From contig NC_008278.1 of assembly GCF_000058485.1 (NCBI RefSeq), positions 3,838,962 to 3,902,961 on the forward strand: a stretch of 64,000 nt of DNA. Reading direction: 5' to 3'. The number at the start of each line of letters is the position of its first letter. The stretch's first letter is position 1. Shown one piece after another: positions 1 to 64,000 of the stretch. Source of the DNA: Frankia alni ACN14a (GTDB taxonomy: Bacteria > Actinomycetota > Actinomycetes > Frankiales > Frankiaceae). Under the pieces are notes generated by a model that saw only the letters and a list, made by a program, of their open reading frames with translations, searched no databases and was not told the DNA's origin. The translations under genes were made by a program, and so were the position numbers.

Positions 1-330
1 CACGACGTCGCCGACGCCCACGTCGCCGTCGCCGAGAGCTACGGCGTCGCCTACCACGCGGGCGAGCCGGCCGGCGACGTGCGGTGGAACTACGCCGCGG
101 GCTTCCGGTACGTCGACCGGTTCGAACGCCGCGACGGGCGGTGGCGCATCGCCGACCGGATCACCGTCATCGAGTGGGTCCGGCCCTGGGACGCCGACCG
201 CGACCGGATCACCAAGTTCGGCGAGCACCTGCCGCGCCGCGACCGCACCGACCCGCTCTACGCCACGCAGGCGGCGGCCGAAGTGCGGGAACTGGGAGCG
301 GGGAAGACAGCAGCGCGGGAATCGGCGTGA
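1..330 (+). CDS. SnoaL-like (NTF2 fold) protein, 3' end
   Basis: Only the last 109 residues are inside the window; the start lies upstream. The C-terminal half has the hallmark of SnoaL-like polyketide-cyclase/steroid-isomerase-type proteins: a strand with Y-A-A-G-F-R-Y-V-D-R-F, then R-D-G-R-W-R-I-A and an ending V-I-E-W-V-R-P-W. Such small cone-shaped proteins act as isomerases, dehydratases or ligand binders in steroid and aromatic breakdown. The stop overlaps the GTG start of the next SDR gene, so the two are translationally coupled. The exact reaction cannot be read from the sequence. Confidence 0.8.
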   Translation, partial: HDVADAHVAVAESYGVAYHAGEPAGDVRWNYAAGFRYVDRFERRDGRWRIADRITVIEWVRPWDADRDRITKFGEHLPRRDRTDPLYATQAAAEVRELGAGKTAARESA

Positions 331-1079
331 GGCTGGCCGAGACGGTCGCCCTGGTGACCGGCGCCGGGCAGGGCGTCGGGCGTGGCGTGGCGCTGGCGCT
401 GGCCGCCGAGGGCGCGGCCGTCGCGGTCGTCGGGCGCACGCTGGCGAAGTGCGAGGCGGTGGCGGCCGAGATCGTCGAGCGGGGCGGGCGGGCGATCGCG
501 GTGCAGGCCGACGCGGGGGTCCGCGCCGACGTGGACGCCGCCGTGGCCGCGGTCCGCGCCGGGCTCGGCCCGGTGACGAGCCTCGTCAACGTCGCGCAGA
601 CCACCCGGTACGGCTCGATCCGCCGGCTCACCGAGGACGACCTGGACGCCGTCTGGCAGTCGGGCCCGGTCGGGTCGCTGCGGTTCATGCAGGCCTGCTT
701 CGACGACCTGCGGGCCAGCAAGGGCAGCGTGGTCAACTTCGGCTCCGGCAGCGGGCTGACCGCCCGCCCCGCGATGGGCGCCTACGCCGCGGTCAAGGAG
801 GCGCTGCGGACGATGAGCCGCGTCGCCGCCGCCGAGTGGGGCCGCTACGGCATCCGGGTCAACGTCGTCTGCCCGCTCGCCGGCTCGCCCGGCTTCGACA
901 GTTGGACGGCCGACCTGCCCGACGCCGCGGCGAGCCTCGCCGCCCAGGTGCCGCTGGGTCGACTCGGCGACGCCGAGGCCGACGTCGGGCGCGCCGTGGT
1001 CTTCCTCGTCGGCCCGGACGCTCAGTACATCACCGGCACCACCCTGATGGTCGACGGCGGCTATGACTACCTCCGGTGA
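327..1079 (+). CDS. SDR family oxidoreductase
   Basis: A 250-residue short-chain dehydrogenase/reductase. The GTG start at 327 overlaps the upstream stop and puts the cofactor motif TGAGQGVG close to the N-terminus, as usual for the family. The catalytic tyrosine and lysine are seen in Y-A-A-V-K, and the C-terminal motif V-D-G-G-Y is present. The usual N-N-A-G after strand 4 is replaced by V-N-V-A-Q, which is unusual but occurs in divergent SDRs. It is the second gene of a five-gene catabolic operon, so an alcohol/ketone step on a CoA-linked or terpenoid-like substrate is likely; the substrate is unknown. Confidence 0.88.
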   Translation: MRLAETVALVTGAGQGVGRGVALALAAEGAAVAVVGRTLAKCEAVAAEIVERGGRAIAVQADAGVRADVDAAVAAVRAGLGPVTSLVNVAQTTRYGSIRRLTEDDLDAVWQSGPVGSLRFMQACFDDLRASKGSVVNFGSGSGLTARPAMGAYAAVKEALRTMSRVAAAEWGRYGIRVNVVCPLAGSPGFDSWTADLPDAAASLAAQVPLGRLGDAEADVGRAVVFLVGPDAQYITGTTLMVDGGYDYLR

Positions 1080-1998
1080 GTCGACCGGCCGCGCCGGTGC
1101 CCAGGGTCCGTTAGCCGGCGGCCCGCTGGCGGGCGGTTCGTCGGCGGCCGGTTCGCTGGCGGGTGGTTCGTTGGCGGGTGAGGTCGCGCTGGTCACGGGG
1201 GCGGGTTCGGGGATCGGCGCGGCCAGCGCCCGCCGGCTCGCCGCCGAGGGCGCGGCGGTCGCCGTCACCGACCTTGCCGGCGCGTCGGCGCAGCGGGTCC
1301 GCGACGAGATCGTCGCGGCCGGCGGGCAGGCCGTCGCGCTCGCCCTCGACGTCGCCGACGAGGCCGCCGTGCGCGACTGCGTCGCGCGGGTCGCGGCCGA
1401 GCTCGGCCCGATCGGCGTGCTGCACAACAACGCCGCCGCGACCGCACTGTCCGGCGGCGGCGGCGACGCCGAGGTGCTCACGATGTCGGCGGAGCTCTGG
1501 GACGCGACGATGGCCGTCAACGTCCGCGGGCCGATGCTGCTGGCGCGCGCCGCGCTGCCCGCGATGATCGCCGCCGGCCGCGGGTCGATCGTCAACACCT
1601 CGTCGGGGGCCGCCGCGGCCGCCGAGCACCTGCGCCCGGCCTACGGCGCGTCGAAGGCGGCGCTGGAGTCCCTGACCCGCAGCATCGCCGCCCGCTACGG
1701 CCCGGTCGGAGTGCGCTGCAACGCCGTCGCCCCGGGACTCGTGCTGACCGACACCGTCCGCGGGCCCGGCCGCGGGCTGCGCCGGATGCGCGCCGTGTTC
1801 GCCGCGCACACCCCGTCCCCGCTGGGCACGCCCGACGAGGTCGCCCGGGTCGTGGCGTTCCTCGCCTCCGACGCCGCCCGTTACGTCAACGGCGTCGTGC
1901 TGCGCGTCGACGGCGGCATGGGCGCCGCCCAGCCCTACCTCGCCGACCTGCTCGGCCGCCACGCCGCGGTCGAGAACGCGCCGACCGTGCTTTCCTGA
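1063..1998 (+). CDS. SDR family oxidoreductase
   Basis: Up to 311 residues if translation starts at the ATG at 1063, which overlaps the preceding SDR by 17 bp. The first about 35 residues are a Gly/Ala/Ser-rich repeat (P-L-A-G-G units), and the SDR fold only begins at G-E-V-A-L-V-T-G-A-G-S-G-I-G. A TTG codon just before that point is a plausible alternative start. H-N-N-A-A, T-S-S-G and Y-G-A-S-K are all present, so the enzyme should be active. It sits in the same operon as the SDR before it and the F420-type enzyme after it, probably acting on the same pathway intermediates. Confidence 0.85.
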   Translation: MTTSGESTGRAGAQGPLAGGPLAGGSSAAGSLAGGSLAGEVALVTGAGSGIGAASARRLAAEGAAVAVTDLAGASAQRVRDEIVAAGGQAVALALDVADEAAVRDCVARVAAELGPIGVLHNNAAATALSGGGGDAEVLTMSAELWDATMAVNVRGPMLLARAALPAMIAAGRGSIVNTSSGAAAAAEHLRPAYGASKAALESLTRSIAARYGPVGVRCNAVAPGLVLTDTVRGPGRGLRRMRAVFAAHTPSPLGTPDEVARVVAFLASDAARYVNGVVLRVDGGMGAAQPYLADLLGRHAAVENAPTVLS

Positions 1999-2007
1999 GG
2001 AGTCTCC

Positions 2008-2889
2008 ATGAAGTGGGGCATCGTCTTCGCCAGCACCGGGTTCCCCGACCCCGAGGACGCCGTGGCGCTCGCCGTCGCGGCCGAGCAGGCCGGGTTCGAG
2101 TCGCTGTGGGCGCCGGAGCACGTCGTGCAGTCGCGCCGCCCCGACGCGACCCCGTACCGCGGCGTCACCAACGGCAGCATGGACCGGCTCTCGCGGCGCG
2201 GCGGCATGCCCGACCCGCTGATCTGGCTGACCTACGTCGCCGCGGTGACCACCCGGATCCGCTTCGGCACCGGCGTGCTGATCCTGCCGGAGCACCAGCC
2301 GACGGTGCTCGCCAAGACCGCCGCCACCCTCGACCATCTCTCCGGCGGCCGGCTGATGCTCGGCATCGGCGTCGGCGAGCTGCCCGAGGAGTACGCCGCC
2401 GTCGGCATGGAGTTCCGCAACCGGGGCCGGCGGATGGACGAGTACATCGACGCCATGCGGGTGCTGTGGCGCGACGACACGGCGACCTTCGCCGGCGAGT
2501 ACGTCGCCTTCGACCAGGTGGAGTGCCGGCCGTGGCCGGTGCGCCGGGCGATCCCGCTGTTCGTCGGCGGGGCGTCGGAGGCGGCGATCCGCCGCGCGGC
2601 GACCCGCGGCGACGGCTACTTCCCGTTCGTCTTCCCCGGCCAGGACCCGCTCGTCGAGCTGCCGAAGCTGCTCACCCGGGTCCGCGAGGAGACCAGGGCC
2701 GTCGGGCGCGACCCCGACGCCATGGAGTTCACCGCGGGCGGGGCGCGCACCGTCGAGGAGGCGAAGGTCTACGCCGACTTCGGCGTCCACCGGCTCACCG
2801 TCGCCGTGCGCGGGCGCACCATCGCCGAGATGCTCGACGACGTCGCCCGCCTCGGCGACGAACTCGTCGCACCCACGGTCGAGCTGTGA
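2008..2889 (+). CDS. LLM class F420-dependent oxidoreductase
   Basis: 293 residues of the luciferase-like (TIM-barrel) family, close to the actinobacterial F420-dependent subgroup. It starts with K-W-G-I-V-F-A-S-T-G-F-P-D-P, has W-A-P-E-H-V and the core G-G-R-L-M-L-G-I-G-V-G, where the cofactor phosphate binds. A good ribosome site (AGGAG) lies 6 bases before the ATG. These enzymes transfer hydride with reduced deazaflavin F420 or use FMN; which of the two applies here is inferred from family likeness. It lies between SDR genes in the operon and overlaps the next start by 4 bp. Confidence 0.88.
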   Translation: MKWGIVFASTGFPDPEDAVALAVAAEQAGFESLWAPEHVVQSRRPDATPYRGVTNGSMDRLSRRGGMPDPLIWLTYVAAVTTRIRFGTGVLILPEHQPTVLAKTAATLDHLSGGRLMLGIGVGELPEEYAAVGMEFRNRGRRMDEYIDAMRVLWRDDTATFAGEYVAFDQVECRPWPVRRAIPLFVGGASEAAIRRAATRGDGYFPFVFPGQDPLVELPKLLTRVREETRAVGRDPDAMEFTAGGARTVEEAKVYADFGVHRLTVAVRGRTIAEMLDDVARLGDELVAPTVEL

Positions 2890-3869
2890 CCGCGGCGGAT
2901 CCCGATCCGGCGTCGTCGTCGGCGGGGGAGTTGTCGTTCGCGGGTCGCACCGTGCTCGTCACGGGTGCGGGGCGCGGCGTCGGGCGGGCGCACGCGCTCG
3001 CCTTCGCCGCCCGCGGGGCCGCCGTCGTCGTCAACGACCTGCCCGATCCCGCCGCCGATCAGGCCGAGGGGGCCGAGGGGGCGGAGGGGGCCGCGGCCGT
3101 CGTCGCCGAGATCCGCCGGGCCGGGGGCAGGGCCGTCGCGCACCTCGGCGACGTCGCCGAGCCGGGGGTCGCCGAGGCGCTGGTCGAGCGGGCGCTCGCC
3201 GAGTTCGGCCGCGTGGACGTCGTCGTCGCCAACGCCGGCATCGACCGGATCGTGCGGCTGCGCGAGGTCACCGCCGACGTGCTGAGCGAGTTCTTCCGGG
3301 TGCACGTGCTGGGCACCTGGGCGCTGTGCTCCGCCGCCTGGCCGCACCTGGCGCAGCAGGGCTACGGGCGGATCGTGACGACGACCTCGGCCGCCGGCTA
3401 CTTCGGCCTGGCCGCCGCGCTGCCGTACACGGTCGCGAAGGGCGCCCTGCACGGCCTGACCCAGACGCTCGCCCTCGAAGGCGCCCGCCGCGGCATCACC
3501 GTCAACGCGGTCGCGCCGTTCGCGGCGTCACGGCTGGCCGCCGACCGGACCCGGTCGCGGCCCGAGATGTACGCCGCGATCGAGCGGGTCGCCCCGCCGG
3601 CGTCGGTGGCCGCGGTGGCGCTGTGGCTCGCGCACGAGTCGACGACCGTCACCGGCCTGGCCTTCGAGGCCGGCATCGACGCGGTCGGCCGCATCGCGGT
3701 GGCCACCGGCGACGTGCTCACCGTCGACGGTGCGCTGACCCCCGAGGACGTCCGCGCCGGCGCGGCGCTGCTGACCGGAGGCGCCGTGACCGTCCCCGAC
3801 CTCGGCGCCGCCGACCGCCCCCTGACCCGCCGCCTCACCGAACGCGCCGCCGCAGCCGCGTCGAGGTGA
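2886..3869 (+). CDS. SDR oxidoreductase, MFE-2-like
   Basis: 327 residues starting at a GTG that overlaps the stop of the LLM gene (GTGA). Motifs: TGAGRGVG, a long N-D-L-P region, V-A-N-A-G, T-S-A-A and Y-T-V-A-K. The extended acidic loop after N-D-L-P (E-G-A-E-G-A-E-G-A, a 9-bp repeat) and the long C-terminal tail beyond the fold resemble the hydroxyacyl-CoA dehydrogenase part of multifunctional enzyme 2. This would fit a beta-oxidation-like dehydrogenation. It is the last gene of the operon; the convergent HxlR gene follows after 33 bases. Confidence 0.85.
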   Translation: MTAADPDPASSSAGELSFAGRTVLVTGAGRGVGRAHALAFAARGAAVVVNDLPDPAADQAEGAEGAEGAAAVVAEIRRAGGRAVAHLGDVAEPGVAEALVERALAEFGRVDVVVANAGIDRIVRLREVTADVLSEFFRVHVLGTWALCSAAWPHLAQQGYGRIVTTTSAAGYFGLAAALPYTVAKGALHGLTQTLALEGARRGITVNAVAPFAASRLAADRTRSRPEMYAAIERVAPPASVAAVALWLAHESTTVTGLAFEAGIDAVGRIAVATGDVLTVDGALTPEDVRAGAALLTGGAVTVPDLGAADRPLTRRLTERAAAAASR

Positions 3870-3902
3870 ACGGCGCCGTCCTGCGCGAGACAGGCCGGGA
3901 TG

Positions 3903-4262
3903 TCACGTGTCCGCACGTCGCTCGTCGTAGTGACAGCGGGCGGCCTCGACCGCGTCGAGATGACCGACAGCCCATTCCAGGATGGCGTGCACAGGGGACC
4001 GAAGGGTCCGGCCCAGGGGGGTGATGCGGTATTCGATCGCCACCGGATCCGTGGACACGACCGCTCGTTCGACCATGCCGTTGCGCTCCAGTCGTCGCAG
4101 GCAGGCGGTCAGTGACTTCGGGGTGACGGCGGGCATGTCCTGCCGGAGTTCGTTGAAGCGTCGGGGGCGGTCGCACAGTGCGGCCAGTACCAGCAGGGAC
4201 CACTTGTCGAAGAGTTGGTCGAGCAGATGTCGGCCGTCGCCGTCGAGCGTCACGTCGGGCAC
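3903..4262 (-). CDS. HxlR family transcriptional regulator
   Basis: 119 residues with a single winged-helix domain of the HxlR type: D-K-W-S-L-L-V-L-A-A-L near the start, then R-R-F-N-E-L-R and T-P-K-S-L-T-A-C-L-R-R-L-E-R for the recognition helix. The GTG start is preceded by a strong GAGGGAG ribosome site 6 bases upstream. It is divergent from the enoyl-CoA hydratase gene, with a 7-bp inverted repeat between them, so it probably controls that gene and itself. HxlR proteins often sense aldehydes, quinones or thiol stress; no sensor cysteine cluster is obvious here. Confidence 0.88.
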   Translation of the reverse strand: MPDVTLDGDGRHLLDQLFDKWSLLVLAALCDRPRRFNELRQDMPAVTPKSLTACLRRLERNGMVERAVVSTDPVAIEYRITPLGRTLRSPVHAILEWAVGHLDAVEAARCHYDERRADT

Positions 4263-4296
4263 GTCGGTCTCCCTCGCGATACCTGATTTCGTTGAA

Positions 4297-4320
4297 GTAT
4301 ATCCGCGCTACTAGATATAC
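4297..4320. promoter_or_regulatory. Inverted repeat between hxlR-like and hydratase genes
   Basis: Perfect 7-bp arms GTATATC and GATATAC separated by 10 bases, in an AT-rich patch of an otherwise GC-rich region. It lies 35 bases upstream of the HxlR start and 38 bases before the hydratase start. This is a likely operator for the HxlR regulator, overlapping both promoters; the protein-site link is inferred from position. Confidence 0.5.
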
Positions 4321-4357
4321 ATCAGATACCGGACGGTCTGACGACGAAACGGGAATC

Positions 4358-5197
4358 ATGACTAACGCATGTTCGACCCTCACGATCTCTCTCGCCGGCG
4401 GCGTGGCGAACGTCGTGATCGACAACCCTCCCATCAATCTGCTCGACACCGCCCTGATGACGGACCTGGACCGGTTTGCGGCCGCGATGTCCGGCGCCCA
4501 CGACATCCGGGTGATCGTTTTCGACAGCGCGGATCCGGACTTCTTCGTCGCGCACGGCGACATGACGACCGCCGACGCCCCCGCGGCGTTCGCTGCCCTC
4601 CCCCTCGCGCCCGAACAGGACCAGTCCCTCAACCCGATGATGCGCCTGCACGAACGCATTCGGTCGCTGCCGCAGATCACCATCGGCAAGGTGCGCGGAC
4701 TGGCCCGCGGCGGCGGTGCGGAACTGCTGTCCGCGATGGACCTGCGGTTCGCCTCGCTCGAACGCGCCGCAATGGCGCAGATGGAGTGTCGGCTGGGAAT
4801 CATCCCGGGTGCGGGAGGCACTGCCTACCTGCCTGGTCTCGTGGGTCGCGCGCGTGCTCTGGAGATCATCCTCGGCGGGCAGCTGGTCGATGCCGCGACC
4901 GCGGAACGGATTGGATGGGTGAACCGGGCCGTGCCGGACACCGAGCTCGACCACGTCGTCGACACCCTCGCCGCCCGCATCGCCGCTCTTCCTCCCGGCG
5001 TCGCCCGCGCCGCGACCGAAGCGGTCGACACCGCGGTCGAATCGACCACGCACGGCCTGCGGAAGGCCAACGAGCTCCTCAAGGGACTGTTCGACGAACC
5101 CGCCGCAACCCGTCTCGCCAGGGCTGCACTGGCCGCCGGCGCGCACACCCGCGACGGAGAGCGCCGCCTCGAGGCTCTTGTCGACGACATCACCTAG
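4358..5197 (+). CDS. Enoyl-CoA hydratase/isomerase family protein
   Basis: 279 residues with the crotonase fold. Seen: N-P-P-I-N-L-L at the N-terminus, then V-R-G-L-A-R-G-G-G-A-E-L for the CoA-binding/oxyanion region, and M-E-C-R-L-G-I-I-P-G-A-G-G-T-A-Y-L for the second active-site helix (in place of the usual E-x-x-x-G-x-x-P). The oxyanion loop is typical. Base composition is slightly lower in GC than the neighbours. It is divergent from an HxlR regulator and stands alone, so it may serve in an inducible fatty or aromatic acid route; the substrate is not evident. Confidence 0.87.
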   Translation: MTNACSTLTISLAGGVANVVIDNPPINLLDTALMTDLDRFAAAMSGAHDIRVIVFDSADPDFFVAHGDMTTADAPAAFAALPLAPEQDQSLNPMMRLHERIRSLPQITIGKVRGLARGGGAELLSAMDLRFASLERAAMAQMECRLGIIPGAGGTAYLPGLVGRARALEIILGGQLVDAATAERIGWVNRAVPDTELDHVVDTLAARIAALPPGVARAATEAVDTAVESTTHGLRKANELLKGLFDEPAATRLARAALAAGAHTRDGERRLEALVDDIT

Positions 5198-5252
5198 GAC
5201 ACCGGCGACCTGTGGTTCCAGGGCGAGGCGGTGACCGGCCCGGAGGAGCTCG

Positions 5253-5459
5253 TACAACTCGGCGTTGCTCACCGAACTGGTGGGCGAGGCCGGCGAGGTC
5301 ATCTCGATCGACATCGATGAGGACGTCTTGGACCGTGCCGGTCGGCTCCTGCCGGCCGCCGGCTACCCGGATGTGCGCCTGGTGCACGCGGACGGCGAGT
5401 TCGGCGCGCTGCGCGGAGAGTTCTCCTACCAGGCGGCGATGGTCTGGTTCGCCTGGTGC
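5253..5459 (+). pseudogene. Methyltransferase remnant (PCMT/FxLD type)
   Basis: About 69 codons with the SAM-binding core of protein-isoaspartate-type methyltransferases: G-Y-N-S-A-L-L-T-E-L-V-G, then V-I-S-I-D-I-D-E-D-V and V-R-L-V-H-A-D-G-E. The preceding glycine-rich motif and the whole C-terminal half are missing, and no start codon fits. The closest remembered relatives are the FxLD-type methyltransferases found with peptide-modification genes. The fragment lies between the hydratase stop and a convergent gene, so it is a relic of a larger lost locus. Confidence 0.6.
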
Positions 5460-5546
5460 GACCGACGAAGCCGTCCCCGCGTGCCACGACGAGGACGCGC
5501 TGACCGAACCAGCATCCGACCCGAACATGTGAAGTCGCCCCGGGGT

Positions 5547-6788
5547 TCAGGACCTGCTGGTTCTGTCCGGCGGACTGGCGTCGGGGTCGGGGTGGTGTCG
5601 GCCGGTGATGATCCAGGTGCCGGCGATGATGACGAACGCGAAGAGCAGGAGCCCGGCGCCGAGGATGGTGAGCAGGAGTGCGCGGTCGCGGAAGCCGAGG
5701 TTGCCGGTGAGGGTGATCGGGAGTGAGCCGACGGCGAAGGCGACGGCGGCGGTGAAGACGGTGACGAGTTCGACGGCGCGGATCGCGGAGGTCTGCAACG
5801 TCCGGCGCAGATCGCGGTTGGCGGCGTCCTGGGCACGCCAGCGGGTTTGCTGGCCAGCGGCCAGTTCGGCGAGATCGAGACCCTTTTCGATGACGTCGCG
5901 TTCCCGTAGGTACTGCTCCTGAAGAAGTTCGTGGCTGATGCGGGTGCCGATCGCGGGCAGCAGGCGCAGCGCGGTGTCGATGGTGTCGAGTGCGTCGGTG
6001 TAGTCGCCGCACATGCGTTGGCCGCACGCGAGGCGAAACTGGAACAGATGGTCGTCCGGGAACTCGGTGACGGCGTCGGTGGCGCGGCGACGGAGCTGCT
6101 CGCCCCGTTCCGGGAAACGCGGGGCGGCAGCGAGGGCGCCCAGGCAGACGTCGACGACGGCCCGGGAACGTGGGGTGGCGCGCCAGGCCGTGTCGAGGAG
6201 GTCGAGGGCGTGGCTGGTGGTGATGGTGCGGCTGCCGAACGCGGCGAAGGCGCGTAGGCCGGTGAACAGCGGGTCGTCGCGGTGGCGGCCGGCGGCGACG
6301 GCGAGCAGGGAGGATTCGAGGAATTGGTGGAGCTCGTCGAACCAGAAGTTCGAGCGGAGCTTGCCGGCGTGGTAGAGCGCGGCGAAGTAGCAGATGTCGG
6401 CCGAGCCCTGGGTCGTCTCGACGATGCGGCCGGTGGCGAGGGTGAGGTCGTGGCGGGACTCGACGCTGTCCTTGGTGATGAAGGCGTAGCCCAGCGACCA
6501 CTTCTCGATGATGTTCGGGCGGATCGGCGGTTCGGTGTGGTCGTACAGCCAGCGGGCGCAGCGGGCCGCTACCTCGACGGTGGGCTCGCGCAGGAATCGG
6601 CGGCGCCAGTACCGGTCGGCGCAGATCAGCCAGGGGTCGATGACGAAGTCCGCCGACGGGATCTGGAAGGGGGGTTCGATGCCGGCGTCGATCAGTTCGG
6701 CGGCGAGATCCTCGCAGATCCGGTCCAACTCACGGGAGTCGGTGGAGGCTGCCTGACCGAGCCGCGCGTTGATCGATGCGACGTCCAC
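5547..6788 (-). CDS. Uncharacterised protein with two C-terminal membrane helices
   Basis: 413 residues from a GTG preceded by a very strong AGAAGGAGG ribosome site; an upstream in-frame ATG exists but has no such site. About 330 mostly helical, soluble residues rich in Trp/Arg/Asp (TPR-like in character, for example the segment with D-Y-T-D-A-L-D-T-I-D-T-A-L-R) are followed by two membrane segments near the C-terminus and a short Pro/Asp tail. This suggests a cytoplasmic domain anchored in the membrane. The family is not recognised. It is divergent from the glycosyltransferase and shares its promoter region. Confidence 0.72.
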   Translation of the reverse strand: MDVASINARLGQAASTDSRELDRICEDLAAELIDAGIEPPFQIPSADFVIDPWLICADRYWRRRFLREPTVEVAARCARWLYDHTEPPIRPNIIEKWSLGYAFITKDSVESRHDLTLATGRIVETTQGSADICYFAALYHAGKLRSNFWFDELHQFLESSLLAVAAGRHRDDPLFTGLRAFAAFGSRTITTSHALDLLDTAWRATPRSRAVVDVCLGALAAAPRFPERGEQLRRRATDAVTEFPDDHLFQFRLACGQRMCGDYTDALDTIDTALRLLPAIGTRISHELLQEQYLRERDVIEKGLDLAELAAGQQTRWRAQDAANRDLRRTLQTSAIRAVELVTVFTAAVAFAVGSLPITLTGNLGFRDRALLLTILGAGLLLFAFVIIAGTWIITGRHHPDPDASPPDRTSRS

Positions 6789-6817
6789 GTGCCTCCTTCT
6801 GGCGGATCTTCTCCGGA

Positions 6818-6853
6818 TATGTACCACACGAATGCGGATCGGATCGGTACATA
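6818..6853. promoter_or_regulatory. Inverted repeat in divergent promoter
   Basis: Perfect 8-bp arms TATGTACC (6818-6825) and GGTACATA (6846-6853), centres 28 bp apart, exactly between the divergent membrane-anchored protein and glycosyltransferase starts. Likely a shared operator or paired half-sites; the regulator is not known. Confidence 0.45.
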
Positions 6854-6861
6854 CTGCGAAC

Positions 6862-7620
6862 ATGCGGGTCGATGTGGTCACCGCGGCTCACGCCGAGTAC
6901 GCGGGCTACCTGCCGGCGGCGTGGGAGTCGCTGCGTCGGCAGCGTCATCCGCACTGGACGTGGCGGGTGCAGATCGACGGGCCGTCCGACGACGTTCTCG
7001 ACACACTGGCCGCCTGTGGAGCGGCGGCTGACGGCCGCGTCCGGATCGGCGCGCACGGCACCCGGGAAGGCCCTGGGGTCGCCCGCAACATCGCCCTTGG
7101 TGAATGCACCGCGCCGCTGGTCCAGAACCTCGACGCCGACGACGAGCTCGAACCCGACGCGCTCGCCGCCCTCAGCGGCGCGCTCGCCACGCATCCTGCG
7201 GCCGGCTATGCGGTCGGTCATGCCCGTGACCTGCATGGGGACGGCACCCTGCACACCTTGCTGTTGGCCGTGCCCGCCGGGCCGCTGGCCCGCGGTGCGC
7301 TGGCTGTGGCGTGGGCGTCTGCCCTTCCCGACCAGACCCTGCCACCGGTGCACCCGGCCGGGGTGATGTGGCGCCGCACTCTGCTCCTCGCCGTCGGGGG
7401 ATGGGCGGCACTACGCGGCGTCGAGGACACCGCAACCCTCATCGCCGGCTCCGCCCTCGCCACCGGAATCCTGCTCGACATTCCCACCCTGCGTTACCGG
7501 CGTCATGACGCACAGCGTTCCCGTCAGAACGGCAATTTCTCCGGGGGGGGGGGTCAATATTTGCTCATCTGGCAGCGCGCCGCACTCCTCGCCGCAGGGC
7601 ATCCCTGGGAAGACCGATAA
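6862..7620 (+). CDS. Family 2-like glycosyltransferase
   Basis: 252 residues with a GT-A fold. It begins with M-R-V-D-V-V-T-A-A-H and continues with W-E-S-L-R-R-Q-R-H-P-H-W-T-W, typical for the nucleotide-binding part of GT2 enzymes. The metal-binding acidic motif is N-L-D-A-D-D-E. A later R-Y-R-R-H-D is typical for the acceptor side. Near the C-terminus the gene runs through 11 consecutive G at 7543-7553, encoding S-G-G-G-G; slippage there would change the last 22 residues. It is divergent from the membrane-anchored protein. Sugar donor and acceptor are unknown. Confidence 0.75.
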   Translation: MRVDVVTAAHAEYAGYLPAAWESLRRQRHPHWTWRVQIDGPSDDVLDTLAACGAAADGRVRIGAHGTREGPGVARNIALGECTAPLVQNLDADDELEPDALAALSGALATHPAAGYAVGHARDLHGDGTLHTLLLAVPAGPLARGALAVAWASALPDQTLPPVHPAGVMWRRTLLLAVGGWAALRGVEDTATLIAGSALATGILLDIPTLRYRRHDAQRSRQNGNFSGGGGQYLLIWQRAALLAAGHPWEDR

Positions 7621-7775
7621 CCAGCGCGCCCGGCGATCGAGGGTCACCCGCACCTCGCAGGCCAGTCGTTCGGCGCACGCTGAACGGTCGGAATATCGCG
7701 ACGGCCGTATGCGAGTAGGGGGTCGGGAAAGCGCGGCACCGCCGAACATCTGGCCCGTGACTCCCGGAGGAGCGC

Positions 7776-8342
7776 TCAGCGCCTCGTCTCGTACCTGGTC
7801 AGGACCACGCCGCCGGGAAACGTCCGCGTCTCCACCAGGTTCAGGTTCACCCAGCTGTCCAGCGCGGTGAAGAACGGCGTGCCGCTGCCCACCAGGACCG
7901 GATGGGCGACGATCGCGTACTCGTCGATCAGTCCGGCGCGCATGGCCGCCCCGGCGAGCGTCGCGCCGCCGATGGTCATGGGGCCGCCGTCCTCGGCCTT
8001 GAGCCGGGTGATCTCTGCGATCGCGTCGCCGGTGACCAGGCGGGTGTTCCCGTCGACCTTGGCGATCGTCGAGGAGAACACCACCTTCGGCGTGTCGCGC
8101 CAGTTCCGCGCGAACTCGATCTCCGCCGGGGTGGCGTCGGGCTGCTGGTCGCCGGTCGGCCAGTAGGAGCTCATCGCCTCCCACAGCCTGCGCCCGTACA
8201 GCGACAGGCCACTCGCCTGCTCGTGGCCGAGCCACCACTGGAACAGCTCGTCGCTCGGCGGCCCGCTCCAGCCGAGGTCGTCGCCGGCCGCGGCGATGTA
8301 GCCGTCCAGGGTCAGGTTCATGCCGTAGATCAGTTTCCGCAT
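7776..8342 (-). CDS. Dihydrofolate reductase family (RibD C-terminal-like) protein
   Basis: 188 residues that match the RibD C-terminal/YyaP type of small reductases: start M-R-K-L-I-Y-G-M-N-L-T-L-D-G-Y-I, G-R-R-L-W-E-A-M, and G-G-A-T-L-A-G-A-A-M for nucleotide binding. These proteins bind NADPH and are similar to bacterial dihydrofolate reductase, but most are of unknown substrate. The reading frame continues upstream into an SDR remnant, so the ATG at 8342 was chosen because it gives the family's usual N-terminus. Confidence 0.88.
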   Translation of the reverse strand: MRKLIYGMNLTLDGYIAAAGDDLGWSGPPSDELFQWWLGHEQASGLSLYGRRLWEAMSSYWPTGDQQPDATPAEIEFARNWRDTPKVVFSSTIAKVDGNTRLVTGDAIAEITRLKAEDGGPMTIGGATLAGAAMRAGLIDEYAIVAHPVLVGSGTPFFTALDSWVNLNLVETRTFPGGVVLTRYETRR

Positions 8343-8393
8343 GGCGCCAGCCTTCCGTGAGTCGGTCCCAGGCGTACAGACCGGCGCGCCGCG

Positions 8394-8552
8394 AAGTCGG
8401 AGCGCCGCGCGTGTGGTCCGGACTGTCGGCATGAGCGTCATGGTGAACGTGTGCTGCCACGCGTCGTCGTCGAGTTGCGGGAAACCGCCCGGAGGCGTCG
8501 AGGTACCCGTGACGTTGTTGACAAGCAGATCAATTCTCCCGTGTCCTCCGAC
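8394..8552 (-). pseudogene. SDR gene remnant
   Basis: About 53 codons matching the middle of an SDR: G-R-I-D-L-L-V-N-N-V-T-G followed by D-D-D-A-W and T-M-T-L-M-P. The nucleotide-binding N-terminus, catalytic serine and Y-x-x-x-K are all missing. The surrounding bases encode nothing recognisable. It sits just upstream of the RibD-like gene and in its frame, probably left by a deletion. Confidence 0.6.
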
Positions 8553-8628
8553 CGCGGAATGCGAGTCGGCGGCGTGGGTTCGTCGTCCGAGGGCTCTGCT
8601 TGGACCGCAACCTGTGGTGCGACACGGG

Positions 8629-8952
8629 CTACGGCACGGAGAGTAGGCGGAGGACTGCCGTGACGGCCGCGGCGACGACCACGACCACCAGAAAGGGCAC
8701 CTTTCGGTAGGCAAGCACGCCGCCCACGAGTACCCATACCGGCCGGGCGACACCGTTGATGTGGTGGCCGGTAGCCAGCGCGGACGAAGCCACCAGGGCA
8801 CCCAGCAGCACGATTGCCGCCGTGTTCAGCAGGCGTTCGGCCTGCGGCGGGAAGGCCAGCCGGGACCGCAGCACCGGTCCCGTGAAGCGGAAGAGAAACG
8901 TGCCGGCCGCCAGGGCCAGCAGCGCGACGAGCACCGCGGGTCGGTAGGGCAT
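8629..8952 (-). CDS. azlD: AzlD-type branched-chain amino acid export subunit
   Basis: 107 residues with about four hydrophobic segments, of the AzlD family: P-A-V-L-V-A-L-L-A-L-A-A-G-T-F-L-F-R-F-T-G-P. Together with AzlC it forms a membrane exporter for branched-chain amino acids or their analogues. The ATG shares one base with the azlC stop (TGATG), the usual coupled azlCD order. Confidence 0.85.
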   Translation of the reverse strand: MPYRPAVLVALLALAAGTFLFRFTGPVLRSRLAFPPQAERLLNTAAIVLLGALVASSALATGHHINGVARPVWVLVGGVLAYRKVPFLVVVVVAAAVTAVLRLLSVP

Positions 8953-9638
8953 CAGACCGCCCTCTCCTGCTTCTCCGGGGCCGAGTTGAGGAAGACCGCG
9001 CACAGGGCCAGCAGCTCCGGCAACCCGGACGGCAGGAAGGGCGTCGTGGCCAGCGTGATCGCCGCCCCGGTCAGCACCGCCCGGAGCATCCCGCGTTCGT
9101 ACAGTGCCGGCAGGATGAGGGCCAGGATCACCGCAGGAAACATCGCGTCCAGCCCGAACGCGTCGGTGTCGTGGATGACGTTCCAGGCCAGCGCTCCGAA
9201 AAGCGCCCCGGCTGGCCAGCAGATCAGAATGCCTGCCCCACAGACCCAGTAGGCGCCGCGCTGTCGGGGCAGGTCCGGCTGGGCCAGGGACAGCACCACG
9301 CTCTCGTCGTTCATGAGGTGAGAGGCCACAATCCGGCGCCACCCGGGCTGAATTACCCGGGGCGGGATCGCCAGCCCGTAAGGCAGGTGCCTGGCGTTGA
9401 CCAGCAGGCCGACCAGGACCGCGGCTACAGGGCTGCCGCCAGCGACGATCACCCCGACGAACAGGAACTCCGACGATGCCGCGAGTACGAGCGTGGCGGC
9501 GAGGACCGGAAACCACATAGGGAACCCAGAGGTGACGCAGACTGCGCCGTAGGAGATGCCGATGACGCCCACCGACAGGCAGGCCAGCACTATTCCGCGC
9601 AGTAAGTCCCGATTCAGAGTTCTCCACGTCGATCGCAT
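8952..9638 (-). CDS. azlC: AzlC family branched-chain amino acid exporter
   Basis: 228 residues, mostly hydrophobic, with the AzlC signature region: L-L-R-G-I-V-L-A early, S-Y-G-A-V near helix 1, E-F-L-F-V-G-V, then V-N-A-R-H-L-P-Y-G-L and N-D-E-S. It is the large subunit of the azlCD exporter and is followed directly by azlD. The start ATG at 9638 precedes the first membrane helix; in-frame codons further upstream encode nothing family-like. Confidence 0.87.
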   Translation of the reverse strand: MRSTWRTLNRDLLRGIVLACLSVGVIGISYGAVCVTSGFPMWFPVLAATLVLAASSEFLFVGVIVAGGSPVAAVLVGLLVNARHLPYGLAIPPRVIQPGWRRIVASHLMNDESVVLSLAQPDLPRQRGAYWVCGAGILICWPAGALFGALAWNVIHDTDAFGLDAMFPAVILALILPALYERGMLRAVLTGAAITLATTPFLPSGLPELLALCAVFLNSAPEKQERAV

Positions 9639-9932
9639 GTTGAATATAATGAACACGCGGAATCTGTCGGTCAACAACAAGGGATGTCGATGTCGCCCCA
9701 AGTTCGCCCGCCGCCCGACGGCGCCGTCCCGTCCGTTTTCGGGCCCATGAGATGGTCCCCGTTCTTCGGAAAGGTGTGAATAGCCGAGGCGGCATGAAGT
9801 TGACATAGTGCAACTACGTCGTGTCCGTGCAATGGACGGCGCCTCAAGTATCGGTAAACGCCTCGTAACAACGCCCTGCCCGATGGAGTAATACATTCCC
9901 TGCGGCGGGAAGATCGGGTGTGAGAGGGGGGA
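9639..9932. other. Intergenic region upstream of azlC
   Basis: No gene is seen. It is less GC-rich than its surroundings near 9640-9680, as expected for the azlC promoter on the minus strand. It also holds a short inverted repeat AGTTG-N8-CAACT (about 9798-9815). Nothing else is supported. Confidence 0.4.
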
Positions 9933-11606
9933 TCAGCCAGAGCGGGTGGATTCCGCCCGTCCGTTGGTGACCGTCGCGTCCTGCAGGCCGAGGACGCCGC
10001 GGGCCATGAGCAGGGTCAGGCAGTGCAGCACCTGTTCGCGGGTGAGCACCGGATGGCGCAGCCAGGCGTTGTAGGGGAACTCGGTGAGCACCGTCCACAA
10101 CACGATCGTCATGGTGGTCGGCGTCGTGTTGGTGGGCTCCGTGTTGGTGGGCGTCGTGGCGGTGGGCCGGGGGGTGGGCAGGCGGGCGACGACGTCCTCG
10201 AGATGGAGGCGCACCGCGCGGGCCAGTGGCCACAGCGGCGGGTTGTCCAGGATCTCGCAGGTCCAGATGTGGAACACGGTGCCGTGCCGCTCGACGATGC
10301 GCAGCCAGTCGTCGAGCCAGCAGGTCAGCTCGTCGACGGTGCCCACGGCGAGCAGCGCGTCGAAGTGGTCGCAGATGTGCACCGCGGCGCGGTGCGCCAG
10401 CGTCGTGAAGATGGCCGTGCGGTCGGTCCAGTAACGGTAGAAGGTTCCGTGCGCGACGCCGGAGCGGGCGATGATGTCGTTGACGCTGGTGCCGGCGAGC
10501 CCGCGCTGCTCGAAGGCCGCGACCGCCGCCTCGGCGATCGTCTCCACGGTGGAGCGCCCCCGACCGGTGACAGACCTGCGCAGCCCCGGCGGCAGCGGCG
10601 CGTCCCGCTGCGCGGGGACCTCGCCGGATGACGGGCCGGCGGTGCGAGCCGTGCCGGTGGGACCGGCGATGCCGGCGGCGCGGGCCAGCGCGGCGAGATC
10701 CGGGCGGGGGACGGGGCCGGTGGGGGACGGGCCGGGGGAGTGCGGGGTCGGTTCGCAGGAGCGGGGGGCCGGTTCGGGGGGCGGGAAGAACGAGCGGTGG
10801 ATCATGCCGGCGAGGGCGTCGTGCAGCGCCTCGTCCTCGCCGGGGTGCCGCGCGACCCTGCCGCGGGCGTCGGAGACGATGTGCGTCCACTCGACGATGC
10901 AGATCACGGCGACGGAGAGCACCCGGGTGTCCACCCCGCCGGTGTCGGCGCGGGCCAGCCGCGACGGCAGGCTCGCGGCGAGCACCTGCAGGTACTCCTC
11001 GGACGGGTTGTCGACGGACGCGTTGTCGACGAGGGCGGCCTCCGCGGTGGACAGCGGCCATTCGGCGAACACCGGTGAGTGGCGGCGCAGCACGGCGCCG
11101 AGCTCGCCCAGCCAGGCCCGGAACACCGCGAACCCCGCTGGTCCCGCGCTGAGCACCGGCAGCCGCTGGAAGTGGTCGACCAGGTCGACGCCGAGCTCCT
11201 CGAAGAAGATCCGAAAGACCTCCAGCTTGCCGCGGAAGTACTGGTAGAAGGCGGCGTCGGAACGGCCGGTGGCCTCGGCCACCGCCTGGACGCTCGTGCC
11301 GTGGTAGCCGCGTTCGACGAACAGTCGCCGCGCCGCGGCGATGATCTCCTGGCAGGCGCGGGCGCCCTCCGCGCCGATCGCCTGGCTGGCCGGATACGGG
11401 GCACGCCGGCGCTGCGGCAGCCACGCGTCCCCGCCAGGAGCGGGCGTGACCCTTTCGGCGGGGAGCGTGTCCCTCCCGGGGATGGGGGAGCCGGCGTCCG
11501 TGGCGTCCTGGCGCGGGCCGGGCGTGGGAAGCGGATCGGGCGTCGGCAACCCGGCCTCCCTCGGGCCTCGTCGCAACGAGCGATTCCCGGACGGTGATTC
11601 CGGCAT
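9933..11606 (-). CDS. Double TetR-family regulator (two TetR units in one chain)
   Basis: 557 residues holding two complete TetR-type units. Unit 1 has its helix-turn-helix at about 85-135 (R-G-Y-H-G-T-S-V-Q-A-V-A-E-A-T-G-R-S-D-A-A-F-Y is the pattern). Unit 2 follows a Pro/Gly/Ser-rich linker, at about 345-395 (R-G-L-A-G-T-S-V-N-D-I and G-V-A-H-G-T-F-Y-R-Y-W). The C-terminal ligand/dimer halves differ. Such a chain could act as a built-in pseudo-dimer binding an asymmetric operator. It is divergent from the mycofactocin-type SDR, aldehyde dehydrogenase and ligase genes and probably controls them. A paralogue with the same plan lies at 19214-20680. Confidence 0.85.
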   Translation of the reverse strand: MPESPSGNRSLRRGPREAGLPTPDPLPTPGPRQDATDAGSPIPGRDTLPAERVTPAPGGDAWLPQRRRAPYPASQAIGAEGARACQEIIAAARRLFVERGYHGTSVQAVAEATGRSDAAFYQYFRGKLEVFRIFFEELGVDLVDHFQRLPVLSAGPAGFAVFRAWLGELGAVLRRHSPVFAEWPLSTAEAALVDNASVDNPSEEYLQVLAASLPSRLARADTGGVDTRVLSVAVICIVEWTHIVSDARGRVARHPGEDEALHDALAGMIHRSFFPPPEPAPRSCEPTPHSPGPSPTGPVPRPDLAALARAAGIAGPTGTARTAGPSSGEVPAQRDAPLPPGLRRSVTGRGRSTVETIAEAAVAAFEQRGLAGTSVNDIIARSGVAHGTFYRYWTDRTAIFTTLAHRAAVHICDHFDALLAVGTVDELTCWLDDWLRIVERHGTVFHIWTCEILDNPPLWPLARAVRLHLEDVVARLPTPRPTATTPTNTEPTNTTPTTMTIVLWTVLTEFPYNAWLRHPVLTREQVLHCLTLLMARGVLGLQDATVTNGRAESTRSG

Positions 11607-11884
11607 CGCGTTGCGTGCGCAACGAGTGTATGCGGACGGGCATCACGCCAGGTGAAGAGGTGTCCGTGGCGGCCTGCGGCGATCGGGGACCACCCCGGGG
11701 TTCCAATATGACAGGTGTCTTACTAGTGTGGTGGCTCACAGGCGGCCGGCGCTCGGGGGGAGCGTGCGGCCCCGCCGGCCGGACCACCGGCCGGACCACC
11801 GGCCGGACCATCCGTGCCGTCCGACCGGACCCCGCCCCTGCGGGCCACCGGTCCGCGGCCGACAGAGGCGAGAGAAGAGCATCC
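11607..11884. promoter_or_regulatory. Divergent promoter region with 12-bp repeats
   Basis: Holds the promoters for the double TetR gene and the SDR operon. Seen: three copies of a 12-bp unit (CCGGCCGGACCA) at about 11776-11812, and at 11722-11731 the decamer ACTAGTGTGG, whose near-copy ACTAGTGCGG lies upstream of the second double-TetR gene (18882-18891). Confidence 0.4.
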
Positions 11885-12712
11885 ATGGGCTTGTTGGACG
11901 ACCGGGTCGTGTTCATCACCGGAGCGGCGCGCGGGCAGGGCCGCTCGCACGCGGTGACGTTCGCCGAGCAGGGGGCGAACATCGTCGGCGTCGACATCTG
12001 TCGCGACCTCGAAGCCGTGCCCTACAAGCTGGGCACCGCCGAGGACCTGGCCGAGACGGCCCAGCTGGTGGAGAAGGCCGGCGGGCAGATGCTCACCGCC
12101 GAGGCCGACGTGCGCGACAAGGCCGCGCTGCAGGCCGCCTTCGACGCCGGGGTCGAGCGCTTCGGCCACATCGACACCGTCCTCGCCAACGCCGGGGTCA
12201 TCCTCAGCAACAGCGACGAGCGCGACGCCGACGAGGCCCTGCGCCTGGGTATCGACATCATGCAGATCGGCGTGTGGAACACCTTCCAGGTCGCCATCGG
12301 GCACCTGATCGAGCGCGGCCAGGGCGGCAACCTCGTCGCCACCAGCTCCATGGCCGCGCTGCTGCCGCTCACCGACGGCCGCGGCGGGTCCGACGCCTAC
12401 GGGATGGCCAAGAACGCCGTCATCGCACTGGTCCGCTCGTACGCGAACTGGCTGGCCCCGCACCGCATCCGGGTCAACGCGGTGGCGCCGACGAACTGCG
12501 CGACGCCGATGGTCACCGAGAACCCGGCGCTGTTCGGCGTGATCGAGGCGAACCCCAACCTCGTCAACGCGATGCAGACGATGCTGCCCGACCTCCCCAT
12601 GATCGAGCCCGGCGACGTCAGCCAGGCCATCCTGTTCCTCATCTCCGACGCCGCCCGCTCCTTCACCGGCAGCCTGCTCAAGGTCGACGCCGGCATGGAC
12701 GTCCGTCGCTAA
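11885..12712 (+). CDS. Mycofactocin-coupled SDR family oxidoreductase
   Basis: 275 residues. The start L-D-D-R-V-V-F-I-T-G-A-A-R-G-Q-G-R-S-H and the insertion after the NAD-binding strand (D-I-C-R-D-L, then Y-K-L-G-T-A-E-D-L) match the mycofactocin-dependent SDR subgroup, in which NAD stays tightly bound and electrons leave through mycofactocin. A-N-A-G-V, T-S-S-M and Y-G-M-A-K are intact. It heads an operon with an aldehyde dehydrogenase and an acyl-CoA-ligase-like protein, so the likely route is alcohol to aldehyde to acid to CoA ester. The substrate alcohol is unknown. Confidence 0.9.
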   Translation: MGLLDDRVVFITGAARGQGRSHAVTFAEQGANIVGVDICRDLEAVPYKLGTAEDLAETAQLVEKAGGQMLTAEADVRDKAALQAAFDAGVERFGHIDTVLANAGVILSNSDERDADEALRLGIDIMQIGVWNTFQVAIGHLIERGQGGNLVATSSMAALLPLTDGRGGSDAYGMAKNAVIALVRSYANWLAPHRIRVNAVAPTNCATPMVTENPALFGVIEANPNLVNAMQTMLPDLPMIEPGDVSQAILFLISDAARSFTGSLLKVDAGMDVRR

Positions 12713-12801
12713 CACGGGCGACGGCCAGGCCCGGCCGCCCGCTCACCCGATCGGATCACCGCCCCCCGGCGTGGTGGAGGCGGAGGACTTGCGGAGGACC
12801 C

Positions 12802-14301
12802 ATGACGAGCGCGACCCCCACCACCCCCACCGCTCCCGCCGTGGTCGGCGAGGCCCGGATGCTCATCGACGGCCGGCTGGTCGAGGCCACCGGCGGCGCC
12901 GTCTACGACAACGTCAACCCGGCCACCGAACAGGTGCTGGGCCAGACCAGCGACGCCGCGGCCGTCGACCTGGACGCCGCGATCGCCGCGGCGCGCCGGG
13001 CCTTCGACGAGTCGGCCTGGTCGACCGACCGGGACCTGCGCCGCCGCTGCCTGACGCAGCTCCAGCAGGCACTCGAGGGCGAGCGCGAGCAGCTGCGCGC
13101 CGAGCTCGTCGCCGAGGCCGGCGCGCCCGTCGCCGTCACCGGCATCGCCCAGCTCGACTGGCCGCTGGCCGACGGGCTGCGCGGCCCGCTGGAGCTGATG
13201 GACAGCTTCCCCTGGGAGCGGTCCCTGCCGGACACCCACCTGATGGGCCCCAGCCACCGGGCCGTCTGGCAGGAGCCGGTCGGCGTGGTCGCGGCGATCG
13301 TGCCGTGGAACTTCCCGTTCGAGGTCACGATCAACAAGCTCGGCCCGGCGATGGCGACCGGGAACACGGTCGTGCTCAAGCCCGCGCCGGACACGCCGTG
13401 GAACGCCACCCGCATCGGCCGGCTCATCGCCGAGCAGACCGACATCCCGCCGGGTGTGGTCAACGTGGTGCCCTGCTCGGACAACGCCGTCGCCGGCCAG
13501 CTCCTCGTCGACCCGCGGGTCGACATGGTGTCGTTCACCGGGTCGACGGGGGTCGGCCGCCTCGTCGTGGAGAAGTCGGCGGCGACGATGAAGCGCACCC
13601 TGCTCGAACTCGGCGGCAAGTCGGCGATGATCATCCTCGACGACGCCGACCTCGCCGCGGTCCTGCCGCTGGCCGGGTTCGGCGCCTGCCTGCACTCCGG
13701 GCAGGGCTGCGCGCTGCTCACCCGGGTGCTCCTGCCGCGCGAGCGCTACGCCGAGGGCGTGGAGATCCTCGCCGGGGTGATCGGCGCCCTGCCCTACGGC
13801 GACCCGACCGATCCCGCGAACCTCGCCGGCCCGCTCATCAACGCCCGCCAGCGCGAGCGGGTCCTCGGCTACATCGAGGCCGGCCGGGCGCAGGGGGCGC
13901 GGGTCGTCGTCGGCGGCGGGCGGCCCGAGCACCTGCCGCACGGCTACTACGTGCAGCCGACGCTGCTCGCCGACGTGGACAACACGATGACCGTCGCCCG
14001 GGAGGAGATCTTCGGGCCGGTGGTGTGCGCGATCCCGTTCGACGGTGAGGCCGACGCGGTGCGCATCGCCAACGACAGCCCGTACGGCCTGTCCGGCGGG
14101 GTGTACTCGGCGTCGGTCGAGCGGGGGTTGGGCGTCGCCCGGCGCATCCGCACGGGCAGCATCAACGTCAACGGCGGGATGTTCTACGGCTCCGACGGCC
14201 CCTACGGGGGCTTCAAGCAGAGCGGCCTGGGGCGGCAGGGCGGCCTGGAGGGCTTCGCCTCCTACACGGAGGCCAAGACCGTCGGCTACGTCAGTGCCTG
14301 A
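12802..14301 (+). CDS. Aldehyde dehydrogenase family protein
   Basis: 499 residues, the usual length. Seen: P-W-N-F-P-F for NAD binding, S-F-T-G-S-T-G-V-G, L-E-L-G-G-K-S with the general-base glutamate, and the catalytic cysteine in S-G-Q-G-C. It oxidises an aldehyde to the acid with NAD(P). GGAGG precedes the ATG by a few bases. It follows the mycofactocin SDR, so it most likely removes the aldehyde made by that enzyme, and it overlaps the ligase gene by 8 bp. Confidence 0.93.
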   Translation: MTSATPTTPTAPAVVGEARMLIDGRLVEATGGAVYDNVNPATEQVLGQTSDAAAVDLDAAIAAARRAFDESAWSTDRDLRRRCLTQLQQALEGEREQLRAELVAEAGAPVAVTGIAQLDWPLADGLRGPLELMDSFPWERSLPDTHLMGPSHRAVWQEPVGVVAAIVPWNFPFEVTINKLGPAMATGNTVVLKPAPDTPWNATRIGRLIAEQTDIPPGVVNVVPCSDNAVAGQLLVDPRVDMVSFTGSTGVGRLVVEKSAATMKRTLLELGGKSAMIILDDADLAAVLPLAGFGACLHSGQGCALLTRVLLPRERYAEGVEILAGVIGALPYGDPTDPANLAGPLINARQRERVLGYIEAGRAQGARVVVGGGRPEHLPHGYYVQPTLLADVDNTMTVAREEIFGPVVCAIPFDGEADAVRIANDSPYGLSGGVYSASVERGLGVARRIRTGSINVNGGMFYGSDGPYGGFKQSGLGRQGGLEGFASYTEAKTVGYVSA

Positions 14302-15760
14302 CGGGGGCTGGTGGGAGCGTGTCGTCGCGGCGCATGCGGGCAGCGCCCGCCCGGCGGTGCTCGACGCCGGCGGGCCGGTCAGCGGCGCCGAGCTCGTCGG
14401 GCGGGCGACGCACGCCGCCGAGTTCCTCACCGGGCTCGGCGGCCTGGCCGGCGCGCCGGTGCCGGCGCTGCTCACCAGCAACCCCGACGCGCTGGCGCTC
14501 CTGCTCGGCGGGGCGGCGGCCGACCGTCCGGTGGCCCCGCTCGGGCCCCGGCTGACCGCCGCCGAACTCGCCGGCCCGGTGCGCGCCACCGGCGCCGGCG
14601 TCCTGCTCACCGAACCCGCCTGGGCCGCCGTCGCGGCCGAGGCCGCGGCGCTGGCCGGGGCGCGGGTGGTACCCGTGCCGGCGCTGCGGGCGTCGGGCGC
14701 GGCCCCGCCGGTGCCGCGCGGACCGGTCGCGCTGTACCTGCACACCTCGGGGACGACGGGCGCGGCCAAGCGGGTGCCGGTCACCCAGGACGTGCTCGCC
14801 GCGCGCACCGAGCTGCTGTCCGGCCTGCTCGACCTCGGCCCGGACAGCCGCTACGCCACGGGTTCGCCGCTGCACCACATCGGCGGGCTCGGCAACACGC
14901 TCGTCGCGGTGACCGTCGGCGCGACCGTGCTGCCGACGTCCCGGTTCACCCACCGGTGGTGGGCCGGCCTGGCCGACCAGGGCGCCACGCACGGCCAGCT
15001 CGTCCCGACGATGATCGAGATGCTGCTGGCGGAGGGGACGCTCGACGCGGTCCCGCTGCGCACCCTGATCTACGGTGCGTCGCCGATCAGCCCGGAGACG
15101 CTGCGCCGGGTGCAGGCGGTGCTGCCCGGGGTGCGCCTGGTCAACCTGTTCGGCCAGACCGAGGGCAGCCCGCTGACCTGCCTGACCCCGGCCGACCACG
15201 ACCGGGCCGCGGCCGGCGCCCCCGACCTGCTCGCCACCGTCGGGCGGGCCGTGCCCGGGCTGCGGCTGCGCATCGACGACCCGGACGACGCCGGGGTCGG
15301 CGAGGTGCTCGCCGCCGCGGCGCACCTGAGCGTGCACGCCGCCGACGGCTGGCTGCACAGCGGCGATCTCGGCTTCCTCGACGACGACGGCTACCTGCAC
15401 CTCGTCGGCCGGCGCAACGACATGATCGTGCGCGGCGGGGAGAACGTCTACCCGCTGGAGATCGAGCACACCCTCGTCGAACATCCCGGGATCGCCGACG
15501 CCGGGATCGTCGGGGTGCCCGACGCCCGGCTGGGGGAGACGCTGGCCGCGTTCGTCGTCCCCGCCGACCCCGACCGGCCGCCGCCCGTCGACGAGCTGCG
15601 CCAGTTCGTCCGCGACCGGCTGGCCGGGTTCAAGGTGCCCGCCTACTGGTACGTCGTGGACGCGCTGCCGCTCAACGCCGCCGGCAAGCTCACCCGCCCC
15701 GCCCTGCGCGCCCGTCACGACGCCGCGACGGCCGAGACCGCCGCCAGCACGTCGCCGTAG
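14294..15760 (+). CDS. AMP-binding (acyl-CoA synthetase-like) protein
   Basis: 488 residues of the adenylate-forming family. Core motifs: L-H-T-S-G-T-T-G-A-A-K for the P-loop, N-L-F-G-Q-T-E, H-S-G-D-L-G-F-L, and G-G-E-N-V-Y-P-L-E-I-E near the hinge, with the terminal catalytic lysine in N-A-A-G-K-L-T-R. It should activate an acid with ATP and pass it to CoA. The GTG start overlaps the aldehyde dehydrogenase stop by 8 bp, which supports one transcript and a three-step alcohol-to-acyl-CoA module. Confidence 0.9.
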   Translation: MPDGGWWERVVAAHAGSARPAVLDAGGPVSGAELVGRATHAAEFLTGLGGLAGAPVPALLTSNPDALALLLGGAAADRPVAPLGPRLTAAELAGPVRATGAGVLLTEPAWAAVAAEAAALAGARVVPVPALRASGAAPPVPRGPVALYLHTSGTTGAAKRVPVTQDVLAARTELLSGLLDLGPDSRYATGSPLHHIGGLGNTLVAVTVGATVLPTSRFTHRWWAGLADQGATHGQLVPTMIEMLLAEGTLDAVPLRTLIYGASPISPETLRRVQAVLPGVRLVNLFGQTEGSPLTCLTPADHDRAAAGAPDLLATVGRAVPGLRLRIDDPDDAGVGEVLAAAAHLSVHAADGWLHSGDLGFLDDDGYLHLVGRRNDMIVRGGENVYPLEIEHTLVEHPGIADAGIVGVPDARLGETLAAFVVPADPDRPPPVDELRQFVRDRLAGFKVPAYWYVVDALPLNAAGKLTRPALRARHDAATAETAASTSP

Positions 15761-15785
15761 CGCGAGGGCGGGTACGGGCCGGGCG

Positions 15786-17015
15786 TCAGGAGCCGGTGGT
15801 GGCGGGCAGCTCGTGGCCGCAGAGGTTCTCGCGGACCACGCTGAAGGCGTCACCGGTGTGGTTCGCCTGCACGAACGACCAGCAGGTGGTCTGCTTGCCC
15901 CGGTCGCGGGCGATGTCCATCGGCTGGATCAGCCCGCCGGCGTCGTAGTCGTGCACCGCGTTGAGGGCGTTGACGAAGCCCTCGCGGGTCGGGCAGGCGC
16001 CGGCCTCGGTCAGCCCGCGCAGGAACAGGTCGGTGTCGATGTAGGCGATCATCGCCAGTTCCTGCTGCGGGTTGGGGACCTGCGGGGCGTAGCGCGCCAT
16101 CGACGTGCGGTAGTTCGCGATCGCCGGGCCGCCGGCCTCGAACGGGCGGTAGAACACCGGGATGGTCACGCCGGCCAGTGCGCCGCCGGAGTCGTGCAGG
16201 AGCTGGGTGTCGTAGCCGCTGACCGACAGGACCACGCGCAGGTTCACCCCGGCGGCGCGCACGGCGGTCAGGACCGCCGGCAGGTCGGGGGCGTTGATGA
16301 CGGTCAGCAGGGTGTCGGCGCCGCTGTCGGCGATGCGCCGGGCGACGGACGCCGGGCTGTCCGCGTTCGCGGTGTAGGCGATCTCGCCGACGACGGGGAT
16401 GCCGGCGGCCTGGGCGCTCTGGGTCATCTTGGCGCTGGTGTTGCCGACGCCGGCCGACAGCGCGGTCCGCAGCAGGACGGCCTTCGTCCCGCCCTGCGAG
16501 CGCAGGAAGGTGCCGTAGGTGTCGGTCGCGGCGCCGGTGGTGGAGGAGAACGAGAACATGCTGCGGTACTTCGCCCAGACGTCGCCGGTGGCCAGCCCGC
16601 CGACCGGGACGCCGTGGTCGGCGAGGTACTGGGCGCTGCCGTCGGCGGCCAGGGAGTACTCCAGGACGCCGAAGACCTGCTGGCGCTCGACCAGGTCCTT
16701 CGCGGCGACGCCGTTGGACCCGGGGTCGCCCTGGTCGTCCCGCCAGTCGTAGACGATCTTGCGTCCGTGGATGCCGCCGGCGGCGTTCACCTGGCCGATG
16801 CGGGCGTCGACCCCGGCGCGGGTGGCGGCCAGCGAGGCCGCCGTCGGCCCGGAGTCGGGATAAAGAAGCCCGAGCCTGACCTCCGACGAGGTCACGCCCG
16901 GGCTGTCACAGGGTCCCGCCGACGACGCCGCCGGGGACGAGCACGCGCTCACCCCCGCGGCGACTAACGCCAGCACGGCGGCAGCGCTGGATAACGACAA
17001 GGAACGGCGACGCAT
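15786..17015 (-). CDS. LivJ-type ABC transporter substrate-binding lipoprotein
   Basis: 409 residues. A signal peptide ends in a lipobox V-S-A-C, so the protein is lipid-anchored outside the membrane. The mature part has V-R-L-G-L-L-Y-P-D-S-G and R-A-G-V-D-A-R-I-G-Q-V-N-A-A-G-G-I-H-G-R, the start of the branched-chain-amino-acid/amide binding fold. No permease or ATPase gene is nearby, so it either works with a distant transporter or acts as a sensor. A close paralogue lies at 37942-39330. Confidence 0.88.
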   Translation of the reverse strand: MRRRSLSLSSAAAVLALVAAGVSACSSPAASSAGPCDSPGVTSSEVRLGLLYPDSGPTAASLAATRAGVDARIGQVNAAGGIHGRKIVYDWRDDQGDPGSNGVAAKDLVERQQVFGVLEYSLAADGSAQYLADHGVPVGGLATGDVWAKYRSMFSFSSTTGAATDTYGTFLRSQGGTKAVLLRTALSAGVGNTSAKMTQSAQAAGIPVVGEIAYTANADSPASVARRIADSGADTLLTVINAPDLPAVLTAVRAAGVNLRVVLSVSGYDTQLLHDSGGALAGVTIPVFYRPFEAGGPAIANYRTSMARYAPQVPNPQQELAMIAYIDTDLFLRGLTEAGACPTREGFVNALNAVHDYDAGGLIQPMDIARDRGKQTTCWSFVQANHTGDAFSVVRENLCGHELPATTGS

Positions 17016-17254
17016 CGTGAACCCCCGTGGGAACGGTCAGGGAAGAGAGTGGAGAACGGCGGGAAAGAGAACGGCAGGAAAGGGAAACAGATGTGCCCCG
17101 GCGCCGTGGAACGCCGGGGTCGAGGGGTACGTGCGCGGAAGGGTTACAGGCGGTGAGGGCCGCCGGGCCCGGCGGCGGGCGGGGGTCGGCGCCGCTCACC
17201 GGGCGCGGACCGGCCGCCGGGAAGGCGGCGCGGTCCGGGGAACCTGGAGCGGTC

Positions 17255-17551
17255 TCAGGACTCGTAGCGGGGTGTGCCGCGGTAGCCGAAGAAACGCTCG
17301 AAGTTCTCGTCGTTGATCGGCCGCCGCGAGTTGCGCTCCTGGGCGTCGCGCAACGCCGCGAGCCGGGCGCGCTCGCGCGCGACGCGCTCGGCGTCCACCG
17401 GCTCGGCCCCTTCCAACTCGGTGACCAGGACGGCCTGCGCCCTGACCTCCTCGGCGAGGCGTACCGCCACCTCGCCGTAGGTGAGCAGATCCTGGTCGTC
17501 GGTGTCCTCGCGCTGCGGGACGGCGGCGGGGTTGGATTCTGCGTCGGTCAT
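17255..17551 (-). CDS. Small uncharacterised acidic protein
   Basis: 98 residues, highly charged, with a predicted helical middle (L-A-E-E-V-R-A-Q-A-V and A-E-R-V-A-R-E-R-A-R-L-A-A-L-R) and a conserved-looking end N-F-E-R-F-F-G-Y-R-G-T-P-R. I do not recognise the family. It lies between the lipoprotein and the Gfo/Idh/MocA gene in the same direction, with an array of three about 19-bp repeats just upstream (17593-17650). Confidence 0.65.
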   Translation of the reverse strand: MTDAESNPAAVPQREDTDDQDLLTYGEVAVRLAEEVRAQAVLVTELEGAEPVDAERVARERARLAALRDAQERNSRRPINDENFERFFGYRGTPRYES

Positions 17552-17592
17552 GCGTACACCGTCCTTTCTGCGATCCTCGCGGGGGACTGTGA

Positions 17593-17650
17593 CCCCCGCG
17601 TCGGAGCTCGAACCCCGCGTCGGAGCTCGAACCCCTGCGTCAGAGCTCGA
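17593..17650. repeat. Tandem repeat, about 19-bp unit
   Basis: Three copies of a unit reading GTCGGAGCTCGAACCCC with small changes. The last copy contains the stop codon of the Gfo/Idh/MocA gene. One of several arrays in this window that straddle a gene's 3' end. Confidence 0.7.
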
Positions 17651-18722
17651 TGGGAACCCAGCCGGCGCCCTCGGACGACCGGTGCGCCGCGTCGATGATC
17701 TCCAGGCTGAGCAGCCCATCGGTGAACGTGGGAACCGGGGTGGGCTGGCCGTCGAAGGCGGGCAGCCAGTCCTCGAGCATCAGCGCCATCGCCCGGCTGC
17801 CGTGCCCGGCCAGGCCCTCGGGCAGGTGCTGCGGGAAGGCGGGCTCGCGCTCGATCGGGGCCAGCGGCGCCAGCCCCTTCACGTTCGCCGGGCCGGCCTG
17901 GTAGGAGGTGTGGCGCAGGCTGCCGTCGGCGACGATGGTGCCGTCCCCGCCCAGCAGCTCGAGGCGGAAGTGGTCGACGTTCGCGCCGATCGTGGAGACG
18001 CTCAGGATCGCGATCGCGCCGGAGGCGAGCCGCAGCAGCACCGCGGAGGTGTCGTCCGCGGTCACGGCCAGCTCCCCGCCGTCGGGCAGCACCCGCGTCG
18101 GCACCGAGCTGCGCACGTCGGCGCACACCGCCACCGGCGGCCCCAGCAGCGAGCAGACGAAGTCCAGGTCGTGGACGAGCATGCCGGCGAGGTAGCCGCC
18201 GCCCTGGGCGCGGTCGTACATCCAGGCGGCCTGCAGCGGCCGGCTGGGGTGCCAGTAGGAGGCACTGCGGCTGACCCGGGCCACGTGCGGGGTGCCGAGC
18301 AGCCCGGCCCGCACCTGGTCGGTGATGGCCAGCCACTCCGGGTTCCAGCGGTTCTCGAAGCAGCAGCCGGTCGGCCGGCCCGACTCCTGCGCCGCGGTGA
18401 CCATCTCCCGCGCCTGCGCCGAATCGGCGGCCAGCGGCTTCTCGCACAGCACGGCCTTGCCCGCGTCCAGCGCGGCGAGGGTGATCTCGTGGTGCAGCGC
18501 GGTCGGGGTGGCGACCGAGATCAGATCGAGGTCGTCGCGGCGCACGAACGAGCGCCAGTCGGTCGAGGTGTCGTCGATGCCGAGCCGGGCGGCCACCTTC
18601 CCGAGCCGCTCCGGCGTGCGTGCGCACAGGGCCACCGGCTCGTACCCCTGCGCAGCCCGATAGGCCGGAGCCTGGACGATCGCCCCCCAGCCGACCCCCA
18701 CGATGCCCACCCGCAGCGTCAT
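17640..18722 (-). CDS. Gfo/Idh/MocA family oxidoreductase
   Basis: 360 residues. The N-terminal Rossmann domain begins V-G-I-V-G-V-G-W-G, and the family's catalytic E-K-P motif is present in V-L-C-E-K-P-L-A, followed by the C-terminal alpha/beta domain with D-L-D-F-V. Members oxidise or reduce sugars, inositol or related polyols with NAD(P). The ATG at 18722 gives the normal N-terminus; upstream in-frame sequence is only an 18-bp repeat. It is divergent from the second double-TetR gene, which may regulate it. Confidence 0.9.
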   Translation of the reverse strand: MTLRVGIVGVGWGAIVQAPAYRAAQGYEPVALCARTPERLGKVAARLGIDDTSTDWRSFVRRDDLDLISVATPTALHHEITLAALDAGKAVLCEKPLAADSAQAREMVTAAQESGRPTGCCFENRWNPEWLAITDQVRAGLLGTPHVARVSRSASYWHPSRPLQAAWMYDRAQGGGYLAGMLVHDLDFVCSLLGPPVAVCADVRSSVPTRVLPDGGELAVTADDTSAVLLRLASGAIAILSVSTIGANVDHFRLELLGGDGTIVADGSLRHTSYQAGPANVKGLAPLAPIEREPAFPQHLPEGLAGHGSRAMALMLEDWLPAFDGQPTPVPTFTDGLLSLEIIDAAHRSSEGAGWVPIEL

Positions 18723-18883
18723 CGGACCACCCGCGCCGTCGCAACCATCCGCGCCGTCAGGACCACTCGCGCCGTCAGGACCACTCGCGCCGTCATGTCG
18801 CCTCCCAGGGGACGGCCGTCGGCCGCCCTGCCGCATCATTGCGTTACCCAAAAATCAAGGCTAATTCGCTAGACATCAGACAC

Positions 18884-18899
18884 TAGTGCGGGAGCACTA
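18884..18899. promoter_or_regulatory. Candidate operator TAGTGC-N4-GCACTA
   Basis: Perfect 6-bp inverted repeat in the divergent region between Gfo/Idh/MocA and double-TetR genes. The same core (ACTAGTG followed by C or T, then GG) appears upstream of the other double-TetR gene at 11722-11731, so it may be the site bound by these proteins. Confidence 0.4.
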
Positions 18900-18985
18900 C
18901 GAGGGGCAACGCAGGCCCGGCGGTCGGCTCGGCTCCGCCCGGTCACGGGCGTCGGGGACGTCCGGCGCACGTCCGACGGCCTGGC

Positions 18986-19040
18986 GCGGTTCCGCGGAAC
19001 ACCAAGATCATCATCGTCGGGTTTCGGGCTGAAGGGGTTC
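18986..19040 (+). repeat. Dispersed repeat, copy A
   Basis: One of three related intergenic copies. It starts GCGGTTCCGCGGAAC, continues CAAGATCATCA and ends GGGTTTCGGGCTGAAGG. The other copies are at 35067-35121 (minus) and 46831-46886 (plus, more diverged). Confidence 0.65.
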
Positions 19041-19213
19041 CCGGCACCGGCCCACCGTTTCCCGCGAGCCGGGCACGCGGTCGCAGGTCCGACCCGATCG
19101 GGGCGGTGGGACGGCGGTCGCGGGTCTTCTGCCTGACCGGCGCCCTAGACTTGCAGGCGGGAATGCCCGGAGTGGGCCGTGGGCGACGGTGCGGCGGGCG
19201 ACGGTGAGGACGC

Positions 19214-20680
19214 GTGAGGGGGCGCCGGGTGGAGGTCGAACCCGAGCGCGACCCGGTCCTGCCCTCGCGGCGGCGCGAGCCGTATCCGGTCAGCCCCGTG
19301 ATCGGTCCGGAGGGCGAGCGGGCCTGTGCGGAGATCGTGGCGGCGGCCCGCGACCTGTTCGCCCAGCGCGGCTACCACGGCACCAGCATCCTGGCGATCA
19401 CGGAGGCCACCGGCCGCTCGGACACGGCCTTCTACCAGTACTTCCAGAGCAAGATCGAGCTGTTCGCCCTCTTCTACGAGCAACTCGGGCGGGACCTCGT
19501 CCGCCATTTCCGACGTCAGCGGGTCGTCGAGCCCGGACCGGCGGGGCTGGCGGAGTTCCGCACCTGGCTCGAGGGCCTCGACGACGTCCTTCGCCGGCAC
19601 TCGCCCGTCTTCGCCGCCTGGCCGCTGGTCGCGGACGACGCCCTGATGCCGGAGGACCCCTCCGAGCAGTACCTGCGCGAGCTCGCGGAGGAGATGCGCC
19701 CGCGGCTGGCGCTCGCCGGCGCCGGTCCGGTGGACACCCGCGTCCTCGCGATCGCGATCATCAGTCTCATGCAGTGGACGCACGTGGTGCTCGATCCACG
19801 CCGCCCCGGCGTCCTGCCGCCCGAATCGTCGGTGCACGCCACGCTCGCGACGATCATCCACTCCTCGTTGTTCCCACCGCTGGCCGGTCCCACGGGCACC
19901 GCCGGTCCCACGGGCACCGCCGGTCCCACGGGCACCGCCGGTCCCCTGGGTGCGGCCGGTCCCGTGGGCGCCGACGGCGGCCCCCCGCCCTGGCCGGGCC
20001 TGCTGCTGGACAGCTGCCCGGATCGCGCGGATCCGCTCGGCGCATGGCGCGAGACGGCCCCGCTCGGCCTGCGCCGGCGGGTCACCCGGCGGTCCGAACC
20101 GACGATCCGGCGCATCCTCGCCGCCGCCAACCAGGCGTTCGAGCGCGGTGGGCTGGCCGGCACGAGCGTCGACGACATCACCGCCGAGGCCGGCGTCGCT
20201 CACGGCACGTTCTACCAGTACTGGGAGGACCGGTACGCGGTCTTCGCCACGCTCGCCCACCAGGCGGCGGTCGACATCTGCACCCACCTCGACGACCTGC
20301 TGCGCGCCGAGGACGAGGACGACATCCTGGCCTGGATCGACCGCTGGCTGGACGTGCTGCGACAGCGCGGCCCCACCCTGCACGTGTGGACGACCGAGGT
20401 CCTGCCGACCGCGCCGCTGCAGCGGCTGAGCCGCCAGCTGCGCGGTTACCTCGACGCGGTCACCGCGCGGCTGATGGCGCGGTGGGCGCCGGGACGGTCG
20501 CTGGACCCGTCGGCGGCCGCCATCGTGCTGTGGGTGCTGCTCGGCGAGTTTCCCTACCACGCCTGGCAGCGCCATCCGGTGCTCGACCGCGACGACGTCC
20601 ACCGCTCGCTCGCGCTCCTGCTCGTCGGGGGTCTGCTCGGCGCCCGCGCCCCCCTGCCCGCCGCCGACTCGCCCCGCTGA
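19214..20680 (+). CDS. Double TetR-family regulator (two TetR units in one chain)
   Basis: 488 residues with the same plan as the protein at 9933-11606. Unit 1 has its helix-turn-helix at about 35-85 (Q-R-G-Y-H-G-T-S-I-L, then G-R-S-D-T-A-F-Y-Q-Y-F). Unit 2 is at about 295-345 (G-L-A-G-T-S-V-D-D-I and V-A-H-G-T-F-Y-Q-Y-W). The linker carries 18-bp repeats (G-P-T-G-T-A, three times). Both proteins share P-S-R-R-R or P-Q-R-R-R just before unit 1 and end with F-P-Y-x-A-W-x-R-H-P-V-L, so they are paralogues. GTG start with AGGA upstream. Divergent from the Gfo/Idh/MocA gene. Confidence 0.85.
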   Translation: MRGRRVEVEPERDPVLPSRRREPYPVSPVIGPEGERACAEIVAAARDLFAQRGYHGTSILAITEATGRSDTAFYQYFQSKIELFALFYEQLGRDLVRHFRRQRVVEPGPAGLAEFRTWLEGLDDVLRRHSPVFAAWPLVADDALMPEDPSEQYLRELAEEMRPRLALAGAGPVDTRVLAIAIISLMQWTHVVLDPRRPGVLPPESSVHATLATIIHSSLFPPLAGPTGTAGPTGTAGPTGTAGPLGAAGPVGADGGPPPWPGLLLDSCPDRADPLGAWRETAPLGLRRRVTRRSEPTIRRILAAANQAFERGGLAGTSVDDITAEAGVAHGTFYQYWEDRYAVFATLAHQAAVDICTHLDDLLRAEDEDDILAWIDRWLDVLRQRGPTLHVWTTEVLPTAPLQRLSRQLRGYLDAVTARLMARWAPGRSLDPSAAAIVLWVLLGEFPYHAWQRHPVLDRDDVHRSLALLLVGGLLGARAPLPAADSPR

Positions 20681-20716
20681 GCGACTCGCCCCGCTGAGCG
20701 ACCCGCCTCGCCGGGC
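20666..20716. repeat. 17-bp tandem repeat at gene end
   Basis: Three copies of GACTCGCCCCGCTGAGC, the third diverged. The first copy contains the stop codon of the double-TetR gene, so the array begins in the coding end and runs on past it. Confidence 0.75.
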
Positions 20717-20727
20717 GGGCGGCGGGG

Positions 20728-21369
20728 TCAGGCCGGCCCGGCGACGGCCGTGCAGAACGTGACGAGATGGTCGCGTTCCACGGTGTCGGGTCCCGTGCCG
20801 GTGGCGACGTGGCGCTCGAGCGCGCCGAGCACCACGTCCAGGATCGCCCGTGCGTCCAGCTCCGGGTGGGGGCGCCCGGCCGCGGCCAGGGGCGTGACCA
20901 GCAGCTCGCCGAGCTGGTTGTCGAGGGTGGACCGCCCCGGTTCGGGGCCGCCCGAACGCAATGTGAGCCGGCTGATCGCAATGCTCTGGGTGGCGATCTC
21001 GGGAAGGGTGAGCTGCGTCAGCAGCCCCTGCACCCAGGCGGCGACCTGGTCGGCGGGGCTGGCCTCCTTGGCCATCTGGTGGGTCAGGTAGGAGCGGACC
21101 CGTAGGACGCCGCGCTCCATCACGGCGTGCAGCAGCTCGCCCTTGCCGGCGAAGTAGCGGTAGAAGGTCTGGTTGGAGGTGCCGGCTTCGGCGACGATGT
21201 CGCTCACCCGCGGCTCCGCCGGCGCGACCCGCACCGCCACCCGCAGGGCGGCGTCGAGGATCTGCTCGAGCTCGTCGAGGGCGTCGCGCTGGTGGCGGCG
21301 CAGGGCCCGATCGACGGCGGCGCGCACGGACGCGGGCGCTCCGTCCCACTCCAGTCGGGTCGACTCCAT
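20728..21369 (-). CDS. TetR/AcrR family transcriptional regulator
   Basis: 213 residues. The helix-turn-helix is seen in V-S-D-I-V-A-E-A-G-T-S-N-Q-T-F-Y-R-Y-F-A-G-K. The ATG at 21369 is preferred because an alternative start at 21420 would abut the operator. It is divergent from the kinase-SDR-acyl-CoA dehydrogenase operon, with two 15-bp palindromes in between, so it is very likely the repressor of that operon. The ligand is probably a CoA thioester or acid from the pathway; this part is inference. Confidence 0.9.
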   Translation of the reverse strand: MESTRLEWDGAPASVRAAVDRALRRHQRDALDELEQILDAALRVAVRVAPAEPRVSDIVAEAGTSNQTFYRYFAGKGELLHAVMERGVLRVRSYLTHQMAKEASPADQVAAWVQGLLTQLTLPEIATQSIAISRLTLRSGGPEPGRSTLDNQLGELLVTPLAAAGRPHPELDARAILDVVLGALERHVATGTGPDTVERDHLVTFCTAVAGPA

Positions 21370-21424
21370 GGTTGCCAGTGTGCCGTGCGCCGCGGGCGGA
21401 GCGGGGCCGGATCCGGCCATGTCG

Positions 21425-21461
21425 CAGAATCTGGTTCTGAGGGGACCAGAATGCTATTCTG
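21425..21461. promoter_or_regulatory. Double operator for TetR and kinase operon
   Basis: Two 15-bp palindromes: CAGAATCTGGTTCTG (21425-21439, near perfect) and CAGAATGCTATTCTG (21447-21461, perfect). Their centres are 22 bp apart, about two helical turns, so two TetR dimers could sit on the same face. They lie 36 bases before the kinase start. Confidence 0.7.
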
Positions 21462-21496
21462 CGCAGCGTCCCGCTCCCGTCGACGAGGAGGTCCGG

Positions 21497-22552
21497 ATGG
21501 GAAACCCGACTGAGCCAGCCAGGCAGGGCGTGGCGCTCGACGCTGCCCGGCTGGCCCGCTGGCTCGACGCCGAGCAGGTGCCCGGGGCGGGCGAGCTGCC
21601 CGTCATCGAACGGCTCACCGGCGGTTCGCAGAACGAGCTGTACTCGCTGACCCGGGGCGGCGAGCGCACGGTGCTGCGGATGCCCCCGGCGGCGGCGAGC
21701 GCGTCTCGCGTCGACGGGCTGCGCCGGGAGCTGCGGCTGCTGCGCGCGCTGCGCGGGACGGACGTGCCGCACGCCGAGCTCGTCGCCGGCGACCCCACCG
21801 GCGACGTGCTGGGAATGCCGTTCTACGTCATGCGGGCCATCGACGGCTGGAGTCCGACCGCGACCTGGCCGGCCCCGTTCGACACCGACCCGGCCGCCCG
21901 CCGCGGGCTGGCGTTCGAGCTCGTCGACGGCATCGCGAAGCTGTCCCGGGTCGACTGGCGGGCCCGCGGGCTGGAGGGGTTCGGCCGCCCGGAGAACTTC
22001 CACGACCGCCAGGTCGACCGCTGGCTGACGTTCCTCGGCGCCTACCGCTTCCGCGAGCTGCCCGGCCTCGACGAGGCGGCGGCCTGGCTGCGGGCGAACC
22101 GGCCGGCCACCTTCGAACCGGGGATCATGCACGGCGACTACCAGTTCGCCAACGTGATGTTCCAGCACGGCGCCCCGGCCCGGCTCGCCGCCATCATCGA
22201 CTGGGAGATGACCACGGTCGGCGACCCGCTGCTCGACCTCGGCTGGGCGCTGCTCGGCTGGGACGGCGACGAGCCCCGCACCGAGGGCTTCTACCTCGAC
22301 GTTTCCGGCATGCCGCGCCGGGCCGAGCTGCTGGAGCACTATGAGCGGGTGAGCGGACGCTCGACCGCGGACATCGACTACTACCTGGTGCTGGCCAACT
22401 GGAAGCTCGGCGTGGTGCTGGAAAAGAGCTATGCGGCCTTCACCGGCGGCGGGACGGTCGACCCCAAGGTCGAGACGTTCGGGCCGCTGGTGCTGCAACT
22501 GCTGGCCACCGCCGCCGACCTCGCCCGCTCGCTGCCGGCCCGGAGAGGCTGA
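21497..22552 (+). CDS. APH-fold phosphotransferase (ACAD10/11- and LvaA-like kinase)
   Basis: 351 residues of the aminoglycoside-phosphotransferase-like fold. The catalytic loop H-G-D-Y-Q-F-A-N and the metal motif I-I-D-W-E are intact, and L-T-G-G-S-Q-N-E-L-Y marks the nucleotide loop. The context with an SDR and an acyl-CoA dehydrogenase argues against drug resistance. In levulinate breakdown LvaA, and in mammals the kinase domain of ACAD10/11, phosphorylate 4-hydroxyacyl-CoA; this gene fits that group. GAGGAG precedes the ATG. First gene of a three-gene operon under a divergent TetR. Confidence 0.85.
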   Translation: MGNPTEPARQGVALDAARLARWLDAEQVPGAGELPVIERLTGGSQNELYSLTRGGERTVLRMPPAAASASRVDGLRRELRLLRALRGTDVPHAELVAGDPTGDVLGMPFYVMRAIDGWSPTATWPAPFDTDPAARRGLAFELVDGIAKLSRVDWRARGLEGFGRPENFHDRQVDRWLTFLGAYRFRELPGLDEAAAWLRANRPATFEPGIMHGDYQFANVMFQHGAPARLAAIIDWEMTTVGDPLLDLGWALLGWDGDEPRTEGFYLDVSGMPRRAELLEHYERVSGRSTADIDYYLVLANWKLGVVLEKSYAAFTGGGTVDPKVETFGPLVLQLLATAADLARSLPARRG

Positions 22553-22554
22553 CC

Positions 22555-23316
22555 ATGGGATACGCCGACACCCTGTTCGACCTGACCGACCGCGTCGTGC
22601 TCGTCACCGGCGGCAGCCGCGGGCTCGGTCGGGAGATCGCCTTCGGCGCGGCGCGCTGCGGGGCCGACGTCGTCGTCGCCAGCCGCGACCTCGACTCCTG
22701 CACGGCCACCGCCGCCGAGATCGAGGCCGAGACCGGCCGCAAGGCCCTGCCCTACGCGGTGCACGTCGGGCGCTGGGACGAGCTGCCCGGCCTCGTCGAC
22801 GCCGCCTACGAGCGCTTCGGCAAGGTCGACGCGCTGATCAACAACGCCGGGATGTCGCCGCTGTACGACACCCTCGGCGACGTCAACGAGAAGCTGTTCG
22901 ACGCGGTCGTCAACCTGAACCTCAAGGGTCCGTTCCGGTTGTCGGTGCTGGTGGGGGAGCGGATGGTGGCCGCGGGCCGCGGCTGCATCGTCAACGTCAG
23001 CTCCACCGGCTCCATCCGCCCGACGCCGGCGATCCTGCCCTACGCCGCGGCCAAGGCCGGCCTCAACGCGCTCACCGAGGGCCTCGCGCTCGCCCTCGGT
23101 CCGCACGTGCGCGTCAACACCCTCATGTCCGGCCCGTTCTACACCGACGTCAGCCGGCACTGGGACCTCGACGCCGTCGCCGAGGCGGCGAAGTCGCACG
23201 CGCTGCAGCGCGCCGGCGACCCGCCCGAGATCGTCGGCTCCGCGCTGTACCTGATCTCGGATGCGTCCAGCTACACCTCCGGCGCGACCCTGCGGGTCGA
23301 CGGCGGCATCCCGTGA
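22555..23316 (+). CDS. SDR family oxidoreductase
   Basis: 253 residues with TGGSRGLG, N-N-A-G-M, V-S-S-T and Y-A-A-A-K, and the C-terminal V-D-G-G-I-P. A standard active SDR. It starts two bases after the kinase stop and is followed by the acyl-CoA dehydrogenase. By analogy with LvaD it may oxidise or reduce the 3- or 4-hydroxy/keto acyl-CoA of that route; the analogy rests on gene context only. Confidence 0.9.
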   Translation: MGYADTLFDLTDRVVLVTGGSRGLGREIAFGAARCGADVVVASRDLDSCTATAAEIEAETGRKALPYAVHVGRWDELPGLVDAAYERFGKVDALINNAGMSPLYDTLGDVNEKLFDAVVNLNLKGPFRLSVLVGERMVAAGRGCIVNVSSTGSIRPTPAILPYAAAKAGLNALTEGLALALGPHVRVNTLMSGPFYTDVSRHWDLDAVAEAAKSHALQRAGDPPEIVGSALYLISDASSYTSGATLRVDGGIP

Positions 23317-23389
23317 GCCGCCACCGTCGCCGAAGCCGCCGCCGGCACGGGTGCCGGCAGGAAACGCGAATGCTGGGAGGACGATAGCC

Positions 23390-24718
23390 ATGGCGTGGGA
23401 CTTCTCGACCGATGCCGAGTTCGAGGCCAAGCTGGCGTGGGTCCGCGCGTTCGTGCGCGACGAGGTGGCCCCGCTCGACGTGCTGTTCCCGGGCTGCGAG
23501 TACCTGCCCCTCGACGACGAACGGCGGAAGATCGTCGACCCACTCAAGCAGCGGGTGCGTGACGAGGGCCTGTGGGCGCCGCATCTGGGCCCGGAGCTCG
23601 GCGGGCAGGGTTTCGGCGCGGTGAAGCTGACCCTGCTCAACGAGATCCTCGGCCGCACCGACTGGGGGCCGATCGTGTTCGGCACCCAGGCGCCCGACAC
23701 CGGCAACGCCGAGATCATCGCCCGCTTCGGCACCCCGGAGCAGAAGGAGCGCTACCTGGCGCCCCTGCTGGCCGGGGAGATCTTCTCCTGCTTCTCCATG
23801 ACGGAGCCGCAGGGCGGCGCCGACCCGCGGGTGTTCACCACCCGGGCGCGTCGCGAGGGCGACGAGTGGGTGATCGACGGCCGCAAGTACTGGTCGTCCA
23901 ACGCCGCCGTGGCCTCGTTCCTCATCATCGTCGCGATCACCAATCCCGACGTCCCCGTGCACCACGGCGCGTCGACCTTCCTCGTCCCGCGCGACACCCC
24001 GGGCGTGGTGATCGAGGACAGCCACCACGTCTACGGCGCGCACCGCCACGAGCCGGGCCACTCCCTCGTGCGCTACGAGGGGGTGCGGGTGCCGGCGGAC
24101 GCGCTGCTCGGCCAGGAGGGGCGCGGCTTCGAGGTGGCCCAGTCCCGGCTGGCCGGCGGCCGGCTGCACCACGCCATGCGCGCGATCGGCGTCGCCCAGC
24201 GGGCGATCGACATGATGGGGCAGCGGGCGCGCAGCCGGTTCACCCAGGGCAGCTCGCTGGCCGACAAGCAGTTCGTGCAGGGGTTCGTCGCCGACTCCTA
24301 CACCGAGCTGATGCCGTTCCGCCTCGCCGTGCTGCACGCCGCCTGGCTCATCGACACGCAGGGAGAGCACGCCGCCCGCACCGAGATCGCGGCCCTGAAG
24401 GTGCTCACCCCGAAGGTCATCCAGTCGATCGTGCTGCGGGCGATCCAGGTCCACGGCGGGCTCGGCATCACCGAGCAGCTGCCGCTGGTCGACATGTTCA
24501 CCACCGGACTCGCCCTCGGCCTCGCCGACGGGCCCACCGAGGCGCACAAGGTCAACCTGGCCCGCCAGCTGCTGCGGCACTACGAGGCCGACGACCCGGC
24601 GTGGCCCGAGGAGTTCCTCGGCCGCCGCCTCGCCGCCGTGCGGGAGAAGTACGGCGACCGCGTCGCCACCGTCCCGTCGGTGCCCGCGGGGCCGCCGGCG
24701 GCGCCGTCGGGGGTGTGA
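23390..24718 (+). CDS. Acyl-CoA dehydrogenase family protein
   Basis: 442 residues, full length. FAD and substrate motifs: F-S-M-T-E-P-Q-G-G-A-D, W-x-I-D-G-R-K-Y-W-S-S-N-A, and the C-terminal V-H-G-G-L-G-I-T-E. It has the slightly longer form typical for the ACAD10/11-like group. With the adjacent kinase it could turn a phosphorylated 4-hydroxyacyl-CoA into an enoyl-CoA and phosphate, as in the ACAD11/LvaC route. GGGAGG lies 10 bases before the ATG. Last gene of the operon; a 17-bp array starts at its stop. Confidence 0.9.
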   Translation: MAWDFSTDAEFEAKLAWVRAFVRDEVAPLDVLFPGCEYLPLDDERRKIVDPLKQRVRDEGLWAPHLGPELGGQGFGAVKLTLLNEILGRTDWGPIVFGTQAPDTGNAEIIARFGTPEQKERYLAPLLAGEIFSCFSMTEPQGGADPRVFTTRARREGDEWVIDGRKYWSSNAAVASFLIIVAITNPDVPVHHGASTFLVPRDTPGVVIEDSHHVYGAHRHEPGHSLVRYEGVRVPADALLGQEGRGFEVAQSRLAGGRLHHAMRAIGVAQRAIDMMGQRARSRFTQGSSLADKQFVQGFVADSYTELMPFRLAVLHAAWLIDTQGEHAARTEIAALKVLTPKVIQSIVLRAIQVHGGLGITEQLPLVDMFTTGLALGLADGPTEAHKVNLARQLLRHYEADDPAWPEEFLGRRLAAVREKYGDRVATVPSVPAGPPAAPSGV

Positions 24719-24761
24719 CGGCGCCGGGGGTGTGACGGTGTCGGGAGTGTGACGGCGCCGG
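24711..24761. repeat. 17-bp tandem repeat at gene end
   Basis: Three copies of GGGTGTGACGGCGCCGG with few changes. The first copy includes the stop codon of the acyl-CoA dehydrogenase gene. The unit is not a multiple of three. Confidence 0.75.
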
Positions 24762-24764
24762 GGC

Positions 24765-25442
24765 TCAGGCCTCGAGCACCGCGGTGATGAACCCGCCGAT
24801 GGTGTTGACGACGTCGGCGTCGTCGACCGGCAGGTGCTGGGCGTGGCAGTGGTACCAGGTGCGGTCCATCATCGACTGCACCGCCAGGCCCAGCGCCTCG
24901 GGCGCGTCGGTCGGGGTGCGCTGGCGACCCCGCAGGTGCACCCCGAGCAGCCAGGCCACCCGCATCTGCATCTTGTTGCTCGCCGCGCCGACGCTCTCGT
25001 CGGCCGGGCCGGACTGCGCCGACAGGATGAACGCGCCGTGCTGGTCCATGAACGCGAAGTACTTCCACACCCAGGCCACGGCGTCGGCCCGGGTGCAGGG
25101 CCGCGGGATCGTCTCCCACTCGGCGATGACCTGGAGCAGCTCACGGAAGGTGGCCTGGCCCAGGGTGTCGAAGATCTCCCGCTTGTCGCGGAAGTAGGTG
25201 TAGAAACCGGCGCGGGAGATGCCGCAGGCGTCGGTGATGTTGTTGATGCGGGTGCCGGCGTACCCGCGCTCCAGGAACAGCTTCTTGGAGGCGTCGAGGA
25301 TCGCGTTGCGGGTGCGCGCCGCGCGCCAGCCCAACCGGCCGGCCGCGGTCTCGGTGCCGGCCGGCTCGACCTGCAGGTCCCGGGGATCGTCGTCGGGGGC
25401 CGCGCCCTCGTCGACGATCTCCGCGGAGGTGGAGTCGCCCAT
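24765..25442 (-). CDS. TetR/AcrR family transcriptional regulator
   Basis: 225 residues. The DNA-binding region has A-R-T-R-N-A-I-L-D-A-S-K-K-L-F, G-Y-A-G-T-R-I-N-N-I-T and R-A-G-F-Y-T-Y-F-R-D-K-R-E-I-F. The C-terminal half contains W-Y-H-C-H-A, several His and Cys that might bind a ligand or metal. Convergent to the acyl-CoA dehydrogenase gene and divergent from another TetR; an inverted repeat lies between the two. Confidence 0.9.
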   Translation of the reverse strand: MGDSTSAEIVDEGAAPDDDPRDLQVEPAGTETAAGRLGWRAARTRNAILDASKKLFLERGYAGTRINNITDACGISRAGFYTYFRDKREIFDTLGQATFRELLQVIAEWETIPRPCTRADAVAWVWKYFAFMDQHGAFILSAQSGPADESVGAASNKMQMRVAWLLGVHLRGRQRTPTDAPEALGLAVQSMMDRTWYHCHAQHLPVDDADVVNTIGGFITAVLEA

Positions 25443-25479
25443 GGTCAGCCCAGTGTAGGAGAGCGGGCCGACGCAACGG

Positions 25480-25493
25480 TGACGGACGCGTCA
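25480..25493. promoter_or_regulatory. Candidate operator between two TetR genes
   Basis: Perfect inverted repeat TGACG-GACG-CGTCA, 38 bases upstream of the minus-strand TetR start and in the divergent promoter region. Likely operator of one of the two TetR proteins. Confidence 0.4.
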
Positions 25494-25675
25494 GAGGTTG
25501 CTCACACACGTGACCTGCTCGGCCACGCGGCCGGGTGCGCCGTGCGGCGCCTGGTCGGCGATCGGCGAATCCGGTCTCCCGTATCATCCGACCTGAGCGG
25601 GCTGCGCCGCCGACCCGTCGACGCCGTCGTGCGGTGGCCGGTGCGGGCAACCGGTCAGGACGAGCGCGAAGGGGT

Positions 25676-26344
25676 GTGCCGGCGGGATGGGCCCCAGTGG
25701 CTGAGGCGGTGCTCCGGCTTGCCGCCGACGACCCGGACCGCGCCGAGCGGGAGCGTCGCGCGATCATCCGTGCCGCCCACCGGCTGATCGGCCGGGAGGG
25801 GCGCGCGGCGACGCCGCTGGAGGACATCCTGCGCGGCGCCGGGGTGAACAGGCGCACCTTCTACCGGCACTTCCCGTCCAAGGACGCGCTGGTCCTGACC
25901 ATGCAGCGGGAGGCCGCCGCCGGGGTGCGCGACAGCCTGCGGGCGGCGGTGCGCGAGGCCGGCGACGCCCGGGCCGCCGCCGTGGCGTGGATCGAGGAGC
26001 TGCTCGCGATCGGCTGGGACGAACGCGCCAGCCGGGACGGGCGGACGTTCATGACCCCGGAGGTCGGTCTCGTCGTCGGCATCGCCGACGCCCTGGAGGA
26101 CATCTACGCCGAGCACCGGGGCATCCTCGCGGAGGTCCTCGCCGCCGGGCGCACCGACGGCAGCCTGCCCGCCGCGCAGCCGGAGTGGGACGCGCTGGCC
26201 ATCCACGCCGTCGTCGTGCGCTACCTGGAGATGCGGGCGCGCGGGCGGCTGGACCGGCCCTACGCCGCGGTGGTGGACGACGTCGTCCGCCGGTTCCTCC
26301 CGCCGTCGCCCGAGGCCGCCGGGCTGACCGGCACGCCGGGCTGA
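25676..26344 (+). CDS. TetR/AcrR family transcriptional regulator
   Basis: 222 residues from a GTG at 25676; the start is uncertain because the ribosome site is weak and the frame is open further upstream. DNA-binding part: R-R-A-I-I-R-A-A-H-R-L-I-G-R-E-G, then L-E-D-I-L-R-G-A-G-V-N-R-R-T-F-Y-R-H-F-P-S-K. C-terminal half is unremarkable. Divergent from another TetR gene and upstream of the prenyltransferase gene. Its target is not evident. Confidence 0.85.
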   Translation: MPAGWAPVAEAVLRLAADDPDRAERERRAIIRAAHRLIGREGRAATPLEDILRGAGVNRRTFYRHFPSKDALVLTMQREAAAGVRDSLRAAVREAGDARAAAVAWIEELLAIGWDERASRDGRTFMTPEVGLVVGIADALEDIYAEHRGILAEVLAAGRTDGSLPAAQPEWDALAIHAVVVRYLEMRARGRLDRPYAAVVDDVVRRFLPPSPEAAGLTGTPG

Positions 26345-26395
26345 CGCGGCGCCGGGCTGACCGGCTGGCTGGGCTGACCGGGGGCTGGGCTGATC
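26321..26395. repeat. 16/17-bp tandem repeat at gene end
   Basis: About five imperfect copies of a unit GGGCTGACCGGCTGGCT. The array starts in the last codons of the TetR gene, includes its stop and runs into the intergenic region. Confidence 0.65.
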
Positions 26396-26518
26396 CCCCC
26401 TGGTCGCGAACCCGCCCCGGACGATGGTCACGTTGGGCGGGTATCGTCACCATCCCGGTCGGTACCGGCCGGGAGTCGAGCCGCGCCGCGCGCGGACGTC
26501 GACCGTAGGGGAGTACAC

Positions 26519-27295
26519 ATGACGCCGGGTCCTCTTCTCTACGCGCTCTACAGCCGGCGGCTGCGCCGGCAGGTCATGGCCGGCCCGCTGCCGGCCCACG
26601 TCGGCCTGGTCATGGACGGCAACCGCCGCTGGGCCCGCGAGATGGGCCTGGCCAACCCCAGCCTGGGCCACCGCTACGGCGCCGAGCACGCCGAGGACGT
26701 GCTGTCCTGGTGCGAGGCCGTCGGCATCCGCCACGTCACCGTGTTCGTCTGCTCGACCGAGAACCTCCAGCGCCGCGGCGACGCCGAGGTCGCCTTCCTC
26801 ATGCAGGTCATCGAGCAGGTCGTCAGCGACCGGCTCGCCCGGCCCGACGCCCGCTGGCAGGTCCACCTCGCCGGCATGCTCGACGCGCTGCCCGACAGCA
26901 CCGCGCGGGTGCTCAAGGACGCCGTCGAGACGACCCGCACCGTCACGACCGGGTTCCACGTCACCCTCGCCGTCGGCTACGGCGGGCGGCAGGAGGTCAT
27001 CGAGGCGCTGCGCGAGCACCTGTACGAACGCGCCGAGGCCGGCGACTCCCTCGCCGACGCCGCCGCCTCGCTGAGGATGGACGACATCGCCCGCCACCTC
27101 TACACCGCCGGGCAACCCGACCCGGACCTGGTGATCCGGACCTCCGGCGAGCAGCGGATGTCGAACTTCCTGCTCTGGCAGAGCGCCTACTCGGAGCTGT
27201 ACTTCTGCGAGGCCTACTGGCCCGCGTTCCGCGAGATCGACTTCCTGCGCGCCCTGCGCAGCTTCGCCGCCCGCGGCCGGCGCCACGGCGCCTGA
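26519..27295 (+). CDS. Short-chain cis-prenyltransferase (Z-farnesyl-diphosphate-synthase-like)
   Basis: 258 residues of the UppS family. The catalytic aspartate is D33 in V-M-D-G-N-R-R-W-A. C-S-T-E-N-L-Q-R, V-G-Y-G-G-R and the C-terminal P-D-P-D-L-V-I-R-T-S-G-E-Q-R are intact. The length, the N-terminal Y-x-R-R-L-R and the ending F-A-A-R-G-R-R-H-G resemble the mycobacterial short-chain Z-FPP synthase (Rv1086 type) more than the long-chain enzyme. It supplies the starter for polyprenyl phosphate carriers of cell wall synthesis. Start ATG follows a GGGGAG site. Confidence 0.88.
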   Translation: MTPGPLLYALYSRRLRRQVMAGPLPAHVGLVMDGNRRWAREMGLANPSLGHRYGAEHAEDVLSWCEAVGIRHVTVFVCSTENLQRRGDAEVAFLMQVIEQVVSDRLARPDARWQVHLAGMLDALPDSTARVLKDAVETTRTVTTGFHVTLAVGYGGRQEVIEALREHLYERAEAGDSLADAAASLRMDDIARHLYTAGQPDPDLVIRTSGEQRMSNFLLWQSAYSELYFCEAYWPAFREIDFLRALRSFAARGRRHGA

Positions 27296-27331
27296 GCAGC
27301 CGCCCGCCGGCCGGGCACCGGGCGGCACATA

Positions 27332-27346
27332 TGGCAGAAACTGCCA
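27332..27346. promoter_or_regulatory. Candidate operator TGGCA-N5-TGCCA (BKACE gene)
   Basis: Perfect palindrome TGGCAGAAACTGCCA, 46 bases before the ATG of the BKACE gene. The same half-sites with the same spacing occur upstream of mftA (31089-31103) and mftD (36157-36171), so one regulator may act on all three. Confidence 0.65.
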
Positions 27347-27392
27347 TGGGCTGCTAGCGTCACCATCCTTCGTGAACTGAAGGAGAGTGGCC

Positions 27393-28292
27393 ATGACTCC
27401 CACGTCCCATCCGGCTCCGGTCGTCCTCGAGGCGGCGATCTCCCCCCTGCGCGACGGCCGGCAGCTGCAGACCACCGAGGAGCTCATCGACGAGGCCCGG
27501 CAGTCCCTGGCCGCCGGGGCCGGCGTCATCCACCATCACCACAACTTCCGGCTGACCCGCGACGAGGCCGTCGCCCAGGTCCTGCGCATCCAGCGCGAGG
27601 TGCTCGCGACCTTCCCGCACGCCTGCCTCTACAACGACTACCTGCGCGGCGAGCAGGTCATGGCCGAGAAGAACGCCCACCTGCCGGCGCTGGCCCACGC
27701 CGGCCTGCTCACCATGGCGGCGCTGGACCCGGGGCTGACGCAGTTCGCCGTGCTCGACGAGGACGGGCTGCCGTCGCGCCACCGGCAGGGCGGCGCCGAC
27801 TACGCGGCCGCGCACGAGGTCGTCGCGTTCGCCCGTCGCACCGGCGCCGCGCTGAGCATCGGGATCTACGACCCGAGCAACCTGCGCTGGACCCTCGCCT
27901 ACGAGGCCAGGGGCATGTTCCCGGCCGGCTCCGTCATCAAGCTGTACTTCGGCGGCCAGTACCTGATCAACGGGGCGCCGACCGCGGGTTTCGGCCTGCC
28001 CCCCACCAGACAGTCCCTCGACATGTACCTGTCGATGATGGCGGGCTCCACCCTGCCGTGGGTGGTCAGCATCCAGGGCGGTGTGCTGCTCGAGTCCGAG
28101 CTGGCCCGCTACGCCCTGGAACGCGGCGGCCATCTCCGGGTCGGCATCGAGGACATGGCCGGGCTCAACCCGATGACCAACCGGGAGACCGTCGAGGCCG
28201 CGGCCGCGCTGGCGGCCGAGGTCGGCCGGCCGGTGGCGACCGGCGCCGAGGCGAAGGCCGTCCTGCGGGGCATCCGGGCCGCGGCGGCCTGA
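27393..28292 (+). CDS. BKACE family beta-keto acid cleavage enzyme
   Basis: 299 residues of the 3-keto-5-aminohexanoate-cleavage-type family, which splits beta-keto acids with acetyl-CoA. The N-terminal E-A-A-I-S-P-L-R and the zinc-binding cluster at residues 47-50 (four His in a row) are seen, and G-I-E-D near the end. ATG at 27393 was chosen over a GTG at 27387 because AAGGAG then has a proper 7-base spacing. The promoter holds a TGGCA-N5-TGCCA palindrome shared with mycofactocin promoters. The exact keto acid cannot be predicted. Confidence 0.88.
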   Translation: MTPTSHPAPVVLEAAISPLRDGRQLQTTEELIDEARQSLAAGAGVIHHHHNFRLTRDEAVAQVLRIQREVLATFPHACLYNDYLRGEQVMAEKNAHLPALAHAGLLTMAALDPGLTQFAVLDEDGLPSRHRQGGADYAAAHEVVAFARRTGAALSIGIYDPSNLRWTLAYEARGMFPAGSVIKLYFGGQYLINGAPTAGFGLPPTRQSLDMYLSMMAGSTLPWVVSIQGGVLLESELARYALERGGHLRVGIEDMAGLNPMTNRETVEAAAALAAEVGRPVATGAEAKAVLRGIRAAAA

Positions 28293-28325
28293 CCTCTCAT
28301 CCCCCGTCCCTGTCCGCCGTCCCTG

Positions 28326-29006
28326 TCAGGCCCTCCCCGCGTCCGTGCTCTCCCGGACCGGGGCCGGAGGCGGTGAGCCGGGGGCGGTGAACAGCCCGGG
28401 ACCCACCATCGCCAGGGCGGTGGCGAACAGCTCGGCGGGACTCTCGCCGTGGCCCGCCTCGCCGTAGTCCACGGTCGACAGCCGGGCGGCCGCCGAGACC
28501 ACCGCGGCGGCCAACGCGGCCTGGTGGGAGCGCGGGTCGAGGCCCAGCCGCGCCGCGATGGCGTCCGCCCACAGCCGCTCGCTGTCGGCCATGATCTGGA
28601 ACCACTGGGCCCGGAAGCCTTCGGAGGTGCGCAGCACCCGGTACAGCTGCCGGAGCTGCTCGACGTGGGTGGCCGCCCAGGAGGCGGCCCAGATGACCGC
28701 CAGCGAGGTCTGCAGCGGCTCGCCGGGTGGCCGCTCGGTCAGCTCGGTGGCGATCCGCGCGGCCCCCGCGGTCAGGAAGGGCCGCACGACGTCCTCCTTG
28801 CGGGGGAAGTAGCGGTAGAAGGACCGCTCCGAGACGCCGGCGTGCGCGGCGAGCTCCCGGATGGTGAAGTCGTTCGTGCCGCGCTCGACGAACAGCTCGA
28901 CGACGGCCCGGGAGGCGGCCAGCATCGCCTGTTCCTTGGCCTCGACCACCTCACGGGCCGTGCGGGCCGGCGGCTGTGTCTCGGCGCCTCGCTGGGGCCG
29001 GCTCAT
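28326..29006 (-). CDS. TetR/AcrR family transcriptional regulator
   Basis: 226 residues. DNA-binding part: A-A-S-R-A-V-V-E-L-F-V-E-R-G, F-T-I-R-E-L-A-A-H-A-G-V-S-E-R-S-F-Y-R-Y-F-P-R-K. Ribosome site GGAGGT lies 8 bases before the ATG. It lies between the BKACE gene and the mycofactocin locus, both of which carry the TGGCA-N5-TGCCA palindrome, so it is the best local candidate for the protein that binds that site. That assignment is inference. Confidence 0.9.
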   Translation of the reverse strand: MSRPQRGAETQPPARTAREVVEAKEQAMLAASRAVVELFVERGTNDFTIRELAAHAGVSERSFYRYFPRKEDVVRPFLTAGAARIATELTERPPGEPLQTSLAVIWAASWAATHVEQLRQLYRVLRTSEGFRAQWFQIMADSERLWADAIAARLGLDPRSHQAALAAAVVSAAARLSTVDYGEAGHGESPAELFATALAMVGPGLFTAPGSPPPAPVRESTDAGRA

Positions 29007-29110
29007 CCGTGTTCACCTCCGCGTCTCGTAGGCAGCGACGGTAACAAGTCGGTCCGCGGGCCAGGACGGGCCGCGGCCCGCGACGGTGGACTGCGCGAGG
29101 TTCGAGCCCG

Positions 29111-29145
29111 TTGACAGGCTTCCGGGGCCCATGGTTGTCTCTGCG
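29111..29145 (+). promoter_or_regulatory. Promoter of the leader-peptide transcript
   Basis: A perfect -35 hexamer TTGACA at 29111-29116 with a weak -10 (about TTGTCT) 18 bases on. It lies 85 bases before the leader peptide start. Confidence 0.4.
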
Positions 29146-29200
29146 TCCTTGCGGTGTCCGTCCGAAGGGCCGGGCCCCCGATCGCGGGGAAGGAGGCAGC

Positions 29201-29341
29201 GTGGCGCAGCCGTCCCGCCGCCCCACCGCGACCGCACGCCGCCGCGCGCTCATGATGTTCTCGCGTCGGCACATCGACCTGCAGCGGGTCACCAGCTGCC
29301 TGTGTCCCGGCGGGTGTCGCGAGGAGCGGCCCGGCGCCTGA
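29201..29341 (+). CDS. Cysteine-type regulatory leader peptide
   Basis: 46 residues from a GTG with AGGAGG 4 bases upstream. The core R-R-H-I-D-L-Q-R-V-T-S-C-L-C-P is the actinobacterial leader peptide pattern (R-R-H-I/V-D-L-x-R-V-x-S, ending in Cys), known to sit before sulfur-uptake and cysteine genes and to control them by ribosome stalling when cysteine is low. An ATG inside at 29251 could also serve. A 7-bp hairpin (29349-29367) directly follows the stop. The genes it should control are broken (see ABC and LLM remnants). Confidence 0.75.
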   Translation: MAQPSRRPTATARRRALMMFSRRHIDLQRVTSCLCPGGCREERPGA

Positions 29342-29348
29342 GCGGACC

Positions 29349-29367
29349 GGCCGTCCTCGTGACGGCC
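29349..29367 (+). promoter_or_regulatory. Hairpin after leader peptide
   Basis: GGCCGTC-CTCGT-GACGGCC, seven perfect pairs, starting eight bases after the leader stop. It is placed where an attenuation or ribosome-site-hiding stem would be expected. No T-run follows, so factor-dependent termination or translation control is more likely than a simple terminator. Confidence 0.4.
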
Positions 29368-29507
29368 GTCCCGGACCCGCCGGCCACTCTCCCCGCCTCA
29401 TTCCCGCCCGCCGCCAGGCCGCCGCCACGGCACCGACGCCGCGACGCCCTCGATCCACCGGCCCGCCCTGCCTGCGCCGATCCGCACCGGCCTGCGCGGC
29501 CGCGGCG

Positions 29508-30032
29508 GTGGCGGACCCGGCGGTGGCGGACTCGGCGGTGGCGGGCCGGGCCGTGGCGGGCCTGTTGGCCCTGCGTGGGCTGCGGGTGTCGTACCGCGCG
29601 CGGCGGCGCGGTCGAGGCGGTGCGCGGCGTCGACCTCGACGTCCACCCCGGCGAGATCGTCGCCCTGGTCGGCGAGTCGGGGTCGGGCAAGTCGACCACG
29701 GCCCGGCTCGTGCTGCGCCTGGCCGAGCCGGGTGCCGGGCGGATCGTCTTCGACAGCGAGGACGTCACCGCCGCCCGCGGCGCCCGCCTGCGCGCCCTGC
29801 GCCGCCGGGCACAGCTGATCTACCAGAACCCCTACGCCTCGCTGAACCCGCGGTTCTCCGTCGCCGAGGTGATCACCGAGCCGCTGCGGGTGTTCCGCGT
29901 CGGCGACCGGGCCTCGCGCCTGGCTCGCGCCCGCGCGCTGCTCGACCGGGTCGCGCTGCCGGCCGCGACGCTGCACCGCCGCCCCCCGGAGCTCTCCGGC
30001 GGGCAGCGTCAGCGGGTCGCGATCGCCCGGGG
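29508..30032 (+). pseudogene. Truncated ABC transporter ATPase (oligopeptide/DppF type)
   Basis: The frame first reads L-L-A-L-R-G-L-R-V-S-Y, then a one-base shift near 29600 moves the match into the next frame: A-V-E-A-V-R-G-V-D-L, the Walker A loop G-E-S-G-S-G-K-S-T, Q-N-P-Y-A-S-L-N-P and the signature L-S-G-G-Q-R-Q-R-V-A-I-A-R-G. There the match stops, so Walker B and everything after are gone, and a monooxygenase sequence begins at once. Two lesions mean no active ATPase. The type is the peptide/nickel-like ATPase with a signature Q-R-Q-R. Confidence 0.75.
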
Positions 30033-31031
30033 CTGTCGTTCCTCACGCCGGGCAACTATCCGGACGACGACCCCCGCGCGGGCCTGGAGGACACCCTGCG
30101 GCTGTTCGAGTTCGCCGAACGGCTCGGCTTCGACGGCGCCTGGATCCGCCAGCGGCACCTCGAGCACGGGGTGTCCTCGGCGGCGGTGTTCCTCGCGGCC
30201 GCCGGCCAGCGGACCCGGCGGATCCAGCTCGGCACCGCGGTCATCCCGATCGGGTACGAAAGCCCGTTCCGGCTGGCCGAGGATCTCTCCCTCGCCGACG
30301 TGCTGTCCGGCGGGCGGCTACAGGTGGGACTCAGCGCCGGTACCCCGCCGCACGCCGAGCTGCTCGCCGACCTCGTCTTCGACGGCGACTGGCGTGGTTT
30401 CGACCTGTCCTACGGGCGCATCGCCCGGCTGCGCGACAACCTGCTCGGCGGCCGTCTCGGCGACGCCGACACCGTCATCCAGTCCCCGGGCAACGGCCAG
30501 CGTCCCCGTCTGCAGCCGCACGCACCCGGCCTCGCCGACCGGCTCTGGTACGGCGGGGGCAGCCTGCGCTCGGTGCGCTGGACCGGCGAGAACGGCCTGA
30601 ACCTGCTCTCGGGAAACATCGTGTCCGGTGAGGGGACGGACGACTTCGTGACCGCGCAGCGGACCCTCATCCGTGAGTACCGCCGCCTGATCGGCGCCGA
30701 CCGGCCGGCGCGGGTGGCCCTCGGCCGGGTCGTCGTGCCCTTCGACAGCGCCGACCGCGCCACCCGGGAGCGTTACCGGGTGTACGCCGCCGCCCGCCAC
30801 GAGCGCACCCTGCGCCCGCACGGCGAGCGACGGACCCTGTTCGCCCCCGACCTCGTCGGCGACGCGCAGCGGATCCTCGACGGGCTGCGGGCCGACGCGG
30901 CGGTGGGGGAGGTGACCGAGCTGCGGGTGGAGCTGCCGTACGAGTTCGACCGCCGCGACTACGAGCAGGTCCTCCACGACGTGGCGCACACCGTCGCCCC
31001 GGCCCTCGGCTGGCGCCCCCCACCGGCCTGA
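30033..31031 (+). pseudogene. LLM FMN-dependent monooxygenase lacking its start (CE1758-like)
   Basis: About 332 codons of a luciferase-like monooxygenase: L-S-F-L-T-P-G-N-Y-P-D-D-D-P, W-I-R-Q-R-H-L-E-H-G-V-S-S-A, L-G-T-A-V-I-P-I-G-Y-E-S-P and S-G-G-R-L-Q-V-G-L-S-A-G. It resembles the CE1758 group of FMN monooxygenases that often goes with sulfur-related ABC transporters. The first residues and start codon are missing at a junction with the ABC fragment. The frame is open back to a GTG at 29508, so a 507-residue hybrid could be made, whose first part is out-of-frame ABC sequence. The catalytic body looks intact. Confidence 0.7.
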
Positions 31032-31088
31032 CCGTCCCCCCACCTCGACCCGGGCCGACCTGCCCGTTCTGGTCCGACATCTTCCCTT

Positions 31089-31103
31089 TGGCACTCGGTG
31101 CCA
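31089..31103. promoter_or_regulatory. Candidate operator TGGCA-N5-TGCCA (mftA promoter)
   Basis: TGGCACTCGGTGCCA, perfect 6-bp arms around a 3-bp centre, 74 bases before the mftA start. The identical 15-mer is present upstream of mftD, 5.07 kb away. Confidence 0.75.
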
Positions 31104-31177
31104 TTACAGTCGTCTGCGCGGCGGGACCACGCGACACCGGTTCCGGACCCGGTCAGCTCTAGCGATGGGGAGTGCTC

Positions 31178-31288
31178 ATGGAGGAGTCAGTGCAGGTCGA
31201 CCAGGCCGTCGAGGCGTCCGCGGAGCCGGTCGTGGCGGACCTCCTCGTCGAGGAGGTCTCCATCGACGGCATGTGCGGCGTCTACTGA
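31178..31288 (+). CDS. mftA: Mycofactocin precursor peptide
   Basis: 36 residues: an acidic leader and the strictly conserved end I-D-G-M-C-G-V-Y. MftC decarboxylates and cyclises the last Val-Tyr pair; after cleavage the dipeptide-derived core becomes mycofactocin, a redox cofactor. GGGGAG lies a few bases before the ATG. It is followed 8 bases later by mftB. The gene is short enough to be missed by automatic annotation. Confidence 0.95.
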   Translation: MEESVQVDQAVEASAEPVVADLLVEEVSIDGMCGVY

Positions 31289-31296
31289 GCGCCGAC

Positions 31297-31614
31297 GTGA
31301 CGGACGAGCGCGGCGCGGCCGGCCTCCCGCCGGCCGCCGCCGCGTTCGACCTGGACCGGGCCTGGCGGCTGCATCCCCAGGTGTCCGTGCGGCCGGAGTC
31401 GTTCGGGGCGCTGCTCTACCACTTCGGCACCCGCAAGCTGTCGTTCCTCAAGGAACCCGGGCTGCTGGCGCTGGTGGAGGCCCTGCCGGCGCATGCCAGC
31501 GCGCGGGCCGCGGCGGACGCCGTCGGGCTGCCCGCCGCGGATCTCGGCCGCTACCAGCGGGCGCTGGCGACCCTCGCCGCGTCCTCCATGATCGTCGAGG
31601 GGAGCACCCCGTGA
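31297..31614 (+). CDS. mftB: Mycofactocin precursor-binding chaperone MftB
   Basis: 105 residues. After a variable N-terminus it has W-R-L-H-P-Q-V-S-V-R-P-E-S-F-G-A-L-L-Y-H-F-G-T-R-K-L-S-F-L, the typical RiPP recognition fold (PqqD-like) of MftB. It holds the MftA leader and presents it to the radical SAM enzyme. Start GTG at 31297; its stop overlaps the mftC start. Confidence 0.92.
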   Translation: MTDERGAAGLPPAAAAFDLDRAWRLHPQVSVRPESFGALLYHFGTRKLSFLKEPGLLALVEALPAHASARAAADAVGLPAADLGRYQRALATLAASSMIVEGSTP

Positions 31615-32885
31615 CCTCCGCCGCCCCGGCGCGTCTCGTCGACCACTTCGCCCGCGGACTCGCCGCTCCCATCTGTCTGACGTGGGAGCTCACCTACGCC
31701 TGCAACCTGGCCTGCCGGCACTGCCTGTCCAGCTCCGGACGGCGTGACCCCCGCGAGCTGACGACCGCAGAGTGCCGCGCGGTCATCGACGAGCTCGAAC
31801 GCATGCAGGTCTTCTACGTCAACATCGGCGGCGGTGAACCGACCGTGCGCGCCGACTTCTGGGAGCTGGTCGACTACGCCACCGCCCACCACGTCGGCGT
31901 GAAGTTCTCCACCAACGGCGTGCGGATCACCCCCGAGGTCGCCACCCGGCTCGCCGCCAGCGACTACGTCGACGTGCAGATCTCCCTCGACGGTGCGACC
32001 GCCGAGATCAACGACGCGGTGCGCGGCGCCGGCTCGTACGACACCGCCGTGCGCGCGATGGCGAACCTGGCCGAGGCGGGCTTCCGCGGGTTCAAGCTGT
32101 CCGTCGTCGTCACCCGGGCGAACGTCGGCCAGCTCGACGCCTTCGCCGCGCTGGCGGACCGCTACGGCGCCCAGCTGCGGCTGACCCGGCTGCGTCCGTC
32201 CGGGCGCGGCGCCGACGTGTGGGACGAGCTGCACCCGACCGCCGCCCAGCAGCGTGAACTCTACGACTGGCTCGTCGCCGCCGGCGAGAACGTCCTGACC
32301 GGCGACTCCTTCTTCCACCTGTCCGCCTACGGCCAGGCGCTGCCGGGGCTGAACCTCTGCGGAGCCGGCCGGGTGGTGTGCCTGATCGACCCGGTCGGCG
32401 ACGTCTACGCCTGCCCGTTCGCCATCCACGACGAGTTCCTCGCCGGCAACGTGCGCGACGCCGGCGGCTTCACCGGGGTGTGGCGGACCTCGGAGCTGTT
32501 CGCGGCGCTGCGCGAGCCGCAGTCCGCCGGGGCGTGCGCGTCCTGCGGGCACTTCGACGCCTGCCAGGGCGGCTGCATGGCGGCGAAGTTCTTCACCGGC
32601 CTGCCGCTCGACGGCCCCGACCCGGAGTGCGTGGTCGGCCACGGCGTCGACGCGCTGCTCGCCCGAGGGGACACCGCCCCGCCGAAGCCGTCGGTCGACC
32701 ACTCCCGCACGGTCGTGCGGGCCGCCGGGCGCCGCGGCGGCAGCGGGCCGGTGCCGGTGACGATCGGCCGCGCGCCGAGCGTGCTGTCCCCGGCGCTGCC
32801 GCCGGTCAGCGCCTGCCAGGAGGATCCCCTCGCCGGCTTCGACCCGGCCGCCGCCGGCCTGCCCGCTGCCGGAGCCGCGCGTTGA
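31611..32885 (+). CDS. mftC: Mycofactocin radical SAM maturase MftC
   Basis: 424 residues. The radical SAM iron-sulfur site is C31-x3-C35-x2-C38 (Y-A-C-N-L-A-C-R-H-C), followed by G-G-G-E-P. The C-terminal SPASM domain has C-G-A-G-R-V-V-C, D-V-Y-A-C-P-F and C-A-S-C-G-H-F-D-A-C-Q-G-G-C for extra clusters. It converts the C-terminal Val-Tyr of MftA. About 75 residues after the last cysteine cluster form a Pro/Ala-rich tail longer than I expect for the family. GTG start overlaps mftB. Confidence 0.95.
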   Translation: MTSAAPARLVDHFARGLAAPICLTWELTYACNLACRHCLSSSGRRDPRELTTAECRAVIDELERMQVFYVNIGGGEPTVRADFWELVDYATAHHVGVKFSTNGVRITPEVATRLAASDYVDVQISLDGATAEINDAVRGAGSYDTAVRAMANLAEAGFRGFKLSVVVTRANVGQLDAFAALADRYGAQLRLTRLRPSGRGADVWDELHPTAAQQRELYDWLVAAGENVLTGDSFFHLSAYGQALPGLNLCGAGRVVCLIDPVGDVYACPFAIHDEFLAGNVRDAGGFTGVWRTSELFAALREPQSAGACASCGHFDACQGGCMAAKFFTGLPLDGPDPECVVGHGVDALLARGDTAPPKPSVDHSRTVVRAAGRRGGSGPVPVTIGRAPSVLSPALPPVSACQEDPLAGFDPAAAGLPAAGAAR

Positions 32886-32938
32886 CGGGTGTCAACCGAA
32901 CGGGTGGTCGTCGTCGCCGGGCTCGTTAGCATGACCGC

Positions 32939-33295
32939 ATGGTCCCGATGCCGCCGGACGCGGTGAGCTGCCAGGCGCTCACCCCGGTCTTCGCCCTGCT
33001 GGGCAAGCGGTGGAGCGGGCTGATCATCGGCACGCTGCTGGCCGGGCCGGCCCGCTTCTCCGAGATCGCGAAGCTGGTGCCCGGGGTGAGCGAGCGGATG
33101 CTGTCCGGGCGCCTGGCCGAGCTGTCCCAGGCCGGGCTGGTGGAGCGCGAGGTCCTCGACGGCCCGCCGCTGGCCACCCGCTATCGGCTGACCTCCTGCG
33201 GCGAGGCGCTGCGCCCGGCGCTGCACGCCCTGGAACTGTGGGCGCAGGAGCATCTCGTCCACGCCGACCCGCGGGCGGCCTCCGGTTGCGGCTGA
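32939..33295 (+). CDS. HxlR family transcriptional regulator
   Basis: 118 residues. Winged-helix motifs: L-G-K-R-W-S-G-L-I-I-G-T-L-L-A-G-P-A-R-F, and S-E-R-M-L-S-G-R-L-A-E-L for the recognition helix. A cysteine at residue 11 (V-S-C-Q-A-L) sits where many HxlR/HypR proteins have their redox-sensing cysteine. It follows mftC by 53 bases and may be an insertion in the original mft gene order; its target is unknown. Confidence 0.87.
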   Translation: MVPMPPDAVSCQALTPVFALLGKRWSGLIIGTLLAGPARFSEIAKLVPGVSERMLSGRLAELSQAGLVEREVLDGPPLATRYRLTSCGEALRPALHALELWAQEHLVHADPRAASGCG

Positions 33296-33303
33296 GCCAC
33301 GAC

Positions 33304-33345
33304 GTCCGGGCATGCGAACGCCGGGTCCGGGCATGCGAACGCCGG
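33304..33345. repeat. 21-bp direct repeat
   Basis: Two exact copies of GTCCGGGCATGCGAACGCCGG directly after the HxlR gene. No coding role seen. Confidence 0.75.
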
Positions 33346-33437
33346 GGCGGACCGGGGACGTCCCGGCCGGCCCCGGTGCCGTGGCGTGCTGGGGCTTGTG
33401 GTGCTGTGGTGCTGTGCAGCGTGGCTTTGCGGGTGGG

Positions 33438-34001
33438 TCAGGGAGCGATGAACTGCAGGTCGAGCTCGATCTTCACCTTGTCGGCCAGGGCGAGCTTGCC
33501 GGCACCGAGCGGCATGTTGAAGTTGATGCCGTAGTCACTGCGCTTGATCTCGCCGGTCGCCGAGAACCCGGAGCGGACGCGGCCGTCGGCCGGGTGGGTG
33601 TCGACGCCGTAGAACTCCACCGCGAACGTGACCGGCTTGGTGACGCCGTTGATGCTCAGGTCGCCGGTGAGCTCGTACTCCTCGCCGCTACCGGAGATCG
33701 AGGTCGAGACGAAGGTCATCGCCGGGTGCGCGGCCAGGTCGAAGAAGTCGGTGGAACGCAGGTGCGCGTCCCGGTCGGCCTGGTTGGTGTTGATCGACGC
33801 CAGGTCGATCGAGGCGTCGACGGCGACCGACTGGAGCGACTCGCCGACGGCGAGGGTCGCCGAGAACGTGTCGAACCGGCCGCGGACGTTGGTGACGCCG
33901 AGGTGGCGGATCTGGAAGGTGACACTGGAGTGGGCCGTGTCGAGCGTCCAGGTACCGGGGACGAGCGGCAGCGGTGCGAGCTCGGACGAGGGGGCGGTCA
34001 C
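33438..34001 (-). CDS. YceI family lipid-binding protein
   Basis: 187 residues. The family pattern is clear: W-T-L-D-T-A-H-S-S-V-T-F-Q-I-R-H-L-G, V-R-G-R-F-D, H-P-A-M-T-F-V-S, and G-D-L-S-I-N-G-V-T-K-P-V. YceI proteins are small lipocalin-like barrels that bind polyisoprenoids or other long amphiphiles. No signal peptide is seen, so it may stay in the cytoplasm. The GTG at 34001 has GGAGGT just upstream. Its place between mftC and mftD has no known link with mycofactocin. Confidence 0.93.
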   Translation of the reverse strand: MTAPSSELAPLPLVPGTWTLDTAHSSVTFQIRHLGVTNVRGRFDTFSATLAVGESLQSVAVDASIDLASINTNQADRDAHLRSTDFFDLAAHPAMTFVSTSISGSGEEYELTGDLSINGVTKPVTFAVEFYGVDTHPADGRVRSGFSATGEIKRSDYGINFNMPLGAGKLALADKVKIELDLQFIAP

Positions 34002-34150
34002 GGGACCTCCAGGGGCGGTCGGGCCGGAACACCGTTGCGGCTGCAACGGTGGGCGTACGAAACGATAGTGGCTAACGAAATGCAAGTCACCGGGGGGCCG
34101 GGCTCGAGCCGCCCTGGCGCCCGGCGCCGACCCGCGAGAGGGTCGGCGCC

Positions 34151-34978
34151 GTGAGCACCGAACCCCGGCCCCTGCCGCCGCCCGCTCCCGCCCCTGCTCG
34201 TGGTACCGGCTCTAGCTCCGGTCCTGGTCCTGCTCGTGGTTCCGGCTCTACCTCCGGTCCTGGTCCTGCTCGTGGTTCTGGTCCTGGTCCTGCAACGAAT
34301 CCCAGCGCCGAGCCCGACGGACTCGCCCGGACCCGCCGCGCGCTGCACGCCGTCGCCGAGCATGTCCTCGCGGCGGCGCGTTACCGGGCCACCGGCCGCA
34401 TCGGCCTGGCCGTCACCCCCGGCGGGTTCGCCACGCCTGCGTTCGGTCCCGCCGGGCGCACCGTGGCCGTGGCCGGCACCGACCTGGTCGTGCGCGACGG
34501 GGACGCCGAGACGGCGCGGAGTCCGCTGACGACGCTGCGGGAGGCGGCGCACCTGGCCGGCGTCGAACCGGGCGGCCCGGCGGCGGTCTACCGGCTGGCC
34601 ACCCCCTGCCACCCCGACGAGCCGCTGGACATCGACCCCGACGCCGCCCGCCTCCTCGCCGACTGGTTCGCCCTGGGCGCCGCCGCGCTGCGCCGCTGGT
34701 CGGTCGAGATCGCCGCCGACGCGCCGAGCCCGCCCACGCTGTGGCCGGAGCACTTCGACCTCGCGATCCGCGCCGGGCAGATCAACTACGGCCTGTCGCC
34801 GGGCGACGAGGCGTTCGCGGCGCCCTACGCCTACGTCGGCCCGCCGCTGCCGCCGCCGAGCCTTCCCACCGGCTTCTGGAACGCCTCCTTCGGTGCCGCC
34901 CGCACCTGGACCGACGTCGGGTCGGTCGATGCCGTCGTCGACCTGTTCCGCCAGGCGCGCCGCCACGCCTCCACCTGA
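34151..34978 (+). CDS. Conserved actinobacterial protein of unknown function
   Basis: 275 residues. Residues 1-60 are a Pro/Gly/Ser-rich tail made by about 2.5 copies of a 36-bp repeat. The folded part contains R-R-A-L-H-A-V-A-E-H-V-L, a beta-rich middle with G-R-I-G-L-A-V-T-P-G-G-F, then W-P-E-H-F-D-L-A-I and a final G-F-W-N-A-S-F-G-A. The W-P-E-H-F-D and G-F-W-N-A-S-F blocks look like conserved functional motifs, but I cannot assign a function. Divergent from yceI. Confidence 0.75.
   Translation: MSTEPRPLPPPAPAPARGTGSSSGPGPARGSGSTSGPGPARGSGPGPATNPSAEPDGLARTRRALHAVAEHVLAAARYRATGRIGLAVTPGGFATPAFGPAGRTVAVAGTDLVVRDGDAETARSPLTTLREAAHLAGVEPGGPAAVYRLATPCHPDEPLDIDPDAARLLADWFALGAAALRRWSVEIAADAPSPPTLWPEHFDLAIRAGQINYGLSPGDEAFAAPYAYVGPPLPPPSLPTGFWNASFGAARTWTDVGSVDAVVDLFRQARRHAST
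34198..34290. repeat. 36-bp in-frame tandem repeat
   Basis: About 2.5 copies of a 36-bp unit starting GGTCCTGGTCCTGCTCGTGG, adding 12 residues each to the N-terminal tail of the unknown protein at 34151. Codon use (GGT, GCT, CCT) differs sharply from the neighbouring GC-rich codons. Confidence 0.7.
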
Positions 34979-35716
34979 CGATCCCCGCCGCGCCTGCCCC
35001 GCAGCCCGCCTGCCCCGCGGCCCGCAGCCCTCGCACTCTAGCCACTGTGCGTGATCGGTGAGGTGCGAAACTGCTTCAGCCCGAACCCAACTCTGGTGAT
35101 CTTGCGGTTCCGCGGAACCGCCTCCCGGCCCCCGCGCCGGCGCGACCGTTCGGCGCCCGGGCCGAGCCTCGGTCGCCTAGTCACTGAGGGCGACGGCAGG
35201 CAGGGTGGTTGCTGCGGTGTGCGGGGGACCGGCGCCGAACACCCACCAGCCGCCAGCACGCTGCGCGATCGCCGCCGCCGCGAGCACGTGACACGGTCAT
35301 GCGGATTCCACGCAACCGCGCCGCGCCGTCGGACGTCAGCCCGACGTCCCTGACGATCCCGAGCGCCGGGACCACCGCGTGTGCCCACGTCCTCGCCCCG
35401 ACGGGATCCGGATCGGGTGGCGCAGACGAGCTGTCTGATCGCCGTCGGCGACGCGGCCTGGGAGCCGTCCACCGACTCCGCCTGCTGCGCGCGACCACTG
35501 CCGCCGGCGCTCCCGGCCGCCGCCCCGGCCAGAACGCGGCCAGAACACGGCCACATCATGCCGAGGCTTGGGCACGGTTTTCAGGTCGAAAAGCGTGTCC
35601 ATCCCTCGGCACGATTCCGTGCGCGAACGACTGCAGAGGGGGACGAAGAATGTCGTAGCGCCCTCGGTCGTAGCGCCCTCGTTCGTAGCGCCCTCGGCCA
35701 ATTCGGTCCGCGGCGG
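34979..35716. other. Region without a convincing gene
   Basis: About 740 bases. Open frames exist on both strands but none resembles a known protein or has a good ribosome site. Contents seen: a dispersed repeat copy (35067-35121) and three copies of a 15-bp unit CGTAGCGCCCTCGGT near 35654-35700. Confidence 0.5.
35067..35121 (-). repeat. Dispersed repeat, copy B
   Basis: Read on the minus strand: GCGGTTCCGCGGAAC, CAAGATCACCA, then GGGTTCGGGCTGAAG. It matches copy A at 18986-19040 in nearly every position. It lies in a gene-free stretch. Confidence 0.65.
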
Positions 35717-36100
35717 TCAGCCGGCCACGAGGCGCCGGGCATGCTCGGCCTCGTCCGGGCGGACCTCGCTCGGCCGGCCTGTCACGAGCCGCCACCGCGT
35801 GCGCGGTGTCGCGGCGGCGGGCTCGCCGGGCGGGTGAGCCACGGGCAGGTGACCGGCGGCCAGGGCGGTCGTCATGCGGGCGCGGACCTCGTCGGCCCGG
35901 TCCGGTTCGGTGGCGAACAGGGTGCGCAGCCGCAGCGTCCCGTGCTCGTTCGCGATCGCGGTGTGGTGGGAGGCCAGCGGGCACGGTGGGGGATGGTCCC
36001 AGTGCCCGCACAGCGCCGCCGTGATCGCGGCGCCGGGCGCGCGCTCGTCGCCGCCGGGCGCCAGGACCAGGACGAACTCGTGGGCGAACGGCCGGCGCAC
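35717..36100 (-). CDS. Uncharacterised Cys/His-containing protein divergent from mftD
   Basis: 127 residues from a GTG at 36100; an ATG at 36148 would add 16 residues. The start F-A-H-E-F-V-L-V-L-A-P-G-G-D-E looks like a strand followed by a turn. The striking part is C-G-H-W-D-H-P-P-P-C-P-L-A-S-H-H-T, with two Cys and several His that could bind a metal. The C-terminus has R-T-R-W-R-L-V-T-G-R-P-S-E-V. I do not recognise the family. It faces mftD across the TGGCA-N5-TGCCA operator and so may be co-regulated with it. Confidence 0.65.
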   Translation of the reverse strand: MRRPFAHEFVLVLAPGGDERAPGAAITAALCGHWDHPPPCPLASHHTAIANEHGTLRLRTLFATEPDRADEVRARMTTALAAGHLPVAHPPGEPAAATPRTRWRLVTGRPSEVRPDEAEHARRLVAG

Positions 36101-36156
36101 ACCTCGGATTGTCCCGTCCGGTCGACCGGTGCGTACCGTCACCGGCATCGCTATAG

Positions 36157-36171
36157 TGGCACTCGGTGCCA
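36157..36171. promoter_or_regulatory. Candidate operator TGGCA-N5-TGCCA (mftD promoter)
   Basis: TGGCACTCGGTGCCA, identical to the site before mftA. It directly follows a possible -10 box TATAGT (36152-36157 region), so a bound protein would cover the transcription start. 118 bases before the mftD ATG. Confidence 0.75.
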
Positions 36172-36288
36172 AATCGTGCCCGACCCTGCCGTCCGATGTC
36201 CCGACACCCGCGGCTGCCCGGCCGGGCGAGGCATCCGGGGCCCGTCTCGCCGGTCGGCGGCGGGCGGACACGACGAGGTGGGAGTGCG

Positions 36289-37467
36289 ATGGCCAGCACA
36301 AGGACATGGTTCGAAACGGTTGCCGAGGCCCAGCGCAGGGCGCGTAAGCGGCTGCCGCGGGGGGTGTACCAGGCGCTCGTCGCCGGGACCGAGGCCGGCG
36401 TGACGATGAACGACAACGTCGACGCGTTCGGTGAGCTCAAGATCCGGCCCCGCGTCGCCGACCTGCCGGCGACCCGCGACCTGTCGACGACGGTGATGGG
36501 GCAGCAGATCAGCTTCCCGGTGCTCATCTCGCCGACCGGGGTGCAGGCGGTCCATCCCGACGGCGAGGTCGCCGTCGCCCGGGCCGCCGCCGGCGCGGGC
36601 ACGGCGATGGGCCTGTCCTCGTTCGCCTCCAAGCCGGTCGAGGAGGTCGGCGCGGTCAACGACAAGCTGCTGTTCCAGACCTACTGGGTGGGGTCGCGCG
36701 AGGAGATTCTCGCCCGTGCCGAGCGCGCCCGGTCGGCGGGCGCCAAGGGCCTGATCGTGACGCTGGACTGGGTGTTCGACTCGCGGCGGGACTGGGGCAG
36801 CCCGTTCATCCCGGAGAAGCTCGACCTCAGGGCGATGGCCCGCTACGCCCCGCAGGTCGCCCTGCGCCCGGGCTATCTCGCCCGCTGGCTGCGCAGCCGC
36901 TCGCTGCCCGACCTCGGTGTGCCCAACCTCGGCCCGCGTGAGGCCACTCCGCCGACCTTCTTCGGTGCCTACGGTCAGTGGATCGGCACGCCCCCGCCCA
37001 CCTGGTCGGACCTGGCCTGGCTGCGCGAGCAGTGGGGCGGCCCCTTCATGATCAAGGGGATCACCCGGCCGGACGACGCCCGCCGCGCGGTGGACGTCGG
37101 CGCGAGCGCGATCTCGGTGTCGAACCACGGCGGTAACAACCTCGACTCCACCCCGGCGTCGATCCGCTGCCTGCCCGGCGTCGTCGACGCGGTGGGTGAC
37201 CAGGTGGAGGTGCTGCTCGACGGCGGGATCCGCCGCGGCAGCGACGTCGTCAAGGCGCTCGCGCTCGGCGCGCGTGCGGTGCTGATCGGCCGCGCCGCCC
37301 TGTTCGGCATGGCTGCCGGCGGCGAGCGGGGGGTGACGAACGTGCTGGAGATCCTCCGGCAGGGCGTGAGCGAGACGCTGCTGGGGCTCGGCCATGCGTC
37401 ACTGCACGAACTGTCGCCCGAGGACATCCTCGTCCCGGCCGGCTTCGCGATCGACCGGAAAGTCTAA
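36289..37467 (+). CDS. mftD: Mycofactocin flavin-dependent dehydrogenase MftD
   Basis: 392 residues of the FMN alpha-hydroxyacid-dehydrogenase family, clearly of the MftD type: W-F-E-T-V-A-E-A-Q-R-R-A, R-D-L-S-T-T-V-M-G-Q, I-S-P-T-G-V-Q-A-V, L-S-S-F-A-S-K-P-V-E-E-V, S-V-S-N-H-G-G-N-N-L-D and D-G-G-I-R-R-G-S-D-V-V-K. It oxidatively deaminates the intermediate AHDP to form the redox-active core of mycofactocin. GAGGTGGGAG precedes the ATG. It lies 3.4 kb from mftC instead of next to it. A strong terminator follows. Confidence 0.95.
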   Translation: MASTRTWFETVAEAQRRARKRLPRGVYQALVAGTEAGVTMNDNVDAFGELKIRPRVADLPATRDLSTTVMGQQISFPVLISPTGVQAVHPDGEVAVARAAAGAGTAMGLSSFASKPVEEVGAVNDKLLFQTYWVGSREEILARAERARSAGAKGLIVTLDWVFDSRRDWGSPFIPEKLDLRAMARYAPQVALRPGYLARWLRSRSLPDLGVPNLGPREATPPTFFGAYGQWIGTPPPTWSDLAWLREQWGGPFMIKGITRPDDARRAVDVGASAISVSNHGGNNLDSTPASIRCLPGVVDAVGDQVEVLLDGGIRRGSDVVKALALGARAVLIGRAALFGMAAGGERGVTNVLEILRQGVSETLLGLGHASLHELSPEDILVPAGFAIDRKV

Positions 37468-37941
37468 CCGTCCACGGTCGACCGGATGGGTAGAGAAACC
37501 ATCCGGATACAAACTGGAAACGGATTACCGGTGACGCGGTTCGGGGTGCAACTTCTTGTTGCACCCCGAACCGCGTTTCTCTTGCATATTGCTTCGGGGG
37601 CCCGGTGCCGTGCACCATCGTGCCATGCCGTGTCGTCATCGCAATGTGACCCCAGGTGCTGGATGGCTTAGTACTGTCGTTTCACCGACCGGAAACCGCA
37701 TTCGGTTCCGGCCGGCGGCGGCCCGACCGAGACGTGCCGGGCAGTCTGGACAGGTCAATGCTTTCGGTGGTCGTCTTCTCCGCTCCGGATCGGACGGCCC
37801 CTCGGCGGCGGCGCGCACCGACGACGGTTCCGCGCCGAAGCCGCCCGACCGCAGTGACCATTCTGGCTGAATGATTCCGAACCGTTTTGCGGAGCCGTTC
37901 GTGGTGGCGGTGCGCCGCGTCAGCATGGGGGTCACCTTCGA
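37468..37941. other. Intergenic region with terminator
   Basis: About 470 bases between mftD and the lipoprotein gene. Apart from the terminator (37534-37576) and an imperfect hairpin with CCGGAA/TTCCGG arms (about 37688-37715), no gene is supported. Confidence 0.5.
37534..37576 (+). terminator. Strong terminator after mftD
   Basis: A perfect 19-bp stem: ACGCGGTTCGGGGTGCAAC, loop TTCTT, and the exact reverse complement, followed by the T/C-rich TTTCTCTTG. This is a Rho-independent terminator and the longest perfect hairpin in the window. Confidence 0.85.
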
Positions 37942-39330
37942 ATGCGTCGCTGTGCCGTGAAACTGAGCAGGCCTGCGAAACAGAGCAGGCCTGCGAAACA
38001 GAGCAGGCCTGCGAAACAGAGCAGGCCTGCGAAACTGGGCAGGCCCGCGAAACTGGGCAGGCCTGTGAAAGTGCGAGCTCCGGCGAGACCGAGAGTTCCG
38101 GTGAAGCCGAGGTTGCCGGCGATACTGGGAATGTCGACGGTCCTGCTGGGGCTGGTCGTCGGGACCGGGTGCTCGGGGACGACCTCCTCGGCGGCGTCCT
38201 GCACCGGGGGCAGGGCGGCGCCGGGGGTGACGCCCGACGAGGTCCGGGTCGGCCTGCTCTACCCCGACTCGGGCCTGCTCGCCGGCGCGTTTCCAGGGCT
38301 GCGGGCCGGTGTGGACGCCCGCCTCGGCGAGATCAACGCCGCCGGCGGGATCAACGGGCGGAAGGTCGTCTACGACTGGCGTGACGACGCCGGCACCGCC
38401 CAGGGGAACCTCAACGGTGCCCGGGAGCTGGTCGACCAGCGCGGCGCGTTCGGCCTGCTGGAGTTCACCGTCGCCGCCACCGGCAGCGCGAAGTACCTCG
38501 CCGACCGGGGAATCCCCACGGTGGGCCTCGCCGCCGAGGACGTCTGGGCGCGGTACGGCAACATGTTCTCGTTCTCCAACACCCTCGGCGCGCCGATCGA
38601 CACCTACGGCCGCTTCGTCCATGACCGCGGCGGCACGTCCGCCTTCCTGCTGTACAGCGCGATGTCCGCGGGGGTCTCCGGCGCGACCCTGCGGGTCGGG
38701 CAGAGCCTGCAGGCGCTCGGCGTGCAGGTTGCCGGCAGCCACGCCTACACCCCCGGCGCGGACAGCGTGAGCGACGTCGCCCGCCAGATCGTCGACTCCG
38801 GCGCGGACACCATCGTCACGATGCTCACCCCCACGGCCCTGCCGCCGGTGCTGCGCGCGGTCCGCGACGTCGGGGGGAGCCCGAAGGTGGTGCTGTCGAT
38901 GAGCGGCTACGACCACAGCCTGCTGCGCCGCCACGGCCCCGACCTGGCCGGGGTGTACGTCCCGGTGTTCTACCGGCCGTTCGAGGCCGGGGGCGTCCCG
39001 GTGGCGCACTACCTCGACGTGATGGCGCGCTACTCGCCGCAGACCGACGACCCCGAGCAGGAGTTCGGCCTGATCGGCTACATCGACACCGACCTGCTCC
39101 TGCGCGGGTTGCAGGCCTCGGGACCCTGCCCCACCCGGCAGTCCTTCGTCGCCGGGATGCGCACGCTGACCCGCTACGACGCCGGCGGCCTCATCCAACC
39201 GACCAACATCGGTGCGACCCGGGGTCGCCCGCCGACCTGCTTCGCGCTGATGCAGGTCAACCCGTCGGGCAGCGCCTTCTCCGTCGCGCAGGACAACCTG
39301 TGCGGCAAGGCGCTCGGCCCGACCCTCTGA
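37942..39330 (+). CDS. LivJ-type ABC substrate-binding lipoprotein with repeat N-terminus
   Basis: 462 residues. A signal segment (L-G-M-S-T-V-L-L-G-L-V-V-G-T-G-C) ends in a lipobox cysteine. The mature part has V-R-V-G-L-L-Y-P-D-S-G and L-G-E-I-N-A-A-G-G-I-N-G-R-K, and G-G-L-I-Q-P near the end, so it is a paralogue of the protein at 15786-17015. In front of the signal lie about 40 residues of a basic repeat (R-P-A-K-Q-S, 18-bp units), unusual for an export signal. A later internal start may be the true one. No permease is nearby. Confidence 0.85.
   Translation: MRRCAVKLSRPAKQSRPAKQSRPAKQSRPAKLGRPAKLGRPVKVRAPARPRVPVKPRLPAILGMSTVLLGLVVGTGCSGTTSSAASCTGGRAAPGVTPDEVRVGLLYPDSGLLAGAFPGLRAGVDARLGEINAAGGINGRKVVYDWRDDAGTAQGNLNGARELVDQRGAFGLLEFTVAATGSAKYLADRGIPTVGLAAEDVWARYGNMFSFSNTLGAPIDTYGRFVHDRGGTSAFLLYSAMSAGVSGATLRVGQSLQALGVQVAGSHAYTPGADSVSDVARQIVDSGADTIVTMLTPTALPPVLRAVRDVGGSPKVVLSMSGYDHSLLRRHGPDLAGVYVPVFYRPFEAGGVPVAHYLDVMARYSPQTDDPEQEFGLIGYIDTDLLLRGLQASGPCPTRQSFVAGMRTLTRYDAGGLIQPTNIGATRGRPPTCFALMQVNPSGSAFSVAQDNLCGKALGPTL
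37966..38068. repeat. 18-bp in-frame tandem repeat
   Basis: Five to six copies of GCAGGCCTGCGAAACAGA, the first four exact, encoding R-P-A-K-Q-S. Located at the 5' end of the lipoprotein gene. Confidence 0.85.
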
Positions 39331-39722
39331 CGGCTCCGCGCGGCGGCCCGGCCCCGGCCGTCGCGCGGGCCGCCCCGGTCCGGCGGGGGGCGCCGCCGCC
39401 CCCCGCCGGACAGATCCGCCGTAGCGATACCGCCGCGCCGCCGCGCCGCCGCGCCGCCGCGCCGACCGCGCGCCCTGCCGGGTTGCGATGCACGCGCTGC
39501 GGTGCGGTGCGGCGCGGACGTTTCACCGTCCCAGACCGCGCGCAGCGCACCGCAGAACCGACCTCGCCGGCGGGCCGTCGCCGGCCAGTGGCTCGGTGAC
39601 GGCCTGCCGGGTTCGAGACGACACGTGAGGGCATCCCCAGGAAACGGACGGGGGCAGGCCCCCGCCACGGTCGGCCGCTGGCCGGATGGGGGCGGGGCGC
39701 CGGGCTCCCTAGCGTGATCGAC
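39331..39722. other. Intergenic region with hairpin and 8-bp repeat
   Basis: About 390 bases, no gene. It holds a hairpin (39378-39411) and four exact copies of CGCCGCGC (39431-39462). The second half must contain the promoter of the lipase-like gene. Confidence 0.5.
39378..39411 (+). terminator. GC-rich hairpin after lipoprotein gene
   Basis: GTCCGGCGGGGGGC, loop GCCGCC and the exact complement, 14 pairs, 48 bases after the stop. No T-run, as is common for actinobacterial terminators. Confidence 0.55.
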
Positions 39723-41186
39723 ATGGCGCTACGTCCTCACGACAGACACCTCCGTCACGAAACGATCATCCCGTCCGGGCGCTTCCCGAGGAACCGGCGG
39801 GCGGCCGCCGCCGCGTTCGCCGCCCTCGCGCTGACGGCCACCGGCGCCCTTGGTAGCGCCGCAGCTCCCGCCACCGCGTCTGCCGGCGCCACCGCGTCTG
39901 CCGGGACCGCGTCTGCCGGGACCGCGTCTCGGGCCATCGCGGCTTCCGTCGCGGCGTCTCCCACTGTCGTCGCATCGTCCGGCGCCGCGACATCGCCGTT
40001 GCGGTTGCCGTTGCCGACTGCGGGACCTTCGGACCGCGGCGGGGTGGTCTCGTCCGAGCGGCTGGACGTCCTGTCCGTGGCGCGGGTGCGGGCGGTGCTG
40101 ACCGCGAGCGGATTCGACGCGGACCCGGCGGTCGTGCGCGCCGGCGTGGTCACCTACCGGCTCGTCTACCGCACGATCGACCCGCGCGGGCAGGCAACCA
40201 CCGCCAGCGGCTTGCTGGCCCTGCCCGCCACCGACGACCGCCGGCTGCGTGTCGTCTCCTACACCCACGGTACCGAGATCGCCCGCGTCGACGCCCCGTC
40301 GACGGCGACGGACCTGGCCGCCGACGGCTGGGGCCAGGCCCCGGCCCTCACCTACGCCGCGGCCGGTTTCGCCGCGGCCGCCCCCGACTACCTCGGCCTC
40401 GGCGTCGGGCCCGGTCCGCATCCGTGGATGGACGTGCCCTCCGAGGTGTCGGCGTCGCTCGACCTGCTGCGCGCCACCCGGGCGTTCCTCGCCGCGCAGG
40501 GGCGCACGGTCGACCCGCGGGTCCTGGTGACGGGGTTCTCCCAGGGCGCCTCGGCGGCGACCGGCCTCGGCGCGGCGCTGCAGGCCGGCGCCGAGGCGTC
40601 GCTGCGCCTCGGCGCGCTGGCGCCGGTCAGCGGCGCCTACGACTTCCGCTCGGTGGAGCTGCCCGCCCTGCTGGCCGGCCGGGTCGAACAGCCCTACGGC
40701 GTCGGCTACACCGCCTACCTGCTCGTCGCGTTCAACCGGCTGCACCACCTGTACGACGCGCCCGCGGAGGTCTTCCGCGACCCGTCGGTCGAGGCGCTGT
40801 TCGACGGCGAGCACTCCGGCCAGCAGTTCGTCGCCGGCCTGCCGGCGAGCATCGACGCCCTGCTCACCCCGCGCGGCGCCGAGCTGCTGCGCCATCCACG
40901 GGGTCGGTTCGCGGCGGCGCTGGCGGTGGCCGACGCGACCTGCTCCGCGCCGCCGGGCCTGCGGTCGCTGCCACAGCCGCTGCCCGCGCCGGTGCGGCTC
41001 TACGCCGGCGGCGCCGACACCCAGGTGCCCCGGGCGAACAGCGAGCACTGTGCCGCGGCGCTGCGCGGGCACGGCGTCGACGCCCCGATCGTCGACCTCG
41101 GCGCGGGCGTCGACCATCTGGGCTCCAACCGGGCCGGCACCGCGGCCGTCGTTCGCTGGTTCCTGACGCCCGGTGGCCCGCGCTGA
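39723..41186 (+). CDS. Secreted lipase/alpha-beta hydrolase
   Basis: 487 residues. An Arg-rich start and an Ala-rich hydrophobic stretch (A-A-F-A-A-L-A-L-T-A-T-G-A-L) form an export signal, followed by an Ala/Thr/Ser linker with 15-bp repeats. The hydrolase part has S-Y-T-H-G-T-E, the nucleophile elbow G-F-S-Q-G-A-S, and a late D-H-L-G-S-N with the catalytic His. This arrangement matches secretory lipase (LIP) family proteins. It probably acts outside the cell on lipids or esters. Confidence 0.82.
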   Translation: MALRPHDRHLRHETIIPSGRFPRNRRAAAAAFAALALTATGALGSAAAPATASAGATASAGTASAGTASRAIAASVAASPTVVASSGAATSPLRLPLPTAGPSDRGGVVSSERLDVLSVARVRAVLTASGFDADPAVVRAGVVTYRLVYRTIDPRGQATTASGLLALPATDDRRLRVVSYTHGTEIARVDAPSTATDLAADGWGQAPALTYAAAGFAAAAPDYLGLGVGPGPHPWMDVPSEVSASLDLLRATRAFLAAQGRTVDPRVLVTGFSQGASAATGLGAALQAGAEASLRLGALAPVSGAYDFRSVELPALLAGRVEQPYGVGYTAYLLVAFNRLHHLYDAPAEVFRDPSVEALFDGEHSGQQFVAGLPASIDALLTPRGAELLRHPRGRFAAALAVADATCSAPPGLRSLPQPLPAPVRLYAGGADTQVPRANSEHCAAALRGHGVDAPIVDLGAGVDHLGSNRAGTAAVVRWFLTPGGPR

Positions 41187-41299
41187 GCTCGCGCCTGCGA
41201 CGGGCCGTGGATCGGCGGCGCCTGGGCGGGACCTGCGCCGGCCACGCCGGGGGAGCGATCGAGGCCCGCGGGGGCCGCCGGGTGTGCCAGGCTCCACCC

Positions 41300-42010
41300 A
41301 TGACGTCTGCCGTCGCGGAGTCGGGTGGAGCGCGGACGCCGGCCGCGGTGCTGTTCGACATGGACGGCCTGCTCGTCGACACCGAGCGGCTGTGGACGCG
41401 GGCGCAGGAGGACCTCGCCGCCCACCTCGGCGGCGTGTTCACCCCCGAGATCAAGGCGGCGCTCATGGGCCGCGGCCCGGACACCGCGCTGCACCTCATG
41501 CTGTCGCTGCTCGGGGTGGACGGTTCGCGCTTCGACGAGGCGGCGCGGTTCGTCATGGGTCGCATCGTCGAGCTGTTCGCCGCGCCGGGGGCGATCGTGG
41601 CCCGGCCCGGGGCCGTCGACCTGCTCGACGCGCTCGCGGCGCAGGGCGTGCCGCTGGCGCTGGTGTCGTCGTCGGCCCGGGTGCTCATGGACCACGTGCT
41701 CGGCGCGGTGGGCGCGGCCCGCTTCCAGGTGTCGGTCGCCGGGGACGAGGTGGTGCACGGCAAGCCGGATCCCGAGCCGTACCTGCGGGCCAGCCGGCTG
41801 CTCGCCGCGCCGCCGGCGCGCTGCGTCGTGCTGGAGGACAGCGCCTCGGGCGCGACGGCGGGCCTGGCCGCGGGCTGCGTGACCGTCCTCGTCCCCTCGA
41901 CGCCACGGCCGCCGGACGTCCCCGCCGACGCCGTCGTGCCGAGCCTCGCCGACGTCACCCCGGCGTGGCTCGCCGCCCTGGTCGACCGTCGGACTCCCCG
42001 GGAAGGATGA
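41300..42010 (+). CDS. HAD family phosphatase (beta-phosphoglucomutase-like)
   Basis: 236 residues. HAD motif I is F-D-M-D-G-L-L-V-D-T-E, motif II V-S-S-S-A-R, motif III G-K-P-D-P-E-P-Y with the lysine, and motif IV L-E-D-S-A-S-G. The cap is the small helical type of sugar-phosphate phosphatases or phosphoglucomutases. The substrate cannot be predicted. Confidence 0.9.
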   Translation: MTSAVAESGGARTPAAVLFDMDGLLVDTERLWTRAQEDLAAHLGGVFTPEIKAALMGRGPDTALHLMLSLLGVDGSRFDEAARFVMGRIVELFAAPGAIVARPGAVDLLDALAAQGVPLALVSSSARVLMDHVLGAVGAARFQVSVAGDEVVHGKPDPEPYLRASRLLAAPPARCVVLEDSASGATAGLAAGCVTVLVPSTPRPPDVPADAVVPSLADVTPAWLAALVDRRTPREG

Positions 42011-42032
42011 CGTCGGGCTCGGACAGCCGCAG

Positions 42033-42788
42033 TCAGGCGGTGGGGTGGGCGAGGGGGTGGCCGGCGCGGTCGAGGAGGAGGCGGGCCAGCTCGGCGGGGT
42101 GGCTGATCATGGCGTTGTGGCCGGTGTCGAGGTCGACGATCTCGTCGACGCCGCCCAACGCCTCGATGGAGCGGCGCTGGGTGGCCGGCGTCTGGGCGCG
42201 GTCGCGCAGGGTCAGCAGCCAGGTGCGGGGCACGGAGCGGTCGAGGCCGGTGCGGTCGGTGGGTTCGGTCGTCACCGCGGTGGACTCGCCGTAGAGCCGG
42301 GACAGGCTGAACGCCCGCTGCTCGCGGGTCATGCCGTTGCAGAACGAGTAGCGCGCCAGCAGGCGGGGCATCGGCGCGGCGGGGCGGCCGGTCGCGGCCT
42401 TGCGGCGGGCGACCCAGCCCAGGATGCCGGGCACCGTGTCGACGATCGAGCGGCCCTGCGGCGGTACGGCGGCGCCCAGCAGGATCATCCGGCGCACGCG
42501 CGTCGGCCCCAGCCGCGCGACGACGCCGGGCACGGTCAGGCCGGCCATCGAATGGCCGACGATGACGAACTCGCCGATGCCGGCGGCGTCGATCTGCGCG
42601 ATCGTGCTCGTCACCCAGTCGTCGACGGTGACCGTGGCCAGGTCCGCGGGCACCGAGCGCCGGCCGGGCAGGTCGACGGCGAGGACCGGCGTGCCCGGTG
42701 CCTGTAACCCGATCTCGGCGACGGTGGGTTCCCAACAGTCCCCGGCGTGCTGACCGCCGTGCACGAGCACGATGCCGACCTCCGCCAT
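42033..42788 (-). CDS. Alpha/beta hydrolase
   Basis: 251 residues. H-G-G-Q-H-A-G-D-C-W near the start, nucleophile elbow G-H-S-M-A-G and the catalytic D-T-G-H-N-A near the end. It resembles small esterases of the salicylate-esterase/hydroxynitrile-lyase type. GGGAGGT lies 6 bases before the ATG. Divergent from the PAP2 gene. Confidence 0.88.
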   Translation of the reverse strand: MAEVGIVLVHGGQHAGDCWEPTVAEIGLQAPGTPVLAVDLPGRRSVPADLATVTVDDWVTSTIAQIDAAGIGEFVIVGHSMAGLTVPGVVARLGPTRVRRMILLGAAVPPQGRSIVDTVPGILGWVARRKAATGRPAAPMPRLLARYSFCNGMTREQRAFSLSRLYGESTAVTTEPTDRTGLDRSVPRTWLLTLRDRAQTPATQRRSIEALGGVDEIVDLDTGHNAMISHPAELARLLLDRAGHPLAHPTA

Positions 42789-42947
42789 CACAGACCTCCC
42801 GCATTCGTCTATCTCGGTCAAACGTGAGAAGACGTTAGATGATCTGACGATCGCGTCAAGAGGTGCGGCGCGCGCCCGTCGTCGGCATCGGCGGGTTCCG
42901 CGGCGTGGGCGGGCCGGTGGCGGCATCCGGCGCGAACGGGTCGTAAC

Positions 42948-44066
42948 GTGACGGCCGGGGCGGCCGCATCGCCGACCGGGCTGGCCGCCGTGGCTGGCCG
43001 CACCTCGCACGACGACGCACGACGAACGCAGGACGACGCACGACGAACGCAGGACGACGCACGACGAACGCAGGACGACGCACGACGAACGCAGGACGAC
43101 GGGACGAGAACGGGGGCGCCGATGCCGCTGTGGCAGCAGGCCGCGGTCGGGGCGGGGGCGCTGCTGGCGCTGGCCGTGGTGGCCCGGGTGGTGCACCGGT
43201 GGTGGCCGCGGCGCGGCGTCGAGCTGGTCGCCGCCGCGTCCCGGGAGGCCGGCATCATCCTCGGCCTGTTCACGCTGTGGCAGGTCGCCCGCATCCTCGG
43301 GGTGACCCGCGTCGCCGGTGGGATCGAACACGCCGAGTGGATCTGGCGGGCCGAGCAGTGGCTGCACCTGCCGAGCGAGGTCACGCTCGAACGGTTCATG
43401 CTGCGCCACGAGACCCTGCTGCGGGCCGCGAACGACTTCTACTCCTGGGTGCACTTCCCGGCGATGAACCTCTTCCTGGTGTGGGTGTTCGCCCGCCACC
43501 GCCGCGCCTACCCGTCGGTGCGCACGACGATCGTGCTGTTCACCGGCTCGTCGCTCCTGTTCCACATGTTCCTGCCGGTGGCGCCGCCGCGGATGCTGAC
43601 GTCGGTCGGCTTCGTCGACGAGGCGGTGCTGCTCGGCCAGTCGGTGTACGGCGAGTTCGGCGGCGGGGTCGCCGCGCAGCTCTCGGCGCTGCCCTCGGTG
43701 CACGTGGGCTGGGCGTTCCTCATCGCCTACGAGGTCATCCGGATCAGCCCGAGCCGCTGGCGTTGGCTGATCGTCGTGCATCCGATCGTGACGACCCTCG
43801 TCGTCGTCGTCACCGCGAACCACTTCTGGGCCGACGGCATCGTCGCGGTCGTGCTGCTGGTGCTGGCCGAGGTGGTCGGCCGGGCCCTGACCCGCGCGCT
43901 GCGCCGGCTGCGCGAGGGCATCCGCGCCCGCCGCGGCGGCGCCGAGTCCGGGCGGGGACGCCCGCAGGCCGTCCCCGCCCTGGTCACGGTCCCGTCAGCC
44001 GCCGCCGGGGCCGCGCGCCGCGACGTGCCGGCCGCGGGCTGCGACCCGTCGCCCCTGCCCCGGTAG
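42948..44066 (+). CDS. PAP2 superfamily membrane protein
   Basis: 372 residues from a GTG; an ATG at 43122 would remove the repeat-rich N-terminus. About six membrane helices. The PAP2-like features are S-L-L-F-H-M-F-L-P-V-A-P-P-R-M, then L-P-S-V-H-V-G-W-A (with the catalytic His) and A-N-H-F-W-A-D-G. Relatives include inositol-phosphorylceramide-synthase-like (AUR1) proteins and lipid phosphatases. The N-terminus has four exact 21-bp repeats (D-D-A-R-R-T-Q). Confidence 0.82.
   Translation: MTAGAAASPTGLAAVAGRTSHDDARRTQDDARRTQDDARRTQDDARRTQDDGTRTGAPMPLWQQAAVGAGALLALAVVARVVHRWWPRRGVELVAAASREAGIILGLFTLWQVARILGVTRVAGGIEHAEWIWRAEQWLHLPSEVTLERFMLRHETLLRAANDFYSWVHFPAMNLFLVWVFARHRRAYPSVRTTIVLFTGSSLLFHMFLPVAPPRMLTSVGFVDEAVLLGQSVYGEFGGGVAAQLSALPSVHVGWAFLIAYEVIRISPSRWRWLIVVHPIVTTLVVVVTANHFWADGIVAVVLLVLAEVVGRALTRALRRLREGIRARRGGAESGRGRPQAVPALVTVPSAAAGAARRDVPAAGCDPSPLPR
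43013..43096. repeat. 21-bp in-frame tandem repeat
   Basis: Four exact copies of a 21-bp unit (GACGACGCACGACGAACGCA plus G) in the N-terminal part of the PAP2 gene, each encoding D-D-A-R-R-T-Q. Confidence 0.85.
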
Positions 44067-44153
44067 CCCGGCTGGCCTGACCGGCGGCGCTGCCAGCCGG
44101 TGGGGCCAGCCGGTGGGGCGGGAGGCCGGTGGGGCGGGAGGCGTGACGGGTGG

Positions 44154-46706
44154 TCAGCCGCCGACGATGCCGCGCTCGCGCAGGTCGGCGATGGCGGCCG
44201 CGTCGTGGCCGAGTTCGGTGAGGATGGCGTCGGTGTGCGCGCCGGCGTAGGCGAAACCCTTCGGGCTCGTCGCGGAGCGGGAGAAGCGGGTGGCGGGACC
44301 GGGGCGCAGGTGCTCGTCGAACACGTCGCTGTGCACGGTCACGCAGTACTCCTCCGCCGCGGCCGGCTCCACCTGGATGATCGTCTGCTGGGAGCGCTCG
44401 GCGACCTCGACACAGCCCACGCCGGCCGCGGTGAGGTCGCGTTCCCAGTCGGCGGCCGGCCGGGTGCCGAACGCCTTCGCCAGCACGTCGGCGAGGGCCG
44501 CGTCGTGCTCGACCCGGCCCGCGGCGGTCGCGAACCTCGGGTCGGCGCCGAGATCGGCGTCGAGGTCGGCGTGGGCGGCGAGCACCGCGGCCAGGCGCGG
44601 CCACTCCTTGTCCGCGGGGGCGGCGAGGAACACCCAGCCGGACGCGGCCGGATAGATCCGGTACAGGGCGGACAGCCCCCAGGCGTCGTCGTCGACCTCC
44701 CGCGGCGCCGGCCTGCCGGGATAGTCGACGACCTGGTCGAGGATGGCGTGGGTGGCGGTCGCGAGCATCGTCGTCGTCAGCGCGCCCGTGGCCCGGCCCC
44801 GGCGGCGGGCGACCAGGCCCAGCAGGATCGCGGAGGCGGCGCCGAGGGCGGCGATGCCGTCGGCCTGCACGGGCACGGCGGCCGCGGCGGCGAAGCAGCG
44901 CACCGCGCCGGTCTTCTTCTGCCCCACGGTGGTCACCGCGCTGCGCACACCGGGGGCGTCGGTGAGTGCCAGCCCGCTGGCCGCGCCGATCGCCGGGGCG
45001 TACGCCGGGCGGTGGCCGTAGGGGCCGTCGGTGCCGTAGCCGGGGGCGTTGACGTAGACGAGGTCGGGGTTGAGGGCGCGCAGCGTCGCCGCGTCGATGC
45101 CGGCGCGTTCGGCGGCGCCCGCCCGGAACGCCTGCAGCACCACGTCGGCCCGCCGCACGAGGTCGTGGACGATCGCGCGGCCCTCGTCGGTGGCCAGGTC
45201 GACGCACAGGCTCTCCTTGCCCTGCATGACCTTCGCGCCGCCGGACTCGGGGAAGCCGGCGACCCGGCGGATCGTGTCACCCTCCAGCGTCTCGATTTTG
45301 ATGACGCGGGCGCCGAGGTCGGCGAGCAGGGTCGCGGCGAACGGCCCGGCGAACATCAGCCCGAAGTCCAGCACGGTGATCCCCGCGAGCGGCTGCCCGC
45401 CCGCACCGCCCGCCGCCGCCGTGGTGGCCGCCGTGGTGGCCGCCGACGAGTCGAGAGCCGGCGACGCAGCAGCGGCGGTCGAGGGAGAGGCGGTCGACGG
45501 GGCGGCGGCGGCCCCCGGAGCTGTGGCGGGCGCCGGCTGGCCGAGGCGGGGTGCGGGCGCGAGCTCGCGCAGCGGGTGGCCGTCGGCGTGGACGAGGGTG
45601 GAGGGCTGCACGACCGGGCCGAGCTCGGGGTCGGTGACGGTGACGCGCCGGCCCTCGTGGACGAGCTGCGGGTGGACCAGTGCGTCGGCGCCGCGGCGGA
45701 ACGGCTCGGCGGAGATGTCGCCGTTGGCGGCGAAGACCTCCTCCCATTCCGCGAGGGTCCGCTGCCCGACCCGTTCGATCATCAGCTCCCACAGCTCGGT
45801 GCGCAGTTCCTGTGTCGGCAGGGCGGGGACACCGGCCCACTTCGGGTCGGTGAACACCTCCGCCAGGCCTAACTCCCGCATCAGCGCGACGAACAGCCGC
45901 GGCTCGACCTGCGCGAACTGCAGCCAGGTGCCGTCCTTCGTCGGTGCGGTCAGCAGCGGGTACACCAGCGGCCCCTGGACCTCTCCGGCGGCGTTGAACG
46001 CTTTGACGACGGTGAACGCGTCGGGCCAGCGGATGCCGACGATCTCGGTGTAGAAGTTCCAGGTGTCCAGGGCGCCGACGCCGCGGGCGAGGTCGGCGGC
46101 GACCTGCTGGCCCAGCCCGCTGGCGTCGCGTTCGAGCAGCGCGGCGAGGATGCCGTGCACGGCGGTGTGCGCCGCGCCCCAGGAGGCGAAGGGCACCGAC
46201 ACGTAGGCCGGCCCGCGCCGCGCCGTGATCGCCTCCTTGACGTGGAAGACGCCGAGCTTGGCCAGCACCAGGCCCTCGTAGCCGGGCAGGTCGCGCCACG
46301 GCCCGCCCGGCCCGAAGCCGGTGATCGACGCGCTGACCAGCCGCGGGTGGTCGGCGGCGAGGTCGGCCGCGGTCAGCCGCAGCGCCGCGAGCGTCGCCGG
46401 CCGGTACGTGGTGACCAGGACGTCGGCGTCGGCGAGCAGGGCGTCGAGCTCGTCGCGGCCGCCGTCGGCGCGCAGGTCCACCACGACGCTGCGCCGGCCG
46501 CGGCCGAGGACCGGCCAGTCGACCCGCCGGCGCAGCGCGCTGCCGCCGGGCGGTTCGACCAGCACGACGTCGGCCCCGGCGTCGGCGAGGAACAGCGTCG
46601 CCAGCGCCCCGGGCAGGCTGCCCGACAGATCGACGACGCGCAGCCCCGCCAGCGGCGCCTGACCCGCAGGTCCGGCCGGCCCTCCATCGGAAGTGATCTC
46701 CGTCAC
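44154..46706 (-). CDS. Fused double CaiB/BaiF CoA-transferase
   Basis: 850 residues, twice the normal length. Two complete class III CoA-transferase halves are joined by an Ala/Thr/Ser/Pro linker of about 60 residues (near residue 400-460). Half 1 starts L-A-G-L-R-V-V-D-L-S; half 2 starts L-A-G-I-T-V-L-D-F-G-L-M-F-A-G-P-F. Normally two subunits interlock, so this may be an intramolecular dimer. GTG start with GAGGGAG 6 bases upstream. A catalytic Asp is not clear in half 1. A perfect 14-bp palindrome lies 49 bases upstream. Confidence 0.87.
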   Translation of the reverse strand: MTEITSDGGPAGPAGQAPLAGLRVVDLSGSLPGALATLFLADAGADVVLVEPPGGSALRRRVDWPVLGRGRRSVVVDLRADGGRDELDALLADADVLVTTYRPATLAALRLTAADLAADHPRLVSASITGFGPGGPWRDLPGYEGLVLAKLGVFHVKEAITARRGPAYVSVPFASWGAAHTAVHGILAALLERDASGLGQQVAADLARGVGALDTWNFYTEIVGIRWPDAFTVVKAFNAAGEVQGPLVYPLLTAPTKDGTWLQFAQVEPRLFVALMRELGLAEVFTDPKWAGVPALPTQELRTELWELMIERVGQRTLAEWEEVFAANGDISAEPFRRGADALVHPQLVHEGRRVTVTDPELGPVVQPSTLVHADGHPLRELAPAPRLGQPAPATAPGAAAAPSTASPSTAAAASPALDSSAATTAATTAAAGGAGGQPLAGITVLDFGLMFAGPFAATLLADLGARVIKIETLEGDTIRRVAGFPESGGAKVMQGKESLCVDLATDEGRAIVHDLVRRADVVLQAFRAGAAERAGIDAATLRALNPDLVYVNAPGYGTDGPYGHRPAYAPAIGAASGLALTDAPGVRSAVTTVGQKKTGAVRCFAAAAAVPVQADGIAALGAASAILLGLVARRRGRATGALTTTMLATATHAILDQVVDYPGRPAPREVDDDAWGLSALYRIYPAASGWVFLAAPADKEWPRLAAVLAAHADLDADLGADPRFATAAGRVEHDAALADVLAKAFGTRPAADWERDLTAAGVGCVEVAERSQQTIIQVEPAAAEEYCVTVHSDVFDEHLRPGPATRFSRSATSPKGFAYAGAHTDAILTELGHDAAAIADLRERGIVGG

Positions 46707-46754
46707 GCCGTACTCCCTCGTCCCCGCGATCACTCGGCACCTTGTGATGGGGAT

Positions 46755-46768
46755 CCTAGTGCACTAGG
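46755..46768. promoter_or_regulatory. Palindromic operator CCTAGTGCACTAGG
   Basis: Perfect 14-bp palindrome, 49 bases upstream of the double CoA-transferase start on the minus strand. It shares the TAGTGC core with the candidate site near the double-TetR gene at 18884. Confidence 0.6.
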
Positions 46769-46830
46769 TCAGCGAGGAGAACTATCTCGTCCTGTGCGCG
46801 GTGCGATGCGGTGCGATGCGGGAGCGGCGT

Positions 46831-46886
46831 GCGGTTCCGCAGGGAAACATCAGGATCACCAAACCGGGGTTCGGGTCGAGGGGTTC
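46831..46886 (+). repeat. Dispersed repeat, copy C
   Basis: Starts GCGGTTCCGCAGGGAAACA, has CAGGATCACCA and ends GGGGTTCGGGTCGAGGGG. It is the most diverged copy. It lies between the amidotransferase 3' end and the CoA-transferase promoter. Confidence 0.5.
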
Positions 46887-47745
46887 AGTGGGGCTGTTGC
46901 TGCGAGGTCGCCGCCTCGGGGCGCAGATCGGCGAGGGTGAGCGGGTGTGCCGGGGGATCGGGCAGGACGGTCACCGAGGTGACCTGCCCGCCGGCGCCGA
47001 CGTGGACGAGGTCGCCGGGGGGCAGCGGGCGCCAGTCGGGATGGTCGTCCATGGGTTCGCTCGCCACGATGACGGCGGGCGCGCTCGCCAGCTCGTCGGC
47101 GTGCACCCGCGTCGCTCCCGCGGCGTCGCTGTGCCGCAACGGCTGGCCGCCGGCGGGCCGGTCCAGCAGGAACAGGCGGTTGGTCTCCGGGTACCGCAGC
47201 GCCCACAGGTCGTCGGGCGTGATCAGCAGCAGGTTGATGCTGTAGAGCGGCAGGTTGGCGGCCACCCAGCGGACCGCGGCGGCGATCCCGCGCCCGACGT
47301 CGCCGCCGGCGGCGTGGATCTCCCGGGTGATCAGGGCGAAGAGGCGTTCGGAGTCGGTGTCGCCGGCCACCTGCGCCATCGCGGTGCCCAGCTGCGCCTG
47401 TAGGACGTCGAGGCCCTCGATCACCCCGTTGTGCGCGAAGAGCCGGCCGTCCTGGCGGAACGGGTGGGTGTTGCGCGGCGCGAGCCCGCCGGTGGAGGCG
47501 TGGCGGACGTGGGCGACGAACGTCGTCGACTGCGCCTGGCGCGCCCGCGCGGCGAACTGGCGGTCCTCCCAGGCGGCGATCGGCTGGCGGAACAGCTCCG
47601 CCCGGCCGTCGGCGTCGAAGTAGCCCAGGCCCGTGCCGTCCGGGTTGCGGTGGCTCTGCTCGTCGAGGCTGTCGGGGGCGTCGAGCAGCCAGAACGTGGC
47701 CCGGGTCCGTCGCGGGGCCCCGGTCAGCCCGAAAAGTCGGCACAT
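46885..47745 (-). CDS. Class II glutamine amidotransferase (EgtC-like)
   Basis: 286 residues. The N-terminal nucleophile Cys2 in M-C-R-L-F-G-L-T-G and the motifs N-P-D-G-T-G-L-G-Y, H-V-R-H-A-S-T-G and H-N-G-V-I are intact, as in YafJ/EgtC proteins. EgtC removes glutamate in ergothioneine synthesis, but no other egt gene is nearby, so the broader family call is used. Upstream gene of the double CoA-transferase in the same direction, but separated by 180 bases. Confidence 0.9.
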   Translation of the reverse strand: MCRLFGLTGAPRRTRATFWLLDAPDSLDEQSHRNPDGTGLGYFDADGRAELFRQPIAAWEDRQFAARARQAQSTTFVAHVRHASTGGLAPRNTHPFRQDGRLFAHNGVIEGLDVLQAQLGTAMAQVAGDTDSERLFALITREIHAAGGDVGRGIAAAVRWVAANLPLYSINLLLITPDDLWALRYPETNRLFLLDRPAGGQPLRHSDAAGATRVHADELASAPAVIVASEPMDDHPDWRPLPPGDLVHVGAGGQVTSVTVLPDPPAHPLTLADLRPEAATSQQQPH

Positions 47746-47853
47746 CGGCGTACACCCTTCCTCGTTCCGTCTCCCTGCCCGGTCCGGACCGCCGCCTGCC
47801 CGATCCGTTCTCGCGTCGACCGTTCTCGCGTCGACCGTTCTCGCGTCGTCGTC

Positions 47854-49704
47854 CTACCCGGGTGTCGCGGGTGTCGGACCCGTGCTCAGGCGCATCCAGT
47901 CCTGGTGGACGACGCAGCGCCCGGCGCCGGCGCGCTTGGCGGCGTACATCGCGATGTCCGAGGCGTTGAGCAGGCGGTCGGGGTCGGTGAGGCCGGGCCC
48001 GGAGACCGCGACGCCGGCGCTGGCGGTGACGGTCACCGTGGTGGCGTCGATCGTCACCGGTTCGGCCAGGCCGGCGAGGATCCGCGCGGCGACCCGCTCG
48101 ACGGTCTCGACCGACTCGACCTGCGTGCAGAGCACGGCGAACTCGTCGCCGGCGAGGCGGGCGACCACGTCACACGGTCGCACCGCGGCGCGCAGTCGGC
48201 CGGCGACCGTGCGCAGGAGCACGTCGCCGGCCAGATGCCCGTAGGTGTCGTTGACCGACTTGAAGCTGTCCAGGTCGACGAACACGACGCCGGTGCGCCC
48301 CGCGCCCGCCCGGCCCTCGCCGGCCCCCGCCCGGTGGTCCGCGGCCAGGCTGCTGCGCAGCCGCTCCAGCAGCGAGGCCCGGTTCGGCAGGCCGGTGAGC
48401 ATGTCGTGCTGCGAGCGGTAGCGGATCTCCCGCTCGGCGGCGAAGCGGGCCGCGGCCGCGCCGAGCACGCCTGCCACCGCCGCCACGAAGCTGCGTTCGG
48501 AGTCGGTGAAGGCCCCGACCCCCGCCGGCAGGACGGTCCCGGGGGAGGTGTACGGGGGCCCGGCGGCGCCCGGGGGGCGCTGGACGGCGACGACCGCCGA
48601 AGGTTCGCCGCGCAGACCGATCGGCTCGGCGAGAGCGAACCAGCCGTCCGGGCACGGGTCCACCTCGCCGCCGGCGGTCGCCGACTCGCCGCCGTCGGTG
48701 GCCGACCGTGACCCCGCGGGTCGGCGCAGGGCCTGCTGGGCGACCGCGGCAGCCGTGGATCGCGACACCGACGGCCCGGCGACGGCCACCAGGCCCAGCG
48801 CGCCGGTGTCCCCGTCGACCTCGTGCAGGGTCGCCGTCGCTCCGAGATGCTCGGCGAGCACCGCCGTCGCCCGGCGCCACAGCACGGCCGGCTCGAGGGT
48901 GACCAGGGCCTGGCGGGCCAGGTCGGCGAGGTGGGCCTGCGCGGCGCGGGCGCTCTCCCGCTCGGTGATGTCGATCGTGATGGCCGCGGCCAGGCTGACC
49001 TGGCCCTGGGCGTCGCGGATCGGCATCACGTGCAGGTCGAGGTAGCGGCCGAACGCGCCGACGATCCGCGCGCCGGACTCACCGGCGAGACCTCGGCGCA
49101 GCATGTCCATCGCCTGCGGATGATCGGCGAACACCTCGAACACCGACGCCGACTCGGCGGCGGCAAGTCCCGCGGCCTCCTCGGCCGTGTGCCTGCCCAG
49201 CCCGAACACCGAGCGGCCCGACTGGTCGATCAGCAGCATCGACACCGGGCTGTGGTCCAGCACGAGCCGCAGATACCGGTTGGCCTGTTCCCGCTCGGTG
49301 ATGTCCTGCACCCGGCTGACGACCTGCACCCCGTCGTCGGTGACGACGGCCGTGGAGACGATCAACACCGGCGCCGGTGACCCGTCCGGCCGGGTCAGGC
49401 GGACGGCCAGCGGCTGCTCCACAGCTTCCCCGGCCTCGGCGAGTTCCCCGGCCTCGGCGAGCGCCGGCCCGCGGCCGGGGCGCACCGCCGTCAGCCGGGC
49501 GAGCGCGCGGGACTGGTAGGCCGACAGCCGGTCCGCGTCGCCGGGCGGCAGGTAGGCCGTCAACGGCGAGCCCACGAGCGCACCCCGGTCGCGGCCGAGG
49601 ATCCGGCAGGCGGTGTCGTTGACGTAACTGATCCGCCCGCCGGACGCGGCGGTGGCGACCAGGCCGATCTCCAGCCGGTCCAGCACGCAGTCGGTCACAT
49701 CCAT
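47854..49704 (-). CDS. PAS-PAS-GAF-GGDEF diguanylate cyclase
   Basis: 616 residues. Two PAS units (about 10-130 and 135-260), then a GAF-like unit (about 265-430) and a GGDEF domain (about 440-610). The active loop is A-G-D-E-F, a permitted variant of G-G-D-E-F, and the start D-M-L-T-G-L-P-N-R and D-S-F-K-S-V-N-D-T-Y-G-H are intact, so cyclic-di-GMP synthesis is likely. No EAL domain and no membrane helices. It would sense an intracellular cue. Confidence 0.9.
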   Translation of the reverse strand: MDVTDCVLDRLEIGLVATAASGGRISYVNDTACRILGRDRGALVGSPLTAYLPPGDADRLSAYQSRALARLTAVRPGRGPALAEAGELAEAGEAVEQPLAVRLTRPDGSPAPVLIVSTAVVTDDGVQVVSRVQDITEREQANRYLRLVLDHSPVSMLLIDQSGRSVFGLGRHTAEEAAGLAAAESASVFEVFADHPQAMDMLRRGLAGESGARIVGAFGRYLDLHVMPIRDAQGQVSLAAAITIDITERESARAAQAHLADLARQALVTLEPAVLWRRATAVLAEHLGATATLHEVDGDTGALGLVAVAGPSVSRSTAAAVAQQALRRPAGSRSATDGGESATAGGEVDPCPDGWFALAEPIGLRGEPSAVVAVQRPPGAAGPPYTSPGTVLPAGVGAFTDSERSFVAAVAGVLGAAAARFAAEREIRYRSQHDMLTGLPNRASLLERLRSSLAADHRAGAGEGRAGAGRTGVVFVDLDSFKSVNDTYGHLAGDVLLRTVAGRLRAAVRPCDVVARLAGDEFAVLCTQVESVETVERVAARILAGLAEPVTIDATTVTVTASAGVAVSGPGLTDPDRLLNASDIAMYAAKRAGAGRCVVHQDWMRLSTGPTPATPG

Positions 49705-49839
49705 GACGGCCCAGGCCGACCTCCCTCCGCCCCCCGACGGCTTACCGAGGGACCTACCCGATGGCACCGGGTGGAATCGCCGGTCAGCGGCCGATGCCGG
49801 CACTGGCGAGGACAAAAGATAAGTGCTTAATATAAAGAA

Positions 49840-50364
49840 GTGATAGATCGCGTAGCTGGGACGGACGGCCCGGAGCTCGCGCTGCGGGTTGGTTCGGCCC
49901 TCGAACGTCTCGCCCGGGTGGTGCGCCAGCTTGCCCAGCCCAGCGACCTGTCGTTCGGCGCCGTGGTCACGCTGTCGACCCTGGAGCGCCTCGGGCCGCA
50001 CCGGCTGACCGACCTCGCCGCCCGGGAGGGCGTCACCCAGCCGGCGATGACCCAGCTCGTCACCCGGCTGGCCGACGCCGGCCTGGTGGCCCGGGCCACC
50101 GACCCGACCGACGGCCGGGTGGTGCGCGTCCACCTCACCGAGGCGGGCCGAGCCACGCTGGCCGCCCGGCGCGCGAAGCGGGTCGAACGGGTTGCCGGGC
50201 TGCTCGCCGAGCTCAGCCCGCAGGAGCGGGCGGCGCTGAGCGCTGCGCTGCCCGCCGTCGACGCCCTGGTCGACCTGGCCTCGGGCGAGCGGACACCGGC
50301 ACAGCAGGAAACACCGGCACAGCAGACAACACCGGCACGTCGGGCAACACCGGCAGGTGAGTAG
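49840..50364 (+). CDS. MarR family transcriptional regulator
   Basis: 174 residues from a GTG. Winged-helix motifs: R-L-T-D-L-A-A-R-E-G-V-T-Q-P-A-M-T-Q-L-V and the wing D-P-T-D-G-R-V-V-R-V. The last about 22 residues are a repeat (T-P-A-Q-Q-E/T) from an 18-bp tandem array. It lies 12 bases upstream of the MFS-USP gene in the same direction and most likely represses itself and the transporter. The promoter is AT-rich with TAAG-N2-CTTA. Confidence 0.88.
   Translation: MIDRVAGTDGPELALRVGSALERLARVVRQLAQPSDLSFGAVVTLSTLERLGPHRLTDLAAREGVTQPAMTQLVTRLADAGLVARATDPTDGRVVRVHLTEAGRATLAARRAKRVERVAGLLAELSPQERAALSAALPAVDALVDLASGERTPAQQETPAQQTTPARRATPAGE
50293..50360. repeat. 18-bp in-frame tandem repeat
   Basis: About 3.7 copies of ACACCGGCACAGCAGGAA at the 3' end of the marR-type gene. 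Confidence 0.8.
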
Positions 50365-50376
50365 GGGAGCCGCCGC

Positions 50377-52089
50377 ATGAGTGCGTCCGCGCACGCGCAG
50401 ACCGCCAGTCCGTTCCGTCAGCCGAAGGCCGTGTTCGCGGTGGCCTTCGCCTGTGTGGTGTCGTTCATGGGAATCGGGCTGGTCGATCCGGTGCTGCCCG
50501 CGATCTCCAACCAGCTCCACGCCTCGCCGAGCCAGGTGACGCTGCTGTTCACCAGCTACCTGGTGATCACGGCCGTGGCGATGCTGCTGGTCGGCTGGAT
50601 CTCCAGCCGGATCGGCGCGAAGCGGACGCTGATCGTCGGCCTCGCCGTCATCGTCGTGTTCAGCGCGCTCGCCGGCTCCGCGTCGAGCATCAACGGCATC
50701 GTCGGGTTCCGGGCCGGCTGGGGGGTCGGCAACGCCCTGTTCATCGCGACCTCGCTGGCGGTGATCGTGGCGTCGGCCAGCGGCGGGTTCGCCGGGGCGA
50801 TCGTGCTGTACGAGACGGCGCTCGGGGTCGGCATCGCCTGCGGTCCGCTGCTCGGCGGCGTGCTCGGCGAGGTGAGCTGGCGGGGCCCGTTCTACGGCGT
50901 GGCGGTGCTCATGGCGGTCGCGCTGCTGGCCACGATCGTGCTCGTCGAGCCGATGCCGCTACCGGCGCGCCGCACCGGCCTGCGCGAGCCGTTGGCCGCG
51001 CTGCGCCACCGCGGGCTGCTCACCCTGTCGTTGACCGCGCTCTGCTACAACTGGGGCTTCTTCACCCTGCTCGGGTACGCGCCGTTCCCGATGCATCTGA
51101 GCGCCATCCAGCTCGGGCTGGTCTTCACCGGCTGGGGCGTCCTCGTCGCCGTGTTCGCCGTGGCGGGCGCGCCGTGGTTGCAGGCCCGCCTGGGCCTCGC
51201 CCGCACGCTCTACGGCAACCTCGCCCTGTTCGCCGCGGTGATCGCAGTGATCGCGATCTGGACGACGCACCGGGCGGTGCTGATTCCCGCGGTCATCGTC
51301 ACCGGTGTTTTCATCGGCGTGAACAACACCGTCACCACCCAGGCGGTCATGAGCGTCGCCCCCGTCGAGCGGTCGATCGCCTCCTCCGCGTACGGCTTCG
51401 TCCGCTTCATCGGCGGAGGTCTCGCCCCCTACGCCGCCGGCAAGCTCGTCGACGCGTTCAACGTCCACGTGCCGTTCTACCTCGCCGCCGGCGTGGTCGC
51501 GCTGGGGATCGCCGTGCTCGCCACCGCCCACGACCTGCTGGCCCGCGCCGAGGCCGGGCAGGCGGTGGAGGTCACCGCCGCCGCGCCGCCGGCCTCCCTG
51601 CGGCTGGAGGAGGTCGAGCCGGTGGCCGGTCCGGCGCGGCGGACGATCGTGGCCGCCGTCGACGGGTCGGCCGTCGCCGACCTGGTGACGGCCGCCGCCG
51701 GCCGCCTCGCCGGCATCCACGGCGCGACGGTGGACGTGGTCCACGTCCAGGAGGCGGCGGTGACCGCGGACGCGGCGGCCGACGTCGACCCTGTCGCGGC
51801 CGCGCACGCCGGGGTGCGCCGCCACCTCGACCGGCTGCGGGCGCAGGGGGTGCCGGTGGCCGGGCACGTCCTGCTCCACGCCGCCGACCACGCAGCGGTG
51901 GGGCGGCTGCTGGCCGAGCACGCCCGGGCGAGCGCCGCGCGCACGATCGTCCTCGGCGCCCCCACCCGCGGCGGCGGGCTGCTGGACGAAAGTGCCAGCC
52001 GGGAACTGTGGCGTCACGCCCAGAGCAACATCGTCCTCGTCAACCCGGCCGCCGCCGACGAGGCGGCTCCGCTGGTCAGCGTGTCCTGA
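50377..52089 (+). CDS. MFS transporter fused to a universal stress protein domain
   Basis: 570 residues. The first about 400 form a 12-helix drug/proton-type MFS (I-G-L-V-D-P-V-L-P-A-I, G-W-I-S-S-R-I-G-A-K-R for the loop 2-3 motif, and G-P-L-L-G-G-V-L-G). From about 425 on, a soluble domain R-R-T-I-V-A-A-V-D-G-S-A-V-A followed by V-L-G-A-P-T-R-G-G and the final N-I-V-L-V-N matches the UspA fold. The Usp part lacks a full G-x2-G-x9-G-S ATP loop. Efflux under the MarR upstream is likely. Confidence 0.88.
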   Translation: MSASAHAQTASPFRQPKAVFAVAFACVVSFMGIGLVDPVLPAISNQLHASPSQVTLLFTSYLVITAVAMLLVGWISSRIGAKRTLIVGLAVIVVFSALAGSASSINGIVGFRAGWGVGNALFIATSLAVIVASASGGFAGAIVLYETALGVGIACGPLLGGVLGEVSWRGPFYGVAVLMAVALLATIVLVEPMPLPARRTGLREPLAALRHRGLLTLSLTALCYNWGFFTLLGYAPFPMHLSAIQLGLVFTGWGVLVAVFAVAGAPWLQARLGLARTLYGNLALFAAVIAVIAIWTTHRAVLIPAVIVTGVFIGVNNTVTTQAVMSVAPVERSIASSAYGFVRFIGGGLAPYAAGKLVDAFNVHVPFYLAAGVVALGIAVLATAHDLLARAEAGQAVEVTAAAPPASLRLEEVEPVAGPARRTIVAAVDGSAVADLVTAAAGRLAGIHGATVDVVHVQEAAVTADAAADVDPVAAAHAGVRRHLDRLRAQGVPVAGHVLLHAADHAAVGRLLAEHARASAARTIVLGAPTRGGGLLDESASRELWRHAQSNIVLVNPAAADEAAPLVSVS

Positions 52090-52314
52090 CCGCCCGCCCG
52101 CTCGGCGTCGGCCGCCGTGGGCGGTCGCGCTGGGTGCTGACATACGTCACAAACACCTGATTACCGCCCCCCGGGCTTCCCATACTGTGACGGTGCGAGA
52201 GCGTCGTTGCGGGCCCGGTGCGCGCCGCCGGCCCCGGCAGGGCGACGCCCGCGGGAGGCCGACGGTCGCCCGCGGGGCCGCCGCGGGCGCGCCGGCGGGC
52301 TGCGGGGCGGCCCG

Positions 52315-52980
52315 ATGAGCGGACCGGCGCCCGCCGGGCGGACGGACCCGGCCCGGTCGGTCGGGCCCGAGCTGGTCTGGTATGCAAGCTACGGCTCCAA
52401 CATGCGCATGGCCCGGCTGACGTACTACCTCGCCGGCGGCTGCCCGCCGGGCAGCGACCACCGTCATCCGGGCTGCCGCGATCCGCGCCCGCCGAGGTTG
52501 GCGGTCCCGGTCATGCTGCCCGGTGACGTGTACTTCGCGCTGGAGTCACAGATCTGGACGGGTGGGATCGCCTTCTACGACCCGGCTGCCCGCGGGGAGG
52601 TTGCCGGCCGGGCCTACCTGCTCACCGCGGGCCAGTTCGCCGACGTCGCCGCCCAGGAGATGCACCGCGCCCCCGACGTCGACCTCGACCTGGCCGCCGT
52701 GCTGCGCACCGGCCGGGCCCGGGTCGGTCCGGGCCGCTACGAGACGCTGGTGCTCGTCGGCCATCGCGGCGGCGTTCCCGTCCTGACGTTCACCGCGCCA
52801 TGGTCGCTGGCCGACGTGCGCCCCACCGTGCCGTCGGCCGGCTACCTGGCCATGCTCGCCGGCGGCCTGCGCGAGGCGCACGGCTGGTCGCCGGCCCGGA
52901 TCGCCGCCTACCTCGCCGCCCGGCCCGGCGCCGCCGGGGTGTGGCGGCCCGCGGACATCGAACGCCTCGTCGCCGAGTAA
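52315..52980 (+). CDS. Gamma-glutamylcyclotransferase-fold protein
   Basis: 221 residues. W-Y-A-S-Y-G-S-N-M near the N-terminus is the substrate-binding loop of gamma-glutamylcyclotransferase-like proteins, and G-R-A-Y-L-L-T and Y-E-T-L-V-L-V-G fit the same fold. Similar actinobacterial proteins are sometimes labelled 'histone deacetylase', which the sequence does not support. The catalytic Glu is not obvious. Function unknown. Confidence 0.7.
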   Translation: MSGPAPAGRTDPARSVGPELVWYASYGSNMRMARLTYYLAGGCPPGSDHRHPGCRDPRPPRLAVPVMLPGDVYFALESQIWTGGIAFYDPAARGEVAGRAYLLTAGQFADVAAQEMHRAPDVDLDLAAVLRTGRARVGPGRYETLVLVGHRGGVPVLTFTAPWSLADVRPTVPSAGYLAMLAGGLREAHGWSPARIAAYLAARPGAAGVWRPADIERLVAE

Positions 52981-53142
52981 CTCGCCGGCCGAGCCGGCCG
53001 GGGCGACCGGCGACCGCGGACCGGCGCCACGGACGGCCGGGGACGCCCGCGGGGGGCGGGGAGTTTTGCCGGCGGCGGGGCGGGGAGGCGTCCGTCATCG
53101 ACGCGGATGGCCGTCATCCGCCGCAACGAGAGGAAGACGCCG

Positions 53143-53391
53143 ATGTCGACCGACAGCCGCCGACCGAGCGACACCGCGAGCCGCGTCTCCGCCGGCTGGC
53201 GCGACCAGGCGCGCCACGGCGGCGTCCGCGGACCGCTGGACGACGACGTGCTCGCCGCCCGCACCGAGCGGGAACGCGTGGACGCCGGCGTCGAGGACCG
53301 CCCGGAACCCGCCGCGGCGGTCACCGACACCCCGCCGCGCGCCGACGCGGACCAGGACGGGGGCCGGCACCGGGACGAACCGCGCCGATAG
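53143..53391 (+). CDS. Small hydrophilic protein of unknown function
   Basis: 82 residues, rich in Asp, Arg and Pro, with no hydrophobic core and probably disordered. AGAGGAAG precedes the ATG. I see no family. It could be a real small protein; an in-frame ATG at 53107 would add 12 residues. Confidence 0.45.
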   Translation: MSTDSRRPSDTASRVSAGWRDQARHGGVRGPLDDDVLAARTERERVDAGVEDRPEPAAAVTDTPPRADADQDGGRHRDEPRR

Positions 53392-53412
53392 CGCGACCGC
53401 TCACGCCACCAC

Positions 53413-53814
53413 TCACGCCACCGTGCGCCGCGAGCCCTCCCGACCGCCGGCGCCGAGGTTCCAGCTGATGATCCGGCGCGGGTGCACGCGGATGACCTCG
53501 GGGCTCAGGTGCGCGGCCGGGGGATCCCAGCCGGTCAGGGCCTCGGCGGTCCCGCGGATCTCCAGGCCGCGCACCGTCCACGGCTCCAGCGAGGCGATGT
53601 CGTCGACGACGTACGCCACCTGGCCGTTCGCGGCGATGTTGTGGAACTTGCGGCTGTTGCCGAGGTCGTAGCCGTAGATACTGATCACTCCGGTCGCGTC
53701 GTCGACGGCGTGGGCGACCGGGCTGTTCTGCAACGTCCCGTCCGGGGCGAGCGTGGCGAGCCGGCCCAGGCGCTGGGAGTGCAGGTAGTCGAGTTCGGCC
53801 GGGGTGAAGACCAC
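53413..53814 (-). CDS. PPOX class F420-dependent oxidoreductase
   Basis: 133 residues from a GTG with GAGGGAG 5 bases upstream. Split-barrel flavin/deazaflavin fold: F-T-P-A-E-L-D-Y-L, R-L-G-R-L-A-T-L-A-P-D-G, Q-N-S-P-V, and S-R-K-F-H-N-I for cofactor phosphate. The small length and S-R-K-x-x-N fit the F420-binding group. Substrate unknown. Confidence 0.88.
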   Translation of the reverse strand: MVFTPAELDYLHSQRLGRLATLAPDGTLQNSPVAHAVDDATGVISIYGYDLGNSRKFHNIAANGQVAYVVDDIASLEPWTVRGLEIRGTAEALTGWDPPAAHLSPEVIRVHPRRIISWNLGAGGREGSRRTVA

Positions 53815-54182
53815 AAGGGCTCCCTCTGGCGAGTCCCGGTCTGTCCGGGAGCGACGGCGGGCCGTGACCGGGCGCGGCCGCGGCGGACGGGCGGCGGCGA
53901 CCACGGGCGGGCCCGTCCGTGATCGACCCTAGAGGCTGAACCCGTGGTGAGGTCAACACTCGGAGTCCCGGCCTGTCTCCAAGATAATCAACGCTGTTGA
54001 CGAAATGGCGGGCGACGTTAATGATCTTGAAATTCCCGTCGTGCTCCATCACGGCCAGCAGAGGTAACCGGCTGATTGCTCGCCGTCAGGAAAGTGATCT
54101 GGCTGACATGGCTAACTGTTCCTACTAGGTTCACGGGCTGGGGGAGTGCGGGCAGCGGGTGCGCAGCGAGGAGGAGCGGACG
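53815..54182. other. Intergenic region upstream of CoA-transferase
   Basis: No gene is seen. It contains the divergent promoters of the PPOX and CaiB-type genes in a locally AT-richer stretch (53980-54130). A short match to the dispersed repeat near 54021-54040 was judged too weak. Confidence 0.4.
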
Positions 54183-55388
54183 ATGAGCAGACCGTTCGAG
54201 GGCGTGAGCGTCGTCGAGATCGCCGGGTGGACGTTCGTGCCGGCCGCGGGCGCGATCCTCGCCGATCTCGGTGCCGACGTCGTCAAGGTCGAACCGCCCA
54301 CCGGCGACCCGCAGCGCCTGCTGCGCAACCTGCTCAACCAGGACGACAGCGGTCCCAACCCGTTCCTGGAGATCCCCAACCACGGCAAGCGCAGCGTCAC
54401 CCTCGACCTGACCACCCCCGCCGGCCGGGAGGTGCTGCTGCGCCTCGTCGCCGACGCCGACGTGTTCCTCACCAGCTACCTGCCGGCGTTACGCGCCCGC
54501 CTCGGCATCGACGTCGACGACCTGCGGGCGGTGAACCCCCGGCTGGTCTACGTGCGCGGCAGCGGCTGGGGCAGCCGGGGCCCGATGGTCAACACCGGCG
54601 GCTACGACTCGGCGGCGGCCTGGTGCAGCTCGGGGACCCTGCACAAGCTCACCGGCGCCGGTGACGACGAACCGGTCGCCCAGCCGGCCGCCTTCTACGA
54701 CCTGCAGGGCAGCAACACCATCGCCGGCGCCGTCGCGATGGCCCTCTACCGCCGGGAGCGGACGGGCGAGACCGCCGTCGTCGACGTCTCCCTGCTCAAC
54801 ACCGGCATGTGGGCGCTGGGCGCGGACATCGCCGCCGCGCCGTTCTCCGGCGAGGTGCCGCGGGCCGACCGCCGCGCCCCGGGAAACCCGATCGCCAACT
54901 ACTACCGGACCAAGGACGGACGCTGGATCAACCTGGTCTGCCTGCAGGCCGACCGGTTCTGGGACGAGCTGTGCCTGGTCCTCGACCGTCCCGAGCTCGT
55001 CGCCGACCCGCGGTTCCTCGACGCCGCCGCCCGCTTCACCCACAACCGGGCCTGCGTCGAGGTGCTCGACGGCATCTTCGCCGAACGCACCCTCGACGAG
55101 TGGCGCGAGACCCTGGCCGGGTTCTCCGGGGTGTGGGCGCCCGCGCTGACGCCCGCCGAGGTTCACGACCACGTGCAGGTCCGGGAGAACGGCTACCTTT
55201 CCGAGCTGACCGCCGAGGACGGCACGCCGTTTCGGGTCGTCGCCCCGCCCTACCAGTTCGACGGCGAACCCGCCCGCGCCCGCAGCCGCGCCCCCGAACT
55301 CGGGGCCGACACCGCCGAGGTGCTGCGCGGCCTCGGCCTCGACGCCGCCACCGTCGACGACTACCGCGCCCAGGGCGCCTTCGGCTGA
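54183..55388 (+). CDS. CaiB/BaiF family CoA-transferase
   Basis: 401 residues, single domain, the normal length. Seen: G-V-S-V-V-E-I-A-G-W-T-F-V-P-A-A-G, L-G-A-D-V-V-K-V-E-P-P, H-G-K-R-S-V-T-L-D-L, and the catalytic aspartate region in F-Y-D-L-Q-G-S. It moves CoA between an acyl-CoA and a free acid. GGAGGAG lies 8 bases before the ATG. Confidence 0.92.
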   Translation: MSRPFEGVSVVEIAGWTFVPAAGAILADLGADVVKVEPPTGDPQRLLRNLLNQDDSGPNPFLEIPNHGKRSVTLDLTTPAGREVLLRLVADADVFLTSYLPALRARLGIDVDDLRAVNPRLVYVRGSGWGSRGPMVNTGGYDSAAAWCSSGTLHKLTGAGDDEPVAQPAAFYDLQGSNTIAGAVAMALYRRERTGETAVVDVSLLNTGMWALGADIAAAPFSGEVPRADRRAPGNPIANYYRTKDGRWINLVCLQADRFWDELCLVLDRPELVADPRFLDAAARFTHNRACVEVLDGIFAERTLDEWRETLAGFSGVWAPALTPAEVHDHVQVRENGYLSELTAEDGTPFRVVAPPYQFDGEPARARSRAPELGADTAEVLRGLGLDAATVDDYRAQGAFG

Positions 55389-55434
55389 GTCCCCGCTGCC
55401 CGATCGGGTGACCGCGCCCGGACGGGGCGGGCGT

Positions 55435-55479
55435 GGCGTCCGGCGGTCCGGCGTCCGGCGGTCAGGCGTCCGGTGGTCA
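55435..55479. repeat. 15-bp tandem repeat at gene end
   Basis: Three copies of GGCGTCCGGCGGTCA with small changes. The last copy contains the stop codon of the minus-strand SnoaL-like gene. Confidence 0.75.
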
Positions 55480-55875
55480 GGCGAACAGGACGCGGGCCAC
55501 GTGGTCGGTGTCGGCGTACTCCCGGACGGAGACGATGCGGCCGTCGCGGACCTCGAAGATGCCCAGGCACCGGTTGTCGTACGGCGCGCCGCCGGCAGCG
55601 GTGCCGCGGGAGATCCAGGTGGCCACGACCCGCGGGCCCTCGGCGAGGACGTCGGTCAGCTCGATGTGCAGCGGCGCGCCGGGCTGCAACCGGCTGCCCA
55701 TCCCACCGAGGAAGTCGTCGACGATGCGGTCGCGTCCCCGCCACTCACCCGAGATCGGCAGGCTGCCCGGGTAGTGCCAGACGGCGTCCGCGGCGAAGCT
55801 GTCACGGATCACCGCGGCGTCGCCGTCGCGGACGGCCTCCACATAGCGGACCACGACCGCGCGTGCATCATCCAT
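55477..55875 (-). CDS. SnoaL-like (NTF2 fold) protein
   Basis: 132 residues. [21 protein letters not shown] and [10 protein letters not shown] match the nuclear transport factor 2/SnoaL family. An ATG 12 bases upstream is possible. It is divergent from a LysR gene that probably regulates it. Confidence 0.88.
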
Positions 55876-55952
55876 GCCGGCCAGCATGCCGCCCGGGCGC
55901 CGTCGTCGACCAACAGCCGTCCGTCCGCCTTGACAACCGATGGTGGTCGGCC

Positions 55953-57041
55953 ATGGTGGAGGCCGTGGATCTCGACCTGGGCCAGGCGCGGGCCTTCGTG
56001 GCGGCGGCCGAGGAGCTGCACTTCGGCCGGGCCGCCCGGCGGCTGTTCCTCACCCAGCAGGCGCTGTCCAAGCGGATCGCCCGGCTGGAGGACGCGCTCG
56101 GCGTCTCGCTGTTCCACCGGTCCGGGCACGCGGTGGAGCTGACCGACGCGGGCCGGCGGTTCCTGGAGCCGGGCCGGGCGGCGCTGCGGGCCGCGGACCG
56201 TGCTGTCGCCGCGGCCAGAACGGAGATCCGTCCGCTGCGCGTCGACGTGTGGGGCCACCTCTACGGTCCGATGCGCACCCTGCGGGCAGTCCTCGACGAC
56301 GCCCCGGCGCTCGGCGTGGAACTCGGCGCCAGCCGCGACCTGCCCACGGCCGTCGACGCGCTGACCCGCGGATCCATCGACCTCGGCTTCGGGCGCGTGC
56401 ACGCGACCGCCGACCATGCCTTCACCGACCATGCCTTCACCGACGACGCCCTCACCGACCATGCCCCCGGGGAGGACGCCCCCGGGGAGGATGCCCCCGG
56501 AGTGGATGCGGGTGCCGGCGGGGAGTTCGCACCGGCTTTCGCCCACCGGCTCGTCCGCCTGGAGCCTCTCGACGTGGTCCTGCACCCCGCCCATCCGCTG
56601 GCCGGCGGCGCGCGGGTGCGGCCCGCGGATCTGCGCGGCAGCGTGCTGTGGTGTCCCGCGGCCCTCGACCGGCTCGACTTCCTGCGCCGCTTCGCCGGCA
56701 GGTTCGGGATCGCGGCCGAGGCGGCCGCGGTCAACCTCGGCCTCGAACCGCTGCTGGAGCGTCCGCGCGCGGACCCCCGCTACGTCTGCGTGCTGCCCGC
56801 GGAGATGGTGCTGCCCGCCGACGCCGGCCTGCGGGGGGTGCGGCTGGTGGAGCCGACCCCGCTGTACGCGTGGTCGCTGCTGTGGCGGGGCGAGCCGTGC
56901 GCCGCGGGGCGCAGCCTGCTGCGCGCCTTCGCCGAGACCGCCGCCCGCCGTCGCTGGCTCGAGTACGCTCCCGGCCGCCACTGGCTTCCCGCCGCCGACC
57001 ACGCGTGGCTCACGGGGTCAGCTGGGCGCCACGGACCGTGA
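55953..57041 (+). CDS. LysR family transcriptional regulator
   Basis: 362 residues, about 60 longer than usual. The N-terminal helix-turn-helix is [21 protein letters not shown]. The ligand-binding part follows, but at about residues 154-188 it carries an insertion of seven 15-bp repeats (56412-56516), reading D-H-A-F-T and later E-D-A-P-G. Divergent from the SnoaL-like gene. Confidence 0.88.
56412..56516. repeat. 15-bp in-frame tandem repeat in lysR-type gene
   Basis: Seven copies of a 15-bp unit related to GACCATGCCTTCACC, drifting to GAGGACGCCCCCGGG. All keep the frame. Confidence 0.85.
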
Positions 57042-57146
57042 CATCACGGGCCGGACCCTCACTCCCCGTGCCGGGATCGGTGGAAGATTTAACGCGGAGG
57101 AATCCTGAGTTAATTTTGAGTGAATGCCCGTGTGCAACTCTGAGGC

Positions 57147-57329
57147 ATGCAGACAGGAGCTTGTCCCGACGCCGAAATCGTGGCGATAGCCGCGTCCGTT
57201 GACGATATTCCCAGCATGGCGCAGACCGACGCGATGCTGGAAGAACTCCGCCGGCTTCCCCGGAACGCGGAGACGGCCAAGCTGATCGACGATCTGCTGG
57301 AGCTCAGATCGCTACTCGGCGCGCGCTGA
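57147..57329 (+). CDS. Small uncharacterised protein
   Basis: 60 residues with TGAGG before the ATG. The C-terminal half is an amphipathic helix (L-E-E-L-R-R-L-P, L-I-D-D-L-L-E-L-R-S-L-L). Base composition is lower in GC than around. A 14-bp hairpin overlaps its last codons and stop. No family recognised; the ribosome site, composition and hairpin support a real gene. Confidence 0.5.
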   Translation: MQTGACPDAEIVAIAASVDDIPSMAQTDAMLEELRRLPRNAETAKLIDDLLELRSLLGAR

Positions 57330-57347
57330 GCATGCGCGCCGAGTAGC
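57311..57347 (+). terminator. Hairpin at the end of the small gene
   Basis: GCTACTCGGCGCGC, 9-base loop and the exact complement GCGCGCCGAGTAGC. It includes the stop codon of the 60-residue gene in its loop. No T-run follows. Confidence 0.55.
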
Positions 57348-57416
57348 GAAAGGAAAGCTGCGCGACGCGCCGGTTACTGAACGGCGCGCCAGGATTGGTC
57401 GGACCGGGTTACCAGA

Positions 57417-57776
57417 TTACTGCTGGGCACCGAACGGCTGGCCCTGGTTCCCCTGGTTTCCGAGGTTGCCCTGGTTACCCTGCTGGCCGCCGCCGAAGCG
57501 CTCGCCGGAGCCGCCGATTCCGCCCTGGCCGCCGATTCCGCCCTGGCCGCCACCGACGCCCGCCAGCTCGCGCAGGCGGTTCTCGACGTAGCGCTCGCTG
57601 TGGTGCGTCTTGTCGGCAATGCGCGCGACGAGGTCCTCGATGTCGGTCGCGGCGTCGAGATCCGCCGTGCTGACCTGACCGAACTGGTCAAGGATGCGGT
57701 AGCGGATCTGCCGCCAGTTCTGGCGCAGCTGCTGCTCCACCTGCTGGCGCTGCTGCTGCTGGTCCTGCTGGGTCAT
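57417..57776 (-). CDS. CsbD-like stress protein with Gly/Gln-rich tail
   Basis: 119 residues. A Gln-rich helix is followed by N-W-R-Q-I-R-Y-R-I-L-D-Q-F-G-Q-V-S-T-A-D-L-D, whose pattern resembles the short CsbD/YjbJ stress-protein fold, then E-R-Y-V-E-N-R-L-R-E-L. The last 45 residues are a Gly/Gln/Asn low-complexity tail (G-G-Q-G-G-I, N-Q-G-N). The family link is moderate. It has an AAGGAT site upstream of the ATG. Confidence 0.65.
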   Translation of the reverse strand: MTQQDQQQQRQQVEQQLRQNWRQIRYRILDQFGQVSTADLDAATDIEDLVARIADKTHHSERYVENRLRELAGVGGGQGGIGGQGGIGGSGERFGGGQQGNQGNLGNQGNQGQPFGAQQ

Positions 57777-58120
57777 TCTTGTGATCCTTCCGGTCATTAT
57801 CCGAACGCGCTGAGGGCGCGAGAGGGACGCTACCGCAGCTGGTTCGGCCAGCGCCAAGCCGACGTTGAATGAGAATGTCTGCACCCAGCTCCGGGCATCA
57901 GACACCACAATCGGAAGCGTCCCGAATGGGCGTCGGCGGCACAATGTAATACGGAAAAACGAGCCATAAGGAATCGCCGGTCACCCCTTTGTGGTTGTCC
58001 TGGCCGCGTCTCATCGGGTGACGCCCCGTCCCGGCCGGTCTCGCCCCGCCCCGGCCACTTAGCGCGGTCGATGCCCTCGTGCCGTGTTCACCCGCTTCCG
58101 CGGGTGGGTACACGGGTCCC
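57777..58120. other. Intergenic region without a gene
   Basis: About 340 bases between divergent genes. It is AT-richer near 57880-57980, as expected for promoters. Nothing else is supported. Confidence 0.4.
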
Positions 58121-58687
58121 ATGTCGTCGTCATCCCGGTCCGTACCGGCTGCCGAGCGGAGCGCCGCCGCCGGCGGCGACGGCAGCGAGCGGATCTTCCT
58201 CGTCGGGCTGATGGGATCGGGCAAGTCGACGGTGGGCCGGGCGCTCGCGGCCCGGCTCGGCCGGCCCTACCTGGACAACGACGCCCTGCTCCAGCAGCGG
58301 ACCGGACTCGACGCGCCCGCCCTGGCCGACCTGGGCCGCGCGGCCCTGCACGACCAGGAGTCGCGCCAGCTTCACGCCCTGCTCGACACCCCGGCGCCGT
58401 ATGTCGCCGGGGTCGCGGCCAGCATCGCCGACAACCCCGACGACCTGGGCCGCATCGTCGACGCCGGCCGCGTCGTCTACCTGCGGGCGACCCCGCGGAC
58501 CCTGGCTCGCCGGGTCGGCCGCGGCCAGGGCCGGCCCTGGCTCGACGGCGACCTGCTGAGCACCCTGAACGAGATGTTCGCCGCCCGCGACGACGTCTAC
58601 CGCCGCGTCGGGCACGTCGTGGACACCGACGGCCGCGAACCGCACGAGATCGCTGCCGAGCTCGCCCGCCTCGTCGGCGCCGGCTGA
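58121..58687 (+). CDS. Shikimate-kinase-like P-loop kinase
   Basis: 188 residues. The P-loop is V-G-L-M-G-S-G-K-S-T-V-G, followed by R-P-Y-L-D-N-D with the Mg-binding Asp, and a lid-type R-x-R region. The G-G-G motif and the conserved D-x-D and R that bind shikimate are not found; the matching part reads V-A-G-V-A-A-S-I. It is therefore a family member that probably acts on another small substrate. Confidence 0.8.
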   Translation: MSSSSRSVPAAERSAAAGGDGSERIFLVGLMGSGKSTVGRALAARLGRPYLDNDALLQQRTGLDAPALADLGRAALHDQESRQLHALLDTPAPYVAGVAASIADNPDDLGRIVDAGRVVYLRATPRTLARRVGRGQGRPWLDGDLLSTLNEMFAARDDVYRRVGHVVDTDGREPHEIAAELARLVGAG

Positions 58688-58838
58688 ACTCCGACGCGCG
58701 GACGCGGCGCCGGCTGTGCACGTCGTGCCCGCACCCACCGCGCGGGTTGCGGGTCCGGGCGCCGGGGTGGGACAGCCAGCCGGTCTCGGTCTCGGTCTCG
58801 GTTCGGGGTCGGGCTCGGTTCGCGTTCGGGTTCGGTTC

Positions 58839-59726
58839 TCAGGTCTCGGGCGGGAACCCGGCGGCGGGCAGGCCGAGGGCGCGGATCACCGCGGCGGCGT
58901 CCGTCACGCCGGCGGCCTGCTCCGGGCTCAGCGCACCGAGCGGCGAGCCCGCGACCCGCTCCCACACCACGGCCATCGCCTCGAACAGCTCCGACGGCAG
59001 GCCCGCGGCGGCCTGGGTCGCGGCGATCTCCCGCATCTCGGTGACGTAGCGGTCCGCCTTGCTCGCCGACAGCGCGAGCCACGATCCGAGCTCGGCGACC
59101 TGGGCCGGGAACGTCGGCGCCACGTCGTCGAGCATCGCGTCGAGCACCCCGGCCCGCTGCGCCGCCGCGGTCGCCTGCAGGAAGAGGGCGGCGAGTCCCT
59201 TGTAGAGGCTCGCCGTGCTCATCTTCAGCGCGCTCGCGGCACCCACGGGACCCGCCAGGACGCGCGGTTCGAGCCGAGGATGGGCCAGCGCGGCGATCTC
59301 ACCGGCCCGCGGACCACTCAGGTACAGCCGGGTGCGCGCCCGCGTGGAGGCGGCCCGCGGCGGCGGCCCGGAAATCGACCCATCGACGAGGTCCAGCCCG
59401 CCCAGGGCCTGCCCCACCCGCGCGAGCGTCGCCGGGGAGACCGCGTTGAGGTCGGCGACCAGCGGGGTCACCCCCGCCGCGGCGGCCGACCGGCGGATCG
59501 CCCCGGCCACGGCGAGGGCCTCGCCCGGCGGCACCACCGACAGCACGACGTCCGCCGCCTCGACCGCCGCGTCGAGAGAGTCGACGAGATCCAGCCCGTC
59601 CGCGAGCGCGCGGGTCCGCTGCGAGCGGCCCGCCACGCAGGCCAGGACCCGGGCGCCGCCTTCGGCGTAGCCGCGCCCCAGCGCCGAGCCCATCGCGCCG
59701 GGGCTCACAATCGCCACCGCCACCAC
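58839..59726 (-). CDS. NAD(P)-dependent 6-phosphogluconate/3-hydroxyisobutyrate-dehydrogenase-like protein
   Basis: 295 residues from one of two GTG codons. The Rossmann start is V-A-I-V-S-P-G-A-M-G-S-A-L-G, followed by S-V-V-P-P-G and D-L-N-A-V-S-P. The C-terminal helical part has A-L-K-M-S-T-A-S-L-Y-K-G, where the catalytic lysine sits. The set matches the DUF1932-type group of beta-hydroxyacid dehydrogenases. Substrate unknown. A 14-bp tandem array lies upstream. Confidence 0.85.
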   Translation of the reverse strand: MVAVAIVSPGAMGSALGRGYAEGGARVLACVAGRSQRTRALADGLDLVDSLDAAVEAADVVLSVVPPGEALAVAGAIRRSAAAAGVTPLVADLNAVSPATLARVGQALGGLDLVDGSISGPPPRAASTRARTRLYLSGPRAGEIAALAHPRLEPRVLAGPVGAASALKMSTASLYKGLAALFLQATAAAQRAGVLDAMLDDVAPTFPAQVAELGSWLALSASKADRYVTEMREIAATQAAAGLPSELFEAMAVVWERVAGSPLGALSPEQAAGVTDAAAVIRALGLPAAGFPPET

Positions 59727-60232
59727 CCCGGCATCCCCCTTCGCGGCGCCACCCGGGCGGTGTACCCGGCGTCCTGCCGGCAACCCGGGCCCTGACGCAC
59801 GTGACGTCGGCGACGCAATACGATCCGAAATCGTGACTCGAACACCCTGATCCACGCTGTGTGAACCGCAAGCTGTGACCCGCAAGCTGTGACCCGAAAG
59901 CTGTGACCCGAAAACCGTGAACCGAAAGCCGTGAACCGAAAGCCGCGGTCCAGGATCTGTGATCCAGGATAGACGGTCGACCGGGTCGACCTGCCCGCCA
60001 CCGGCGGGCCCTTCTTGCGGCACGCCCGCGTGCCTGCCCGATCGGATTCGCACGGGGAGTCCGTGTTTGAGGCGTAGCTCCATCGGATGAACCACCATGG
60101 TGTGGTGGGCGTGGTCGGGCGTTGGCCGCCGGCAGGGGCGGCGAGCCCGCGGCGACGCTCGTCACCGGCGGGGATGGGCCCCGACGGCGCCGGCGACAGT
60201 CGGAGGATCGTGAGAACGGCGGTGCGGAGCAG
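59727..60232. other. Divergent intergenic region with 14-bp array
   Basis: About 500 bases, no gene. It holds the array at 59858-59941 and the promoters of the two flanking genes. Confidence 0.5.
59858..59941. repeat. 14-bp tandem repeat
   Basis: Six copies of GCTGTGACCCGAAA with gradual change (ACCGTGAACCGAAA at the other end). The unit is not a multiple of three. Located 130 bases upstream of the dehydrogenase-like gene. Confidence 0.85.
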
Positions 60233-61315
60233 ATGATCAGCGGTCAACCCCATGTGCGCGTCCTTCGCCCGGTCGCCCGCCCGCCGGACCCGTCCTCGGC
60301 CGGCTCTCCGCCCGCCATCCACCCGTCCACCAGAGTCCCGTCGGTCAGGATCATCCCTTCGACCCGAACCACGACCCCGCCGTCTCCCACACCCGCCCCA
60401 CCCCCCGCGACCGCCGACACCCGCGGCGGGTCGCCGGCAGCCCCACCGAACGCGGCGCCACCGAACGCGGCGCCACCGAACGCGGACCCGCCGATCGGGG
60501 CCCTACCGAGCGCGGACCCGCCGACCGCGGCCTCGCTGACCGTGGCCGCACCCAGGGTGGATTCGCCGAGTGTGGTCACGCCGAGTGCGGATTCGTGGAA
60601 CGCGCAATCGCCGCCGCCAGCGGACCGGGCGGAACCGCGGCAGGCCGCGGACCCCCCGGACCGCCCGGACGCGGGGGACAGCGGCGCGCCTGCCAGGACC
60701 GCCCGCTCTGCCACCGGGGCGGACCTCGACGGGGATGTGCGGGCCGCGGTTCTGCCGGCGGTGGCAGACCGTTCCGGGGAGGCCGCGGCCGGGACGGCAC
60801 CGGCAGCAGCGGAAGGCGCGCCAGTCACGTCGGGTGAGGACGCCGAACGCGGGGACGCGGCGGGTGAAGGGGATCGCGCGGTATCGCCCGGGCCACCATC
60901 CGAGAATGAGGACGAGGAGGACGGCACCGGCCCGTTGTGGGCCGCGCTGCGCGAGGACCGGTTCGTGCTGTCCCGCTGCCTCGACTGCCGGAGCTGGCTG
61001 CCACCGCGCCCGGAACGCTGCCGGCACTGCGCGGGGCCGACCGACTTCGCGCCGGCGGCCGGCACCGGCGTCGTCGAGAGCTACCTCGTCATCCGCCATC
61101 CCAGCGTGCCCGCCTTCGCCGGCCGCCCGCCGTACGTCCTCGCGCTGGTCACCCTGGACGAGGGGATCCGGCTGCCCGGCCGGCTCGACGGGGTTGCGCC
61201 GGGGGAGGCGAAGGTCGGCCAACCCGTCCGTGCGGCCTTCCACGCCCGCCCCGGCGCGGACACCCCCACCGTCCTCTTCCGCCCGCGCCGACCGGCGGCC
61301 ACCGGGGCTCGTTAG
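60233..61315 (+). CDS. DUF35/OB-fold zinc-ribbon protein with long disordered N-terminus
   Basis: 360 residues from an ATG with GGAG upstream. Only the last 130 fold: L-W-A-A-L-R-E-D-R-F, the zinc ribbon C-L-D-C and C-R-H-C, and the OB-fold end V-V-E-S-Y and H-P-S-V-P-A-F. Such proteins normally pair with a thiolase-like partner in acyl-CoA chemistry, and none is next to it. The first 230 residues are Pro/Ala-rich with 15-bp repeats (A-P-P-N-A). Family proteins are usually about 130-150 residues, so a downstream start cannot be excluded. Confidence 0.75.
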   Translation: MISGQPHVRVLRPVARPPDPSSAGSPPAIHPSTRVPSVRIIPSTRTTTPPSPTPAPPPATADTRGGSPAAPPNAAPPNAAPPNADPPIGALPSADPPTAASLTVAAPRVDSPSVVTPSADSWNAQSPPPADRAEPRQAADPPDRPDAGDSGAPARTARSATGADLDGDVRAAVLPAVADRSGEAAAGTAPAAAEGAPVTSGEDAERGDAAGEGDRAVSPGPPSENEDEEDGTGPLWAALREDRFVLSRCLDCRSWLPPRPERCRHCAGPTDFAPAAGTGVVESYLVIRHPSVPAFAGRPPYVLALVTLDEGIRLPGRLDGVAPGEAKVGQPVRAAFHARPGADTPTVLFRPRRPAATGAR

Positions 61316-61486
61316 TCCGAGCATCTTCCTGTGATCAAGTTGGCGGAGTGCGGAAGGCCCGCGTCGGCCGCTGTCGCCTATCCGGAGGGATAAATCGGAC
61401 ACCGATGCCCTCTGGACAGCCGGCATGCCGCGCTCGGCGGGACGCGGCACCAGGGCCTCTCCCCTGACGGCGAGCGGTCCACGCGG

Positions 61487-61735
61487 TCACCAGGGACAGG
61501 TGCCACCCTTCTCGCTCAGGAACAGGCCTGAACCTTCCTCGTGGCGGGCGAGCACCTGGGCGGCGATGCGGGCGCCGCCCTCGTCGGCGGTGTCGTGGCC
61601 GGTGTGGCCGTTGAGGTCGGTGGAGCAGAAGCCGGGGGACAGGGCGTTCGCGGTGATGCCGTCGGCGCGCAGGTGACGCGCGTCGACGAGGGTGATCGCG
61701 TTGAGGCGGTCGGCGTCTCCGCCGAGCCGCCGCCA
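61487..61735 (-). pseudogene. SDR gene 3' remnant
   Basis: About 82 codons without a start, reading L-R-A-D-G-I-T-A-N-A-L-S-P-G-F-C-S-T-D-L-N-G and ending G-G-T-C-P-W then stop. This is the C-terminal third of a carbonyl-reductase-type SDR. The nucleotide-binding and catalytic parts are gone. It lies 26 bases downstream of the dihydrolipoamide dehydrogenase gene. Confidence 0.7.
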
Positions 61736-61760
61736 CCGCTGCGCTGAGGGACCGGCCGGA

Positions 61761-63164
61761 TCAGAAGTTGATCATGTGGCCGGCGAGGCCGTGCAGCGCC
61801 TCCTTGACCGATTCGCCGAGCGTCGGGTGGGCGTGGACGTTGCGGGCGAGCTCGGCGACGGTGAGGTCCCAGCGCTGGGCGAGGGTGAGCTCGGGCAGCA
61901 GCTCGGTGACGTCCGGGCCGATGAGGTGCGCGCCGAGCAGCTCGCCGTACTTCGCGTCGCTGAGGATCTTCACGAAGCCGGCGGTCTCGCCGAGGCCGTG
62001 CGCCTTGCCGTTGGCCGAGAACGGGAACTTGGCGACCTTCACGTCGTAGCCGGCGTCGCGGGCCTGCGCCTCGGTGTAGCCGAAGCTGGCGACCTGCGGC
62101 TGGCAGTACGTCGCCCGCGGGATCATCACGTAGTCCAGCGGGTAGGTCTCGGCGTCGCCGATCGTCTCCGCGGCGATGATGCCCATGGCCTCGGCGGCGT
62201 GGGCGAGCATGAGCTTGGCCGTCACGTCGCCGATGGCGAAGATGTGCGGGACGTTGGTGCGGCAGTAGCCGTCGACGTCGATGGCGCCGCGCTCGGTCAG
62301 CGCCACGCCGGTGTTCTCCAGCCCGTAGCCGGTGACGTTCGGCCCGAAGCCGATCGCCTGGAGCACCTTCTCCGTCTCCAGCACCTTCGACACGCCGTCG
62401 GAGCCGGTCACGGTGACCTTCACCGTGTCGCCGGAGTCGTCGATCGAGTCGACCCGGGTCGAGGTCAGGATCGTGATGCCGGCCTTCTTGTAGTGCTTGG
62501 CGAGTTCGGCGGAGACCTCGGCGTCCTCCAGCGGCACCACCCGGTCGAGGAACTCGACGATCGTGACGTCGACGCCGTAGTTGCGCAGCACATAGCCGAA
62601 CTCGACGCCGATCGCCCCGGCGCCCGCGATGACGATGCTGCGCGGCAGTTCGGAGCTGAGGATCTGCTGCTCGTAGGTGACCACCCGCTCGGACAGCGAC
62701 GTGCCCGGCAGCAGTCGCGGCGTGGCGCCGGCGGCGATGATGACGTGGTCGAAGGTCACCGTGCTGGTCGCGCCGTCCGCGCCGGTGACCGACAGGGTGT
62801 GGTCGTCGACGAACGTGCCGCGCCCGGAGTACTCGGTGATGTTGTTCTTCTTCATCAGGAAGTGGACGCCCTTGACCCGGCCGTCCGCGACCTTCCGGCT
62901 GCGTTGGAACGCCGCGCCGTAGTCGACCGTGATCGATCCGTCGACGGAGATGCCGAACGTCTTGGCCTCGTGGGTGAGGGTGTGCACGAGCTCGGCGTTG
63001 CGCAGCAGCGCCTTCGACGGGATGCAGCCCACGTTCAGGCACACCCCGCCCCAGTACCGCTCCTCGACCACGGCCGTGGTCAGACCGAGCTGGGCGGCCC
63101 GGATCGCGGCCACATACCCGCCCGGACCCGCACCGAGCACCACTACGTCGAAATGTTCGCTCAC
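61761..63164 (-). CDS. lpdA: Dihydrolipoamide dehydrogenase (E3)
   Basis: 467 residues. FAD site [13 protein letters not shown], redox disulfide [16 protein letters not shown] site [13 protein letters not shown], and the C-terminal His-Glu pair in [10 protein letters not shown]. It reoxidises lipoyl groups of 2-oxoacid dehydrogenase complexes with NAD. The GTG at 63164 gives the family's usual N-terminus. No E1 or E2 gene is nearby, as is common in actinobacteria. Confidence 0.95.
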
Positions 63165-63242
63165 AAGGGCAGCGTAACGATGCCGGCCGGCCCCCGGATT
63201 CCCGCCCACCCGGCGTTCGGTCACACCCGTCGGCCGCCCGGG

Positions 63243-64000
63243 TCAGCCATCCTCGGCGGCTCGTCCGGGAAGCGCGAGGGCGGGCAGCAGCCCGACCAGG
63301 ATGCTGGCGATCAGCAGCCAGAACGTGTGCGCGAAGGCGACGTGGGTCGGCGCCCCGGGGGAGCCGAGCTGGCCGGCGAGGAGCGTCGTGACTCCGGCGA
63401 CGCCGAGAGCGCCGCCGAGCTGGATCAGGATCCGGCTCGCCCCGCTGGCGTGGCCGATCTCGTGGCGGCTCAGGCCGTGGTAGGCCGCTGCGAGGGTGAG
63501 GACCGTGACGATGCCGATTCCCGCGCCGCGCACGAGCAGGCCGGCCGCGAGCAGTACTGCGTCGGCCGGCCCGTCGGTGACGCCGAAGGGAAGGGTGCCG
63601 GCGGCGGCCAGGGCGAGCCCGGCCAGCACCACTGTCCGGGTACCCAGCCGCGAGGTCAGTCGCCTGCTGGCGGAACGGGCGGCGAACGCGCCGACTCCCT
63701 GCAGGGCGAGCACCGTGCCGGTGGCGAGTGGGAAGTAGCCGACGACCTGGAGGTAGCGCGGCCATCCAGACCTGGCGTCCGCCGCAGCGGCGCACGGCCC
63801 AGCCGGTGCCGGGGATGGCGACGGCGGCGGCCATCGCGTAGCCCGTCACTACCCAGCCGATGGTCGTGACCGACACGTCGAAGGCGGTGGCGAGGCGATC
63901 GAGGGCGACGTTGACGATGGTGCTGTCGAGCAGCGGCAGCACGGCGCCGAGCAGCAGTGCGGCGACCAGGCGACTGTCGGCCTTCCCCGGCTCCGCCGTC
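63243..64000 (-). pseudogene. DHA2-type MFS transporter with internal deletion (5' end off the window)
   Basis: Reading from the right edge: L-P-L-L-D-S-T-I-V-N-V-A-L, G-W-V-V-T-G-Y-A-M-A-A-A-V and R-R-C-G-G-R-Q-V-W are helices 1-2 of a 14-helix drug exporter. Near 63755 the frame changes and the match jumps to Y-L-Q-V-V-G-Y-F-P-L-A-T-G-T-V-L-A-L-Q-G, which belongs to about helix 9. About 200 residues are missing. The C-terminal part from 63713 remains open for 156 codons. The transporter is very probably inactive. Confidence 0.75.

Follow-up and report, generated by a model that had tools for sequence, protein, structure and literature searches.

Predicted MftR operators before mftA and mftD in Frankia alni ACN14a and a related palindrome before a BKACE gene

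Frankia alni is a nitrogen-fixing bacterium, and MftR is the known switch for the genes of the redox cofactor mycofactocin. We analyzed a 64-kb stretch of the F. alni ACN14a chromosome, called here the window, in which two identical palindromes lie upstream of mftA and mftD. Judging from their sequence, both are very probably MftR operators. We consider it highly likely that MftR, encoded far from the window, represses mftABC and mftD through these sites, that this control would extend in related genomes to a flavoprotein gene and to the mftR/OYE promoter, and that a third palindrome of the window, before a BKACE family gene, is separate.

Palindromes of the window and the known MftR operator

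The pattern TGGCA-N5-TGCCA is found three times in the window on the + strand, at 27332-27346, 31089-31103 and 36157-36171. The preliminary description had located these copies correctly, and the 64 kb contain no other match; shuffled sequences averaged 0.06 matches, and a total of three was never reached in 100 shuffles. The first copy, TGGCAGAAACTGCCA, precedes a BKACE family gene (27393-28292, + strand; PF05853, 90 bits for a cut-off of 24.8) whose start was chosen by eye, a GTG at 27387 being also possible. The second and third copies have the same sequence, TGGCACTCGGTGCCA. One heads mftA, coding for the mycofactocin precursor (31178-31288; TIGR03969, 54.5 bits, cut-off 25), with mftB (31297-31614; TIGR03967, 108.9 bits, cut-off 33) and the radical SAM maturase gene mftC (31611-32885; TIGR03962, 667.1 bits, cut-off 265) on the same + strand. 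The other heads mftD, the pre-mycofactocin synthase gene (36289-37467, + strand; TIGR03966, 722.7 bits, cut-off 470.85).

Each of these two sites touches or nearly touches a -10-like hexamer on the + strand: TACAGT (31105-31110) stands one base 3' of the mftA operator, and TATAGT (36152-36157) overlaps the start of the mftD operator by its last T. The preliminary remark on a possible -10 box at mftD is correct, and the hexamer is conserved across 11 aligned promoters. A strict sigma-70 consensus scan scored no promoter at either hexamer.

A footprint in Mycobacterium smegmatis showed that MftR protects TCCATTCTGGCACTCGATGCCATATAT before mftA, and a palindrome T-N2-GGCA-N5-TGCC-N2-A was recognized over 83 Mycobacterium and Mycolicibacterium sequences (PMC8728441). 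The footprinted and EMSA-tested operator of that species, Omft, contains TGGCACTCGATGCCA, which is only one base apart from the Frankia 15-mer (PMC8728441). The positions are also alike, since the Frankia site lies 75-89 bases before the mftA start codon and the M. smegmatis footprint extends from -79 to -53; both stand in the mftA promoter of a genome that carries an MftR gene (PMC8728441). The GGCA-N5-TGCC core is present at the mftA and mftD sites. As for the outer bases of the consensus, which is a mycobacterial one, the mftA site has the left T only and the mftD site the right A only. According to the same report, single base changes left MftR binding intact, overproduction of MftR represses the mft genes in M. 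smegmatis, and the MftR effectors are long-chain acyl-CoA; work cited there attributes to the tuberculosis homologue an effect on nearly 50 genes (PMC8728441).

Differences exist between the two organisms. In the accessible text of that report, the M. smegmatis site is described 5' of mftA only, whereas copies in Frankia head mftABC, mftD, a flavoprotein reductase gene and mftR/OYE (PMC8728441). Moreover, the Frankia mft genes are dispersed and MftR is encoded 805-810 kb away, unlike in the M. smegmatis case described (PMC8728441). In their 2011 account of the mycofactocin gene set, Haft and co-workers place the system in F. alni ACN14a and not in Frankia sp. CcI3 (PMC3023750). The families recognized here are the same as in that set; the account, in its accessible text, describes no operator or regulon (PMC3023750), and the string "palindrom" is absent from it. 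We found no description of MftR sites outside mycobacteria in the openly accessible mycofactocin and MftR literature. Altogether, the type of operator is already known, while the dispersed layout and the candidate new members appear to be new.

The preliminary description had also proposed a genome-wide scan for the motif. The whole genome (7,497,934 bases, one contig) gave seven matches to TGGCAN5TGCCA, some of them before mft genes; taken by itself, the motif shows no enrichment across the genome, a reversed control pattern giving 11. The looser core GGCAN5TGCC, with 173 matches against 422 for its reversed control, is uninformative alone. The unusual features are that three sites cluster within 8.84 kb, that the mftA and mftD copies are identical, and that these copies are conserved.

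Conservation within Frankia and the distant mftR gene

We compared 13 genomes of the genus, 12 with mftC and 11 with a close mftD (at least 88% identity). The site was found before mftA in all 12 mftC-bearing genomes, with exact arms in 10 and one arm change in two; in G005, this copy and mftC are on separate contigs. Before mftD it was found in 11 of 11 genomes with a close mftD, exact in 10 and with one change in the other, the mftD counterpart of G009 being a 40% relative only. The conservation in related Frankia on which the preliminary description had made its proposal depend is therefore observed at both genes. Mean pairwise identity reaches 0.93 and 0.96 within the mftA and mftD operators, against 0.67-0.81 in the adjoining 6-8 bases and 0.35-0.52 farther out. 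A -10-like hexamer stands against the operator throughout the alignments: TACAGT, TAAAGT or TACACT in the 11 mftA promoters (G005 left out), and TATAGT, TACAGT or TAGAGT in the 11 mftD promoters. Finally, mftC, mftD and MftR are all absent at E <= 1e-60 from G002, a genome that is 99% complete, and its one palindrome is of another type. This parallels the lack of mycofactocin reported for Frankia sp. CcI3 (PMC3023750).

One would wonder whether these palindromes are fortuitous or part of some unrelated system, CIRCE/HrcA or sigma-54 promoters for instance, an idea to which the lack of genome-wide enrichment lends some weight. TGGCACTC resembles a CIRCE half-site of HrcA and TGGCAC a sigma-54 -24 box; the spacing of the site differs from that of both. 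However, 11-12 orthologous promoters keep the site, and it is lost together with the mft genes in G002, which makes this explanation extremely improbable.

The MftR gene of F. alni (G000) is found at C1:4680287-4680850, which puts it 805 kb away from the site of mftD and 810 kb away from that of mftA; with 288 bits it is the sole gene of that genome above the TIGR03968 cut-off (224.9). It lies back to back with a gene whose 1428-aa product fuses mycofactocin OYE 1 with OYE 2; in this protein TIGR03996 is best at residues 14-656 and TIGR03997 at 728-1427. The genome profile search placed mftE at 6363913, and two further genes, at 2828233 and 6351393, exceed the cut-off for mftF. As mftR, mftE and the mftF candidates are all far from mftABC and mftD, the pathway is dispersed along the chromosome. 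No site scoring at least 12, with the matrix presented below, was seen in the DNA examined around mftE and both mftF candidates. Within the genus, MftR is above cut-off in 10 of the 13 genomes; it was not found in the draft genomes G009 and G010, although both carry mftC.

The preliminary description had left a choice between a distant MftR and the TetR-family regulator encoded in the window (28326-29006, - strand) for the control of mftA and mftD. The former is well supported, from sequence, by the operator match, the conservation and the single MftR gene. The latter is adjacent and is a distant relative of MftR, with a TetR_N domain and the MftR C-terminal domain PF17754 (25.4 bits, cut-off 22.7). 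However, its score with the MftR model TIGR03968 is 58.2 bits, far below the cut-off of 224.9, and its recognition helix, GVSERSFY, is unlike the GIGRRTFF of MftR. Moreover, a search of 35 genomes of the order detected it in three, against 12/12 for the mftA site and 11/11 for the mftD site; in about 20 of the larger genomes, the scoring covered 84 of the first-look candidates. In G005, G008 and G012, for which it covered all candidates, the mft sites are present and the TetR is absent. G004 likewise has the mft sites, and its locus lacks the entire BKACE/TetR cassette. This distribution contradicts the local TetR as a common regulator, and we give very little credit to the idea that it alone would control mftA, mftD and the BKACE gene.

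From the sequence, position, conservation and co-loss of the sites, all directly observed, we infer binding, repression and ligand as follows. MftR, encoded 805-810 kb away, would sit on the mftABC promoter just upstream of its -10-like box, and on the mftD promoter over the -10 and start region, and would thereby shut off both. By analogy with M. smegmatis, a long-chain acyl-CoA would release it, and the unlinked pieces of the pathway would be switched on together. The same operator would act before the flavoprotein gene in a group of related Frankia, and a weaker form of it in the divergent mftR/OYE promoter.

The BKACE gene and its convergent TetR

The palindrome before the BKACE gene calls for a distinct interpretation. 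At E <= 1e-80, the gene turned up in three of the 35 genomes examined from the order; among the candidates scored, the convergent TetR turned up in those three as well. The palindrome TATGGCAGAAACTGCCA is identical in all three carriers, in contrast to the diverged DNA 5' of it, which is why we regard it as probably a real element. For comparison with the mft sites, a scoring matrix was built from the Frankia mftA and mftD sites, which score 22-24.3 with it, a value that is self-derived.

One could assume that MftR also controls the BKACE gene and that mycofactocin would thus be tied to a beta-keto acid cleavage route. Indeed, the site fits the published GGCA-N5-TGCC core (PMC8728441), its conservation in the three carriers is exact, and it lies 3.8 kb from the mftA site. 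On the other hand, its inner arms are G...C with AAA at the centre instead of the C...G of the mft sites, and its likeness to these sites fails beyond the outer arms: it scores 6.2, against 22-24.3 for the mftA and mftD sites from which the matrix derives, 23.2-24.3 for the flavoprotein sites and 10.4-18.0 for the mftR sites. This low score is not decisive in itself, as low scores are common among mftA promoters of other genera. In addition, the search detected the gene in three of 35 genomes, each time accompanied by the TetR. We thus judge control of BKACE by MftR to be unlikely.

Because the centre of the site differs and the gene and the TetR travel together, the local TetR is the likelier partner, and on sequence grounds we lean towards its control of the BKACE gene. 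Control by something other than the local TetR or MftR seems doubtful. TetR repressors of neighbouring catabolic genes form a general class, which the BKACE locus resembles by its convergent TetR-like gene and the short palindrome at its promoter; we identified no characterised member of the class that uses this palindrome. We propose that BKACE and TetR probably form a separate cassette with a related palindrome. Joint control of BKACE and cofactor synthesis, as put forward in the preliminary description, is then unproven and the less likely reading, the shared part being the outer arms only, and a link of mycofactocin to a keto-acid route is consequently not established. BKACE as a core gene of the mft regulon is likewise unsupported by its distribution and its divergent site centre. 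On the present basis, the local cassette should not be taken as a mycofactocin substrate route.

Candidate members of the regulon in Frankia and other actinobacteria

Upstream of a gene for a Pyr_redox_2 and Reductase_C flavoprotein, TGGCACCGGGTGCCA or TGGCACCGAGTGCCA was found in six genomes (G000, where the copy is at 3441155, G003, G004, G009, G010 and G011), with matrix scores of 23.2-24.3. These loci were chosen because they hold the palindrome, and the count thus reflects recurrence before one gene and not a census of its copies. The upstream neighbour is a divergent APH/EcKL-like kinase gene in four genomes and another gene, enoyl-CoA hydratase-like by eye, in G003 and G010. As this neighbour varies, the flavoprotein gene is the constant target of the site. 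Its promoter resembles that of mftA, with a pyrimidine-rich tract, the operator, one base, and TAGAGT or a similar hexamer. The protein can be described as ferredoxin-reductase-like and, from these sequence features, is a candidate member of the MftR regulon.

Concerning mftR itself, the OYE fusion is divergent to it in 4 of the 10 MftR genomes, and in all four a site or a degenerate site lies between the two genes: TGGCACTCGGTGCCG in G004 and G011 (18.0 each), TGGCACTCAGTGTCG in G003 (17.8) and the degenerate AGGCACTCGGTGTCG in G000 (10.4). The other six have no OYE fusion there and no site scoring at least 9 in the loci around mftR. In the window, a mycofactocin-coupled SDR gene (11885-12712) has no site within 400 bases upstream (best matrix score -3.6). 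Three further exact sites of the F. alni genome lie at 144439, before a binding-protein-like gene (by eye; score 15.1), at 3715149, between a flavin reductase gene (PF01613) and a CoA-ester lyase-like gene (by eye; score 5.9), and at 4254817, inside a long open frame; the first two recur in relatives and are unexplained. The palindrome class also occurs elsewhere, on contig C115 of G007.

Outside the genus, we considered the best 80 MftC loci of a longer list, four of them from Frankia; two of the 76 others were dropped for too little DNA. Among these best 80, the 74 non-Frankia loci with enough DNA were scanned upstream of mftC with the Frankia matrix: 43 of them show a site scoring at least 12 and the remaining 31 score below 12. 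Such scores were reached by 12 of 1116 control windows and by 3 of 740 shuffles. Sites also head other genes. Four of 58 SDR-like genes at the best 80 loci have one scoring at least 12 within 300 bases, and all four, from two Actinomadura, Actinoallomurus and Microbacterium, are mycofactocin-coupled SDR genes above the SDR_subfam_1 cut-off; two of the four were search queries picked for having the site. Fifty-four of the 58 lie 1-6.5 kb downstream of mftC on the same strand, probably within the mft operon, and one of these, from Microbacterium, has a site, against three of the four placed elsewhere. Concerning split mftD at the best 80 loci, 2 of 46 called mftD genes have a site, one in a Frankia and the other in Herbiconiux; locus L128 shows a site before an mftD match missed by gene calling. 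In Leifsonia a strong site heads mftR/mftE. By way of background, once the genes close to mftC are set aside, 14 of 511 other genes score at least 12; several of the 14 encode MftR or MftE or are divergent to mftA.

The site also varies with the recognition helix of the MftR-like proteins. Where the helix begins with GIG, 23 of 27 loci have a scoring site, against 16 of 32 for the rest (Fisher p 0.006, uncorrected for kinship). With a second grouping, GI[GS]RRT, the figures are 29 of 34 against 10 of 25 (p 0.0006, again uncorrected for kinship).

Outside mycobacteria, most mycofactocin-dependent enzymes have, to our knowledge, yet to be identified, as has the path by which electrons leave the cofactor. 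A tentative but possible idea would be that the MftR operator is a portable tag marking the whole mycofactocin economy across actinobacteria. If this is true, a copy of the operator would precede any biosynthesis gene or mycofactocin-linked oxidoreductase that leaves the cluster, and the flavoprotein and the fused double OYE would be physiological electron partners of mycofactocin in Frankia. A searchable operator would give, for each genome, a short list of testable mycofactocin-linked genes, and a pathway broken up along the chromosome can keep a common control.

The mftR neighbourhood and related genes

A fused mycofactocin FadH/OYE oxidoreductase gene lies divergent to mftR in the source genome, G000 (G000:C1:4681066-4685352; L013:11067-15353). 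Its 1428-aa product joins both mycofactocin-associated FadH/OYE oxidoreductase families, and the fusion occupies this divergent position in four of the ten MftR-bearing genomes of the genus. The mftF cut-off was exceeded by two genes of one genome (G000:C1:2828233 and G000:C1:6351393). The SDR promoter of Actinoallomurus iriomotensis (L158:1213) carries two similar operator copies, the second beginning 17 bases past the end of the first.

DNA preceding mftA

Inspected by eye, the window at 29508-31031 contains an ABC-transporter ATPase stretch that seems broken off near 30030, past which it seems to enter, out of frame, the luciferase-like monooxygenase gene that directly precedes mftA. The junction looks as if it were the product of a deletion.

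Other palindrome clusters

Several copies of TGGCAC-N3-GTGCCA occur within one apparently catabolic gene cluster of another Frankia genome (L089, G007:C115:30000-49999), which contains SDR and acyl-CoA ligase genes and a hydrolase-like gene, the latter named by eye; a 35-base perfect inverted repeat is centred on one copy. Comparison of four loci (L001, L077, L079 and L092) placed related palindromes, including the one at G000:C1:144439, 5' of one binding-protein-like gene (by eye) in four genomes.

At G000:C1:3715149 (L015:8150), TGGCACGTTATGCCA adjoins a flavin reductase gene. This arrangement is kept in five genomes; a sixth, G010, has GCTAT in place of GTTAT within the site. Extra TGGCA/TGCCA half-sites surround TGGCACGTTATGCCA, and together they look like the array of a different regulator.
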